DNA from: an uncultured bacterium
GTDB taxonomy: Bacteria; Cyanobacteriota; Vampirovibrionia; Gastranaerophilales; Gastranaerophilaceae
Reading direction: 5' to 3'
Assembly (NCBI GenBank): GCA_903868125.1
Contig: CAIPUE010000035.1
Span: 1-52,415, forward strand
DNA: 52,415 bases
Of the stretch, positions 1 through 52,415 are shown piece by piece. Every line of letters starts with the position of its first letter. Position 1 is the first letter of the stretch. A model generated the notes under the pieces. The model saw only the letters and a program-made list of their open reading frames with translations, was not told the origin of the DNA and searched no databases. A program made the translations under genes and the position numbers.

Positions 1-72
1 TCTGAGTTTTAGAACATTTTTATTGCGTAAAAGTTCTTTTTTTTGTTTTTCTGTAAAATTTTCACGTTTCAT
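1..72 (-). CDS. Partial gene start, possibly a transposase-associated HTH protein
   Basis: Only the first 24 codons are inside the window. The ATG is read leftward from position 72, with a good ribosome binding site (GGAGT) 8 bases upstream. The visible N-terminus is MKRENFTEKQKKELLRNKNV and is very lysine-rich. From memory, short proteins of this type precede IS3-like transposases or carry a helix-turn-helix, but 24 residues are too few to be sure. The rest of the gene lies outside the window. Confidence 0.45.
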   Translation of the reverse strand, partial: MKRENFTEKQKKELLRNKNVLKLR

Positions 73-155
73 TTTTGTACTCCTTTATTTAATTAAAACT
101 TAAACAGCAGAAAAGTTGTCCAGTTTTCGGGGTACACATCACACATTGAAAACAG

Positions 156-178
156 ACCTCTCCCGCAAGGGGCGAGGT
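156..178. repeat. GC-rich hairpin in an intergenic region
   Basis: ACCTC-t-CCC and GGG-c-GAGGT form a nine-pair stem with one mismatch around a GCAAG loop. It stands out as GC-rich in an AT-rich 272-bp gap (73-344) that otherwise shows no gene. No T-run follows, so it is not a good terminator; a REP-like palindrome or a remnant of a mobile element is as likely. Confidence 0.4.
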
Positions 179-344
179 GGAAACACTTGTTATCAGTGCG
201 CTTGCTGTATATTGAGTTTTCTGGTGATTAGTTACAATTTCGTGATTTTGGTAAAGAATTGTAAATCTTATCCGCATTTGATAACAACTTTTTTTATGAT
301 GAGTTTTTAAGCTATTGTTAAATATAATATTAAAGGAATAAATT

Positions 345-821
345 ATGAAAATTTCAGGTTTACCAATGCCAAGTATAACAAAACGAGCATCTGTTTTGGA
401 GAGAATTAAAAATCTAGGTCGCCCTGAACAAGTTACTTGGAAAACAACTAATCCTGATGGAACAATAACAAAAGGTGGGCATTACTGGAAATGGCCGGAG
501 ATAAAATTTACCCAAAAGGGAACAGAGCTTCCGAATTACGTTAGTCAGGATGGCACATCGACAGCTTATTATCAACCGGGTAATGATCTTTCAAAATTCA
601 AAAAAATTACTTACCTTGACAGTGAGGGATGGTTTTGTGAACGTTCTTTTGACAAAAGTGGAAAAAATCCTGACTATGATGCCTTTTATTCCTTAGGCAG
701 TCAGGATAATCTATTAGCAGTGAAAGATTATGAAGCAGGGCGAATTTTTAATAAGGTAGAAGATCCTAGGTCAATCAGTCTTTATAAGATTTTGCTGGAT
801 ATAAAGAACTGGAGGTTATAA
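345..821 (+). CDS. Hypothetical protein, 158 aa
   Basis: Starts at an ATG with AAAGGA 8 bases upstream; a TATAAT box lies at 323-328, so it probably has its own promoter. No signal peptide or membrane segment is visible. The protein is rich in aromatic residues and short polar stretches (for example GGHYWKWPEIKF and YYQPGNDLSKFKKI). I do not recognise the family. It stands alone: the next promoter, for the pyr cluster, begins 25 bases after its stop. The ORF is clean and its codon use resembles its neighbours, so I believe it is a real gene, of unknown function. Confidence 0.7.
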   Translation: MKISGLPMPSITKRASVLERIKNLGRPEQVTWKTTNPDGTITKGGHYWKWPEIKFTQKGTELPNYVSQDGTSTAYYQPGNDLSKFKKITYLDSEGWFCERSFDKSGKNPDYDAFYSLGSQDNLLAVKDYEAGRIFNKVEDPRSISLYKILLDIKNWRL

Positions 822-845
822 CTCGTAATAATTTGTCATATAAAA

Positions 846-874
846 TTGACTCGAAATTTTTAAGCCCGTATAAT
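846..874 (+). promoter_or_regulatory. Sigma-70 type promoter of the pyr cluster
   Basis: TTGACT (846-851) and TATAAT (869-874) are separated by exactly 17 bases. Transcription would start near 881, giving a leader of about 110 nt before pyrK that contains a short ORF and an intrinsic terminator. This is the best-looking promoter in the first 10 kb. Confidence 0.75.
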
Positions 875-896
875 GGATTTAGGCGGAGTTAAAAAA

Positions 897-935
897 GTGA
901 TTAAGAAAAATTTGTCAAAATTTAATAGTATATAA
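897..935 (+). CDS. Candidate 12-codon leader peptide of the pyr operon
   Basis: A GTG codon lies 8 bases after GGCGGAG (882-888), a strong ribosome binding site that has no other gene to serve. The ORF encodes MIKKNLSKFNSI and its TAA (933-935) lies at the base of the terminator hairpin. This order (promoter, short ORF, terminator, pyrimidine gene) resembles the E. coli pyrBI leader, where tight coupling of ribosome and polymerase prevents termination when UTP is low. The role is inferred; the ORF and its RBS are seen directly. Confidence 0.5.
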   Translation: MIKKNLSKFNSI

Positions 936-967
936 AAAAGAGAAAAGCTTTTGCTTTTCTTTTTTTT
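934..967 (+). terminator. Intrinsic terminator / candidate attenuator before pyrK
   Basis: AGAAAAGC (941-948) and GCTTTTCT (953-960) form a perfect 8-bp stem with a TTTT loop. The stem is extended by A-rich and T-rich flanks and followed by a run of T (960-967). It lies between the pyr promoter and pyrK, so it must be read through for pyr expression, consistent with attenuation. It would also end any transcript coming from the upstream gene. Confidence 0.75.
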
Positions 968-989
968 GGATTAAAAATCAAGGAATATA

Positions 990-1730
990 ATGAAAAAAAA
1001 TCATCTCGGAACAATCAAAAATATTCAAGAAATAAACAAAAATGTTTATTCTATTGAGTTTTCATCCCCTACGCTTGAAAAAATTTCAGCGGGTGAGTAC
1101 GTTTCGATTTTGTGTGACGGTCTGACTTTACGCAGACCTTTCAGTGTTGCGAATTTTGAAAACAACACGACAACAGTGTTATTCAAAAAACGAGGTAGCG
1201 GCACAGAGTACATTTCAAACTTAAAAATCGGCGATAAGATTGAATTTTCAGCACCTTTGGGAAATACGTTTAAAATAGAAAATAAAAAAACATTACTAAT
1301 CGGTGCAGGCATTGGCGTTGCACCTTTGTTTTATCTGGAGAAAAAACTTGAAGAAATAGGAGCAGAAACCTTCTTCGCTGCGGGTTTTTTGAGTGAATCC
1401 GATAGTATTAAACATGAATTTGACTTTGTTTCAACCGATGACGGCTCAAACGGCAACAAAGGAAGTATTTGCGACTACTTAGAACAAATTATTAAAGAAT
1501 TTAAGCCCGAAAAAATAGTTTCCTGTGCTCCACATCCTGTTTTGAAATTCGTCGCACAAACCGCTCAAAAGCACAAAATACCGTGCGAAGTCGCCATGGA
1601 AAAAGTTATGGCATGCGGAATCGGTGTTTGTCGAGGATGCGTGATAAGCATTAAAAAAGACGGCAAAATCCAAAACGCCACAGTCTGTAAAGATGGTCCT
1701 GTTTTTAACGGCGCGGAGGTCGTATGGTAG
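990..1730 (+). CDS. pyrK: Dihydroorotate dehydrogenase electron transfer subunit PyrK
   Basis: FAD and [2Fe-2S] subunit that passes electrons from dihydroorotate, oxidised by PyrD, to NAD+ in class 1B dihydroorotate dehydrogenase. At 246 aa it has the usual length. The flavin-binding RRPFS motif lies near residue 49, the nucleotide-binding GAGIGVAPL near 105, and the iron-sulfur cluster ligands are four cysteines at about 209, 214, 217 and 233 (CGIGVCRGC then C). AAGGA precedes the ATG. The stop overlaps the start of pyrD, so the two subunits are translationally coupled. First full-length gene after the leader and attenuator. Confidence 0.95.
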   Translation: MKKNHLGTIKNIQEINKNVYSIEFSSPTLEKISAGEYVSILCDGLTLRRPFSVANFENNTTTVLFKKRGSGTEYISNLKIGDKIEFSAPLGNTFKIENKKTLLIGAGIGVAPLFYLEKKLEEIGAETFFAAGFLSESDSIKHEFDFVSTDDGSNGNKGSICDYLEQIIKEFKPEKIVSCAPHPVLKFVAQTAQKHKIPCEVAMEKVMACGIGVCRGCVISIKKDGKIQNATVCKDGPVFNGAEVVW

Positions 1731-2641
1731 ATTTGTCGCTTAAAATTAAAGATTTTGAACTTAAAAACCCGATTATTACGGCTTCGGGAACTTATGGCTA
1801 CAATAATGAATTTGATACATTTTGTGAGGTTAATAAGCTTGGCGCTGTTGTTACAAAAGGGATTACGCTTGAGCCGAGATTAGGCAACGAAGGCGAGAGA
1901 ATTTTTGAAACTTACGGCGGAATGATTAATCGAATCGGGCTTGAGAATGTCGGGATTCATACCTTTTTAGAAGAAAAATTACCTGTTTTAAAAAAATGCG
2001 ATATTAATTTCATTCTGAATATTGCGGGAAACACCGTAGATGATTACATCAGGCTCGCGCAAATCGCTCAGGAAAATGATATTAAGGCGATTGAGTTAAA
2101 CGTTTCGTGTCCCAACGTAAAATGCGGCTGTATTGAGTTTGGCGTGAACAAGCAAGCGTTGTATGAATTGGTTTCTGTCGTGAGAAAAAACTACGAAAAT
2201 TGCCTAATCGTAAAGCTTTCGCCCAACGTAACAAGTGCTGAAGATATTGCAACTTCTGTTCAAAGTGCAGGCGCAGACGCGGTTTCTGCGATAAATACTG
2301 TGCGCGGGATGGGGGTAAAACTTGACTTTATAAACGGCGGATTTAAAAAGACAACTGTCAGCGGCGGGCTTTCCGGAAAAGCGATAAAACCTGTTGCGCT
2401 TTCGTTTATTGACAGAATCAGCAAGGTTATTGATATCCCGATAATTGCAATTGGCGGAATTTGCACGCTTGCAGATGTTTTAGAATTTTTCTCGGTTGGG
2501 GCAAAAGCCGTTCAAATAGGAACCGCTAATTTTACTCATCCCGATATTGCAGAAAAATTAATAAATGATTTGGAAAAATTTATGTTGGAGAATAATTTTT
2601 CAACGATTAAGGAACTACAAAAAAAATTGATGGAGGCATAA
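1724..2641 (+). CDS. pyrD: Dihydroorotate dehydrogenase (class 1B) catalytic subunit
   Basis: Oxidises dihydroorotate to orotate in the cytoplasm using FMN, with PyrK as partner. The 305-residue TIM-barrel protein shows the NVSCPN motif around residue 126-131, whose cysteine is the catalytic base of class 1 enzymes, and a C-terminal FMN-phosphate region (IAIGGI then VQIGTA). Overlaps pyrK by 7 bases and is 3 bases from pyrE. The adjacent pyrK supports class 1B (NAD-linked) rather than the fumarate (1A) or quinone (2) type. The active-site loop reads NVKCGCIEFG; the extra cysteines there are a small oddity. Confidence 0.95.
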   Translation: MVDLSLKIKDFELKNPIITASGTYGYNNEFDTFCEVNKLGAVVTKGITLEPRLGNEGERIFETYGGMINRIGLENVGIHTFLEEKLPVLKKCDINFILNIAGNTVDDYIRLAQIAQENDIKAIELNVSCPNVKCGCIEFGVNKQALYELVSVVRKNYENCLIVKLSPNVTSAEDIATSVQSAGADAVSAINTVRGMGVKLDFINGGFKKTTVSGGLSGKAIKPVALSFIDRISKVIDIPIIAIGGICTLADVLEFFSVGAKAVQIGTANFTHPDIAEKLINDLEKFMLENNFSTIKELQKKLMEA

Positions 2642-2644
2642 TAA

Positions 2645-3238
2645 ATGACACAATCGGTCAAAGAACTTTTAATAGAATACAACGGGCTTTTAAGCGGGCA
2701 TTTTTGCCTGACTTCGGGCTTACATTCAGACACCTATTTTCAGTGTGCAAAATTGTACGAGCACCCGCAGGCGGTTGAACAGTTGGGTAAGAAATTGGCT
2801 GAAAAACTTGTAGGGGTTGAATTTGATACAATAATTTCACCTGCAATCGGCGCGATGATAATCGGCTACGAAACCGCTAAGCAGGCTGGAAAAAGGTTTC
2901 TTTTTGTTGAGAGAAAAGACGGAGTTTTGCAGTTAAGACGCGATTACAGACTTGCTAAAGGTGAAAAAATTGTTATTTTGGAGGACGTAATTACAACTGC
3001 AAGAACAATTAACGAAACAATCGAAGCGATAAAAGAGTTTGAACCTGAAATAATCGGCGTAGCTTCAATTGTGGACAGAACGAAAGGGCAGACAAATTAC
3101 GATATAACCTCGCTTTTACAGGTTAATCCGATAACTTATGAAGCAGAAAAATGCCCGCTGTGCGCTGAAAATATTCCACTTGTAAAGCCGGGAAGTCGCG
3201 AAGGAGCAAATATGATTACTAAAAAGGGAGGAAATTAA
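2645..3238 (+). CDS. pyrE: Orotate phosphoribosyltransferase
   Basis: Converts orotate and PRPP to OMP. At 197 aa the length is typical. The PRPP-binding motif is the stretch IVILEDVITTARTINE near residues 108-123; most family members have TTG where this one has TTA. The C-terminal CPLCAENIPLVKPGSR resembles the ending of a subgroup of bacterial PyrE proteins. Three bases after pyrD; its stop overlaps the pyrB start by one base (TAATG), so translation is probably coupled along pyrK-D-E-B. Confidence 0.95.
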   Translation: MTQSVKELLIEYNGLLSGHFCLTSGLHSDTYFQCAKLYEHPQAVEQLGKKLAEKLVGVEFDTIISPAIGAMIIGYETAKQAGKRFLFVERKDGVLQLRRDYRLAKGEKIVILEDVITTARTINETIEAIKEFEPEIIGVASIVDRTKGQTNYDITSLLQVNPITYEAEKCPLCAENIPLVKPGSREGANMITKKGGN

Positions 3239-4128
3239 TGCATAATTTGATTGATATTAAAAGCCTAAATCAAGAGCAGATCTTAGAAATTATGGAACTG
3301 GCAGCAAAATTTGAAAACGGCACTGCTGTTTCATCCTGTCAAGGCAGCCATCTTGCCTTGATTTTCTGCGAGAATTCAACTAGAACAAGTATCAGCTTTG
3401 AGATGGCAGCGAATAAATTAGGCGTCCATGTTTATAATTTCGACACGAATAAATCTTCTCTATCAAAAGGCGAGTCGCTCAAGGACACCATCGAAAACCT
3501 TTATGAAATAGGGATTAAAGGCGTTGTGATAAGACATAGTGAAGCGGGGATTTTGGATAAAACAATAAAAGAAATTCATTGCCCTATCGCCTTTATTAAC
3601 GCCGGAGACGGCAACAATGCGCATCCAACGCAAGCTTTACTTGATTTTTACACAATGAGAAAGCATCTCGGCTCAGTTGAAGGTAAAAAAATTGCAATTA
3701 TCGGCGATATCCGTCATTCAAGAGTGGCTCATTCTAACGTGGATCTTTTAAACAAATTCGGGGCTAAAATTTATTTTTGTGCGCCTAAATATTTTGAAGA
3801 TGCAACGCAGGAAGTAATTTTTACCAAAAGCCTTGAAGAAGCCCTCAAAGACGCTGATATTGCTATGTTTTTAAGAATTCAAAACGAAAGATTGGAGGAC
3901 AGAATTCCTCTGTTTGATTATATTCACGATTACGGATTAACAACAAAAAAACTTCAACAGTTCGCAAAAAAGGATGTTTTAATAATGCATCCGGGACCTG
4001 TAAACCGTGATGTGGAAATGTCTTCCGAGATTTTGGACGGCGAGTATGGCAAAGTCATTTTAGAACAAGCTCATAACGGAGTGTTTGTGCGGATGGCGGT
4101 GTTGGATTTACTTTTGGGTAAACAGTAA
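3238..4128 (+). CDS. pyrB: Aspartate carbamoyltransferase catalytic subunit
   Basis: Condenses carbamoyl phosphate with aspartate. The 296-residue protein shows the carbamoyl-phosphate motif STRTS (about residue 48), HPTQALLD (about 129) and HPGPVNRD (about 251). No pyrI regulatory subunit is nearby, as in the unregulated class of bacterial enzymes. Oddity: the final codons and the stop are part of the first unit of an intergenic heptamer repeat (AACAGTA), so that repeat array supplies the gene's 3' end. Confidence 0.95.
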   Translation: MHNLIDIKSLNQEQILEIMELAAKFENGTAVSSCQGSHLALIFCENSTRTSISFEMAANKLGVHVYNFDTNKSSLSKGESLKDTIENLYEIGIKGVVIRHSEAGILDKTIKEIHCPIAFINAGDGNNAHPTQALLDFYTMRKHLGSVEGKKIAIIGDIRHSRVAHSNVDLLNKFGAKIYFCAPKYFEDATQEVIFTKSLEEALKDADIAMFLRIQNERLEDRIPLFDYIHDYGLTTKKLQQFAKKDVLIMHPGPVNRDVEMSSEILDGEYGKVILEQAHNGVFVRMAVLDLLLGKQ

Positions 4129-4170
4129 ACGGTAAACGGTGAACGGTAGGTCGATAAACGGTGAAGGGTA
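4121..4170. repeat. Heptamer repeat array (AACGGTR), site 1
   Basis: Successive 7-bp units AACAGTA, AACGGTA, AACGGTG, AACGGTA, GGTCGAT, then one extra A, AACGGTG and AAGGGTA run from inside the pyrB stop codon directly into a GTAG-type palindrome. The same unit recurs at five other places in this window (6292, 6381, 38084, 40793 and 41374). It resembles the short tandemly repeated repetitive (STRR) heptamers described in cyanobacteria, although I cannot test whether it belongs to a known family. Confidence 0.8.
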
Positions 4171-4191
4171 GGTCGGGCATTCCTGCCCGAC
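4168..4191 (+). repeat. REP-type palindrome with GTAG foot
   Basis: GTAG is followed by GGTCGGGC and GCCCGAC flanking a short loop, then ACAACATAAAG. The GTAG tetranucleotide plus imperfect palindrome is the signature of REP elements mobilised by REP-associated tyrosine transposases (RAYTs). A near-identical sequence lies on the opposite strand at 41354-41376. No RAYT gene is in the window. Confidence 0.7.
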
Positions 4192-4367
4192 AACATAAAG
4201 CCAACAAGCAAAAACTTTCGAGGGTACAGCGAAACAATCGAGGGGCAACGAAATAAGTCCCGAGTGCAACAAAGCGAGTAAGCCGATATTTCGAAAAAAC
4301 AAAGTAGTAATTTGGAAAAGCAAATAAAGGCGGAATTAAAACAGTTTCGTGCTGAGGTGTAAAAAAA
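4192..4367 (+). repeat. Repeated intergenic sequence, copy A (pyrC leader)
   Basis: This ~175-bp stretch before pyrC is visibly homologous to 6404-6589 before carA. Shared blocks include AACAAGC-AAAAACT, CGAGTGCAA, AGTAAGCCGATA, GAAAAAA, TAAAGGCG and the terminal AGGTGTAA, which carries the ribosome binding site. Both copies follow heptamer units. No ORF with plausible codon use is visible. It is either a dispersed repeat inserted twice into the pyr cluster or a duplicated leader. Confidence 0.65.
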
Positions 4368-5567
4368 ATGATAATAAAAAACGCAAGACTAATAAATCCT
4401 ATAGATAATATTGACGAGATTTTGGATATAAAAATAGAAAACGGCGTCATTGTTGAGATTGCCCAAAATATTGAAGGTGATGGGATTGATTGTTCAGGGA
4501 TGATAATTTCTCCGGGGCTTGTTGATATGCATTGTCACTTGCGCGAACCGGGATTTGAATACAAAGAAACAATTCAAACAGGGATTGAATCGGCGTTGCA
4601 AGGCGGGTATACGGCTATTTGTCCAATGGCGAACACTAATCCTGTTGTCGATAATGTTGAAACTTTAAAATATACCATTAATAAAGCCGAAAATATCGGA
4701 TTTTACCAGATTTGCGCGGTTACAAAAGGGTTGCAGGGGCAAGAATTAACTGATTTTGAGGCACTAAAAAATAACGGTGCGATTGCGTTTTCAGATGACG
4801 GAAGACCGTTGGCAAATTTGGAATTATTAGCAGAAGCCCTAAAAACAGGCGAACTTATTATTTCGCATGCGGAGGATTTGGCACTTTTGGGGAATCCGCT
4901 TTCAGAAGCTATTGCGGTTGCAAAAGAGTTGGAAGTTTTAGAAAAAATCGGCGGGCGCTTACATTTTGCGCATATATCGACAAAAAGAGCTATTGAATTA
5001 ATAAGGCTGGCTAAAATTGATGGACTAAATGTTACTTGTGAAACCGCGCCACATTATTTTTCACTCATAAAAGATAATGAAACTGAGGACGGTAGATTTA
5101 AAATGAATCCCCCACTTGCTACGCAAGAGGATTTGGAAGCAGTAATAGAGGGGTTAAAAGACGGCACGATAGATTGTATCGCAACAGACCATGCTCCACA
5201 TTCTTTGGATGAAAAAACAAAATCATTTACTGATGCTCCGTTTGGGATTGTCGGGTTTGAAACAGCATTAGGGGCGGCTCTAAGGCTTGTTGAGGACGGG
5301 CATTTGACAATCAATCAGGTGATTGAAAAATTGAGTGTAAATCCATCAAAAATACTCGGCTTAAAAGAACAAGGCCAAATAAATATTGGGCAAGCCGCTA
5401 ATTTAACTATAATAGACCCGAATATTATATACAAAGTAAAAGCTGAGGAATTTAAAACAAAATGCAAAATAACGCCTTTTGAGGGAATGGAATTTAAAGG
5501 CAGAGCCATTGGGGTAATCGTGAACGGCAAGTTATTTGAAACGAGAAAGGTGAAATGTGGAAAGTAA
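4368..5567 (+). CDS. pyrC: Dihydroorotase
   Basis: Zinc-dependent amidohydrolase that closes carbamoyl aspartate to dihydroorotate. At 399 aa it is the long (class I, B. subtilis PyrC-like) type. Metal ligands are visible in DMHCHLRE (His at about 55 and 57), in IISHAED and HFAHIST, and in ATDHAPHS (Asp about 273). The RBS is GAGGTG about 9 bases upstream of the ATG, inside the repeated leader. The end overlaps pyrF by 11 bases. Confidence 0.95.
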   Translation: MIIKNARLINPIDNIDEILDIKIENGVIVEIAQNIEGDGIDCSGMIISPGLVDMHCHLREPGFEYKETIQTGIESALQGGYTAICPMANTNPVVDNVETLKYTINKAENIGFYQICAVTKGLQGQELTDFEALKNNGAIAFSDDGRPLANLELLAEALKTGELIISHAEDLALLGNPLSEAIAVAKELEVLEKIGGRLHFAHISTKRAIELIRLAKIDGLNVTCETAPHYFSLIKDNETEDGRFKMNPPLATQEDLEAVIEGLKDGTIDCIATDHAPHSLDEKTKSFTDAPFGIVGFETALGAALRLVEDGHLTINQVIEKLSVNPSKILGLKEQGQINIGQAANLTIIDPNIIYKVKAEEFKTKCKITPFEGMEFKGRAIGVIVNGKLFETRKVKCGK

Positions 5568-6306
5568 ATTATTGATAGACAAAAATATTAAAGACAAAAT
5601 TGTTTTGGCGTTGGATGTTGATACGCTCGAAGATGCGAAAAGTTTAATCTTGGAACTCAAAGATTACGTTGGGGTTTTCAAGGTGGGATTACAACTTTAC
5701 ACACAAAACGGAAACGAGATAATCGACTTTATGACAGAGCAGGGGCTTGAATTCTTCTTGGACGTAAAACTTTTGGATATTCCAAATACTGTCGCAAAGG
5801 CGAGCGAAAATATCGTAAAACGTGGTGCAAGCTTTTTCAATATTCATACACTTGGCGGTGGAGAGATGATGAGGCAGTCTGTCAAAAGTGCAAAATCAAC
5901 AGCAAAAGAGCTTGGGCAAAAAGAACCTTTTATCTTGGGTGTAACCGTTTTGACAAGTGTTTCGGACGAAGTTTTGAACAATGAGCTGGAAATTCCTCAA
6001 AAAGCGAGCGATTATGTTTTAACCTTGGCGAAACTTGCCAAAGACAGTGATTTAGACGGTGTCGTTGCAAGTGTTTGGGAAGCTAAAAAAATAAAAGAAA
6101 TCTGCGGTGCGGATTTCAAAGTCTTATGTCCGGGGATAAGACCCGAATGGTCGTTGAAAAACGATCAACAGCGTGCAGCTACGCCACTTAGAGCAATTCA
6201 AGAGGGTGCTGATTACTTGGTAATCGGAAGAGCCGTAACGGCTGCAAAGGACAGAGTTAAAGCGATGGAAATGATTTATGAAGAAATGGCGAAGGGTAAA
6301 CGGTGA
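5557..6306 (+). CDS. pyrF: Orotidine-5'-phosphate decarboxylase
   Basis: Decarboxylates OMP to UMP, the last step of the pathway. The 249-residue protein carries the catalytic DxKxxD signature in FLDVKLLDIPN (about residues 67-77) and a phosphate-binding C-terminal half (PGIRPEW, then DYLVIGRAVT). Start is a GTG inside the end of pyrC, after AAAGG. As with pyrB, the last codons and stop (GKR then TGA) are made of the AACGGTG heptamer repeat, so the repeat has replaced or extended the native 3' end. Confidence 0.95.
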   Translation: MESKLLIDKNIKDKIVLALDVDTLEDAKSLILELKDYVGVFKVGLQLYTQNGNEIIDFMTEQGLEFFLDVKLLDIPNTVAKASENIVKRGASFFNIHTLGGGEMMRQSVKSAKSTAKELGQKEPFILGVTVLTSVSDEVLNNELEIPQKASDYVLTLAKLAKDSDLDGVVASVWEAKKIKEICGADFKVLCPGIRPEWSLKNDQQRAATPLRAIQEGADYLVIGRAVTAAKDRVKAMEMIYEEMAKGKR

Positions 6307-6400
6307 ACAGTAAACGGTGAACGGCAACAAGTCGTAAGCGAGGAAAGAAGAAAGAGTAAAAAGATTGCGAGAACTGCGAAACCGTTTACCGTTTACCGTT
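6292..6400. repeat. Heptamer repeat arrays in opposite orientation, site 2
   Basis: Five units (AAGGGTA, AACGGTG, AACAGTA, AACGGTG, AACGGCA) occupy 6292-6326 and run across the pyrF stop. At 6381-6400 the complement (ACCGTT, TACCGTT, TACCGTT) appears. The two blocks could pair as a long imperfect hairpin with a ~55-nt loop downstream of pyrF. Confidence 0.75.
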
Positions 6401-6403
6401 CAA

Positions 6404-6589
6404 CCAAAACAAAAGGCTAACAAGCCAAAAACTCCCGAGCAAAGGAGATGCGAGCGGGCAAGTTTCAAAACAATAGGGAGACGGAGCAAAAATCATCGAG
6501 TGCAATAAGGCTAGTAAGCCGATAATTTGAAAAAATTAGTAGAAATTCGAAAAAACATGTAAAGGCGACAATAAAAATAAGTAGGTGTA
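6404..6589 (+). repeat. Repeated intergenic sequence, copy B (carA leader)
   Basis: Homologous to the pyrC leader at 4192-4367. The best-conserved block is the last ~100 bases (CGAGTGCAATAAGG, AGTAAGCCGATAATT, GAAAAAA, AGTAG, TAAAGGCG, AGGTGTAA). The copy ends on the carA ribosome binding site. No gene is visible in it. Confidence 0.65.
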
Positions 6590-7690
6590 ATGGTGAAAAA
6601 AAAAGCAATATTATTATTAGAAGACGGAACGATTTACGAAGGAAAATCCTTTGGTGCCGAAGGCACCAACTTCGGGGAATTGGTCTTTAACACATCAATG
6701 ACAGGCTATCAGGAGATTTTAACCGATCCGTCCTACGCAGGACAGGTGATAGTGATGACTTACCCTGAGATTGGAAATTATGGGATAAACGATGACGATT
6801 TTGAAAGCGAAAAGCCTGCAACTAGAGGGTTTATAATCAAAAGTTACAGCGAAAAAGATTCGCATTACAAGAGCACACAAACTTTGTCTGATTATTTAAA
6901 GGCAAACGGAATAGTTGGGATATCAAATATTGATACGCGAGCACTTACAAGAAAAATCCGTGAAAACGGCTGTATGAACTGCATTGTAACAACTCAAAAT
7001 GTTTCTGAGGAGCTTAAAAAAGAACTGTCAGAATATAAAACAGATAAAAATATTGTTTTGAGTGTAACAAGAACCAACGTGAAAAGGATGCCAAATTCAG
7101 GGGTGAAAATGGCGGTTGTTGATTTTGGAACTAAACAAAATATCCTTGAAAATTTACATCAAAAGGGGTGCGATTTAACTATTTATCCTGCAACAGTGAC
7201 GACAGAGGAACTTTTGAACGGCGGTTTTGATGCCGTATTTCTGTCAAATGGTCCGGGAAACCCTGAGGATGTAACTTACAGCATTGAAACGATAAAAGAG
7301 ATTATAGGTAAGTTGCCTATTTTTGGGATTTGTCTCGGACATCAGATTATAAGTCTTGTTCTCGGGGCTAAAACTTATAAGTTAAAATATGGGCATAGAG
7401 GCGGCAACCACCCTGTAATTAATTTGCAAACAAATAAAGTAATGATGACAAGCCAAAATCACAGTTATGCTGTGGAGGAAGCTACTTTGCCGCACAATGC
7501 GGTTGTAACGTACAAAAATCTAAATGATGAAACGATTGAGGGTGTAAGTTACCCTGTTTTAAACATCGAAAGTGTACAATTTCATCCTGAAGCGGCTCCG
7601 GGGCCTACAGATGCTAATGAAATTTTTGATAGTTGGATAAGTAAATTAGAGAGAGTTAGAGAAGAAAAATGCCAAAAAATACACAGATAA
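6590..7690 (+). CDS. carA: Carbamoyl-phosphate synthase small subunit
   Basis: Glutaminase subunit that feeds ammonia to CarB. The 366-residue protein has the usual CPSase-sm N-terminal domain and a class I amidotransferase domain with nucleophilic Cys in FGICLGHQI (about residue 247) and the His/Glu pair in VQFHPEA. AGGTG lies only 2 bases before the ATG at 6590 but 5 bases before the in-frame GTG at 6593, so the true start may be 6593 (giving MKKKAILLLEDG, close to the family pattern). Overlaps carB by 22 bases. Confidence 0.94.
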   Translation: MVKKKAILLLEDGTIYEGKSFGAEGTNFGELVFNTSMTGYQEILTDPSYAGQVIVMTYPEIGNYGINDDDFESEKPATRGFIIKSYSEKDSHYKSTQTLSDYLKANGIVGISNIDTRALTRKIRENGCMNCIVTTQNVSEELKKELSEYKTDKNIVLSVTRTNVKRMPNSGVKMAVVDFGTKQNILENLHQKGCDLTIYPATVTTEELLNGGFDAVFLSNGPGNPEDVTYSIETIKEIIGKLPIFGICLGHQIISLVLGAKTYKLKYGHRGGNHPVINLQTNKVMMTSQNHSYAVEEATLPHNAVVTYKNLNDETIEGVSYPVLNIESVQFHPEAAPGPTDANEIFDSWISKLERVREEKCQKIHR

Positions 7691-10600
7691 AAAAAGTTTT
7701 AGTAATAGGTTCTGGTCCGATTGTAATCGGGCAAGCTGCGGAATTCGATTATGCAGGCGTGCAGGCATGCAGAGCGCTTAAAGAAGAAGGAATTGAAGTA
7801 ATTTTAGTCAATTCTAACCCCGCAACGATTATGACAGATGAAAGTGTTGCCGATAAGGTCTACATCCAACCATTAACAGTGGAGGCACTTGACTATATAA
7901 TAAAAAAAGAACGCCCTGAAGGTTTGATTGCAAGCCTTGGAGGGCAAACAGGCTTGAATTTAGCGGTGCAATTAAATGATGCGGGGCTTTTGGAAAAATA
8001 CAACGTAAAAGTACTCGGTACAAATATCGATTCCATCAAACGGGCAGAGGATAGGGAGCTCTTTAAAAACCTTATGCAGCAAATTGGAGAACCTGTACCA
8101 AAAAGCGAAATAGTGTCGTGTTATGAAGATGCATTGAAATTTGCACAAGAAATCGGGTTTCCTATAATAATAAGACCTGCTTACACCCTAGGTGGAGCGG
8201 GTGGTGGAATTGCCCAAGATGAAAAAGCTTATGAGGAAATTGTTCATTCAGGGCTTGCAATGAGTCCGATTAATCAGGTTTTGGTTGAAAAAAGTATCGC
8301 GGGATACAAAGAGATTGAATATGAAGTAATGAGAGACGGAAATGACACCTGCATCATTGTCTGTAATATGGAAAACATTGACCCGATTGGAATCCACACA
8401 GGCGACAGCTTTGTCGTTGCACCCTCTCAAACCTTAACAAACAACGAATATCAGATGCTTCGTTCTTCTGCCTTAAAAATCATCCGCGCATTAAAAATCG
8501 AAGGCGGATGCAATGTTCAGTACGCACTTGATACCGTTTCAAACCAATATTACGTAATCGAAGTAAACCCTCGCGTAAGCCGTTCTTCGGCTCTTGCTTC
8601 TAAAGCAACCGGCTATCCGATAGCGAGAGTTACAACAAAAATCGCAGTCGGATATAATTTGCACGAAATAAAAAATGCGATTACCGGTAAAACCGTTGCC
8701 GCATTCGAACCGTCGATTGATTATGTTGTCACTAAAATCCCAAAATGGCCATTCGATAAATTCAGCTATGGTGATAGAATTTTAGGCACAAAGATGAAAG
8801 CGACAGGCGAAGTTATGGCTATAGGAAGAACTTTTGAAAGCTCTCTGAAAAAGGCGGTAACATCAACCGAAGACAAGAAAACAGGGCTTTTGAACTATAA
8901 ATTTTCAAAACTTGAAACGAGCCAACTTCTTTCAGATTTAAGTATTCAAGATGATAGAAGAATTTTTCGACTTGCCGAAGCGTTGACACGAGGGATTAGT
9001 ATTGATGAGATTAACAAAATCACAAAAATCGACAGGTGGTTTATTCATAAAATAAAAAATCTTGTTGATTTTTCAAATAATCTTAAAACGGCAGAATTAA
9101 CTCCCGAATTATATTTAAAGGCAAAAGAAATGGGCTTTTTAGATAGAGAAATTGCTCGCTTAACAAAAAAAGACCTTAAAGAAATTGAAGATTTAAGGAA
9201 AGAGAATAAAATTGAAGCCTCATTCAAAATTGTAGACACCTGCGCGGCAGAATTTGAAGCCCAAACACCTTATTACTACTCGACTTACAACGAAGAATGT
9301 GAGATGAAAAAATCAACGGGCAAAGAAACAATTATGGTTCTTGGTTCGGGTCCAATCCGTATTGGGCAAGGGATTGAATTCGATTACTGTTCTGTCCATG
9401 CAGCTTGGGGGATTAAAAATAATGGATATGATTCAGTTATGGTCAATTCCAATCCAGAAACGCTAAGTACTGATTTTGACATAGCCGATAGGCTCTATTT
9501 TGAACCGATGCACATTGAGAACATAATGAATATTATCGAAAAAGAAAAACCCAAAGGTGTATTAGTCCAATTCGGTGGACAAACCGCGATAAATTTAGCA
9601 GGACAACTTGAGGAACGAGGGGTAACAATTCTCGGAACTTCGCTTAAATCCACTGATATTACAGAAGACAGAGAACTTTTTGGAAATTTGCTAAGGGAAT
9701 TAAAAATTCCTCAACCGAAAGGTAAAGGTGTTAAAACGCTTCTTGAAGCGATTGAAGCAGCAAAAGAAATCGGCTATCCTGTTCTTGTCAGACCTTCATA
9801 CGTAATCGGCGGACGTGGGATGCAGATTGTTTATAACGATGAAGAACTTGTGATTTATATAAACGAAGCGATTAAATTTTCGGATAACATGATTTTAATC
9901 GATCAATATATTGAAGGACATGAAGTTGAACTTGATGCTATTTCTGACGGAATGGAAATCTTGGTTCCGGGGATTAATGAACACATCGAACGTGCCGGAG
10001 TCCATTCAGGTGACAGCATAAGCGTTTATCCCGCTCAACATATTGACAAACATATTGTTGACAAACTTATGGAATATACGAGAAAAATTGCCAGAAAACT
10101 CAAAATAAAAGGACTAATGAATATTCAGTTCATAATTAAAGATAACATTCCCTATATTATCGAGGTAAATCCACGTGCTTCACGAACTGTACCTATTATG
10201 TCCAAAGTTACCAATACGCCGATGGTTGACATTGCGGTGAACGTAATACTGGGTCGTTCAATCAGGCGCCAAGGCTACAGACCGGGATTAGTAAAAGAAA
10301 CTTCCCTTGTATGTGTTAAGGTGCCTATTTTCTCTTTCCAAAAGCTTAACAGAATTGATCCTGCATTGGCTCCTGAAATGAAATCAACCGGCGAAGTCCT
10401 CGGAATAGATACAACCTACGAAAAAGCTTTGGTAAAGGCGTTTATCGCAGCAGGATACAAGTTCCCGATGGATAAACAAAGAATTTTGGTTTCCCTAAAT
10501 GACCACTATAAAAAACCTGCACTTGAAGTCGTCAAAGGGTTTTACGAAGCAGGATTTTTGATTATGGCGACTTGGGGCACTCATAAATTCTTGGAAAAAA

Positions 10601-10896
10601 ACGGAATTCCGTCAAAGATGATTGCAGAATTTATGATTGACAAACTTCAAAAGCGTATGAAAGAAGGGCGTTTGGCATTGGTAATCAACACTCCGACATT
10701 GGGTAAAAACTCAGAAAGAAGCGGATTTCAAATCAGAACCCTTTCTGAAATGTACGGCTTGCCTTGTTTCACCTCTATTGATACCGCACGAGCCTTTTTA
10801 CAAGCGATAAATGCGTATGAAAAGAATTCAAAACTAAAATACAAAAGTATAGAGAAATATCGGAAAAAGAAATTTCTTAGCTGGATAAGACGTTAG
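7669..10896 (+). CDS. carB: Carbamoyl-phosphate synthase large subunit
   Basis: Makes carbamoyl phosphate from bicarbonate, ammonia and two ATP for PyrB (and arginine synthesis). At 1075 aa it matches the E. coli length. The duplicated structure is clear: GSGPIVIGQAAEFDY near residue 15 and GSGPIRIGQGIEFDY near 560 start the two halves, each with an ATP-grasp region, ending in an MGS-like allosteric domain from about 935. Overlaps carA by 22 bases. It completes a full UMP pathway. A 271-bp AT-rich gap follows in which I see no gene. Confidence 0.96.
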   Translation: MPKNTQIKKVLVIGSGPIVIGQAAEFDYAGVQACRALKEEGIEVILVNSNPATIMTDESVADKVYIQPLTVEALDYIIKKERPEGLIASLGGQTGLNLAVQLNDAGLLEKYNVKVLGTNIDSIKRAEDRELFKNLMQQIGEPVPKSEIVSCYEDALKFAQEIGFPIIIRPAYTLGGAGGGIAQDEKAYEEIVHSGLAMSPINQVLVEKSIAGYKEIEYEVMRDGNDTCIIVCNMENIDPIGIHTGDSFVVAPSQTLTNNEYQMLRSSALKIIRALKIEGGCNVQYALDTVSNQYYVIEVNPRVSRSSALASKATGYPIARVTTKIAVGYNLHEIKNAITGKTVAAFEPSIDYVVTKIPKWPFDKFSYGDRILGTKMKATGEVMAIGRTFESSLKKAVTSTEDKKTGLLNYKFSKLETSQLLSDLSIQDDRRIFRLAEALTRGISIDEINKITKIDRWFIHKIKNLVDFSNNLKTAELTPELYLKAKEMGFLDREIARLTKKDLKEIEDLRKENKIEASFKIVDTCAAEFEAQTPYYYSTYNEECEMKKSTGKETIMVLGSGPIRIGQGIEFDYCSVHAAWGIKNNGYDSVMVNSNPETLSTDFDIADRLYFEPMHIENIMNIIEKEKPKGVLVQFGGQTAINLAGQLEERGVTILGTSLKSTDITEDRELFGNLLRELKIPQPKGKGVKTLLEAIEAAKEIGYPVLVRPSYVIGGRGMQIVYNDEELVIYINEAIKFSDNMILIDQYIEGHEVELDAISDGMEILVPGINEHIERAGVHSGDSISVYPAQHIDKHIVDKLMEYTRKIARKLKIKGLMNIQFIIKDNIPYIIEVNPRASRTVPIMSKVTNTPMVDIAVNVILGRSIRRQGYRPGLVKETSLVCVKVPIFSFQKLNRIDPALAPEMKSTGEVLGIDTTYEKALVKAFIAAGYKFPMDKQRILVSLNDHYKKPALEVVKGFYEAGFLIMATWGTHKFLEKNGIPSKMIAEFMIDKLQKRMKEGRLALVINTPTLGKNSERSGFQIRTLSEMYGLPCFTSIDTARAFLQAINAYEKNSKLKYKSIEKYRKKKFLSWIRR

Positions 10897-11167
10897 ATTA
10901 TAGCATCAAATATTAAAATCGCTTAACACAACTTAACATAATGATAATTACTTTTTATATTATTTGTATTCTGTTTTTATCCATTAAGTATATATTTCTT
11001 ATTGGTGATTTAGAGGCTAAACACCCAAAACATTTGTTAATACTACGTTTTAGCTTATTAAGTTTGTTTTTTTAAACATCTTCTTAAAAAGGCAATTTAC
11101 AAAACCAGAATGTTTTTATATAAGGGTAAGGTTATAATGGTTAGTTAAATTTGGTAGGAGTTACAAA

Positions 11168-11692
11168 ATGTCTTTATTGATTTTCGCATATCGAAGACAA
11201 GAAATAATCAGACGTAAGAATGAAGTGAATTTCAAATTACTGGAATTAGAAAAACAGTTGATGGATTTACACAGCTACTCTGCCAGTATTTCAGACAACA
11301 CCGTTTCATTAAGAGACTTGATGGAATCGCCGCCATCAATGTTTAACAGAATGTCAATATTCATGGTTCAATCTCATCAATCAGCAAATGCGGGAGCAAG
11401 AGAAAAATTCCCACTTGTGGAGCAGATGATGATGGCGTCAAATCCTCAATTGGCACAAAATGCCGAATTGAAACAGCAATATGAAAAATCCTTGTACGCC
11501 GACTTGTATAAGCAAGGGCGTGAAGAATTCGGCAAACGGGAAGAAAAACTTTTAAATCAACAAGATTTAAAGATACAACAAGCAAAATCAAAACTTGAAA
11601 CTCAGTTGAAAATGCTAGACTCAGAAGAAACAAAAGTGGCTGAGCAAGAAGATAAAGCCGCCGAAAAATCAGCTCCTAAGTATGTAGCTTAA
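11168..11692 (+). CDS. Hypothetical coiled-coil protein, 174 aa
   Basis: Starts at an ATG with TAGGAG 7 bases upstream and a TATAAT box at 11132-11137. The protein begins MSLLIFAYRRQEIIRRKNEV and is predominantly helical, with two charged stretches likely to form coiled coils (about 15-45 and 95-165) and an Ala/Glu/Lys-rich tail. No signal peptide. A strong terminator follows, so it is a single-gene transcript. I do not recognise a function. Confidence 0.75.
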   Translation: MSLLIFAYRRQEIIRRKNEVNFKLLELEKQLMDLHSYSASISDNTVSLRDLMESPPSMFNRMSIFMVQSHQSANAGAREKFPLVEQMMMASNPQLAQNAELKQQYEKSLYADLYKQGREEFGKREEKLLNQQDLKIQQAKSKLETQLKMLDSEETKVAEQEDKAAEKSAPKYVA

Positions 11693-11735
11693 GTTGAAAA
11701 ATAAATAATTTGTGAAAGTATTGAAGTGGAAATAA

Positions 11736-11771
11736 AGAAGCTGGCTAAAATTAGTTTTTAGTCAGCCTCTT
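11736..11771 (+). terminator. Intrinsic terminator after the coiled-coil gene
   Basis: AGAAGCTGGCTAAAA pairs imperfectly with TTTTAGTCAGCCTCT around a short loop, followed by TTATTGTTTT. It lies 43 bases after the stop. Confidence 0.7.
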
Positions 11772-12007
11772 TATTGTTTTGATTTTGGGCAAAAAGTTAG
11801 CAATGGAGGCTGCGGACAATTCTCTCGCGCCCTTTGTTCTACCGACAGGCTCACAAAGGCTCGTACCTTGCCTGTTCGCTTTGTCAAAATTGTATATTTT
11901 GGAATTATTCCATGTTCTAATAAGCTTATAAAAGCTATATTTGAGCTTAGGGTGTTTTTATGATATCTTTTTATCATATATTATTTTAAAAAAAATTGGA
12001 AGAAGTT
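11772..12007. other. Intergenic region with no gene, with inverted repeat before tpsB
   Basis: The first ~100 bases (11780-11890) are more GC-rich than the surroundings and encode no convincing ORF; they may be a decayed repeat. TATGATA (11959-11965) and TATCATA (11972-11978) form a 7-bp inverted repeat about 30 bases before the tpsB start and could be an operator. Similar TGATA/TATCA arms occur upstream of tpsA. Confidence 0.45.
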
Positions 12008-12229
12008 ATGAAAAAATTATCCTTAATTATTTCTTGCCTACTGTTAGGTAATTTAACCACTTTTGCCGCTCAAGATATAAATATAAACGGCTCAAGCCCC
12101 GAAGTAATGAATAAGCAAAACATTATGCAAATTAATGGGCTGCAAGTTGAAAAGAAAGAAATAGGAACAACGCCAAGTAAGTTTATACCTGAATCTCAAA
12201 AGGATGTTGAGCAAAAAAAGATTTTGTGA
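12008..12229 (+). CDS. TpsB transporter, N-terminal part (signal peptide and linker), before a frame change
   Basis: From ATG 12008 (GGAAG upstream) this reads a classic signal peptide (MKKLSLIISCLLLGNLTTFA, cleavage near Ala20) and a ~50-residue polar linker, then stops at TGA 12227-12229. The following ORF lacks a signal peptide and a ribosome binding site but begins directly with the POTRA domain. The two make one normal FhaC/ShlB protein if one base is re-read at A AAA AAG (12214-12220). So this is the first segment of a frameshifted or recoded gene, not a separate protein. Confidence 0.75.
   Translation: MKKLSLIISCLLLGNLTTFAAQDININGSSPEVMNKQNIMQINGLQVEKKEIGTTPSKFIPESQKDVEQKKIL
12214..12220 (+). 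other. Slippery heptamer A AAA AAG at the TpsB frame junction
   Basis: In the upstream reading frame the codons are CAA AAA AAG ATT TTG TGA. A -1 shift on A AAA AAG gives AAA GAT TTT GTG AAA and enters the POTRA/barrel frame. The heptamer is in the same phase as the E. coli dnaX site. An AGGA (12201-12204) lies about 9 bases before the heptamer, similar in place to the stimulatory Shine-Dalgarno of dnaX. No strong downstream hairpin is visible. A simple homopolymer indel is the alternative. Confidence 0.5.
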
Positions 12230-13749
12230 AAGGGGATTTAGTTTATAATCCTAAGTTTACTTTGAATAAAGTTATCTTTCAGGGAAATACAATTTATTCA
12301 GACAAAAAATTATCGGAATTAACAAAAGACCTTGTCGGAAAAGAAATTTACACTGAAGATCTTTTGGATTTAGCAGTAAATATTAGCGATTTTTACCGAA
12401 ACAACGGATATTTAACATCTTATGCATATCTTGAACCCCAAGATATTACCGAGGGCACTGTAATTATTACAATCAAAGAAAGTAAGGTTGTAGAAAAATA
12501 CATTAGCGGAAACCGCTGGGAAAAAGAATGGTACTTGAGAAATATAGTACTTGGTGGCAAAGGCTTAGATGACGAAAAAGTTTTTAATACCAGCGCACTT
12601 CAAGGTGCAATGAAAAATTTAAATAAAGAAGCATACTTAGATGCTTTAGCCGAAATTAATACAAATAAAAATGATGATACAGTAATTAAATTAAATATTA
12701 CAGATAGGTTTCCTCTTAATTTGGATTTAGCATGGGATGACTATGGAAGGAATTATACCGGGCGGCAAAGATTTACAAGTATTGTAGGTATGGATAATTT
12801 TACAGGTTTTGGTGACAGAATCTATGCAGGAGGCATCTTTTCGCAAGACTCTCAAGGCATTTTAGCCGGATACCAAGTTCCAATAGGTCCCTACGGAACA
12901 AAATTAGGATTAGACTATTCTTATTCAAATATTTTTATCGGCGGGCCATACCGAGATCTAAACATGAGAGGTAAGGCCAACAGTTACTCACTCAGATTAA
13001 CCCAACCAATTATAAATACAGCAACAAAAGAACTTAGCGCTTATGTTTCCGCTGATGCAATTAATACACAAAGCGAGAACACAGGTGCCAAAGATTACAA
13101 TTTGAGAGTACTAAGAACTGGGCTTTATGGGATGTTTGACGATAAAAACGGTCGGACGATAACAAGTGTGGGTACTGATATAGGAACAAACGGTCTTGGC
13201 GCCAGCGATAACATTGAAAACAGCTATCAAAGCGTTTTTTACAAAGCAATCGCAAGCTTGATAAGAGTTCAAAGACTACCTAAAAATTGCATAGGTGTTT
13301 TTAGATTAAACGGGCAATATTCACCTCAATCCCTATACTCGGCTGAACAAATGTTCTTAGGTGGAGTTTATTCAATAAGAGGCTATCAGCCCGGTGAACT
13401 ATTAGGCGATTATGGGCTTGCAGGCTCATTTGAAATAAGAACTCCCGTTCCCGGTCTACAAAAAATACTACCTGAAAAATTTAAATCATGGTCCGATAAA
13501 ATCAAATTAGCATTTTTCTACGATTGGGGTTCTATAAGAGAAAATGTGGTGCAATACGATTATCCTAATAACTTTCTGCAAAGTGTCGGCTTCGGAACCT
13601 ATATTAACTTAACTGACGCGCTATATTTGCAAGCAGGAATCGGTATACCGGTTGGTTCTAAATACTATAACGAAGACAAGGCAAGACTCTATTTTTCAAT
13701 AAATACAGACATCGACAGGATATTCATGAAACCGAAAGAAAGATTATAA
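12226..13749 (+). CDS. TpsB/FhaC-ShlB family outer-membrane transporter (POTRA and barrel)
   Basis: Outer-membrane pore that secretes a TpsA partner. About 507 residues are visible in this frame. A POTRA region occupies about 1-100 (FTLNKVIFQGNTIYSDKKL, then ITIKESKV) and a 16-strand-type barrel follows. Family landmarks are DDYGRNYTGRQR near residue 172 and the loop-6 motif SIRGYQPGE (about 383), equivalent to VRG(Y/F). The nominal GTG start has no RBS and no signal sequence; both are supplied by the preceding ORF through a -1 shift. Ends 2 bases from the convergent tpsA gene. The total of about 580 aa is normal for the family. Confidence 0.85.
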   Translation: MKGDLVYNPKFTLNKVIFQGNTIYSDKKLSELTKDLVGKEIYTEDLLDLAVNISDFYRNNGYLTSYAYLEPQDITEGTVIITIKESKVVEKYISGNRWEKEWYLRNIVLGGKGLDDEKVFNTSALQGAMKNLNKEAYLDALAEINTNKNDDTVIKLNITDRFPLNLDLAWDDYGRNYTGRQRFTSIVGMDNFTGFGDRIYAGGIFSQDSQGILAGYQVPIGPYGTKLGLDYSYSNIFIGGPYRDLNMRGKANSYSLRLTQPIINTATKELSAYVSADAINTQSENTGAKDYNLRVLRTGLYGMFDDKNGRTITSVGTDIGTNGLGASDNIENSYQSVFYKAIASLIRVQRLPKNCIGVFRLNGQYSPQSLYSAEQMFLGGVYSIRGYQPGELLGDYGLAGSFEIRTPVPGLQKILPEKFKSWSDKIKLAFFYDWGSIRENVVQYDYPNNFLQSVGFGTYINLTDALYLQAGIGIPVGSKYYNEDKARLYFSINTDIDRIFMKPKERL

Positions 13750-13750
13750 T

Positions 13751-15526
13751 TTAGAAAAGAGAGCCAAAACTAAACTTAAGATTACCGACAAATAGTCTTT
13801 GCCATGGCCTAGGAGCGACTATCATTTTTCTATTTACATAAGCACTAGCATAAAGGTGTGAATCAAAAGCTAATTTAATGCCATTGCCGGCATACAGATT
13901 AGATTGTTTCAAAACGGAGTTATCATATACTTTGATGTCTTTAGCTGCAACAAGGGAAGAATTACTAATTGTAGATGCTTTAATATCAAAACTATTGGAA
14001 GCAAAGACACTTGAATTTGTTATTGCCGCTCCATTGCCTAATGCAACGATATTACCTACTGTAATTGATGAGTTATCAACAAATGAATGGTTTAATGATA
14101 GTCTTTCTTTAATATCCATTATTGAATTATTTACACTTGAATCAGTCATTTCTAAACAATTATTAAGTGAGAATCTAGATCCGCTTATGCCTGATTGATG
14201 GTATGCATAAACATAACCGGAGTTAATAATAGAATTATGAACCCCTGATGAACTTAAAACAATATTTTGGTTAGCCGAAATGGTAGAATTATCAATGGAG
14301 GTATTATTTACTAAAGTAAAATTAATGTCGGAATGAATGTTTGAATTGTTATTAATGATTGAATGGTCTAAGAATATAAGCTCACCTGATCTAGCTGTAG
14401 TATTGGACATACGTGAATTATCAAATAAAAATATGTTTCTATTAACATTAATTTGTGAATTTTCTACAACAGAATTATAACCACTAAAAGAACCTTTTGC
14501 GAAAATTGACGAATTATTAATATAAGACTGTGCTGAAGCTACAATATATGCATTTGAGTTTATGGTGGAATTATTAATAGCAGAGGATGCTATATTTATG
14601 TTACCTTGGGATTGCACAACAGCATTTTTCAACTCTGACCCGTTTTGTAAATTTATATCTTTTTTTGCAACAAGATATACTTTACCTGATGAGCTGTCTG
14701 CAACAGCAATAGAAGCCTTTTGGATTGTAATGTTACCATAATCAGCCGTATTCGCAGCTCCGGTAACATTAAATTTGTCTCCCCCTGCAATAACAGTATT
14801 AGGGGCATAGAAAGTCACTCCGTCTGCTGTAATTAATCTTAAATCACCTTTCCCGTTATGCAACAAATTACCATTTGCATCAACACCTGTTTTAATATCG
14901 GCTGCATTTATGCTTATATTAGGAGCAACAATGTTTAAATCTTTAGCAACACGTACAACTGCCATTTTAGAAGGATCACCTTGACCAATTGTAATGCCTG
15001 CAGTCGATGCATTGTGCATAAAATCTATTTTTCCGTTCAAGTTTCCGTCCCAGTTAACATTTTTTGTTGTTAAATCTAATGCATTTACGTTGAAGTAAGA
15101 ACCGTTTTCAAGTAACATACCGTTAGGGTTAGAAATAATTGTCCGCCCAGATTCGCCGCTTGAAGTCAAACTCCCTGCAAACCTTGACATACTGCCTCCG
15201 ACAACATTGTTAAGAGCGACCTGTCCCGCAGCTGAAAAGTGGAAGTTTAATGATTGTCCTGGGGCTGTATTGAGCGCTTGCCATGTCAAAGTACTGCCGC
15301 TTCCGTATATATTAACATTTGCATGAGTTAAATCAGTTGTAATCGTTGCGCCGTTTGTCATACTGTTGACATGAGCACCATACTGACCTCCCACTGTTTG
15401 CAATACATCTCCTGAAGATGTAATCTCTGCAGACATTGCCATAAGAGGCAAACATAGCACAAACATGGATGCTGATATAGCTGTTGTAAATAAACGCTTT
15501 GCAATCGAATCCGTGGTAAAACTCAT
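13751..15526 (-). CDS. TpsA-type secreted exoprotein with filamentous haemagglutinin N-terminal domain
   Basis: Large surface or secreted protein, the probable cargo of the adjacent TpsB. An N-terminal signal peptide (residues 1-33, ending AMSA) is followed by the TPS domain with the conserved NPNG motif (about residue 135). From about 300 to 560 the sequence is a ladder of degenerate NNSSI/NNSTI units, as expected for a right-handed beta-helix. At 591 aa it is short for the family and has no obvious membrane anchor. GGAAG lies upstream of the ATG. It is convergent with tpsB rather than in the usual tpsB-tpsA operon. Confidence 0.85.
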   Translation of the reverse strand: MSFTTDSIAKRLFTTAISASMFVLCLPLMAMSAEITSSGDVLQTVGGQYGAHVNSMTNGATITTDLTHANVNIYGSGSTLTWQALNTAPGQSLNFHFSAAGQVALNNVVGGSMSRFAGSLTSSGESGRTIISNPNGMLLENGSYFNVNALDLTTKNVNWDGNLNGKIDFMHNASTAGITIGQGDPSKMAVVRVAKDLNIVAPNISINAADIKTGVDANGNLLHNGKGDLRLITADGVTFYAPNTVIAGGDKFNVTGAANTADYGNITIQKASIAVADSSSGKVYLVAKKDINLQNGSELKNAVVQSQGNINIASSAINNSTINSNAYIVASAQSYINNSSIFAKGSFSGYNSVVENSQINVNRNIFLFDNSRMSNTTARSGELIFLDHSIINNNSNIHSDINFTLVNNTSIDNSTISANQNIVLSSSGVHNSIINSGYVYAYHQSGISGSRFSLNNCLEMTDSSVNNSIMDIKERLSLNHSFVDNSSITVGNIVALGNGAAITNSSVFASNSFDIKASTISNSSLVAAKDIKVYDNSVLKQSNLYAGNGIKLAFDSHLYASAYVNRKMIVAPRPWQRLFVGNLKFSFGSLF

Positions 15527-15569
15527 CCTAAAACTTCCTTTTGTCCGCTAGGTAAAATGTAAATCCAAG

Positions 15570-15596
15570 ATTATAATAAAATATATTAGGGGTCAA
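15570..15596 (-). promoter_or_regulatory. Probable tpsA promoter
   Basis: Read on the minus strand, TTGACC (15596-15591) and TATAAT (15575-15570) are separated by 15 bases, which is short of optimal. The -35 box abuts the palindrome at 15596-15608. Confidence 0.45.
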
Positions 15597-15608
15597 TGAT
15601 AATATCAT
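15596..15608. promoter_or_regulatory. Palindrome ATGATAATATCAT at the tpsA promoter
   Basis: A perfect palindrome around a central A, abutting the predicted -35 box of tpsA. A related sequence (ATGATTAATATCA) lies at 15630-15642, and TATGATA/TATCATA arms lie upstream of tpsB at 11959-11978. It could be an operator shared by the two-partner secretion genes. Confidence 0.35.
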
Positions 15609-15761
15609 TATAAACTATTATCGTTAAATATGATTAATATCAGTGTTCATTTTTTACAAAACTTTACGTATCATCTGGAGTTAATCACAGTATTACAGGC
15701 AGTACGTAACTATATTTAAAAACAATAATAATTAGTATTAGACTTATTTTGTATTTTTTAC

Positions 15762-15767
15762 TATAAT
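15762..15767 (+). promoter_or_regulatory. Probable -10 box of the polysaccharide operon
   Basis: TATAAT lies 48 bases before the first export gene; a weak TTAGAC lies 18 bases upstream as a possible -35. The intergenic region 15527-15794 separates divergent transcription of tpsA and this operon. Confidence 0.4.
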
Positions 15768-15809
15768 AAATATATAGAAACTTATTTTTGAATTATGGAT
15801 GGGGCAAAG

Positions 15810-16949
15810 TTGAATAAGATGAAATATATATGCGTTATAATAATTTTATTATTTTTAGCGTTCTGCACATGTTTCCCTGCAAGTGCAGAAGAACAGGGGA
15901 TTGTTGATGTACACTTGATTCAATCAGGGTTGGAATACGATGCAAATCAGCATTCCAGAGAATATTTGCTTGGTCCAAACGATGTTATTAGCATTTTTGT
16001 TTATGATGCTGACGAATTTGATCAAGAGAGAATTCGCGTGCAGCCGGATGGGAATATTATTATAACTCCGTTAGGGGCGGTTAAAGTATCAGGAAAAAGT
16101 GTAGACGAACTAAATAAATTGCTTATAAAAGAATATAAATTATATCTTAAAAATCCTCAATTAACAATTAGGTTGGATCAATCCAGACCATTTGTTGCTT
16201 ACGTTACGGGTAATGTTTTAAATCCGGGCGGTTACGAATTAAATACAGATACTACTGCCGTTTATCCTGCAGGAGTTAATGCTTTTAGTGATGTGCAAAT
16301 CACGAGAAGATCTCCTCTTTTATCCAATTTACTTGTTGCAGCCGGAGGAGCAAAGTTTGATAGTGATTTTGAGCGTGTGAAAATTACAAATTCAAACACT
16401 CATTATTCATTTGAAGTTAATTTGTTGAATATTCTTGAAAATAAAGATACCCGAGAAGATATTTATTTAATGGCAGGAGATGTAGTTAATATACCGAAAC
16501 TTCCTACCCCTCTGGCAGTAAGTGAAGAAAAATATGTTAAATACGTTACATCCACTTTTTCTCCAAGACGCATTCCTGTTAAAGTTTTCGGATATGTACA
16601 AAATCCGGGGTTAGTTCAACTTGACAGCAGTGCTTCAATAACCTTGAATTCTGCGCTTATGGCGGCAGGCGGATATTTAACTGATGCAGCTTATGCCCCT
16701 AAAAAAGTATATATCAGCAGGGCCGACGCATCAGGAAAACTTGTGACAAAAACAGTTAACCCGATGGTAAACGACATAGTTGTAATGCCTAATGACATTG
16801 TCTATGTGCCGGAAAAGATAAGACCGCTTATTGCAAAAGCATTTGAAGCTATGACGAAACTTATCACTCCTATCAATGCGTTTGCTAATTCATACAATAA
16901 TGCGGCTCTTATGTTTAACCCTACAAGATACCAAGTAATAGGAAAATAA
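15810..16949 (+). CDS. Wza-like polysaccharide export (OPX) protein
   Basis: Outer-membrane or periplasmic channel component for surface polysaccharide export. A signal peptide (about 1-26, ending PASA) is followed by a Poly_export domain ([14 protein letters not shown], then [13 protein letters not shown]) and SLBB-type domains. About 379 aa, typical for Wza-type proteins. Start choice: TTG 15810 has GGGG 5 bases upstream; ATG 15795 lacks an RBS, and ATG 15819 is also possible. The lipoprotein-type Cys of Wza is not clearly present (LAFC has Phe before Cys). First gene of a long co-directional locus; the next gene starts 4 bases later. Confidence 0.88.
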
Positions 16950-16953
16950 ATCA

Positions 16954-19128
16954 GTGAAATTAGATAAAGAAATTCTAACATTTTTAAATAAAAGCAGATA
17001 TTTTAATAATTTGATAAGGGACAAACAATTAATTGTTTCAGTAATTTTAATTTGCTTGTTTTGGTCTCTTGTTTATTTATTACTGTTTTATAAGCCTGGT
17101 TATGAATCAAAAGCTAAGGTTTGGATTAAAAATTTAGCAACAGAGGAATTTGTCACATCACTAGATACACAAAATCAACTAACACCTTTAACTCAAGCTG
17201 GAAACCCACTTCTTACCCAAATCGAAATTTTGAATTCACATCGACTTAAGCAAGCAGTTGTAGATTATAAATTAAAACAGGGCGAAAAAATTTCACTTGC
17301 AAGCGTGGATATTAACATTAAAAATAAGCAAAATACAGATATGCTGGATATTAATTATAAGGATACTTCTCCTCAAAAAGCCCAAGAAATTTTAAATTTA
17401 ATACTTAACGAATATGAAGATATTAATCTTTCTATAAATAAGAAGATTAGAACCGTAAGACGTGAATATATAGATATTAAACTTGTTGACATTGAGAATA
17501 AATTACACGCGGTGCGAAATCGGATTAAGGATTATAAAACTAAAACCTTGGCAATTGATTTGACAGAACAGTCAAAGCAGTTGGTTGATCAGCAATCAAT
17601 AGTGTTATTAAGACTGGAAGATACCATCGCAGAATTGAATAATACGGGCTCGTCAATAGTTGCAGCTGAAAATCAACTTTCCTTAAAATCAAAAGATGCA
17701 CTAAATGCAGTTGCTTTAGGCTCAAGAAATGAAAATTTAGTTGAGCTAAGAAAAAATTTAAATGAAACATTGCAAGAATACGAGTTGGATTCGGCTAAAT
17801 ATGCAAGCACCAATCCTAAAATGATTGCTCTAAAAAATAAAATTGAGACAATTAATCAGCAAATTAAAAAACAAATTGAATTAAGTATAGGCAAGTACGC
17901 ACAGACTCAAAACATTAACATCTTAGATCCGGTCAGAGAAGATGTAGTAACTAAACTTATTGAAAATAAAGTTAAGCTTATGGGTTTAAAAGCCCAAGAA
18001 GAATCTTTAAAGGCAGGCCTTCAAAGAAACAATTTTAATCAAGCTAAAATCCCCGAACAAGAATTTAATTTAGATAATTTAGAACAAGAAGAATTGGCTC
18101 TTAGTAACGCTTACGACCAACTAAAAGAAAAACAAATTGAAGCAAAAATAAAAGAAGCGGAAGCTGTAAGTAATATTATTATTGTGGACACCCCGAGTTT
18201 ACCTAAAAAACCGTCTTTCCCAAGCGCTTTTCAATCAATAGTTTTAGGATTAATCTTCGGTCTATTTGCAGGGTTAGGCTTATCTGCTTTAAAAACTTAT
18301 TTAGAGGATGTTTGTGATAATATTGAAGCAATTGAAGTAATCACGGGTACATCTATTATTGGCACAATTCCTTGGCTGGATACTATTGTTGACGACGAAC
18401 AAGTACGTAACATTCAAGCGCTTGCATATGATAATATAGTTTCCAATTTAATGATTAAGAGCTTTAAAGATAATAAAAAAGTAATAACCTTTACCTCTTC
18501 TTCATTGAAAAAAACGCATCCTACAAGAATTTATCAGGTAGCTGCAAGATTGAGAAAATCAGGTCATTCGGTAGTTGTCTTAGACTGCGATTTTAGAATT
18601 CCTACAATATTTAAAACAGCAAACATTGAAGATGAAGTTAAAATAAATTTATCCGAACTTATTGTAAATCTTGAACAAAAAATCCATAAAGCAAATGAGG
18701 GCGAAGAAGAAACAAAGAATAATAACGTTCAGGAATTGCTTTTAAACAGAGAAATTAAAAATGCTTTAACCGTAGATGAAAAAGGAATACTGTATCTTGG
18801 TAATAAAGCAATTATTCTTGAGCCTTGTGAATTTTTCGGAACAGCTGCATTTGGTTATATAATGAAGTTCCTCAGAGAAAAATATGATTGGGTTTTAATT
18901 GATACAGGCGTGGCTCATATTACTCCTGAGTTCCTGATAATCTCAAAATTATCTGACGGAGTTATTCTTCTTGTAAATAAAACAATTACGTATACGACAC
19001 TGCAAATGATTACAAAATCCTTGAAAAATGCTAATATACCATTTATTGGAACAATTGTCAGAGAAACCGAATCCAAACTTGTCGGTGATTATAAAACGTA
19101 TTTGCACTTGCAGCAAGATCCAAATTAA
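16954..19128 (+). CDS. Wzz/Wzc-type chain-length determinant with degenerate tyrosine-kinase domain
   Basis: Inner-membrane polysaccharide co-polymerase. The N-terminal Wzz domain has a transmembrane helix at about 27-47, a long periplasmic coiled coil follows (about 150-400), then the proline-rich PSLPKKPSFPS and a second helix (about 425-445). The C-terminal third resembles a bacterial tyrosine kinase: Walker A' is kept (VVVLDCDFR, about 541-549). But the position of Walker A reads TSSSLKKTHPTRI and lacks the GK[ST] phosphate-binding core. The C-terminus has only two tyrosines instead of a tyrosine cluster. Starts at GTG. Probably controls length without kinase activity. Confidence 0.88.
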   Translation: MKLDKEILTFLNKSRYFNNLIRDKQLIVSVILICLFWSLVYLLLFYKPGYESKAKVWIKNLATEEFVTSLDTQNQLTPLTQAGNPLLTQIEILNSHRLKQAVVDYKLKQGEKISLASVDINIKNKQNTDMLDINYKDTSPQKAQEILNLILNEYEDINLSINKKIRTVRREYIDIKLVDIENKLHAVRNRIKDYKTKTLAIDLTEQSKQLVDQQSIVLLRLEDTIAELNNTGSSIVAAENQLSLKSKDALNAVALGSRNENLVELRKNLNETLQEYELDSAKYASTNPKMIALKNKIETINQQIKKQIELSIGKYAQTQNINILDPVREDVVTKLIENKVKLMGLKAQEESLKAGLQRNNFNQAKIPEQEFNLDNLEQEELALSNAYDQLKEKQIEAKIKEAEAVSNIIIVDTPSLPKKPSFPSAFQSIVLGLIFGLFAGLGLSALKTYLEDVCDNIEAIEVITGTSIIGTIPWLDTIVDDEQVRNIQALAYDNIVSNLMIKSFKDNKKVITFTSSSLKKTHPTRIYQVAARLRKSGHSVVVLDCDFRIPTIFKTANIEDEVKINLSELIVNLEQKIHKANEGEEETKNNNVQELLLNREIKNALTVDEKGILYLGNKAIILEPCEFFGTAAFGYIMKFLREKYDWVLIDTGVAHITPEFLIISKLSDGVILLVNKTITYTTLQMITKSLKNANIPFIGTIVRETESKLVGDYKTYLHLQQDPN

Positions 19129-19140
19129 GAGGCCGCTAGA

Positions 19141-19896
19141 ATGAATACTCGAATTGTTTTTTTTGGACTTAATCTTGATATAATAACACTAGAAGATACT
19201 TTAGAAAGAATTTCCAAATTTATTGAGGATAGAGAAGGTGTTCAACATGTGGTTGTCAATGTTGCGAAATTAGTGTATGCACAAAAAGATATACAACTCA
19301 GAGAGATTATAAATGCCTGTCCTCTTATAAATGTTGATGGTGCGGGCGTCATACTCGGAGCAAAGTTTTTAGGCATTAATATCCCTGAACGAGTCGCTGG
19401 AATTGATTTAATGGACAAGCTGATTGAATATTCCGCAGAAAAAGGTTACAGACCTTACTTTTTTGGGGCGCAAGAAGAAATAGTTAAAAACGTTGTGGGA
19501 ATTTATAAAGAAAAGTACCCGCAATTAGATATTGCAGGTCACCGAAACGGTTATTACCGAGAGGATGAAGAAGAAACGCTTATAGAAAATATTAAAAATT
19601 CAAAAGCTGATATTCTTTTTGTTGCAATGGGTTCACCACAAAAAGAAATCTTTTTAAGTAAGTATTCCAAAGCTATGGATGTTCCTTTTACGATGGGTGT
19701 AGGCGGAAGCTTTGATGTTATCGCAGGGAAGGTTAAACGCGCCCCTGAATGGACGCAAAAAATCCATTGCGAATGGCTGTATAGACTAATCCAAGAACCA
19801 AAACGCATGTGGAAAAGATACTTGATTACAAATTCAATTTTTTTGGGGATGATTTTAAAGGAATTATTCTTGAAATCCTTTAAAAGGATAAAATAA
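19141..19896 (+). CDS. WecG/TagA/CpsF family glycosyltransferase
   Basis: Transfers an N-acetylaminosugar (ManNAc or ManNAcA in characterised members) to a lipid-linked intermediate at the membrane. The 251-residue protein has the family pattern DGAGVILGAKFLG, then ERVAGIDLM (residues about 60-90), and VAMGSPQKE near 163. Thirteen bases after the wzc-like gene. The presence of a UDP-ManNAc dehydrogenase-like gene at 30471 makes a ManNAcA donor plausible. Confidence 0.88.
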   Translation: MNTRIVFFGLNLDIITLEDTLERISKFIEDREGVQHVVVNVAKLVYAQKDIQLREIINACPLINVDGAGVILGAKFLGINIPERVAGIDLMDKLIEYSAEKGYRPYFFGAQEEIVKNVVGIYKEKYPQLDIAGHRNGYYREDEEETLIENIKNSKADILFVAMGSPQKEIFLSKYSKAMDVPFTMGVGGSFDVIAGKVKRAPEWTQKIHCEWLYRLIQEPKRMWKRYLITNSIFLGMILKELFLKSFKRIK

Positions 19897-19914
19897 TTAT
19901 AAAGAGAAAGATGC

Positions 19915-21294
19915 ATGATAAATAAATTTAATAATTTAGAAAAATTTTTATTAATTATAGTTGCATTAAGCGGGAGCTTAATTTTCTTCTTTCCTATTCA
20001 ATATTTGTTTATAGGGCTAGTTGTACTTGCTTCATTACTATATTTGCTTGCAAATCCGAAAATTTGTTTTTATTTAATTTTAATAACTTCACCTTTCTTC
20101 GTCGGAGGATTTAGGATGTCAGAAGGCTCGGGCTTGCCATTCAACCAATCGGACATATTAATAACAATATGCTTTTTAGGATTATTTTTTAGAAATATCT
20201 TTACTTCCCAAATTAACAAAGTAAGCATTAGAACAAAAATAGATTTATGGTTAATTGTATTATTTATTTTGCATCTGTTTTTCGGATTTAATTCAATAAG
20301 CCACAGAGGATATCAGGGGTTTTTAAGATATGGAGAAATTGCCGCTACTTTTTATATGACAATTTATTTCTTGAGAACTAAAGAGGTTAAATTATCTGAG
20401 CTTGTAAAAGTCATAATATTTGTAGGCTTATTTGAAGCTCTTTATGGAATTTTACAATCTTTAACCGGTAGTTTAGGTGCGAATTTTCAATCTACACGCG
20501 GATATTTAGGCTATTTAGGTATAGGTTCCTCTTTGGTATGGCATGGGCAAGGCTCATTTCCACATTTTAACAGCTTGGGTCCATTCTTAAATCTAATTTT
20601 TCTGTTTTTTCTCCCGATAAACTATTTTATCGCCAAAGACAAAAGGCGGGGATACATTATTCTTGCAATACTTTTCTTTGGAGTCGTAACAACGTACTCA
20701 AGAGGAAGCTTACTAGCCTTGATAGTCGGGATTTTATTTTTTAAATTCCAAACAATCTCTAAAAAATCCGGATTTTTAATGAAGCTAACTCCCCTAGCTT
20801 TATTTATATTTATGGCAATGAAGTTCTTAAAAAACACATCCTATGTAAACACTATTTCACCTCGAAATGAGCTTTGGGCAATCGCGATTACATCTATAAC
20901 AAGTAGTCCGAAAAATTTCTTTTTTGGCTCCGGCTTACAATCTTATCTGGATGCAATACATATGCTTATTCCTGCAAATGTTCTTCCTACACAATATCTA
21001 AATTATGTTTCACATAATTTTATACTTTATTACGCAGTGGAAATGGGCATAATAGGTGCAGGTAGTATAGTTTTATTTTTAATAAATAACTTGGTTTATG
21101 CCTATAAATGTATGCAGACTAATAATTTAATAATAAAAGTAATTAGTTCTTCTATTACTCTTATTATTGTTTCATTTTTTATCGAAGGAATGTTTGATAC
21201 GGCATTTAACCAATTTAATACACAAATTTGGTTGTACATAATATTAGGACTTTTATATGCAAAGACTCCAAAATTACTTACAAAAAATATCTAA
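19915..21294 (+). CDS. O-antigen polymerase/ligase (Wzy/WaaL-like) membrane protein
   Basis: Polytopic inner-membrane protein of 459 aa with about ten to twelve hydrophobic segments and a large periplasmic loop in the second half, the usual layout of Wzy polymerases and O-antigen ligases. The stretch TYSRGSLLALIVG is typical of the Wzy_C domain. Sequence alone does not separate polymerase from ligase; next to a flippase and Wzz protein, polymerase is likelier. Its 3' end overlaps the flippase gene by 38 bases. Confidence 0.8.
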   Translation: MINKFNNLEKFLLIIVALSGSLIFFFPIQYLFIGLVVLASLLYLLANPKICFYLILITSPFFVGGFRMSEGSGLPFNQSDILITICFLGLFFRNIFTSQINKVSIRTKIDLWLIVLFILHLFFGFNSISHRGYQGFLRYGEIAATFYMTIYFLRTKEVKLSELVKVIIFVGLFEALYGILQSLTGSLGANFQSTRGYLGYLGIGSSLVWHGQGSFPHFNSLGPFLNLIFLFFLPINYFIAKDKRRGYIILAILFFGVVTTYSRGSLLALIVGILFFKFQTISKKSGFLMKLTPLALFIFMAMKFLKNTSYVNTISPRNELWAIAITSITSSPKNFFFGSGLQSYLDAIHMLIPANVLPTQYLNYVSHNFILYYAVEMGIIGAGSIVLFLINNLVYAYKCMQTNNLIIKVISSSITLIIVSFFIEGMFDTAFNQFNTQIWLYIILGLLYAKTPKLLTKNI

Positions 21295-22525
21295 AAGTCA
21301 GTTTGTAAAAAATTTAGGTATAACTTTTAGTGAAAACATTATCACTAAAATTATGGGATTTTTTATTACCTTAATGCTTATCAGAAATTTGGGTCCACAA
21401 AATTACGGGGTATATTCATTTGTTTTTGTAAATATTTGTGTGTTCAGTAGTTTATTCGATTTCGGGATGGAGAATACTGCCATTAGATTTTCTAATTACA
21501 ATAAAGAAAAACAAAATGCTGTGTTCGGGCTATATTTTTTGACGAAGTCAATTATTTTGGTTTTATGCTTTTTGGTGATAATTTTATTTGGGGAAAAACT
21601 TTTAATTGGCTTTAACAAACCCGAGCTTATAAAATTTTTACCGTTTTTCGTTTTAGGTTTTTTGGGGGAATCCTTGTTCTTCGTAAACGATACTTATTTA
21701 CAAGCAATACAAAAATTTAAACTCAGGGCAATAATAAATATAACAAGATACATTGTTTTATTATGTTTTGTGTCATGGTTATGCTTTACTAAATTGGTAT
21801 TGCTGAAATATATTATGTTTGTTTTTATTATTCCTTTGCTATTTACACTATTTTTTATTCCAAGATATATAGTTTTTATAAAAAGTTATTTCCTTCAAAA
21901 ATTTTCAAAACCTTTTTTGACAGAAATCTTTCATTATGAAAAATGGATGTTTGTTTTGGCTACTCTAAGCAGTGTTGCCAGTAGAATTGATATTTATATG
22001 CTTTCTATTTGGGTAAGCTACGCTCAACTGGGTATTTATTCAGCTGCTTTTAATCTAGTGTCTATAGTGTCATTTTTACCTAATGTTCTGGGTAAAGTTA
22101 TGTTGCCTAAAATGGCAGAAACTAAAGTAAACGATTTATTCAAACTAACCATAGGGATTGTAAAACCGATTGCGGTTTTATCTTTATTGTTAACCCCAAT
22201 AATTCCTTTATTTCCTTATATTGTCCCACTATTATTTGGTCCAAAATATAATGATTCTGTTATTATTGTACAAATATTAGCCGTGTTAACTTTATTATCA
22301 ATGATTCTGCTTCCCTTTGAACAGGCATTATACCCGCTTGGAAAACCAAAATACAGCACTATTTTAAGATTTATCCAACTAATAATAACTATCTTAATTA
22401 ATTTCATTTTCATCCCGAGGTTTGGTATAGTCGCAGCAGCCTTAAATCTCGTTTTTGCAAAAATTATTTATGGTATTCTTTTAATAAATGTATTTAATAC
22501 AGAAAAACGAAAGGCAGGTTTATAA
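21257..22525 (+). CDS. Wzx-type polysaccharide flippase
   Basis: Moves lipid-linked repeat units across the inner membrane. At 422 aa with about twelve transmembrane segments, it has the N-terminal pattern of the polysaccharide synthesis (MOP) family: ITFSENIITKIMGFF, then LIRNLGPQNYGVYSF. The start overlaps the previous gene by 38 bases, and the stop overlaps the next start by one base. Confidence 0.88.
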   Translation: MQRLQNYLQKISKSQFVKNLGITFSENIITKIMGFFITLMLIRNLGPQNYGVYSFVFVNICVFSSLFDFGMENTAIRFSNYNKEKQNAVFGLYFLTKSIILVLCFLVIILFGEKLLIGFNKPELIKFLPFFVLGFLGESLFFVNDTYLQAIQKFKLRAIINITRYIVLLCFVSWLCFTKLVLLKYIMFVFIIPLLFTLFFIPRYIVFIKSYFLQKFSKPFLTEIFHYEKWMFVLATLSSVASRIDIYMLSIWVSYAQLGIYSAAFNLVSIVSFLPNVLGKVMLPKMAETKVNDLFKLTIGIVKPIAVLSLLLTPIIPLFPYIVPLLFGPKYNDSVIIVQILAVLTLLSMILLPFEQALYPLGKPKYSTILRFIQLIITILINFIFIPRFGIVAAALNLVFAKIIYGILLINVFNTEKRKAGL

Positions 22526-23382
22526 TGGAAGAAAATGTTAAAGTTACAGTTGTTATGCCTTGTTACAATCAGGGAAAATACGTAAATAAAGCTGTTAATT
22601 CTGTTTTAAATCAGACATTTCAGAATTTTGAGATAATAATAGTTAATGACGGTTCAACAGATGAAGAAACAAATAAAATTTTAAATAACTTCAAGCGACC
22701 TAAAACAAAAGTTTTACACATCAACAACCAAGGACCCTCCGTAGCAAGAAATATCGCTATTCAGGAAGCAAGGGGGGAATATATATTACCGCTTGATGCA
22801 GATGATACAATTGAACCCACATATATGGAAAAAGCGGTAAAAATTCTGGAAAACAATGATAATGTAGGGATAGTTTGCTGCAATTGGCGAACAATAAGCA
22901 AATTAGGGGTTTTTAGAAAGATTACTACACCAAAATTTAACTACAAATTCCCTGAACACCTTAATTTCAGGAGCAAATCTTGTTTTCCTGTAACATCTTT
23001 TTTTAGAAAAGTTGATTGGGGAAAAACAGGGGGGTTCAACAAAAATATGTTATATGGTATGGAAGATTATGATTTTTGGTTATCAATTATTGAACTTGAT
23101 AAAAAAATTTATCATATTCCTGAAGTTTTATTTAATTACAATAGAGTTTTTAAATCCAGAGATACTTCTATGACAATCGAAGACCAAAAAATCAGTTATT
23201 TTACGGTTTTTCAAAATCATAAAGAATTATATCTTAACAACATAGAAACTATTCTCAATAATAGTGTTGAAATATCGTTAAATAACATTAGAATTAAATC
23301 ATTAAATAAACGTTTAATTCTTTTAATTATTCTTACTTATGTTTTTGTATTCTTATGTTTAGTATTAAAAGGTATATTATAA
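22525..23382 (+). CDS. GT2 family glycosyltransferase
   Basis: GT-A fold sugar transferase acting on the cytoplasmic face of the membrane. N-terminal VTVVMPCYNQGKYV, the nucleotide-binding VNDGSTDE (about 42-49) and the metal-binding LDADDT (about 92) are all present. 285 aa, ending with one hydrophobic helix (about 262-283) that may anchor it. Coupled to the flippase gene by TAATG; the next gene starts directly after its stop. Sugar specificity cannot be read from the sequence. Confidence 0.9.
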   Translation: MEENVKVTVVMPCYNQGKYVNKAVNSVLNQTFQNFEIIIVNDGSTDEETNKILNNFKRPKTKVLHINNQGPSVARNIAIQEARGEYILPLDADDTIEPTYMEKAVKILENNDNVGIVCCNWRTISKLGVFRKITTPKFNYKFPEHLNFRSKSCFPVTSFFRKVDWGKTGGFNKNMLYGMEDYDFWLSIIELDKKIYHIPEVLFNYNRVFKSRDTSMTIEDQKISYFTVFQNHKELYLNNIETILNNSVEISLNNIRIKSLNKRLILLIILTYVFVFLCLVLKGIL

Positions 23383-24480
23383 ATGGCATGTAAAAAAATT
23401 AATATCTTACAATTAATATCTTCTCTTGAAGTCGGTGGCGCCGAAAAGTTATTAATTGACCTGCTATATGCGTCGAACCCCGATGAAATTAATTTCACAA
23501 TCGTTGTAATGAATGATAAAGTGAATGAAAGTTTAAAAAAAGAACTTTTAAATACAAAATGTAATATTTATTTTTTAAATAGACCCCAAGGGCATAAGCA
23601 GCCTAAATATTTTTTTCAATTAATAAATATTATCAAGAAAAATAAGATTGAAATTATACATTCTCACAACGATGGTAGCAAAATATGGTCAATTTTGCTT
23701 AAGTTATTCATGCCGAGGATTAAGACTGTTTATACTGTCCACGATACTAACATAATAAATAAAATGGCGAAAAAAGAGTATTTTCTTCATAAACATTTTA
23801 TAGATATGAATATTGCAATTTCAAAAGCAGTTATGGCTGAATGTCGTAAATATAATATCAATAATGTTACTCATATATATAATGGCATTTATATTAAAAA
23901 TTTTTATACCGAAGCAAACAAAAAAAATTCTATTTTTAAAATAATAAATATAGCTAGGATAACTTATAATAAAAAGGGGCAGGATATTTTAATAAAGGCG
24001 CTTAAAATATGCAAAGACAAAAACATAAACTTCAAATGCGATTTTGTAGGTGGGGTATATTCCTATGATAAAGAATCTTATACATACTTAAAAACATTAG
24101 TCAAAGATTTAAACTTAGAAAAAGAAATTAATTTTTTAGGGACTCAGGATGATATTCCAAAATTATTATCCCAATCAGATTTATTTGTACTACCTTCAAG
24201 ATATGAAGGCTTAGGTTTAGTTGTGTTAGAAGCCATAGCCTCTAAAGTTCCAGTTATAGCAAGCAATATAGATGGTCCTGCAGAGTTAATAAAACACGAA
24301 GAGAACGGTTTGTTGTTTGAAAGCGGGAATTATCAGGATTTAGCTGACAAAATCTTATATTTGTACGATAATAAAGAGAAAATGGAATGTTTAACGCAAA
24401 GAGCCTATCAGTTGGTAAAAGAATTTGATATTTCGTTTATGTACAAAAAGTATTTTGAATTATATGAATCTTTGATTTAG
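23383..24480 (+). CDS. GT4 family glycosyltransferase
   Basis: GT-B fold retaining transferase, 365 aa. The N-terminal LEVGGAEKLLIDLL and C-terminal PSRYEGLGLVVLEAIASKVPV (E-x7-E type donor site, about residues 270-290) are diagnostic. No signal peptide, so cytoplasmic or peripheral. ATG immediately follows the stop of the GT2 gene. Sugar donor unknown. Confidence 0.9.
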   Translation: MACKKINILQLISSLEVGGAEKLLIDLLYASNPDEINFTIVVMNDKVNESLKKELLNTKCNIYFLNRPQGHKQPKYFFQLINIIKKNKIEIIHSHNDGSKIWSILLKLFMPRIKTVYTVHDTNIINKMAKKEYFLHKHFIDMNIAISKAVMAECRKYNINNVTHIYNGIYIKNFYTEANKKNSIFKIINIARITYNKKGQDILIKALKICKDKNINFKCDFVGGVYSYDKESYTYLKTLVKDLNLEKEINFLGTQDDIPKLLSQSDLFVLPSRYEGLGLVVLEAIASKVPVIASNIDGPAELIKHEENGLLFESGNYQDLADKILYLYDNKEKMECLTQRAYQLVKEFDISFMYKKYFELYESLI

Positions 24481-24492
24481 GAGTTTGAGAAA

Positions 24493-24939
24493 ATGTCGCA
24501 AATAGTTTATGCCTTATATTTAATAGCAAGATTTTTGCACAAGATGCATATTCCAATTTTACCTAAAGTGATTCAGGTGTTAATTAGAATTATCTTTGGT
24601 TGCAAGGTCCCATACACCGCTAAAATAGGTAAAAATACAGTATTAGGTTGTGGTGGGCTAGGACTTACGATTCACCCAAGGAGTGTTATAGGAGAAAATT
24701 GTAGGATTGGACCTTGTGTTTCAATTGTTGGTTCTAAAAAACATGCAGACGTTCCCAAAATTGGTAACAATGTATGGATTGGAACAGGAGTCAGAATTGT
24801 CGGACCGGTTGTTGTAGGTAATAATGTTATGATTGGAGCTAATGCCGTTGTAAACAAGGATGTGCCGGATAATACATTAGTAGCAGGTGTTCCGGCTAAA
24901 ATAATGAAAGAAAATATCGATATTAACGATTATATGTAA
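24493..24939 (+). CDS. Serine acetyltransferase-like hexapeptide acyltransferase
   Basis: Left-handed beta-helix acyltransferase, 148 aa. Hexapeptide repeats are visible from about residue 45 (IGKNTVLG, VIGENCRIGPCVSIVG, IGNNVWIGTGVRIVG, VVGNNVMIGANAVV), ending VPAKIM. It lacks the N-terminal helical domain of true CysE, so it probably O-acetylates a sugar in this locus. GGAG lies upstream of the ATG. Confidence 0.85.
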   Translation: MSQIVYALYLIARFLHKMHIPILPKVIQVLIRIIFGCKVPYTAKIGKNTVLGCGGLGLTIHPRSVIGENCRIGPCVSIVGSKKHADVPKIGNNVWIGTGVRIVGPVVVGNNVMIGANAVVNKDVPDNTLVAGVPAKIMKENIDINDYM

Positions 24940-24954
24940 CCAGAAAGATTAAAC

Positions 24955-26811
24955 ATGTGTGGAATAGTAGGAATATATAATTATAAAAATTTAGCTCAAG
25001 TTGAAGAAAGAATTCTTCTTGAAATGAATAATACAATGATTCATCGAGGACCTGATGATGCAGGCATTTTCATTCAAGATGAGATTGGGCTTGCCCATAG
25101 ACGATTGAGTATCATTGATCTTTCAACTGCCGGCAAACAGCCTCTTACCAACGAAAACGGTACAATATGGCTTACTTTTAATGGTGAAATATATAATTAT
25201 CTTGAGTTAATACCTGAATTACAGGCAAAAGGTCATATTTTTAAAAGCAAAACAGATTCTGAAATCATAATTCATGCTTATGAGGAGTGGGGAACTGATT
25301 GTCTTCAAAGATTTAATGGCATGTTTGCTTTTGCGATATGGGATAGCAATAATAATCGGTTATTTATTGCAAGAGATAGATTAGGTGTAAAGCCTATTTA
25401 TTATGCATTTAATGACGAGGGGATTGTATTTGCTTCAGAAATTAAAGCAATTTTAAAACATCCTAAACATAGTTCACCTGATGAGGACAGAGAAAGTATA
25501 TATAATTACATTAACGAAGGGTATATAATCGGAAACAAGACTTTTTTTAAAGATATTTATAAACTTATGCCGGGGCATTATTTGTTGATTAAAAATAATG
25601 AAGTGCAGGAAATTAAATACTGGGATTTGTCCACAGCTCCTTTGATAAGTGAAATATCTGAAAAGGAATTTGTTGAGCAATTTAGAGAACTACTCATTGA
25701 CGCTGTAAAAATAAGACTGAGAAGTGATGTTTCGGTTGGATTTCATCTTAGTGGAGGGCTTGATTCCAGTGCAATAACTGCAATTGCGAGCAAAAACTTG
25801 GATTTTCCTGCTAATACTTTTTCTATAAGATATAGTAATTTAGAAAACTTTGACGAGGGTAAATTTATTAAAATTGCTAGCGAAGATTCCAAAACAAATC
25901 ATAAGGAATTAATGCCTAATCTGGAAACTAATTTTGTGCAAGATTTAGAAAACATTATATATTTAATGGATGAACCTGCCGATGGTCCTGCCGTTTTATC
26001 CAAATTTGAACTCAACAAATTTGTTAAGGAAAATGGAATCACTGTGGCACTTACAGGGCAGGGCGCAGATGAAATTTTAGGGGGATATAAAAGATTTGTC
26101 CAACCGTTTTTAAAGGACCTGAAAAATCCTTCTATCTTGGCACAATTTTTAAAGAATTCTAACCCAGTCCAGCTTTTGGGAAACTGTGCAGACCATAGCT
26201 CCTTGGTTTTAAACAATTTGACAGATGTGTTTAACAAACTGTTCAAATATAAAAGCCAAGATTTTAAAAACTCTTTATTCAGCAACTCTATGAATAATTT
26301 TATCTTAAACAAAAATACTGAGATTTTTAATGAAAGTATGTCTAATTTATCTTCAGCTTTGTATTATGAAACTTCATTTTATTTGCCGAGTTTATTACAT
26401 TCTGAAGACCGAACCAGCATGGGAAATTCTTTAGAAACACGGACACCGTTTTTGGATTATAGACTTGTGGAGCTTACAACAAAAATACCTTCATTGTTAA
26501 AGTTGAAAAATTTTTCTACAAAATATGTTTTAAGAGAATCAATGAATGGCATTTTACCTGAAGCAATAAAAAACAGAAAAGATAAGCTAGGGTTTCCCAC
26601 CCCTGCTTCTGTATGGTTTAGAACTTCCCAAAAAGATTATTTGAGAGATGTTATTGAGTCTAAAGAGTTTAAAGATAGGGGAATTTTTAATGACGATTAT
26701 GTAAGAGACATTTTCAACAGCCACCAACAAGGCTATGACCACACGTTTAAATTATGGTTTATTCTTAATACAGAAATTTGGTTTAGGAAATTTATAGATG
26801 AAAAAATTTAA
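24955..26811 (+). CDS. asnB: Asparagine synthase (glutamine-hydrolysing) family protein
   Basis: Two domains: an N-terminal glutaminase with Cys2 as nucleophile (MCGIVGIYNY) and a C-terminal ATP-pyrophosphatase with the SGGLDSS loop (about 266-272). At 618 aa it is the usual length. In polysaccharide loci such enzymes often amidate a uronic acid rather than make asparagine. With the UDP-ManNAc dehydrogenase-like gene nearby this is attractive, but I cannot exclude plain asparagine synthesis. Overlaps the lyase gene by 14 bases. Confidence 0.88.
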   Translation: MCGIVGIYNYKNLAQVEERILLEMNNTMIHRGPDDAGIFIQDEIGLAHRRLSIIDLSTAGKQPLTNENGTIWLTFNGEIYNYLELIPELQAKGHIFKSKTDSEIIIHAYEEWGTDCLQRFNGMFAFAIWDSNNNRLFIARDRLGVKPIYYAFNDEGIVFASEIKAILKHPKHSSPDEDRESIYNYINEGYIIGNKTFFKDIYKLMPGHYLLIKNNEVQEIKYWDLSTAPLISEISEKEFVEQFRELLIDAVKIRLRSDVSVGFHLSGGLDSSAITAIASKNLDFPANTFSIRYSNLENFDEGKFIKIASEDSKTNHKELMPNLETNFVQDLENIIYLMDEPADGPAVLSKFELNKFVKENGITVALTGQGADEILGGYKRFVQPFLKDLKNPSILAQFLKNSNPVQLLGNCADHSSLVLNNLTDVFNKLFKYKSQDFKNSLFSNSMNNFILNKNTEIFNESMSNLSSALYYETSFYLPSLLHSEDRTSMGNSLETRTPFLDYRLVELTTKIPSLLKLKNFSTKYVLRESMNGILPEAIKNRKDKLGFPTPASVWFRTSQKDYLRDVIESKEFKDRGIFNDDYVRDIFNSHQQGYDHTFKLWFILNTEIWFRKFIDEKI

Positions 26812-28867
26812 TATTAAATGGTATTATAATAGACTAAAATCAATGAGTTTCCTTGAATTGGTTTATAGAATCATAAATTATTTTATGTGTATTATCGAAA
26901 AATCAATTATTTTAAAACTAAAGCAAAAACCGATTAATTTTAAAAAATTCAATAATTTTTATTTTGATGATTTTAAATGTATTATTGATTTTTATGAAGA
27001 AAACAGCGAGTATCGTGACAATGTTTTTAAAAATGCCGATTTGGTTTGCGAACATAAATTATCATTTTTCAAGTTTAAGAACCAATATTTTGGCGAAAAA
27101 ATTGACTGGCATAAGGATTATCTAAACGAAAAAGCCTTTCCATTATTATTTTATGGGGATTTGGATTTTAAACATAACACGGACAAAAACATAAAATATA
27201 CATGGGAACTAAATCGTTTTCAGCATTTATTTCCATTATCACAAGCTTTTGTCCTTAGCAATGACAATAAATATGCAGATGAAATTTTGTTCCAAATTAA
27301 TGATTGGATAGATCAAAACCCTTTATTAATTGGGATAAACTGGACATCCCCCATTGAAATTTCTTTACGCTTAATTTCTTGGCTTTGGTCACTTTATATT
27401 CTTGAAAAAAACAATTACCAATATAGTGAAAAACTTAAAGAAAAAATAAGTACAAGTATTTTTCAACAAACAGAATATATTTATCGCCATTTATCTCTGT
27501 TTTCGTCTGCAAATGGTCATCTAATTGCAGAAGCAATCGGTTTAGTTTTTGTAGGAACTGTTTTGGATTATGGGGCATATTCATTAAAATGGAAAAGAAA
27601 AGGGTTAAAAATTTTATTAAAAGAAATTAACGAGCAATTTTATGACGATGGATTAAATAAAGAACAAGCGTTCGGATATCATTGTCTTGCTTTAAACATG
27701 TTGCTTATTACTTTAATTATTTTAGAAAAAAACAATTTGAATATAAGTAAGGAGTATTGGAATAAAATTGAGAAAATGATTGAGTGTATTTATGATTTTT
27801 CCGATAATAATTTAAATTTACCAAACTACGGGGATAGCGATGATAGTTACATTTTAAAATTAGATAACTACTTTGATAACGAATCACCTACGAAACAAAA
27901 CGCAAGATTTTTGCTAAACGCAGCAGCTATAATATTTAATAGAAATGACTTTAAATCAATAATTAATAAAGTTGATGAAATTTCGCTTTGGATATTTGGT
28001 AAAGAAGAAATAGAACAATACAATAAATTACAAATAGGCAACATAAAGAAAATTTCCCGCTATTTTAATCAAAGTGGATATATGATTTTTAAAGATGAAG
28101 ATGTAAATGCATATATGGATGTTGGACAACATGGATATTTATCTATTGCGGCACATGCCCATGCGGATGCTTTATCTTTTTGTTTAAATTATAAAAATAA
28201 ACAGTTTTTGGTTGATTCAGGGACTTATGCTTATAAAAGAGGTAATACGAGAGATTTTTTCAGAAGCACTTCTGCCCACAACACTATATTAGTTGATAAT
28301 CTGAATCAATCCGAATCCGGCGGTCCATTTATATGGAATATGAAAGCACAAACAACTACAGAAAAAGTTTTAATAAATAAAAGTATTGATTATATAAAAG
28401 CCTTTCACAACGGCTACATTAAGCAAGGAACAAAAGTCAAGCATACAAGAGAAATCCTTTTTCAGAAAAATAGTTTTTTTATTATTTTGGACAAAATAAA
28501 GTCCTATGATAAAAAAGAACACGAATATACCCTCAATTGGCATGTGCATAATACCTGTGAGATTATAAATAATATAAATGAATTTATTATCATTCAGGAA
28601 AAAGATAGTTTGTTTATGAATATTTTGAGCAATAAAAAAATCAATACAAATATAACAGAAAGTATTTTTTCCGTCAATTTTGGAGCTTATACTAAAAATA
28701 GCACCATAAGCTCATCAATAAAAACCCTTGGAGGTATGCTATTTATAACAATTATTTCATTTGATGAAGATTATTCGGCAACTTATTCAAAGGATATTTT
28801 AAAAATTATTTTTAAAGGGCAAACATTTACTTATAACACAACAAAAAGGCATCTTTATGAAAAATAA
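26798..28867 (+). CDS. Heparinase II/III family (alginate lyase-like) protein
   Basis: 689 aa: an N-terminal alpha/alpha toroid-like half and a C-terminal beta-sandwich (heparinase II/III-like) half. The family signature is AHAHADALSFCLNYKNKQF (His residues around 450-454), followed by DSGTYAY and FRSTSAHNTI. No signal peptide is evident, so a cytoplasmic or unusual export route is possible. Such genes are common in O-antigen and exopolysaccharide loci, where they may trim or modify uronate-containing polymers. Overlaps asnB by 14 bases and the next gene by 11. Confidence 0.85.
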   Translation: MKKFNIKWYYNRLKSMSFLELVYRIINYFMCIIEKSIILKLKQKPINFKKFNNFYFDDFKCIIDFYEENSEYRDNVFKNADLVCEHKLSFFKFKNQYFGEKIDWHKDYLNEKAFPLLFYGDLDFKHNTDKNIKYTWELNRFQHLFPLSQAFVLSNDNKYADEILFQINDWIDQNPLLIGINWTSPIEISLRLISWLWSLYILEKNNYQYSEKLKEKISTSIFQQTEYIYRHLSLFSSANGHLIAEAIGLVFVGTVLDYGAYSLKWKRKGLKILLKEINEQFYDDGLNKEQAFGYHCLALNMLLITLIILEKNNLNISKEYWNKIEKMIECIYDFSDNNLNLPNYGDSDDSYILKLDNYFDNESPTKQNARFLLNAAAIIFNRNDFKSIINKVDEISLWIFGKEEIEQYNKLQIGNIKKISRYFNQSGYMIFKDEDVNAYMDVGQHGYLSIAAHAHADALSFCLNYKNKQFLVDSGTYAYKRGNTRDFFRSTSAHNTILVDNLNQSESGGPFIWNMKAQTTTEKVLINKSIDYIKAFHNGYIKQGTKVKHTREILFQKNSFFIILDKIKSYDKKEHEYTLNWHVHNTCEIINNINEFIIIQEKDSLFMNILSNKKINTNITESIFSVNFGAYTKNSTISSSIKTLGGMLFITIISFDEDYSATYSKDILKIIFKGQTFTYNTTKRHLYEK

Positions 28868-29912
28868 ATTAAAAATATTAATGATTGGACCTTCTCCTAC
28901 GGCTTTAGGCGGGATTTCTTCAGTAATCAATACCTATGAACAAAATAATCTATTTACCGGTGAAATTGAATATTTATCATCATATAAAAGTTCAAATTTA
29001 TTTTTTATGTTGTTTTATTTTAATATTTTTCTTATTAAACTTTTATTTAAGTTGATTTTTAATCGGGATATTAAAATAATTCATATTCAGGCCTCCCAAA
29101 ATGGCAGTTTTTGTAGAAAAACTATAGTTTTTTATCTTTCTAAACTTTTCGCTAAAAAAGTAATACTTCATATCCACAGTGATTCTTTTGATAGTTTTTA
29201 TTCTAATTCAAATTATGTAATAAAAAAAATAATTATAAGCGTTCTCAAAGGCTCCGATTTAATACTGGCTTTATCGGAAATCTGGCAGGATAAAATAAAT
29301 AAAATTGCCCCAAATACAAATATTATAGTCTTGCATAATCCTGTGAATATTAAAGAGTGCAATCATAAAAAATCAGAAAAATGTAATATTTTATTTATGG
29401 GGCGCTTAGGCAAAAGAAAAGGCATATATGACATTATCAAGGCGGCGAAATACATTAAGAGCCCAAATATTGTAATTAATATTTACGGGGACGGAGATAT
29501 TACAAAATTTAAAAATTTTGTAACTGATAATAATTTGCAAGACAGAATTAAGATTAATGGATGGGTTTCAGGTACTGAAAAAGAGAAAGTATTTAAAGAT
29601 TCTAATGTTTTAATTTTGCCTTCTTATAACGAAGGTTTGCCTATTTCTATATTAGAAGCAATGGCTTATGGTTTACCCGTGATTTCAACTCCTGTCGGCG
29701 GAATTCCTGAAGCTGTAATAAATGATGTTAACGGTTTTTTAATCCAAGCTGGTGATTTTGAAGCGCTTGCTGAAAAGATTGATGTACTTGCCGGTAATAA
29801 ACAATTGGCACAAACTATGGGGCAGGAAAGCTATAGAATTGCAAAAGAAAAGTTTGATACAAATGTTATTATTAGTCAATTATCCGGTATATATATGGAA
29901 CTACTTAAATAA
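28857..29912 (+). CDS. GT4 family glycosyltransferase
   Basis: 351 aa GT-B enzyme. Begins KILMIGPSPTALGGISSVIN and carries the donor-site motif PSYNEGLPISILEAMAYGLP (about 256-275), then STPVGGIPE. Overlaps the lyase gene by 11 bases. Followed by a 98-bp AT-rich gap with a 7-8 bp inverted repeat (CTTCCAAT at 29917, ATTGGAAG at 29993) and a TATAAT box at 29965, so the VanZ-like gene may have its own promoter. Confidence 0.9.
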   Translation: MKNKLKILMIGPSPTALGGISSVINTYEQNNLFTGEIEYLSSYKSSNLFFMLFYFNIFLIKLLFKLIFNRDIKIIHIQASQNGSFCRKTIVFYLSKLFAKKVILHIHSDSFDSFYSNSNYVIKKIIISVLKGSDLILALSEIWQDKINKIAPNTNIIVLHNPVNIKECNHKKSEKCNILFMGRLGKRKGIYDIIKAAKYIKSPNIVINIYGDGDITKFKNFVTDNNLQDRIKINGWVSGTEKEKVFKDSNVLILPSYNEGLPISILEAMAYGLPVISTPVGGIPEAVINDVNGFLIQAGDFEALAEKIDVLAGNKQLAQTMGQESYRIAKEKFDTNVIISQLSGIYMELLK

Positions 29913-30010
29913 TAATCTTCCAATTCATACTCCGATTAAACTATGCGTAAAAAAATATATGTATTATAATAATAAAAAGCTTAGTTTTTAGCATTGGAAG
30001 GTCATAAATA

Positions 30011-30385
30011 ATGAAAAAAAATACATATTTAATTATATTTGTCTCATTAATCGCTCTGGGGATTATACTGGACTTAGTGCCTATCCCAATTCCTATGGGC
30101 GTTGATAAAATTTATCATTTCTTAGGATTTTTTATAATAACAATATCAGCGATAACCACTTTTTATAAGTTTTTCGGTACAAAATGGTTAAATTTATTTT
30201 TTGTGCTTACTCTAATTTGGGGAGGATTGTTCTCAGGTCTGTCAGAAGATGCTCAAAAATTCATTCCCCTAAGGAACTCTGACCCTTTTGACTGGCTGAC
30301 AAATTTGAGCGGGATAAGTTTAGCCTGTGCTTTGTTCTTTCTTTTATTCGCCGTAAACAAAAGAAGAAAAAAAGAAAACGAATAG
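30011..30385 (+). CDS. VanZ-like membrane protein
   Basis: 124 aa with four hydrophobic segments and the VanZ pattern DKIYHFLGFF (about residue 32) and SEDAQKFIPLRNSDPFDWLTN (about 77-97). VanZ itself gives low-level teicoplanin resistance, but most homologues, like this one in a polysaccharide locus, have no known role. GGAAGG lies upstream of the ATG. Confidence 0.82.
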   Translation: MKKNTYLIIFVSLIALGIILDLVPIPIPMGVDKIYHFLGFFIITISAITTFYKFFGTKWLNLFFVLTLIWGGLFSGLSEDAQKFIPLRNSDPFDWLTNLSGISLACALFFLLFAVNKRRKKENE

Positions 30386-30470
30386 AAAATTGCGGAAAAA
30401 TTAACATTTTTCTATATTTGTTCTCATTTATGTTATAATTGTATATATAATTGAATTTTTGGGAGAAGCA

Positions 30471-31769
30471 ATGAAAAAGATTTGCATTATCGGACTCGGA
30501 TACATAGGTTTACCTACAGCGGGTATGCTTGCGACAAATGGATACATTGTTGCAGGTTTTGATATTAACACTGAAGCAGTTAATACGATTAATGAAGGAC
30601 GAATCCATATTGAAGAACCAGGGCTTGAAGAACTGGTTAAAATTGCTGTAAACTCAGGAAAACTAAAAGCTTACACTCAGCCTCAGCAAGCTGATGTATA
30701 CATAATAGCCGTTCCGACACCTGTCAGAGAAAATAAAAAAGCTTGTATGGATTATGTAGAAGCTGCAACCAATTCTATTTTAGACTTGCTTAAACCCGGC
30801 AATTTGGTAATTTTGGAATCTACATCCCCACCGGCAACAACGACCAAGCTTATGGTCCCTCTATTAGAACGAACCGGACTTAAGATAGGCGAAGAATTAT
30901 TTGTCGCATATTGCCCCGAAAAAGTTTTACCCGGTCAAATTATAAGAGAACTTGTTGAAAATAAAAGAATTGTCGGTGGCATAAACCAAAAATCGGCTCA
31001 AATGGCAAAAGAAGTTTATGAAACTTTCGTAAAAGGAGAGATAATTTTAACCGATTCTACCACTGCAGAAATGGTTAAAATCATGGAAAACACTTACAGA
31101 GACGTAAATATAGCACTTGCAAACGAACTTGCAAAAATTTCTTATAAATTAGGCATAAATGCATGGGAGGTCGTTAAGTTTGCGAATTTACATCCGAGAG
31201 TAAATCTGCATTCTCCGGGACCAGGAGTTGGCGGTCACTGTATTTCAGTTGACCCTTGGTTTATAGTGGAACAAAATCCTGAATTAGCAATATTAATAAG
31301 CCACGCAAGAGAAATAAACGATTCCATGCCTGCATTTACTTATAATATGGTACTTGAGCAGGTTAAAGAAATTGCGAACCCAAAAGTTAGCGTTTTGGGG
31401 CTTACATATAAGCCTGACATTGATGACATCAGAGAATCTCCGGCCATAGAAATAGTTAAAATGCTGAAGAATAATCCAAGAATAAATATATCCATTTGCG
31501 ACCCACACGTAAAAGGATTTGGGGAAAATCTTGTGGAATTGGAATTGGCGCTCAAAGACAGTGATTGTATTCTTTTGGTGGTGAACCACAAAGAATTTGC
31601 GTCAATGAATCCTGCTGAAGTTTCTCAATTGGTTAAAAATAAGGTAATCATTGATACAAGAAATTCTCTCAACCGTACAGATTGGGAATCTGAAGGATTT
31701 AAATACGTTCTGCTTGGGGATGGTAAAACAAGCCATGCTCATATGTTGTCACATCATGTACAACAATAA
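30471..31769 (+). CDS. UDP-sugar 6-dehydrogenase, closest in motif to WecC (UDP-ManNAc dehydrogenase)
   Basis: Oxidises C6 of a nucleotide sugar to a uronic acid with two NAD+. N-terminal Rossmann motif ICIIGLGYIGLPTAG, central TDSTTAEMVKIMENTYRDV and the active-site PGPGVGGHCISVDPWF (Cys about 257) fit the UDP-ManNAc dehydrogenase branch better than UDP-glucose dehydrogenase. The start is ATG 30471 with GGGAG 6 bases upstream. 432 aa. Probably supplies ManNAcA for the WecG-type transferase of the same locus. Converges on the priming transferase with a 5-bp gap. Confidence 0.88.
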   Translation: MKKICIIGLGYIGLPTAGMLATNGYIVAGFDINTEAVNTINEGRIHIEEPGLEELVKIAVNSGKLKAYTQPQQADVYIIAVPTPVRENKKACMDYVEAATNSILDLLKPGNLVILESTSPPATTTKLMVPLLERTGLKIGEELFVAYCPEKVLPGQIIRELVENKRIVGGINQKSAQMAKEVYETFVKGEIILTDSTTAEMVKIMENTYRDVNIALANELAKISYKLGINAWEVVKFANLHPRVNLHSPGPGVGGHCISVDPWFIVEQNPELAILISHAREINDSMPAFTYNMVLEQVKEIANPKVSVLGLTYKPDIDDIRESPAIEIVKMLKNNPRINISICDPHVKGFGENLVELELALKDSDCILLVVNHKEFASMNPAEVSQLVKNKVIIDTRNSLNRTDWESEGFKYVLLGDGKTSHAHMLSHHVQQ

Positions 31770-31774
31770 CGTAA

Positions 31775-32488
31775 TTAATTCCAACCTTTTGCACACAGCA
31801 CCACTGGAATTGTCTTTAAAATTATTTTTATATCAAATAAAAGATTCCAATTTCTAATATATTGATAATCAAGGTAAATTACATCATCAAAATTAGTTAT
31901 TTTAGATCTGTCACTGATTTGCCACAAGCCTGTAAGTCCTTGAGGTTTTAAGAACTTAACATGATGCCATTCTTCATAATTAACCAATTCTCTTTCAAGA
32001 GGTGGCCTTGGACCGACAATAGACATATCTCCTTTTAAAATATTAAACAATTGAGGCAGTTCATCCAAGTTGTATTTACGAATAAATTTGCCTACTCTTG
32101 TAGTTCTAGGGTCATTTTTTAATTTAAACATAATATGATTAGTCTCGTTGAATGCTTTTAATTTTTCGAATTGTTCTTCAGCATCCACAACCATACTGCG
32201 GAATTTATACATATTAAATCTTTTTTCTTTATATCCAATGCGCTCTTGTTTAAATAAAGCAGAACCTTTTGAGTCCAATTTTATTAAGATGGCTATTAAA
32301 CAAAGTAAAGGGCTGAGGCAAATTATTGCTGCTAAGCTCAAGAGGATGTCCATGCCTCTTTTAATAAGTTGCTGAAAAGGCTTTTGCTTAATAAATAAGT
32401 TTATATTCTCCATAGGCAAGGAGTCAAGCTTCTTCATGATTTGGAAATTATCCGTATATTGTTCTTTCAGATGTTGTAAAAGTCGCAA
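31775..32488 (-). CDS. Undecaprenyl-phosphate sugar-phosphate transferase (priming enzyme, WbaP/RfbP C-terminal type)
   Basis: Starts repeat-unit synthesis by placing a sugar-1-phosphate on undecaprenyl phosphate. 237 aa: one membrane hairpin (about 47-68), then FKQERIGYKEKRFNMYKFRSM, the DELPQLFNILKGDMSIVGPRP block (about 144-164) and GLTGLWQISDRS. It corresponds to the catalytic C-terminal part of WbaP-like enzymes. The best start is a TTG with GAGGA 8 bases upstream. It is transcribed towards the rest of the locus on the other strand, so it is not part of the main operon. Confidence 0.9.
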   Translation of the reverse strand: MRLLQHLKEQYTDNFQIMKKLDSLPMENINLFIKQKPFQQLIKRGMDILLSLAAIICLSPLLCLIAILIKLDSKGSALFKQERIGYKEKRFNMYKFRSMVVDAEEQFEKLKAFNETNHIMFKLKNDPRTTRVGKFIRKYNLDELPQLFNILKGDMSIVGPRPPLERELVNYEEWHHVKFLKPQGLTGLWQISDRSKITNFDDVIYLDYQYIRNWNLLFDIKIILKTIPVVLCAKGWN

Positions 32489-32655
32489 CTATCTATTCCT
32501 CATGTTTTTTAGATACAATGTAATTTATATTTTATCTTCTAAAATAGATAAAGACAAAATACATTCTTTTCTTGTTATTTTTCTAATAATAAATTTACAT
32601 TTATTAACTAATTTATCATAAAAATGGTATTTTAGCCATTAAATTTTTAAGGTAG

Positions 32656-32661
32656 TATAAT
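32656..32661 (+). promoter_or_regulatory. -10 box 6 bases before an ATG (leaderless candidate)
   Basis: TATAAT is followed by exactly 6 bases and then ATG 32668. No Shine-Dalgarno fits between them. Transcription from this box would start at or next to the A of ATG. A short inverted repeat AATGG/CCATT (32623-32640) lies just upstream. Confidence 0.45.
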
Positions 32662-32667
32662 TTAATT

Positions 32668-33834
32668 ATGAATAATAAAATCAAAAAGATTCTAATTATT
32701 AGTTTAATTTCGCTTTATGCTTCCGGCTCTTTAAGTGCTGTGTGCGCATTGGAGGATGTTTTTAAAGGACACATTGAAGAACAAAATTCAACAGAAAAAG
32801 AGGGAAATAATCTGTATACAGGCTCAGTTGACAAATTGGATCATAATGACATACTAAAAATGACAGTTTCCAAAGTTTTGGATGCAAATAATTCTAAAGA
32901 AAATGATGAATTTTTCGCAGAAGTAATAGATGATATTGTAGCAAAAGACGGAATCCTTATTCCCAGAGGGACAATTGCGCACGGATATGTTAAAAGAGTT
33001 TCCAACGCAAAAAACTTTTCCAGAAATGGATTGTTGGATTTGCATTTTGACTGCCTAATTACGCCAGACGGTCAGGAAATTCCGATTAAAGGGACAATGT
33101 CTACAAGGTTACACCCGATAAAAGCTGCATCTGAGGCTATTGTGTATAATCTCGCTTATACAACTGCAGGCGGGGCCGCAGGAGGGCTCTTAGCATTAAG
33201 TTTTGCAGGGATTGCCGGTACGGTTTCTTCTCAAGGCTGTATTATTGCAGGTGGGGCTGCAATAGGTGGTTCTGCTGGACTGGCAATGGCACTTTCACAT
33301 AAAGGCAAAGATGTTGCTATTTCACCAGGCGATGAAATTTTGGTAAAAATTTCTACCACCACACAATTACCTGTTTATAAAAAAACTGCATTTCCCCAAC
33401 AAGAGTTAAAAACAAAAGAGCTTGAGGTTAAAATCAATGACATAAATTATAAAAAAGATTCTTATGGTCAAGTTAATAAACTGGTATTATCACTATTCAT
33501 TTTGAATAAAACAGGTTATGACTTTTCGGTTTCTGACATTGCGCTGTTGAATTCGGCAGGAACTGCTTATTATCCTGACACTTTTGATACGGAAAGGCCA
33601 TTTAGTGAAATCAAAAGCGGGGCCGAGTTTAAAGGTGAAATCCCGTTTTCGGTAGATAATTTGAAAAATGAATTTTGGCTGACTTTTTACGAGAACAAAA
33701 GCCGAATAGTAATTTCAGAAATTTCGCTAGATAACTTTTACAAAGAAGTTTCAAACAAAACCCGCAAACAAAATGAAAAATTATTAAAAAAGAAAAAGGA
33801 TTTTTACAAAGACTATAACCCTTTTGTTGATTAG
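32668..33834 (+). CDS. Hypothetical secreted protein with glycine-zipper segment, 388 aa
   Basis: Signal peptide at 1-27 (MNNKIKKILIISLISLYASG and on). A beta-rich domain of unknown type follows (about 50-155; GILIPRGTIAHGYVKRV recalls the barrel fold of VirB10/TrbI-like proteins, weakly). A glycine/alanine-rich hydrophobic stretch occupies about 165-212 (GGAAGGLLALSFAGIAG), like a membrane-embedded glycine zipper. A second beta-rich domain covers about 245-370, with a Lys-rich tail. Divergent from the priming transferase. Function unknown; an envelope protein is the most that can be inferred. Confidence 0.72.
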   Translation: MNNKIKKILIISLISLYASGSLSAVCALEDVFKGHIEEQNSTEKEGNNLYTGSVDKLDHNDILKMTVSKVLDANNSKENDEFFAEVIDDIVAKDGILIPRGTIAHGYVKRVSNAKNFSRNGLLDLHFDCLITPDGQEIPIKGTMSTRLHPIKAASEAIVYNLAYTTAGGAAGGLLALSFAGIAGTVSSQGCIIAGGAAIGGSAGLAMALSHKGKDVAISPGDEILVKISTTTQLPVYKKTAFPQQELKTKELEVKINDINYKKDSYGQVNKLVLSLFILNKTGYDFSVSDIALLNSAGTAYYPDTFDTERPFSEIKSGAEFKGEIPFSVDNLKNEFWLTFYENKSRIVISEISLDNFYKEVSNKTRKQNEKLLKKKKDFYKDYNPFVD

Positions 33835-33896
33835 TTATTCTTTGGCAAGTGGGCTGAAGTTATCGGGCAAAGTCTTTATTACTCTGAAAAAACTTA

Positions 33897-33925
33897 ACTT
33901 GTTTTATATAAAAGATAAAACAAGT
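33897..33925. repeat. 11-bp perfect inverted repeat
   Basis: ACTTGTTTTAT and ATAAAACAAGT flank a 7-base AT-rich spacer, 63 bases after the secreted-protein gene. There is no T-run beyond the arms, so it is a poor terminator. It may be an operator or a recombination site linked with the recombinase remnant beside it. Confidence 0.45.
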
Positions 33926-33991
33926 ATAATTAATAATTTATTGATTCCTGAAAGTCAAAGATATAGCTTATTAGAAGCTGTATAACAATTT

Positions 33992-34399
33992 TTATTTAGC
34001 AACACTTTTCAGGTCTAATTTTTCTTTAACTATAAACAATCCATCAATCGCATTTTTGGCGTTTTGGTTTGTTTTAGGCATTAAATGGCTGTATCTATCC
34101 ATTGTAATTTGGCAAGACGCGTGCCCCATTTGCAATTGCATATATTTTGGGTTTTGGTTTAAGTTTATAAGGATACTTGCAAAAGTATGTCTTAAATAAT
34201 GCCAGCGGATGCGGTCAATCTTTGCTTTATTCAAAACCTTTTGAAATTTTCTTTTTACAAGGTTATTAACATCTTGATATTTGCCGTCTAGGTTAGGAAA
34301 TACAAGTTCTTTTCCGCTATGAGAGCATCTTATACGCCATTCCTTGAGGACTCTTATAAGCTTTTGGGATATCTCGCACATATCTGATAGAGTTTTCAA
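33992..34399 (-). pseudogene. Tyrosine recombinase (phage-type integrase), C-terminal fragment
   Basis: Only the second half of the catalytic domain remains, about 125 residues. WHYLRHTFAS holds the His-x-x-Arg pair, and GHASCQITMDRYSHL holds the downstream His and the nucleophilic Tyr. The N-terminal SAM-like domain and the first catalytic Arg are absent, and similarity seems to stop around ISQKL near the nominal TTG start. Upstream the frame runs to a stop without a start codon or RBS. A decayed integrase left by a former island. Confidence 0.8.
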
Positions 34400-34595
34400 G
34401 GCGAGATGCTCGAGCCGTCGAAAATGTCCAATGCGTACAGGATTTCATAAGCATTTGTATTTGCTGTGAGTTATGGGATCCACAATTCTAACTCATAGCT
34501 GTGAAAAACTGCCACATTGAATAGGGTTTAAAATTGAAGGCTTGAGATTTGGACGACTACGTGCTAATATTATTCATAGAATTAAGGAATATATT

Positions 34596-35957
34596 TTGCT
34601 AAATAAATGTAGTATTAGTTTTTATATTTGTTTTTTATTGTTTTACTGTTGTATATTTATGCAGAATAAAGTTTTTGCTTCTCCAAATTATCACTATTCC
34701 GGTAATAGCTCATTACAGTACTCCCAATATGATTATTATAATCCTGCCGTTGACAGACAGTTTCGATGGACAAAATTTCCTGTAAAAATATATATTGGTA
34801 ATGTACCTTCTGAGTATAGGGAAATTGTTAAAAATTCTATAAAGTATTGGGGAAATTATTTCCCATTTGAAATATCTAATGATCCCAAAAGTGATGTTGA
34901 TATTGTTTGGGTAAGCAATCTTTCGGGAACAGACACAAATTTCAAGAATCCATACGCCTTAACAAGTAATCGCATTGATAATAATTATCACAAATGTCTT
35001 ATAAAGGTAAGAAATAGAAAATTCGCAAAAACAGAATTGAATGAAATAATGCTTCATGAGTTAGGACATGTTGCAGGGTTGGGAGAAAGTTCATATCCTG
35101 ATGATATAATGTACCAAATACCAAAAGCCAGTGATGGAAAAATAACCAGCTGGACATTCATGAGTATTGGTTATATTCCTTTAATTTTGCCTTCCGGTTA
35201 TAAAAGTGAAGTCGCTGGTAAGTCTAGTCTTTCGCAAAGAGACCTTCATACACTAGCTCGGATTTACTCAAATTCACCAAACGATAATGAATATATGGGA
35301 AACAACAATATTAACCAGTCTCCAAATAATCGAGGAGATTGTAATATCTCCAAATTATTTCAACAAGATTGCTCAACCCAAAATTCAATAAGTGACTATA
35401 TTAACAAAGGAAATAGTTTTTATCATACTCACGACTACAATAAAGCATTAGAAAGCTACAAAAAGGCGCTGGATGTTAATCCTAACAATCCAACTGTAAA
35501 TGGTAATATAGGATTATGTTATCTTGCGCAGGGGAAGTATGATTTGGCAATTGATTATACAAATAAGGCCATTTCTATAAATCCCAATAGAGAAGATTAT
35601 TATGTTGATCTTGGACTTTCATATAAGGGAAAGGATTTATATGATAAGGCTATAGAAAATTATAAAAAGGCAATAGCTGTCAATCCAAGTTGCACCAATG
35701 CATATGTTAATTTAGGCTCAATTTATGTCGATACAGGAGAGTATGATCTTGCCATTATAAATTGTCAAAAAGCCATTGATATTAAGCCCAATTGTGAACT
35801 TGCATATGTTAACATGGGTGTTGCATATGAAAACAAAGGAGAATACCATAAAGCTCTAGCTTTATTTGAAAAAGCATTGTCGATAAACCCAAATTCGACA
35901 TTAGCAAAAAATAATTATAATAGCCTAAATCATTATATTCTTAATGTTCAAAAATAA
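34596..35957 (+). CDS. Secreted metzincin-like protease domain fused to five TPR repeats
   Basis: The start TTG 34596 is preceded by AAGGA and gives a signal peptide ending VFAS; an upstream TTG (34542) is in frame but has no RBS. The protease-like part contains HELGHVAGLGE and the Met-turn DDIMY, the pattern of matrixin-like zinc proteases, except that the expected third His ligand (HExxHxxGxxH) is Glu. After a polar linker (about 225-265) five 34-residue TPRs follow (for example YNKALESYKKALDVNPNN, YDLAIDYTNKAISINPN). 454 aa from this start. Neighbours do not indicate a target. Confidence 0.8.
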   Translation: MLNKCSISFYICFLLFYCCIFMQNKVFASPNYHYSGNSSLQYSQYDYYNPAVDRQFRWTKFPVKIYIGNVPSEYREIVKNSIKYWGNYFPFEISNDPKSDVDIVWVSNLSGTDTNFKNPYALTSNRIDNNYHKCLIKVRNRKFAKTELNEIMLHELGHVAGLGESSYPDDIMYQIPKASDGKITSWTFMSIGYIPLILPSGYKSEVAGKSSLSQRDLHTLARIYSNSPNDNEYMGNNNINQSPNNRGDCNISKLFQQDCSTQNSISDYINKGNSFYHTHDYNKALESYKKALDVNPNNPTVNGNIGLCYLAQGKYDLAIDYTNKAISINPNREDYYVDLGLSYKGKDLYDKAIENYKKAIAVNPSCTNAYVNLGSIYVDTGEYDLAIINCQKAIDIKPNCELAYVNMGVAYENKGEYHKALALFEKALSINPNSTLAKNNYNSLNHYILNVQK

Positions 35958-36007
35958 ACATTAAACGAGAACAGTAAAGTCCTCATTAGAAACAAAAATG
36001 CCCAAAT

Positions 36008-36036
36008 AAAAAGACCAGTTCGTGAACTGGTCTTTT
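36008..36036. terminator. Bidirectional intrinsic terminator
   Basis: GACCAGTTC (36013-36021) and GAACTGGTC (36024-36032) form a 9-bp stem extended by A and T runs on both sides. It can end the metzincin-TPR gene from the left and the tRNA-Ile transcript from the right. Confidence 0.8.
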
Positions 36037-36040
36037 TATT

Positions 36041-36114
36041 TGGGCCATCCTGGACTCGAACCAGGGACCTCACCCTTATCAGGGGTGCGCTCTAGCCACC
36101 TGAGCTAATGGCCC
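36041..36114 (-). tRNA. tRNA-Ile (anticodon GAT)
   Basis: On the minus strand the gene begins GGGCCATTAGCTCAGG and folds as a 74-nt cloverleaf: acceptor GGGCCAT/ATGGCCC, anticodon stem CACCC/GGGTG around CTGATAA (anticodon GAT), and T-arm CCTGG-TTCGAGT-CCAGG. The discriminator base is A and CCA is not encoded. A terminator follows 4 bases downstream. The 170-bp gap to the next gene shows nothing else. Confidence 0.95.
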
Positions 36115-36291
36115 TCATTTGTATTTAGTAATTCTATTAATCTATTTTGAACCCGAATTTAAGCGTATCATAGACAAAATTAAAAATCAACCTTTTTTAA
36201 AGATAATCATAGTGCAAAAATCAGCTCCGCCTTACTGTAGTCAGGTTTCCTGAGTCATACCCGCCAGCTTATATGTCCTTATCAATTATTT

Positions 36292-37629
36292 TTATTCCTC
36301 AAAATCTTTTTTGTCTTGAAGATTTTTCTTGGTAATTATTAATTTTGTAATTCTTGCGCCGTCAATTTCTTTGACATTAAGTTCAAGATTTTGAATTTCT
36401 ACAATATCACCAACCTCGGCGATTCTTCCAAGAACTTTTACAACCAATCCACCTATTGTATCAACATCTTCATCTATAATTTCAACTTCAAAAAATTCCG
36501 TAATTTCATCTAATCGCATCATTGCATTTGTAAGATATATATTCTCTGAAATTTCCCTAATATCAGCCTCTTCATCCGCGTCAAATTCATCTTGAACCTC
36601 GCCAAATATTTCTTCTAACACATCTTCTAATGTTATAAGTCCTGAAGTACCTCCAAATTCATCTATTACAATTGCCATTTGTCCTTGGCGTTTTTTAAAT
36701 TCACGTACCAAGTTATCCATAGTAATTGTTTCAGGAACAAGCAAAACAGGACGCAAAAGTTTTTCTACCGAAAAATCCTCTTTTCTCAACGATAATCCAT
36801 ACAAATCCTTAACATGAATTATTCCTGATATATGATCTAAATTTTCTTCATAAACCGGATAGCGTGTATATTGGCTTTCTGTTGTAAGAGTGTTCAACTC
36901 ATCAAAAGTAATATCGGAAGGAATACAGGCCATATCGGTTCTTGGAACCATGACTTGTTTCGCGGTCAAATCTGAAAATTTGAACACATTATGAAGCATT
37001 TCCTTTTCAGTTTCGTTCAAGACGCCTTCGTTGTAACTCGCGTTAATCAACATATTCAACTCTTCTATTGAATGAGCAAGATGCGATGTTTGAGATGGCG
37101 GAATTCTTAAAAATCTCAACAAAAAATTAGCAAGCCCATTTAAAATACAGATTAAAGGGTTAAATAATTTTGTAATCAATTTCATCGGTAAAGCTATAAA
37201 AAGCGAAGTTCTTTCAGGGAATTGCAATGCAATTGATTTTGGCATCAATTCACCGATTACTACATGTAAAACGGTTATTAGAGAAAACGCAATTGTTATA
37301 GAAATAGTGTGCGCTGCCGCAAGTTGATAATTCACAGGTAAAAATTGAAACAATGGTTCAACCATCCGAACCAAAGTGGCTTCCCCGACCCACCCAAGCC
37401 CGATACTCGAAATCGTAACCCCCAGCTGGACCGCTGCGATAAATTTATCTAAATCTTTTAAAGCTTCAAGTGCAACTTTTGCGCTAAAATTCCCCTCGTT
37501 TGTCAACTGTGTTATGCGGGTTTTACGAACACTTACCATTGAAAATTCTGCCGCGACAAAAAATCCGTTTGAAAAAAGCAAAAGTGCGATTACAAACAAA
37601 TTAAATAATATACTGCCAATCTCGTCCAT
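36292..37629 (-). CDS. CNNM/CorC (HlyC) family membrane protein with CBS domains
   Basis: 445 aa: an N-terminal DUF21/CNNM membrane domain with about four hydrophobic segments (FNLFVIALLLFSNGFFVAAE at the start), two CBS domains (about 205-330) and a C-terminal CorC_HlyC transporter-associated domain (about 345-432). Family members are linked to magnesium or cobalt efflux; the haemolysin label is historical. Single gene. Confidence 0.88.
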   Translation of the reverse strand: MDEIGSILFNLFVIALLLFSNGFFVAAEFSMVSVRKTRITQLTNEGNFSAKVALEALKDLDKFIAAVQLGVTISSIGLGWVGEATLVRMVEPLFQFLPVNYQLAAAHTISITIAFSLITVLHVVIGELMPKSIALQFPERTSLFIALPMKLITKLFNPLICILNGLANFLLRFLRIPPSQTSHLAHSIEELNMLINASYNEGVLNETEKEMLHNVFKFSDLTAKQVMVPRTDMACIPSDITFDELNTLTTESQYTRYPVYEENLDHISGIIHVKDLYGLSLRKEDFSVEKLLRPVLLVPETITMDNLVREFKKRQGQMAIVIDEFGGTSGLITLEDVLEEIFGEVQDEFDADEEADIREISENIYLTNAMMRLDEITEFFEVEIIDEDVDTIGGLVVKVLGRIAEVGDIVEIQNLELNVKEIDGARITKLIITKKNLQDKKDFEE

Positions 37630-37770
37630 TCAATGTCCTTAAGTTTATTTTTATTATTGTCTTTATTATAATATTATAAATAAAAATTTGCAACCTTCTT
37701 TTTCAGTAGAAGGATTATAAGTTTATAACATTACTGTTTTATGCTAAACTATCAAAAAAAGGAGTTAGTT

Positions 37771-38025
37771 GTGAGGTTGGATAAATTTTTAAAAGTTTCA
37801 AGATTAATAAAACGAAGAACAGTTGCAAATGAAGTTTCTGATATGGGCAGAGTTTTTGTCAATGGAAATCCGGCAAAACCTTCAAAACAATTAAAAGAAA
37901 ATGATATTATCACAATCGAAAATCCGAACAGAAGCATAACAGTCAAAATTTTAAAAATCCCCCAAGGCAACGTGAGTGTGCAAGAGGCACCAACTCTTTA
38001 TGAAATCGTAGATGGTGAAAGTTAA
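37771..38025 (+). CDS. rqcP: S4-domain protein RqcP (YabO-like)
   Basis: 84 aa from GTG 37771, chosen because AAAGGAG lies 6 bases upstream and the protein then begins MRLDKFLKVSRLIKRRTVAN, the usual N-terminus of RqcP. Almost the whole protein is one S4 RNA-binding domain (VFVNGNPAKPSKQLKENDII). RqcP works with RqcH on stalled 50S subunits to add alanine tails in ribosome quality control. An in-frame ATG at 37741 has no RBS. Confidence 0.88.
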   Translation: MRLDKFLKVSRLIKRRTVANEVSDMGRVFVNGNPAKPSKQLKENDIITIENPNRSITVKILKIPQGNVSVQEAPTLYEIVDGES

Positions 38026-38083
38026 AAATGCAACCTATATCGCGAATTGATGGCGGTATTGCAATCCCTCAATACTTTTCACC

Positions 38084-38104
38084 GTCTGTTCACTGTTTAC
38101 TTAT
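38084..38104. repeat. Decayed heptamer repeats, site 4
   Basis: On the minus strand the units ATAAGTA, AACAGTG, AACAGAC follow directly on the valS stop, so this array again starts at a stop codon. A partly palindromic GGCGGTATTGC lies beside it (38052-38062) and matches part of the palindrome at 40847-40859. Confidence 0.55.
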
Positions 38105-40743
38105 CAATCATTCAAAGACTTAATCAACTTCTCAATAATTTCTTGCTGAACAGATAGTTCATCGACTTTTGCTTGTGTTTCTTCGATAACCTCTTTTGGT
38201 GCATTATCGGTGAATTTTTTGTTGTTTAAACGTCCTAAAAGTGAGGTCTTTTCGCTGACGAGCTTGTCCAATTTCTTTTGTTGGCGTGAAATCTCAGCAT
38301 CAAGGTCGATTAAATCCTCAAGCGGAATAACAATCTTTGACGCACTGACAACGGCAGTCGCGGATTTTGTCGGAATTGACGCGGTTTCCTCCGCAAACGC
38401 AATCCCCTCAACCCTCGCAAGCCTTTTTATCAAAGGTAAAACATTTTCAAAAATAGGTTTTTCACTTTTTTCGGCACGTATTTCAATATTTACCTTAATC
38501 GACGGCGAGATATTAAAACTCTGTCTTACGTTTCTCAAGGACTTAATCGTCTCAAACACAAGCTCCATTTCTTTAGACTCAATCGGGAACGACAACCTGT
38601 CTTCAAAGATAGGATATTTTGCGATTATAATCGCCTTATACTCCTGATTAGGAATGAGCGAATAAACTTTTTCGCTAATATGCGGCATAATCGGGTGAAG
38701 CAGTCTCAATGTCATATCAAGAACATATTTTAACACCCTTTGCGTGTTTAATTTTATTTTTTCATCTTGCAGTTGAATTTTTGCAATCTCCACATACCAA
38801 TCGCAGTAAGAATTCCAAAAGAAATCGTACAAAATATGCGCTGTTTCGCCGATTCTGTAATTTTTAATGTTTTCATTAATATCTTTTGCTGTATTGTTCA
38901 ACTTATCCAAAATCCATTTGTCGGCGATTGTCAAAGTTGAAAAATCAATTTCTTTATCGTCAATTCCCTCAAGATTCATAAGCACAAAACGAGAGGCATT
39001 CCAGATTTTATTGGCAAAATTTCTACCGTACTCGAACCGTTCGTCACTTACTTTAATATCCTGTCCGCCGTACGTACAAAGTGATGTCATTGTAAACCTA
39101 AGCGCATCGCAACCGTATTTATCAATGATTTCCACAGGGTCAATTGTGTTTCCTTTTGATTTGGACATTTTTTGACCGTGTTCATCTCTGATAAGCCCGT
39201 GGATGTAAACTGTCGAAAAAGGTGCTTTGCCCGTAAATTCAAGCCCCATGGTAATCATTCTTGCAACCCAGAAGAAAATTATGTCAAACCCTGTAACTAA
39301 AACACTTGTAGGGTAGAATTTCTTGAAATCCTCTGTCTCTGTATTAGGAAACCCCATTGTCGAAAACGGCCATAAGCCTGATGAAAACCAAGTATCAAGT
39401 ACATCCGAATCCTGCGTGTAGTTCTTAGGGTCCGGATTATCTTTGGCTACAACCATTTCACCGGTTACATTATGATAATATGCGGGGATTTGATGTCCCC
39501 ACCAAAGTTGGCGCGAAATACACCAATCACGGATGTTTTCCATCCAGCCCAAATAATTTTTCTCCCAACGTTCAGGAACAAAATTAATCCTGCCGTCTTT
39601 TACCGCCTTAATGGCTTCTTTTGCAAGCGGATCCATTTTTACAAACCACTGTTCTGATAAAAGTGGCTCAATTGTTGTATTGCAACGTTGGCATTTACCT
39701 ACATTATGAACATGGTCGGATATTTTAATTAGTGATTTGTTAAGTCCCAACCATTCAACTGTTTTTTTACGTGCTTCGTATCGGTCAAGCCCTTGAATTT
39801 CAAGCGGAACTTCAGGGCAAGCCTTCATTTTGCCTTCTTCATCAATTACCCAAATCGGTTTTAAGTCGTGTCGTTTACCTATTTCATAGTCGTTAGGGTC
39901 ATGCGCAGGCGTAATTTTTAACGCACCTGTTCCAAAACTTTTATCAACGTAATCGTCCGCAATAATAGGTATTTGTCTGCCTGTCAACGGCATACAGACA
40001 GTTTTGCCGATTAAATCTTTGTATTTGTAATCATTAGGGTTGACAGCAACCGCTACATCGCCAAAAATCGTTTCAGGTCTGGTTGTTGCGACAACTATCG
40101 CGCCGTGTTCATCTTTTAACGGATAAGAAATTTCCCATAAGTGTCCGTCTTCGGTTGCATATTCGGTTTCAACATCAGAAATTGCGCTCTGACAACGCGG
40201 ACACCAGTTTACAATGTATGCGCCTTTGTAAATCAAATCTTTTTCGTACAGTTTTATAAAAACTTCTTTTACTGCTTCAGAACATCCCTCATCAAAAGTA
40301 AAACGCTCTCTTGACCTGTCAAATGATGCCCCAAGCCTTTTGAATTGGTTTAAAATAGCGGAACGGTGTTCATTTGCCCATTCCCAAGTTTTTTCCAAGA
40401 ATTTTTCCCGTCCAAGTTCGTGTCTGTCGGTACCTTCTTCTCTCAGTTTTTTTTCAACAACGTTTTGGGTTGCAATCCCTGCGTGGTCCGTTCCCGGCAA
40501 CCAAAGAGCCTCGTAGCCTGACATTCTGTGGTATCTTATCAATATATCCTGCAAAGTCCCGTCAAGGGCGTGTCCCATGTGAAGTACCCCTGTTACATTC
40601 GGTGGCGGGATTACAATTGAATAAGGCGGTTTTTCACTTTTGTTATCAGCCTTGAAACATTCATTTTCTTCCCAAAACTTATAAATTTCTTCTTCTGTCG
40701 CTTTTGCATCGTAAACTGTAGGTAGATTTTCTAATAATGTCAT
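38104..40743 (-). CDS. valS: Valyl-tRNA synthetase
   Basis: Class I synthetase that charges tRNA-Val, 879 aa. The HIGH motif is HMGH at 55-58 after PPPNVTGVL, and KMSKS is present near 525 (GQKMSKSKGNTIDP). Insert-domain cysteine pairs (CPRCQ, CQRC) and a C-terminal coiled coil rich in Lys/Glu (about 810-878) fit the family. AGGTG precedes the ATG. No terminator is visible downstream, where heptamer repeats separate it from rqcP. Confidence 0.96.
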   Translation of the reverse strand: MTLLENLPTVYDAKATEEEIYKFWEENECFKADNKSEKPPYSIVIPPPNVTGVLHMGHALDGTLQDILIRYHRMSGYEALWLPGTDHAGIATQNVVEKKLREEGTDRHELGREKFLEKTWEWANEHRSAILNQFKRLGASFDRSRERFTFDEGCSEAVKEVFIKLYEKDLIYKGAYIVNWCPRCQSAISDVETEYATEDGHLWEISYPLKDEHGAIVVATTRPETIFGDVAVAVNPNDYKYKDLIGKTVCMPLTGRQIPIIADDYVDKSFGTGALKITPAHDPNDYEIGKRHDLKPIWVIDEEGKMKACPEVPLEIQGLDRYEARKKTVEWLGLNKSLIKISDHVHNVGKCQRCNTTIEPLLSEQWFVKMDPLAKEAIKAVKDGRINFVPERWEKNYLGWMENIRDWCISRQLWWGHQIPAYYHNVTGEMVVAKDNPDPKNYTQDSDVLDTWFSSGLWPFSTMGFPNTETEDFKKFYPTSVLVTGFDIIFFWVARMITMGLEFTGKAPFSTVYIHGLIRDEHGQKMSKSKGNTIDPVEIIDKYGCDALRFTMTSLCTYGGQDIKVSDERFEYGRNFANKIWNASRFVLMNLEGIDDKEIDFSTLTIADKWILDKLNNTAKDINENIKNYRIGETAHILYDFFWNSYCDWYVEIAKIQLQDEKIKLNTQRVLKYVLDMTLRLLHPIMPHISEKVYSLIPNQEYKAIIIAKYPIFEDRLSFPIESKEMELVFETIKSLRNVRQSFNISPSIKVNIEIRAEKSEKPIFENVLPLIKRLARVEGIAFAEETASIPTKSATAVVSASKIVIPLEDLIDLDAEISRQQKKLDKLVSEKTSLLGRLNNKKFTDNAPKEVIEETQAKVDELSVQQEIIEKLIKSLND

Positions 40744-40792
40744 TTTTGCACCTTTTTTAACTGTTTAACATTAAAATATCATAAAAACGCTA

Positions 40793-40859
40793 AACAGTAA
40801 ACGCTAAGCAGTAAACGGTGGCAATACGCCCAAAGGCATTCAAATAGGGCGGTATTGCC
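40793..40859 (+). repeat. Heptamer repeats joined to a GTGG-type palindrome, site 5
   Basis: AACAGTA, AACGCTA, AGCAGTA, AACGGTG (40793-40820) run into GTGG (40818-40821). GGCAATACGCCC (40820-40831) and GGGCGGTATTGCC (40847-40859) then form an inverted repeat with one bulge. This is the same design as at 4121-4191 (heptamers, then a GTRG foot, then a palindrome). Confidence 0.65.
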
Positions 40860-40940
40860 AAAGCTACCCAATGTTTTGCAACTTAGTATAAATCAACCAT
40901 GAAGCGGATTTAAAAAAATCTAAAAAGTATTATTTTAGTA

Positions 40941-40964
40941 ATGGAGATATGCATTAGTCTCCAT
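40941..40964 (+). promoter_or_regulatory. 7-bp inverted repeat before a small coiled-coil gene
   Basis: ATGGAGA and TCTCCAT flank a 10-base spacer, 34 bases before the GTG start at 40999. It could be an operator or a leader hairpin. Otherwise the 255-bp gap 40744-40998 contains only the heptamer/palindrome element. Confidence 0.35.
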
Positions 40965-40998
40965 GTTGAGTGCATCAAATCAAAAGGAATACCCCCTT

Positions 40999-41238
40999 GT
41001 GAAAAAAAATAAGACTAAAAATTTAAAAAATGAAATAAAGCAAAAAGAAATTCAGTTGGCAAAATTGAAAACGCATGTCGAAAAATCCACTGTTTGCTCT
41101 GATTTGTACAACAAAGTTGTGCTTGAAAAAGCGATTTTGAATAAAGAATTAAAAGATTTGGAAAACGATAACTTTTTCTCAAATGTCAAAAAAATTATTC
41201 CTCGCAAAAAGACGCTTATTTGCGATTACTTTAAGTAA
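40999..41238 (+). CDS. Hypothetical small coiled-coil protein, 79 aa
   Basis: Starts at GTG with AAGGAAT 8 bases upstream. Lysine-rich, beginning MKKNKTKNLKNEIKQKEIQL, with a clear heptad pattern up to about residue 60 and a short basic C-terminus (KKIIPRKKTLICDYFK). No recognised domain. Single gene, convergent with the sigma factor. Confidence 0.55.
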   Translation: MKKNKTKNLKNEIKQKEIQLAKLKTHVEKSTVCSDLYNKVVLEKAILNKELKDLENDNFFSNVKKIIPRKKTLICDYFK

Positions 41239-41273
41239 TACCGAGTTGCATTTGAAGCCTAACTTAGATTTGG

Positions 41274-41376
41274 GCAGCAGGTTGGGTTTTCCAATCTACT
41301 GCTTTTTGTTGTCGGTGCGGTTAAATCCGCACCCTACTCTATCACTTTTTGTTGTCGGGCTGGAAGCCCGACCTAC
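41274..41376 (-). repeat. Array of three GTAG-type REP palindromes
   Basis: On the minus strand three units follow one another, each starting GTAG: GTAGGTCGGGC/GCCCGAC (41376-41354), GTAGGGTGCGG/CCGCACC (41337-41314) and GTAGATTGG/CCAACCTGC (41302-41274). The first two palindromes are each followed by GACAACAAAAAG. The first unit is almost identical to 4168-4191. This is the pattern of REP elements spread by REP-associated tyrosine transposases. Confidence 0.75.
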
Positions 41377-41401
41377 TGTTCACTCTTTACTGTTCACCAT
41401 T
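41374..41401 (-). repeat. Heptamer repeats, site 6
   Basis: Four complementary units (AATGGTG, AACAGTA, AAGAGTG, AACAGTA on the minus strand) run straight into the GTAG of the REP array, just outside the 3' end of the sigma-factor gene. This matches the junction at 4170. Confidence 0.7.
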
Positions 41402-41406
41402 CTCGC

Positions 41407-42417
41407 TCATTTTTCGCCGATAAACGCCTGAAAATGTTGAAGATGCTTTTGCTCTCGCAATTTTCTTATCGCACCATCTTCCAATTGTCTTATCCGTTCT
41501 TTTGAAAACCCCATCAACTGCCCCAACTGTTCTAATGTCTTAGTCTGCTCACCATTTATCCCAAATCTATACGTGATTATTTTTTTCTCTCTATCATCCA
41601 AGCTCGCCAACAGTTCTTCCATACTATCATTAAGCACCTTTTTATGAGTTTGTTCTTCAGGGGAATTATAACTCTCATCCTGAATATAATCTTCAATACT
41701 CAAATCTTCTGTCACCGGAGTGTCAAGGCTTATAGGCTCTTTTATAATCGCCCTTTTTATCGCTTGAATTTTTTTAACATTCAACCCCATTTTTGTTGCA
41801 ATTTCTTTTTCCGTTGCCTCTCTGTTTAGAACATAATTCATTTCCAAAACGATTTTTTTGTATTTTCTTATTTTATCTGCCATATGAACAGGAATTCTTA
41901 TCGCTCTTGAACTATTAGAAATCGCCCGAATTATTGTCTGCTTAATCCACCAGGTTGCATAAGTCGAAAACTTGAATTCTCTTGAATAATCATATTTTTC
42001 AGCTGCTCGAATAAGCCCCAAAGACCCCTCTTGCACCAAGTCCATGAACAAAACTCCTTGCCCTATATATTTTTTTGCAATACTCACCACCAGTCTTAAA
42101 TTAGCCTGTACAAGTTTTCTTTTTGCTATTGCAGCCTGCTCAAAAGTCCCTTCTTGAATAATTTTACCCAATCGTTTTTCTTCCTTGAATGATATCAATT
42201 TTACTTTCCCGACATCTTTCAAATACATTTGTAAAATGTCATCATCGTTTGAAATTGAGTTAAAAGTTTTTAGGCGTGGCTTGCTTAAAAATTCTTCCTC
42301 ATTCGCTTCATCAAAAGCCTCAAACTCTTCATTTGCCTGTAAAGTTGAATATTTTTTTTGTAAATTTTTAAATAAATTACCTGATTTCTCTCTTCCCAAA
42401 ACACTTAATGTAGCCAT
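41407..42417 (-). CDS. RNA polymerase sigma-70 family factor (RpoD/SigA-like)
   Basis: 336 aa from ATG 42417, chosen because GGAGGG lies 6 bases upstream (an in-frame TTG directly precedes it). Region 1.2 ([18 protein letters not shown], about 58), region 2 with [17 protein letters not shown] (about 153), region 3 and region 4 with the helix-turn-helix [20 protein letters not shown] (about 292) are all present. The acidic region 1.1 is absent. The length suits a primary factor of reduced size or a group 2 factor; sequence alone does not decide. Confidence 0.92.
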
Positions 42418-42509
42418 CAAATACCCTCCTCAATCTTAAACTCCAAACCAAATTTTAGCTTATGAATGTTGAGACGACAAAGGCGATTTTTTGTTTCCAA
42501 TATGCTAAA

Positions 42510-42539
42510 AGAGGCAAAAAGAATAAACTTTTTACCTCT
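42510..42539 (-). terminator. Intrinsic terminator of the LCP gene
   Basis: On the minus strand AGAGGTAAAAAG pairs with CTTTTTGCCTCT around TTTATT, followed by TTTTAG. The single non-Watson-Crick position is a U-G pair only in this orientation, which supports the minus strand. Confidence 0.7.
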
Positions 42540-42560
42540 AACTGGTTACATTTAATTTAA

Positions 42561-43889
42561 TTACTCTCCCGAAAGAATCACAACAAAATCGCTGTCCGAG
42601 CAATAAAATTTATTTGGGTCATACACAAATTGGCTATGTTTAATTTCAGGCACTTTTTTCTTTAACCAGTGGAAAAACTCGTTAGATACAGCGCTGGAAT
42701 TAGCAACAAATTGTGAATGAGGCAAATGCCCTCTGCCAATACAATTTACTTCAAACCCTAATTCTTTTAATTCAGCTTTCAGTTGCATCGCCTGTTTTTC
42801 TTTGTCAGGTGAATACATAATACCTGCAACAAAAGTTTTATCGGTTGCTTCAGGCTCATATCTATAAATAAGCCGATTTACGACCTCTTGTGTTTTTTCA
42901 GGATCCAAAATCCAATAACTTATCGCTCCCTTTTTATTGGGGCCGCCCGGAAGCGTTGCAACTTCTATCTTGCTTATATCAAAACTTTTAGCTAACGCAG
43001 CATACTGCGACATTTCATACAATGACAAATCAGTTTTAACATAAGTAGTTGCAATATTTAACATTTCAGGGATTTTGGCAATAGCTTGCGGAGTCTGAAT
43101 TTGCTCCAATAATCCTCTTAAAAACCATTGTTGACGTTGAGTTCTGCCAATATCACCAAGCCCGTCATGTCTAAATCTCAAATAACCTATAGCGTTTTTT
43201 CCGTCAAGAACATTCAACCCCTTGTTCAAATTAACATGCAAACCACCGGAATAATCATCATAATTCATTCTTTTTTCAACATAAATCGGCACTCCGCCTA
43301 GAGCATCAATAAGCTTGCTTACTGCCTGATCGCTGACGATAATGTATCGATCAATTTTCACACCCAAAGTTTCCTCAACGGTTTGTTTCGTTAATTTGAT
43401 TCCACCAAGAGCGTGTGCTGCATTAATTTTTTGTACTCCATACTCCGCAGGCAAATAAACCTTGCTATCTCTGGGCACTGAAATAGCATTAACAGAACGG
43501 GTATTAGGGTCAATATTCAATAAAACGATAGTGTCTGAACGTGTTCCTCTCCAAGGGTCAGTGTCTGAACCGTTAGAATCAACACCCAACAGTAAAATAT
43601 TTTGTCTTCTCGGCATAAACGGAAGCCCAAATTCGGCTTTCCTTCTGTGTGATTTGCTTTCAACAAATTCTATCAACTTTTGGGACATAAAACTGTCTTT
43701 ACCAAAAAGTTGTTCTATAGTCTTTTCATCATTCAAAGAGAATACAAAAATAATCACTAACACAAAAACAACCAAAACAAGAATTAATAAAGTTTTAGCA
43801 AAATTGGAGGTCTCATTTTTATCTTCTTCTATGTGTTTTAAAAAAACACTGTAATTTTCATCTTTTCGTTTATTTTTCATATCACTCAT
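42561..43889 (-). CDS. LytR-CpsA-Psr (LCP) family protein
   Basis: Membrane-anchored enzyme family that transfers lipid-linked glycopolymers to the cell wall. 442 aa: a cytoplasmic N-terminus, one transmembrane helix (about 31-53), the LCP domain (NILLLGVDSNG near 96, the SDTIVLLNID strand, ISVPRDSKVYLP, RFRHDGLGDIGRTQRQQ with the conserved Arg residues), then a LytR_C domain (about 340-440). In this window the natural donor would be the polysaccharide made at 15810-32488, but that link is inferred. Confidence 0.9.
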   Translation of the reverse strand: MSDMKNKRKDENYSVFLKHIEEDKNETSNFAKTLLILVLVVFVLVIIFVFSLNDEKTIEQLFGKDSFMSQKLIEFVESKSHRRKAEFGLPFMPRRQNILLLGVDSNGSDTDPWRGTRSDTIVLLNIDPNTRSVNAISVPRDSKVYLPAEYGVQKINAAHALGGIKLTKQTVEETLGVKIDRYIIVSDQAVSKLIDALGGVPIYVEKRMNYDDYSGGLHVNLNKGLNVLDGKNAIGYLRFRHDGLGDIGRTQRQQWFLRGLLEQIQTPQAIAKIPEMLNIATTYVKTDLSLYEMSQYAALAKSFDISKIEVATLPGGPNKKGAISYWILDPEKTQEVVNRLIYRYEPEATDKTFVAGIMYSPDKEKQAMQLKAELKELGFEVNCIGRGHLPHSQFVANSSAVSNEFFHWLKKKVPEIKHSQFVYDPNKFYCSDSDFVVILSGE

Positions 43890-44081
43890 AATTTCAATCT
43901 ATGTGCATGGTCTTATAAAATTATATTTTAAGCAAAAAATAAAATCAACTTACTTTTTCTAAGCCCAAGTTAACTCCAGAATGAACTTTTCGCTCAATAT
44001 TACTGTACTTTGTGTGAACTTGCTCTGAAAATAATCCGTTAATATGATAAAAAAGTTTCTTTTTGCGTTTAGTATAATTAC

Positions 44082-44405
44082 ATGTACGAATTTGAATTAG
44101 AAATAGAAGATAAAGCATTAAAAAAAGTCGGGTTAGAATTGATGTTTTTAACCCCTGAAAAGTATTCATCAACTTTTGGGATTACTGCCGTTGAGCTTGC
44201 TAAGCTTGTCGAAATTCCCGTCGAAACAGTTAAAAAAAAATTGGCTGTTTTAAAAGGAAAAGAAATCGTAAGAGTAAAGGGAATTAATCCAAAATATTGG
44301 CTTTTTGATGAATATAATTTCCAAAGAATGGATGAAGATGATGATGTTTTTAAATTACTTTGCAGTTTTGAAGATGTAGATTTTGACAGGTTTTTTAAGT
44401 ACTAA
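44082..44405 (+). CDS. Small winged-helix-like protein, 107 aa
   Basis: Contains a helix-turn-helix-like segment (AVELAKLVEIPVETVKKKLAVLKGKEIVRVKG, given here as the region about 38-69) typical of a winged helix that separates DNA or RNA partners, with an acidic C-terminal tail. No family recognised. A TATAAT box (44073-44078) lies only 3 bases before the ATG and there is no Shine-Dalgarno. So either the true start is further in (Met 21) or the box is not used. Confidence 0.65.
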   Translation: MYEFELEIEDKALKKVGLELMFLTPEKYSSTFGITAVELAKLVEIPVETVKKKLAVLKGKEIVRVKGINPKYWLFDEYNFQRMDEDDDVFKLLCSFEDVDFDRFFKY

Positions 44406-44437
44406 AATATAATTTTATATAGAAAGTAAGGTGAAAT

Positions 44438-44953
44438 ATGGAAATTAAAGGATACAACATTGATATTATTCGTCCAGAGGTACAGCATAGTCAAATAAAA
44501 TACAATCGTGGCAAGGAAATGACTAGGGAGCGATTAAAAAAAATCAAGCAGGCGCTTTTAACTTTTCATAATCTGGAAAATATGGCCGCAAATGTATATC
44601 GTTTTCAAATTTGTAAAAGAAATTCTGATGAAATTAATACAGAAATAATTGCTGCAATGTTAAATGAAATGGGGCATATTGAAGATTTTCAAGTAAAGCT
44701 GTATGAATTCGGATTCAAACCCAGTATTATGATGTATGCATATCAAATAGTTGGAATGTTTTTGGGAATTATCTCTCGCATTAGGGGTGAGAAAGGAATT
44801 CGTGCAATGGGCGTTTGGGTTGAATCAAAAGCGGTTTCTCATTATGACGAACTCTTAGAAAAAGTTGAATGGGATGATGAAACCAGAAAAGTTATAGAAA
44901 AAGATCAAGCAGATGAGTATGGACATATAAGAAGATGGAAAAACGAACTTTAG
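44438..44953 (+). CDS. COQ7-like ferritin-type di-iron protein
   Basis: 171 aa helical protein. The di-iron ligand pattern of the ferritin-like/COQ7 family is visible: an early Glu in FHNLENMAANVYR (about 46), Glu-x-x-His in NEMGHIED (about 71-74), a later Glu (VESKAVSHYDE, about 127-137) and a final Glu-x-x-His in DEYGHIRRW (about 161-164). COQ7 hydroxylates demethoxyubiquinone, but no ubiquinone genes are near, so the substrate here is open. AAGGTG precedes the ATG. Next to a small winged-helix gene in the same direction. Confidence 0.7.
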   Translation: MEIKGYNIDIIRPEVQHSQIKYNRGKEMTRERLKKIKQALLTFHNLENMAANVYRFQICKRNSDEINTEIIAAMLNEMGHIEDFQVKLYEFGFKPSIMMYAYQIVGMFLGIISRIRGEKGIRAMGVWVESKAVSHYDELLEKVEWDDETRKVIEKDQADEYGHIRRWKNEL

Positions 44954-45003
44954 TCTATTAATTAGTCCCATAAAATTTGTAATGTCAAAAACACCAATTT
45001 AAA

Positions 45004-45573
45004 TCACTTCAGGTTTATAAACTTCTTTGCGCAATCGAACATTGTATTTATTAGAGCAGAATTGGCGTTAATATTCATTCCACTTGCTTCTAAAACCTGT
45101 TTTAGCCGATTTTCCCAAAGCGGATAAATTTCATCCTTTTTTAAATCAAGTACCTGCGCTATCATACTGAGTTCTTTAAAATCAATTGGTAAGGGCGTTG
45201 CACCTCTCAATATATCGACGATTTCAAGTCGTTTTTTGCGTGGGAATGATTTTAAAAAGCTTACAATCGAAAGCCCTTTGAGTTTTATGCTGTCTTTTAA
45301 GAATTCAATAGAATCGTCTATTAAGATAGGTTCTTGAAGAATTTTATACTCCTCAAAATCCTCAGCTTCAATATCCATAACCGTTGCAATTCGCTCCAAT
45401 GTGGTTGAACGCGTTGAAAACGGAATAGTGTTATCTATTAAATTATAAACATAAGACAGTGTTACTCCTATCATTTCAGCAAAATCTTTTTTATGTAGCA
45501 TATTGCTATCTAAAAATTTGGCAACTTTCTGCGAACTCTTTATCTGTATAATTGGTTTACTTTTTGATGTCAT
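45004..45573 (-). CDS. XRE-type transcriptional regulator with two HTH-like halves
   Basis: 189 aa. The N-terminal half has a Cro/C1 helix-turn-helix (KKDFAEMIGVTLSYVYNLID, about 28-47, then TTLERIATVMDIEAEDF). The second half (about 88-150) repeats the same plan (SIVSFLKSFPRKKRLEIVDI, then FKELSMIAQVLDLKKDEI), suggesting an internal duplication. GAGGGAGG lies upstream of the ATG. Divergent from pth; targets unknown. Confidence 0.75.
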   Translation of the reverse strand: MTSKSKPIIQIKSSQKVAKFLDSNMLHKKDFAEMIGVTLSYVYNLIDNTIPFSTRSTTLERIATVMDIEAEDFEEYKILQEPILIDDSIEFLKDSIKLKGLSIVSFLKSFPRKKRLEIVDILRGATPLPIDFKELSMIAQVLDLKKDEIYPLWENRLKQVLEASGMNINANSALINTMFDCAKKFINLK

Positions 45574-45726
45574 ATTTATCCTCCCTCTTTGACTAAAAAT
45601 TATTGCGTATTATATTCATAATCGTTTTTGAACTTTTTTAAATGCACAAGTTAGACAAATATAGATGGTAATATTTATTTGAGTTAAAATTATAAATATA
45701 ATACATCTACAAGGACAACAAAAAAA

Positions 45727-46278
45727 ATGAAATTGATAGTCGGGCTAGGAAACTTCGAGGATAAATATCTTTTTACAAGGCATAATGTTGGGTTTATGGC
45801 GGTAGATTTTTTTGTGCAAAGACATAATCAAACATTCAAAATAGAGAAAAAACTTAAATCTTATATTTCTAAGTTTAGGATTAACAATGAAGACGTTATT
45901 GTAATAAAGCCTTTAACCTATATGAATTTATCGGGCGAGGCTGTTATTGCGGTGAAGAATTTTTATAAAATTAGTACAAAGGATATTTTAATAGTTTATG
46001 ATGATATTTCAATCGATATCGGCAAGGTGAGGTTTAGGAATTCAGGCTCAGACGGAGGGCATAACGGGATTAAGTCGATTATACAACATCTTGGGACTAA
46101 AGATTTTGACAGACTAAAAATCGGAATAGGCCCCCAACCTAATATCCCTTCAGAAGCTTACGTTTTGCAAAACTTCCGAATTGAGGAATTAGATATTCTC
46201 AAGCCGATTTTGAAAAAGAACATGGTTGAGGATTATTTGCAAGATGGCATCGAAAAATCGCAGAATAATTATAATTAG
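45727..46278 (+). CDS. pth: Peptidyl-tRNA hydrolase
   Basis: Frees tRNA from peptidyl-tRNA dropped by ribosomes. 183 aa with the family signature: LIVGLGNFEDKYLFTRHNVGF (Asn9, catalytic His19), KPLTYMNLSGEAV (about 60), VYDDISIDIG (Asp about 92) and GGHNGIKSI (about 108). AAGGA lies upstream of the ATG at somewhat long spacing. Confidence 0.94.
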   Translation: MKLIVGLGNFEDKYLFTRHNVGFMAVDFFVQRHNQTFKIEKKLKSYISKFRINNEDVIVIKPLTYMNLSGEAVIAVKNFYKISTKDILIVYDDISIDIGKVRFRNSGSDGGHNGIKSIIQHLGTKDFDRLKIGIGPQPNIPSEAYVLQNFRIEELDILKPILKKNMVEDYLQDGIEKSQNNYN

Positions 46279-46344
46279 ATATTTGGATAATACTTTCATG
46301 AAAATTTTATATTAAAATATAAATAAACATATAAAGGAGTAAAA

Positions 46345-47754
46345 ATGAGTATAAATATAGCAGAACAACTAGAAGACAACGAACAGTACGATAAGGCATA
46401 TGAAGAATACAAAAAAGTCTACGCACAAAAGCCCAAAAGCATTGAAGTTTTAGAGAGGCTTGGGCATTTGGCGATTATGTTGGATAAAAAAGCAGATGCC
46501 GAAGATTATTACAGCAAAATTCTTGAGATTGATGCAACAAGCGTTTTGGCGTACGAACAGTTGATGGATATTTATATGCATACAGAGCGATATAAGTATT
46601 ATATAGCTAGAGGGAATTTACATGCGGTGCAACAAGAGTTGAGCCATGCCATAAGTGATTTTAAAAAAGCATTGAATAAAGCTGAAACGGATGCTGAAAT
46701 AAGTTCAACTCGTTTTATTTTGGCGAGTTTGTACGAGCAAGTAGGGAAAAACAATCAGGCAATTGATGAATATTTGAGGTTTTTAGATATAGCAAACGAA
46801 CATAAATTGTGTGAAACCGTTTATTTGAAGCTCGGACAAATTTATGTAAACGAAAATTCCATTGTTAGTGCGATTGAAACACTTGAAAGAGCCAGAGCAA
46901 ACGGGAGCGATACAAATAATATAAAAGAAAATTTGGCTCAATTGTATTTGAGAAACAATCAGCCTGATAAAGCAAGGGAGTTAACGCAGGATAATTTGGT
47001 TAAGATAAGAAGCCTGTTGGATGAGGGAGATAATCAGGCGGCGTTTCAAATTTTGGAATTGAACAAAAGCAATTACAAAAATAATGCAAAGTATCACTCG
47101 CTTTTAGCCCAGTATTATTTTAATACAAGTGAATGGGAAAAAAGTTTGTTGAGTGTTAATGAATTTGAAAAATTTGAGAAAAATTCGCCTTTGGCTTATC
47201 AGATGCGTGCGTTAATTTTTGAGGAACAAGGGCATGATTTTGATGCGCATATAAATTGGGCGAAATATAATTTAGCCAGAAAAGATAAAGAAGTTGCTTT
47301 GAATGAATATTTATCGGCATACCAGTTTAAAGATAATGATATTGACCTTATAAGAAATATTGCCGAACTTCTTGAGGATATGGGGAATAAATCTCAGGCA
47401 GCGGAGTTTTGGGAGAAATTAACTATAATTGAACCTGATAATAAAAAAGCACTGGAAAAAATAGCCGGATTTAGGGAGAATATAGGTGATTATCGTGGTG
47501 AATCGGAAGTTCTTGAAAAGTTGTACGCTCTTGACAATAAAAGTGCGATTACTGTAAAAAAGTTGGCAAAAGCTTACGAAAAAAGTAAAAACAAAGAAAA
47601 ATCACTCGAATTTTATAATAAATTTGTTTCCCTTTCTCCTGTAAACGAAGAATATGAGCAGGCAAAGGCTAAGATAAAAAAACTTGAGGCAACAGAGTTT
47701 GAGGCTGATGAGGGATTAATAGGGAAGATTATGAAGTTATTCAGCAAAGTTTAA
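46345..47754 (+). CDS. Tetratricopeptide repeat protein, 469 aa
   Basis: Almost entirely TPR helices (for example YDKAYEEYKKVYAQKPKS near 15, ADAEDYYSKILEIDATS near 50, NQAIDEYLRFLDIANEH near 140, SQAAEFWEKLTIIEPDN near 350). No signal peptide and no catalytic domain. The C-terminus is a short hydrophobic tail (LIGKIMKLFSKV) that may be amphipathic. AAAGGAG precedes the ATG. Function cannot be read from the sequence. Confidence 0.82.
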   Translation: MSINIAEQLEDNEQYDKAYEEYKKVYAQKPKSIEVLERLGHLAIMLDKKADAEDYYSKILEIDATSVLAYEQLMDIYMHTERYKYYIARGNLHAVQQELSHAISDFKKALNKAETDAEISSTRFILASLYEQVGKNNQAIDEYLRFLDIANEHKLCETVYLKLGQIYVNENSIVSAIETLERARANGSDTNNIKENLAQLYLRNNQPDKARELTQDNLVKIRSLLDEGDNQAAFQILELNKSNYKNNAKYHSLLAQYYFNTSEWEKSLLSVNEFEKFEKNSPLAYQMRALIFEEQGHDFDAHINWAKYNLARKDKEVALNEYLSAYQFKDNDIDLIRNIAELLEDMGNKSQAAEFWEKLTIIEPDNKKALEKIAGFRENIGDYRGESEVLEKLYALDNKSAITVKKLAKAYEKSKNKEKSLEFYNKFVSLSPVNEEYEQAKAKIKKLEATEFEADEGLIGKIMKLFSKV

Positions 47755-47803
47755 CTTGTTTTTGAGTGATTTTTTGGTTATTATTAATAGAATAAAATAA
47801 AGT

Positions 47804-48037
47804 AATACAATCTGTGTCGATGTGGCAAGGACTCCGCTTTTTTGCTTAAGTATCAAAAAAGAAGGAGGTTAGATAGAATATCTAACTCCGACACTCGCCC
47901 AACAAAAAAATTGAAAACTGAATACAATCTGTGTCGATGTGGCAAGGACTCCGCTTTTTCGATTAAGTATCAAAAAAGAAGGAGGTTAGATAGAATATCT
48001 AACTCCGACACTCACCCAACAAAAAAATTGAAAACTG
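47804..48037 (+). repeat. Two 117-bp tandem units copying the 5' end of tRNA-Leu
   Basis: Units at 47804-47920 and 47921-48037 differ at only a few positions; a third start at 48038 continues as the real tRNA-Leu. Each unit contains AATACAATCTGT followed by GTCGATGTGGC, the first 11 bases of the tRNA. An unrelated hairpin-rich insert then takes over (CTCC-g-CTTTTTTG with CAAAAAAG-aa-GGAG, and GGAG-g-TTAGATA with TATCTAACTCC). GTGTCG at the start can pair with CGACAC near the end. The short ORFs within are not believable genes. Confidence 0.85.
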
Positions 48038-48049
48038 AATACAATCTGT

Positions 48050-48130
48050 GTCGATGTGGCGGAATGGTAGACGTGCACGCTTGAGGTGCGTGTGGAGCAA
48101 TCTGTGGGGGTTCAAGTCCCCCCATCGACA
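48050..48130 (+). tRNA. tRNA-Leu (anticodon GAG)
   Basis: 81-nt class II tRNA: acceptor GTCGATG/CATCGAC, anticodon stem CACGC/GCGTG around TTGAGGT (anticodon GAG), a variable arm, and T-arm GGGGG-TTCAAGT-CCCCC. Discriminator A; CCA not encoded; a T6 run follows directly. Its 5' end is duplicated twice upstream and its 3' end once downstream. Confidence 0.95.
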
Positions 48131-48443
48131 TTTTTTGTTAATCTTCAAAAATCAAGACAGGGACTTAAACCCCAAGTTGTGCTATTCGCACAACGGCGGT
48201 GGTCTTTTTAAAAGACATCCTGCTCCGTAAGGTTCGAGGTTCACCCTCTCACCAATGGCGCAAGCCAAGTCCCCCATCGACATACTTTTCTGTAGAAAAA
48301 GTATGCAAAAAGACTTTAGACATACTCTCTTATTCACTAAAGTAAAACAGATTTATGTAATAAATTTAAAATTTAGACATTAACCCTAATGTTGTACGAG
48401 TAGCACAACGGCGGAGTTGTTACATTTGACATTTTTCGTTATT
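48131..48443. other. Gap after tRNA-Leu with a tRNA 3'-end copy and paired palindromes
   Basis: No gene is visible in 313 bases. CAAGTCCCCCATCGACAT (48266-48283) repeats the last 18-19 bases of tRNA-Leu with one base missing. GTTGTGC/GCACAAC followed by GGCGG (48176-48199) recurs in diverged form at 48391-48414. CATACTTTTC/GAAAAAGTATG (48281-48305) forms a hairpin. The layout suggests the scar of an excised or decayed element that used the tRNA as its target. Confidence 0.5.
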
Positions 48444-49061
48444 CTACGCACCAAAATGTAAAAGCTTAAATTCTCTTTTTCTGGATTCACTTTTGCAATC
48501 AGGAAGTTCATAGCATTTCATACAGCGAGCTTCGTAGGTTTCGTTTCCACCAATCATAATCAGAGGCGAATTTTTATCTACGGGCTGACCATCGACCAAT
48601 CGTTGCGTTCTGGTTGCGTTTTCGCTTCCACATTTCATACAAACGGCCGCAAGTTTATCAATTTTTGTGGCAAGGCACATAAGTTCAGGCATGTATCCGA
48701 AAGGTTCTGCCTTGAAATCCAAATCCAGACCTGTTCCGATAACTTTTTTACCAGAATCTATTAATTTTGAAATAACTTTGACTATATTTTCATCAAAAAA
48801 CTGTAATTCATCTATCGCAATAATTTCATCTTCGTCGTTCGTAACCGTAAGAATTTGAGCAGCATTTTTAACTTTCTTGGCATCTAACCAAAGTCCGTTT
48901 CTGGATTCAATGTAATCACCATGGGCTCTTGTGTCAATTTCAGGCGAAATTACGGTGACTTTCTTTTTGGCGATAATTGTACGCCTTACTCGTCTTAGCA
49001 ACTCTTCTGTTTTTCCACAACCCATCGGTCCTGTTATTAATTCAAAAATATATCCTTGCAT
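48444..49061 (-). CDS. tdk: Thymidine kinase
   Basis: Salvage enzyme phosphorylating thymidine with ATP. About 205 aa: P-loop GPMGCGKTEELLRR near the N-terminus, the DELQFFD motif (about 84-90), and a zinc site from two Cys pairs (CMKCGS and CMKCYE) around a lasso loop. ATG 49061 is preferred over ATG 49067 because AGGA lies 9 rather than 3 bases upstream. Confidence 0.94.
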   Translation of the reverse strand: MQGYIFELITGPMGCGKTEELLRRVRRTIIAKKKVTVISPEIDTRAHGDYIESRNGLWLDAKKVKNAAQILTVTNDEDEIIAIDELQFFDENIVKVISKLIDSGKKVIGTGLDLDFKAEPFGYMPELMCLATKIDKLAAVCMKCGSENATRTQRLVDGQPVDKNSPLIMIGGNETYEARCMKCYELPDCKSESRKREFKLLHFGA

Positions 49062-49145
49062 GCTCATAAATCCTATTTATGTATTTTCAATCTCATGTTA
49101 AACGGTTTTTTAAAAAAAATACTCGTTCAAATCCAGTATATTATT

Positions 49146-49964
49146 TTAATGTATTCTGTAAAGTGAGTTTGTCCCTAAAACTTTATCTCGTAAACTCTTC
49201 ATATCTTTTCCGTATACAACTTTCATCTGCTCTGACAAATTTTCCTCTACATCAAGTAAATACATATCATGGACAATAAATTCTTTTATCAAAAAGACAA
49301 CGCCCGAATTTTTGGTCCAAACGACATGCAAATTCTCTCCTTGTTTTGAACTGGAGTTACCAATAATCCCCTCTTCGTTGTCAACTGCAAGAATTATCAT
49401 TCTTCCGCCCAATGATAATTCAATTTCCTTGGCGGAACCATGTTCAAAAACAAGCCCAAAATTACTTTTAAAATTATCATATCCTACTATTTTAATTTCA
49501 ACGCCTCGGTTATAAGCTTCGCGCAGATACGGTTCTACAAATCTAAAGTCTTGCGCCCAAATTTCAATAAAAATTTCTTTTTTGGCGTTTTTGATAATTT
49601 CAATAATTTTTTCTCTAATATTTGCACTTCCTGAAATGCTTAAAATCGGCTCAGTATAATCATCTTTCACATTCGGTAGCTTTCGCTCTAAAAAGTCCAA
49701 CGTTGCATTGACTTTGCGCTTAAATCTCTGAGTGAGGTCTGAAGGCTTAATCGGGGTATATTTAACAGGACGTGAGTTGGTTGCTACAACAATTTTAGAT
49801 TTTTCTAATGCTTTAAGCGTATCGTAAGCTCTGGCTTGGGGAATATTCGCAGTTTGACTAACTTCGTAACCTGTTGCCGGATATTTTTTGAGTAAAGCTA
49901 AATATACTTTCGCCTGATAGGAATTTAGCCCTAATTCTTTTAAACTTTCTATTATGTCATCCAT
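49146..49964 (-). CDS. TrmB-family transcriptional regulator
   Basis: 272 aa from ATG 49964: an N-terminal winged helix (LKELGLNSYQAKVYLALLKK, then ATGYEVSQTANIPQARAYDTL) and a C-terminal TrmB regulatory domain of phospholipase-D-like fold (about 105-270, with KKEIFIEIWAQDF and GGRMIILAVDNEEG). Characterised TrmB proteins sense sugars. Upstream codons in the same frame are not used, because a promoter (TTGCCC-17-TATAAT) lies inside them and puts the transcription start at the ATG itself. Divergent from nanE and a ROK kinase, so amino-sugar control is plausible. Confidence 0.82.
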   Translation of the reverse strand: MDDIIESLKELGLNSYQAKVYLALLKKYPATGYEVSQTANIPQARAYDTLKALEKSKIVVATNSRPVKYTPIKPSDLTQRFKRKVNATLDFLERKLPNVKDDYTEPILSISGSANIREKIIEIIKNAKKEIFIEIWAQDFRFVEPYLREAYNRGVEIKIVGYDNFKSNFGLVFEHGSAKEIELSLGGRMIILAVDNEEGIIGNSSSKQGENLHVVWTKNSGVVFLIKEFIVHDMYLLDVEENLSEQMKVVYGKDMKSLRDKVLGTNSLYRIH

Positions 49965-49970
49965 TTGATA

Positions 49971-49999
49971 ATTATAGCAAGATTTTTGGCTTAGGGCAA
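49971..49999 (-). promoter_or_regulatory. trmB promoter giving a leaderless transcript
   Basis: On the minus strand TTGCCC (49999-49994), 17 bases, TATAAT (49976-49971), 6 bases, then ATG 49964. The expected start of transcription coincides with the A of ATG, and there is no Shine-Dalgarno. Confidence 0.6.
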
Positions 50000-50030
50000 T
50001 ATTACACAATAGATAATCACATAAAATATC

Positions 50031-50058
50031 AAACAAAAACCGACTTTTTTGAAGTCGG
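50031..50058 (-). terminator. Intrinsic terminator of the candidate small RNA
   Basis: CCGACTT (50040-50046) and AAGTCGG (50052-50058) form a perfect 7-bp stem; on the minus strand it is followed by TTTTTGTTTG. It stands just upstream of the trmB promoter. Confidence 0.75.
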
Positions 50059-50137
50059 CCAAAAACCACGTATTAGAAGAGAGGAATTAGAGAGAGTGAG
50101 CCATAAAATAACTCACATGTACTCTGTACCACTTTTT
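50031..50137 (-). ncRNA. Candidate ~105-nt small RNA between trmB and nanE
   Basis: An orphan transcription unit: promoter TTGAAA (50172-50167), 17 bases, TATAAA (50149-50144), and about 105 nt later an intrinsic terminator. Within it are GTAC-AGA-GTAC, a second hairpin GTGAGTT/GGCTCAC (50116-50096) whose two imperfect positions become G-U pairs only on the minus strand, and a C/U-rich single-stranded stretch (50095-50075) resembling an anti-Shine-Dalgarno. No convincing ORF. It could also be a leader for trmB, but trmB has its own promoter beyond the terminator. No Rfam family recognised. Confidence 0.5.
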
Positions 50138-50143
50138 TTAAGT

Positions 50144-50172
50144 TTTATAACTTTTATTTTTTATTTTTTCAA
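50144..50172 (-). promoter_or_regulatory. Promoter of the candidate small RNA
   Basis: On the minus strand TTGAAA and TATAAA are separated by exactly 17 bases. Five of six bases match consensus in each box. The sequence is AT-rich, so a chance match is possible, but it is well placed relative to the terminator. Confidence 0.5.
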
Positions 50173-50222
50173 ATTTTGTTACAAATAGTAATATAAAAAC
50201 TTTTTTGAGATATAATCAAAAA

Positions 50223-50894
50223 ATGGAAGTTATAAATAAACTTAAAAACAAGATTATTGTATCTGTTCAGGCGACACCTGAAGAGCCTTTGTATAGTGAA
50301 GATTGTATGGTCGCAATGATGCAATCGGTGGTTTTGGGTGGTGCAAGTGGGTTAAGAGTCGCTGGTGCACGTGATGTCAAAAATGCCAAATCACTTTTTG
50401 ACTTGCCGATTATCGGGATTACAAAACCTGATAAACTCCCCGATAACTGGAAAGAAATAGTTTATATAACACCAAATGTCGAGGATGTTAAAATATTAAT
50501 AGAAGCAGAAGCGGATATAATAGCTTTTGACGGGACATCAAGACCCCGTAAATGTCCGCTTGATACAATTATAAACGGAATTCACAGTGCAAATCGTCTT
50601 GCAATGGCGGATATTTCGACATTGAGCGAAGGGTTAAATTGTGAAAATTTAGGTGTTGATATTCTTTCGACAACGCTATCGGGTTATACGCAAGAAACTT
50701 TGACCAATTCAGATGAACCTGATTTTGAGCTTTTAGAGCAATTGGTTATCCAAACAAAATTACCGGTCATTTTAGAGGGTAGAATTTGGGAGCCGTCTCA
50801 GGTTAAAAAAGCCTTTGAACTCGGCGCACACTGTGTAGTAATAGGTTCTGCGATAACAAGACCGCAGTTGATTACAAAAAGATTTATTGGTTAG
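50223..50894 (+). CDS. nanE: N-acetylmannosamine-6-phosphate 2-epimerase
   Basis: Converts ManNAc-6-phosphate to GlcNAc-6-phosphate. 223 aa from ATG 50223; TIM barrel of the NanE family with IVSVQATPEEPLYS at the N-terminus, LRVAGARDV (about 50), IIGITKPD (catalytic Lys about 66) and the phosphate-binding VVIGSAITRP near the end. TATAAT (50211-50216) lies 6 bases before the ATG and no Shine-Dalgarno fits, so it may be leaderless. Followed by a ROK kinase, its usual partner. Confidence 0.87.
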   Translation: MEVINKLKNKIIVSVQATPEEPLYSEDCMVAMMQSVVLGGASGLRVAGARDVKNAKSLFDLPIIGITKPDKLPDNWKEIVYITPNVEDVKILIEAEADIIAFDGTSRPRKCPLDTIINGIHSANRLAMADISTLSEGLNCENLGVDILSTTLSGYTQETLTNSDEPDFELLEQLVIQTKLPVILEGRIWEPSQVKKAFELGAHCVVIGSAITRPQLITKRFIG

Positions 50895-50934
50895 TAAAAT
50901 AGGTTAGGTTTTCAACCAACAACAAGAGGTAAAA

Positions 50935-51807
50935 ATGACGAAAAAAGCACTCGCACTCGATATTGGCGGAACAAAAATTTATTATACTATAATAGACGAA
51001 AACGGTAAAATTTGCGCTGAAATCGAAAAACATTCGACACCAAAAACGATTATGGAGTTTGAAAAATTGCTTAAAAATATCTTTTTAAAGCACGAAAACG
51101 AGGTCGATGTAATAGCAATTGCAACTGCGGGAGCCGTAAACAATGAAAACACAAAAGTTATCAGCTCTACCGCAAATCTTGTTGAGGGGTATAATACAAT
51201 TGATTTCCAATCGTTTACAACTAAAAAAGTTTTTATAGAAAACGATGCAAACGCTGCTGCGTGGGCAGAACATGCTTTAGGCGCTTCTAAAAATTGCCTT
51301 TATTCTATCATGCTTACACTCGGAACAGGCGTTGGTGGGGGGGTAATTTTAAATAACAAATTATACAAAGGAAAATCAGGCGGGGCGGGCGAAATGCATT
51401 TTAAAATGTATCCTGATAAGCGCAGAAAATGTACTTGCGGTGCTTGGGACTGTTTTGAAGCCTACGCTTCAGGGGTAGGGCTGAAAATTACGGCAGAAGA
51501 AATGCTCAATGATAGAACCGTCACAACCTATGACGTAATAAACGGGGTAAAAAATAATGACTCCAAAATGCAACAGATTTTTGACAGATGGCAAAATGAC
51601 ATTTTAGTAGGGCTTATGGGGCTTGCCAATTTATTTGACCCTGATTGTTTTGTTTTTTCAGGCTCAATGGCGGAATTTATTGACACGGAATTTTTAGAAA
51701 AAGGTGTAAATGCAGAAATTGTGACGGCACCGGTTAAGATTTATAAGGCTACGACAGGGAATTATGCGGGTATGATTGGTGTAAGTCTTTTGGCTTTAAA
51801 TAATTAA
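50935..51807 (+). CDS. ROK family sugar kinase (probable N-acetylmannosamine kinase)
   Basis: 290 aa: ATP-binding ALDIGGTKIYYTI at the start, ENDANAAAWAEH (catalytic Asp about 103), the GTGVGGG glycine loop (about 135) and the zinc motif CTCGAWDCFEAYASG (about 160), where the usual Gly before the third Cys is Asp. The position 40 bases after nanE suggests ManNAc kinase (NanK-like), but glucokinase-type activity is not excluded. No sialic acid lyase is in the window. Confidence 0.85.
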   Translation: MTKKALALDIGGTKIYYTIIDENGKICAEIEKHSTPKTIMEFEKLLKNIFLKHENEVDVIAIATAGAVNNENTKVISSTANLVEGYNTIDFQSFTTKKVFIENDANAAAWAEHALGASKNCLYSIMLTLGTGVGGGVILNNKLYKGKSGGAGEMHFKMYPDKRRKCTCGAWDCFEAYASGVGLKITAEEMLNDRTVTTYDVINGVKNNDSKMQQIFDRWQNDILVGLMGLANLFDPDCFVFSGSMAEFIDTEFLEKGVNAEIVTAPVKIYKATTGNYAGMIGVSLLALNN

Positions 51808-51821
51808 AATAAGGTAAAAAC

Positions 51822-52046
51822 ATGGGCAAATCTAAACGACGAATATTGCACAAAGGAATAAATAATAAAATCGCAAACCTAAAGCGCGAAGATGCTTTAA
51901 GCGAGGTGGTTAAAGCATGTAATGCAAAAAAAGTCGATGATAGCACAAGAGATTTAATTTCCCTTTTCGGTCTTAGCGCAGAAGAATTATTGGAATCAGG
52001 CGCCCAATACGAGGACGTTATCGGCTTGAAAGTGCTTTTGAATTAA
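51822..52046 (+). CDS. Small hypothetical protein, 74 aa
   Basis: Basic N-terminus (MGKSKRRILHKGINNKIANL) and a mostly helical body (SEVVKACNAKKVDDSTRDLI, then GLSAEELLESGAQYEDVIG). No domain recognised. It starts 14 bases after the ROK kinase with AAGGT upstream, so it is probably the third gene of that operon. Confidence 0.65.
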   Translation: MGKSKRRILHKGINNKIANLKREDALSEVVKACNAKKVDDSTRDLISLFGLSAEELLESGAQYEDVIGLKVLLN

Positions 52047-52097
52047 AATAACTAATCACCAGAAATCAATCAAGTTCATGCTAAACGCCTTTGCGTC

Positions 52098-52222
52098 ATT
52101 GCGAGACAAGGATTTTTTAGGTAGAAAATAATTGAGGGACCGAAGCAATCTTCCTCAATTTACGGGAAAGATTGCTTCGGTGTGAGCTTTTTTATCACAT
52201 TTGACGTTAAATGTCTCGCAAT
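52098..52222. repeat. Nested palindromic (MITE-like) element
   Basis: Outer arms ATTGCGAGACA (52098-52108) and TGTCTCGCAAT (52212-52222) are perfect complements. Inside, ACCGAAGCAATCTT (52139-52152) and AAGATTGCTTCGGT (52168-52181) are again perfect complements. The words CATTGCGAG and GAAGCAATC are familiar from dispersed palindromic repeats in several bacterial genomes. No ORF is present. Confidence 0.75.
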
Positions 52223-52284
52223 TGTAGAGGTCAAGTAATTCGCTTACACTTTTTGTTTTTAAATAAATAAAAAGGAGTAAGAAA

Positions 52285-52415
52285 ATGACAAACAAAGAAC
52301 TAATTTCAAAAACATTGGCTATTAAAATGCTATATACTGTTCAAGAGTATGAGTTAATTAAACGGGGGCAGAGCAAGGTATTTAAGACTGTTGAAGAATT
52401 TTGCCAATTTCATAA
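52285..52415 (+). CDS. Partial gene start at the right edge, possibly transposase N-terminus
   Basis: ATG 52285 follows AAAGGAG; 43 codons are visible before the window ends. The N-terminus MTNKELISKTLAIKMLYTVQ and the segment RGQSKVFKTVEEFCQFH look like the first helices of a helix-turn-helix domain found in IS481/IS3-type transposases, from memory only. It lies 62 bases from the MITE-like element. Confidence 0.5.
   Translation, partial: MTNKELISKTLAIKMLYTVQEYELIKRGQSKVFKTVEEFCQFH

Follow-up and report, generated by a model that had tools for sequence, protein, structure and literature searches.

A stretch of 52,415 nt (the window), one contig of the 1.89-Mb genome of an uncultured member of the Gastranaerophilaceae, carries the local copy of what is, judged by comparison of genomes, an order-wide and normally single-copy family of small RNAs (sRNAs). 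We consider it probable that this RNA of about 100 nt is a trans-acting regulator controlled by RpaB, which pairs with mRNAs via a UCCU core. The architecture, the covariation, the non-coding core, the changing neighbours and the promoter repeat come from comparison, while expression, RpaB binding and target pairing we infer. The Gastranaerophilales (Melainabacteria) are non-photosynthetic relatives of cyanobacteria from animal guts and other environments, and little seems to be known about their RNA regulation.

Parts and structure of the RNA

The first-pass annotation, made from the letters of the window, had proposed a minus-strand promoter (TTGAAA and TATAAA) and a terminator, with a 7-bp hairpin that includes G-U pairs and a C/U-rich stretch between them, and all of these were confirmed in place (Table 1). 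The spacer between the two promoter hexamers is exactly 17 nt, and two of the seven pairs of hairpin 1 are G-U solely when the minus strand is the one transcribed. The terminator hairpin and its T-run were also called independently by a terminator scanner (50060-50038, 9 pairs), a signal that is weak alone, with one terminator found against 0.5 ± 0.8 expected. The predicted fold of the 110-nt minus-strand RNA has an energy of -26 kcal/mol and a z-score of -2.9. The plus strand does just as well on this score (-3.6), and since both strands beat shuffles, folding energy cannot choose between them. The choice of the minus strand follows instead from the stems, which are compensated on that strand, and from the core word, which recurs without a mismatch in other genera, whereas its reversal, used as a control, gives no match. 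Within the single window, the signals for an sRNA gene are at most suggestive.

Table 1. Features of the sRNA locus, with positions counted from the first letter of the window
Feature	Position	Strand	Remarks
sRNA gene	~50134 to 50031	-	~100 nt; extent estimated from sequence
HLR1-like direct repeat TATTAC-TATT-TGTAAC	50178..50193	-	putative RpaB site; 11/12 matches to TGTWAM-N4-TGTWAM
-35-like TTGAAA	50167..50172	-	genus-specific, conservation lacking
-10 region GTTATAAA, conserved	50144..50151	-	TATAAA at 50149-50144
Expected transcription start	~50137-50132	-	predicted
5' element GUGG.A.., RNA start	50121..50132	-	GUGGUAC in the window copy; GUGGAAU/GGGGAAU in most relatives
Hairpin 1 GUGAGUU...GGCUCAC	50096..50116	-	arms 50116-50110 and 50102-50096; compensatory changes
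C/U-rich core CUCUCUAAUUCCUCUCUUCUAAUACGUGG	50066..50094	-	near-invariant order-wide; putative seed UCCU
Intrinsic terminator GGCCGACUU-CAAAA-AAGUCGGUU and U-tract	50031..50060	-	covarying stem

Comparison with relatives revealed that hairpin 1 and the terminator stem are preserved through compensatory changes, the loss of which had been named beforehand as the result that would speak against an RNA. In the model-aligned set (n = 11), 8 of 14 pairs have changed on both sides, a value reached by none of 500 shuffles, and the covariation is lost when the partners are slid by 1-3 columns. This alignment was fitted to the model and is hence biased toward the structure; the covariation of the hairpin (5 of 8 pairs) is also seen on a plain MAFFT alignment. 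Each of the 42 predicted transcripts inspected closes with a terminator hairpin and has 8-9 T among its final 9 nt; the RNA measures 97-149 nt (median 109).

The emphasis that had been laid on the C/U-rich stretch was well placed, for the core is the most conserved piece of the RNA, with about 25 nt invariant across genera. The window has the form UCUAAUUCCUCUCUUCUAAUACGUGG, the second main form across members is UCUCUCUAAUUCCUCUCUCUAAUAUGUGGUAAA, and in the members read CUAAUUCCUCU is followed by the C/U tract and UAAUAYG, from which genus g41 and genome G013 show minor variants. The length of the C/U tract differs by 1, 3, 4 or 5 nt among members, which argues against a reading frame. Many members outside the Gastranaerophilaceae have an extra GCAAUCUUCCUUCAAUCCUUC upstream of the core. 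We also observed in other families (loci L223-L225, L227-L229 and L231-L237) a conserved GCAAUCUUCCUU(C)A-AUCCUUC block before the core, made up of further UUCCU-type units, and in genus g10 (L219-L221) a terminator-bearing stretch, CUCUCUCUCUCUUAAUAUCCUCGUG, that is conserved there and may be a diverged form of the sRNA.

The core cannot be taken as freely exposed, as predicted folds pair part of it with the 5' end. GUGGAAU at the 5' end is able to pair with AUUCCUC of the core in most members, recurrently across the predictions, and in many members of subfamily 2 the predicted fold engages part of the core in this way (mean unpaired probability 0.57, minimum 0.26). This pairing, which is weakened in members with GUGGUAC or GUGGCAU, may partly mask the core; since the core is invariant, compensatory change cannot demonstrate it.

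Distribution and gene neighbourhood

Among 146 family genomes, a search with TAATTCCTCTCTTCTAATACGTGG at up to 3 mismatches gave a single match in each of 11, and a reversed control pattern gave none. Across the genomes of 84,980 species the core pattern is restricted to the group apart from one gammaproteobacterial match (L090), which lies in coding sequence and was dismissed as chance; 11 matches in viral contigs, likewise discarded, all represent the same unrelated coding/RBS segment of a phage, where the looser variant CUUUUC occurs. A first covariance model, built from 11 sequences and run on 142 family genomes, matched 45 of them exactly once each. On inspection 44 stand, including the match in G013, which is a true variant, while that in G116 (L161) was rejected for having no core. 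A second model built from 41 sequences was run on 22 genomes of five other Gastranaerophilales families and detected the RNA in 17 (E 1e-12 to 6e-21), whereas no strong match emerged from other orders of the class. Weak matches with E from 1e-6 to 1e-2, among them those in genera g10, g14, g7 and g8, were left out of the counts. There is usually one strong copy per genome. The relatives' contigs are labelled Candidatus Gastranaerophilales or uncultured bacteria and stem from rumen, horse, goat, sheep and other environments. About 60 family sequences have been read, and a covariance model is ready.

No Rfam family matches the element at gathering or permissive thresholds, the hits elsewhere in the scan being tRNAs and an L10 leader, and searches of the open literature for sRNAs of Gastranaerophilales or Melainabacteria returned no description of this RNA, nor of any other sRNA from these bacteria. 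On these sequence comparisons it is a new, previously undescribed RNA family. The original proposal of an undescribed, standalone minus-strand gene that has a promoter and a terminator of its own is supported.

The neighbouring genes differ among genera and are unrelated in most, and among 43 carriers the next downstream gene shares the strand of the sRNA in 23 and is opposite to it in 20. Both observations argue for a standalone RNA, neither a leader of trmB nor part of an amino-sugar regulon. A role in such a trmB/nanE regulon had been suggested from the position of the gene and did not survive the comparison: nanE adjoins the sRNA solely in the window's genus and in genus g12, and trmB in few genera and in either orientation. 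The gene is thus standalone, has its own promoter and terminator and is independent of its neighbours, as is expected of a trans-acting sRNA. In genus g25 a weak TrmB match with several stops (G086:C1:15259-15576) is found some 900 nt away from the sRNA and may be the remnant of a trmB that decayed at the ancestral locus. Elsewhere in the window, two 117-nt direct repeats that are 97% identical (47804-48037) end just before tRNA-Leu(GAG) (48049-48131) and are a tandem duplication beside a tRNA gene.

The promoter repeat and RpaB

The promoter first described has the exact hexamers and spacing, and its -10 is conserved among members as GTTATAAA or variants such as GTTTAAAA. TTGAAA is confined to the window's genus, since among 32 promoters no other reaches 5 of 6 matches to it, and the second conserved part is one that the first-pass annotation did not mention, a direct repeat further upstream. 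Of 42 homologous promoters, 40 match this 16-bp repeat, TGTWAM-N4-TGTWAM, at 11 or more of its 12 defined positions; the set includes many close relatives, so that the counts are not independent, and spans more than 15 genera. Shuffled promoters attain this level in 1.8 cases on average (maximum 5), and the spacer of 4 found in 40 promoters compares with 0-5 promoters for each of the other spacers between 1 and 9. The distance from the start of the repeat to the 5' element is either 50-53 or 61-62 nt, values that differ by roughly one turn of the helix; the transcription start site is an estimate, and in subfamily 2 the repeat extends to the -35 position. The window copy consists of one full half-site and one 5/6 half-site. 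The repeat is weaker in other families and genus g41, where 7 of 20 promoters have at least 11 of 12 matches (shuffles 0.9).

Read in reverse complement, TGTWAM-N4-TGTWAM equals HLR1 (KTTACAWW-N2-KTTACAWW), to which the cyanobacterial response regulator RpaB binds (PMC13421787, PMC9241938), and the 40 promoters contain two direct repeats of the (K)TTACAWW type 2 nt apart, with a period of 10. In cyanobacteria HLR1 activates when placed upstream, at about -45 to -66 (PMC13421787). The genome encodes three OmpR-type regulators, one of which passes the RpaB equivalog cut-off (NF045944, 362.8 bits, cut-off 330). This cut-off is passed by 32 of 34 genomes of the order, whether or not the sRNA was detected in them, and by 1 of 14 control genomes. 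The repeat of the sRNA promoter hence looks like a putative RpaB binding site, while another OmpR-type regulator could be the reader of HLR1-like repeats. The resemblance to HLR1/RpaB promoters of cyanobacteria comprises two TGTAAM-type direct repeats of period 10, upstream by the estimated start site, and an encoded RpaB equivalog; the differences are that half-sites here are also TGTTAA or TATTAA, that the site is putative and that there is no photosynthesis regulon to control.

The HLR1-like repeat offers an entry to what RpaB controls without a photosystem, and hence to a possible ancestral RpaB regulon; if the sRNA is indeed ancestral to the order and wired to RpaB, an RpaB-sRNA circuit predates, or stands apart from, the role of RpaB in light acclimation. 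In genus g24 (L025-L029) an HLR1-like repeat is also seen in the promoter of trmB (e.g. TGTAAAGGAATGTTAC), which suggests that trmB itself may belong to the RpaB regulon in that genus.

Proposed action and alternative readings

In the mechanism that we propose, the RpaB ortholog would bind the promoter repeat and, depending on the redox or stress state of the cell, switch the sRNA on or off. The UCCU-containing core, protected and presented by the two hairpins, would then pair in trans with A/G-rich stretches such as AGAGGA of several mRNAs, at ribosome-binding sites or early coding parts, and repress their translation; pairing of the 5' end may mask the core until a target competes. Three known systems offer parallels. 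PsrR1 of Synechocystis acts on photosystem and phycobilisome mRNAs, while the Gastranaerophilales are non-photosynthetic, and the PsrR1 sequence, compared via the full Rfam scan, gave no match. PsrR1 is a trans-acting sRNA of the RpaB regulon (PMC13421787). RoxS/RsaE-type sRNAs of Firmicutes, from another phylum and unrelated in sequence (no Rfam match), resemble the present RNA in their C-rich stretches, which pair with Shine-Dalgarno sequences, and in their control by a two-component system (PMC8216469). In Yfr1, an unpaired stretch containing UCCU lies between two hairpins (PMC2190773), and mutating UCCU in the conserved motif of Yfr1/Yfr10 abolishes target binding (PMC6778093). The analogy with Yfr1 and RoxS/RsaE makes pairing with several A/G-rich mRNA sites the most likely mode of action.

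The likeness to Yfr1 (RF01116) raises the question of whether the RNA is a diverged but true ortholog in a non-photosynthetic sister lineage. The order of parts is identical (5' stem-loop, unpaired C/U-rich stretch with UCCU, terminator hairpin), in keeping with the definition of Yfr1 as two stem-loops with an unpaired stretch between them (PMC2190773), even if the core is partly masked in some members. Both RNAs occur once per genome, lack a protein product and belong to one GTDB phylum, and by eye AUUCCUCUCUU agrees with ACUCCUCACAC at 7 of 11 positions. Yet the invariant 5'-ACUCCUCACAC-3' of the Yfr1 unpaired stretch is absent here, Yfr1 measures 54-69 nt against 97-149 nt, and its promoter is set apart from the one with the HLR1-like repeat. 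The models are also mutually blind: that of Yfr1 finds nothing in the window at E<=10 and nothing among the listed genomes of this family while matching 47 of 117 genomes of the phylum (43 over the gathering cut-off), and the new model finds nothing on eight Yfr1 loci at E<=10. Membership in Yfr1 was thus rejected on the 11-mer, the length and both directions of the model comparison; with an architecture simple enough to have arisen twice independently, we regard orthology as quite improbable. Still less credit goes to a small protein or dual-function RNA: the window copy has a 19-codon frame from GTG, but that frame is unconserved, the longest complete frame has a median length of 7 codons, and the core carries frame-breaking length changes. 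That the RNA is a leader or attenuator acting in cis on the gene downstream, in the window trmB, is what the locus might suggest at first sight, as trmB follows on the same strand here, in a genome of the same genus and in one other genus, the only one in which the element was seen upstream of trmB orthologs elsewhere in the family. As a general role this is refuted by the comparative data and has next to no probability: the downstream gene is opposite in 20 of 43 carriers, the sRNA is divergent from trmB in G023, trmB orthologs in most of the family are without it, and trmB in the window has its own -10/-35 behind the sRNA terminator.

A rival of more weight, if still unlikely, is that of a sponge, whose invariant core would bind and titrate an RNA-binding protein without any mRNA pairing. 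About 25 invariant nt are more than most pairing seeds require, the repeated UUCCU/AUCCUUC units upstream of the core in other families are what multi-site sponges would have, and the scan of ribosome-binding sites presented below yielded no conserved target. However, the known CsrA sponges present GGA motifs in loops, not CCU. The unpaired UCCU core between two hairpins is, moreover, the arrangement of the base-pairing Yfr1 (PMC2190773, PMC6778093).

For trans-acting pairing, the reading that we prefer, it is plausible by analogy that the core engages Shine-Dalgarno sequences. We give an even chance to the wider proposal that an RpaB-wired global sRNA, ancestral to the Gastranaerophilales in a lineage without photosynthesis, uses its C/U-rich seed as a general translational regulator. 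An extended complement of, or second match to, the 24-mer core does not occur in the family at up to 3 mismatches. Among 20 carriers, AGAGGAAUU before ATG is about three times commoner than its reversed control, as an SD-like word would be, and the scan for ribosome-binding-site targets in these genomes listed 49 genes with AGAGGAAUU shortly before ATG, none recurrent across genera except thrB, which recurs in two related genera. The ribosome-binding site of this gene (homoserine kinase) reads AGAGGAAUUAUG in both (L244, L288).
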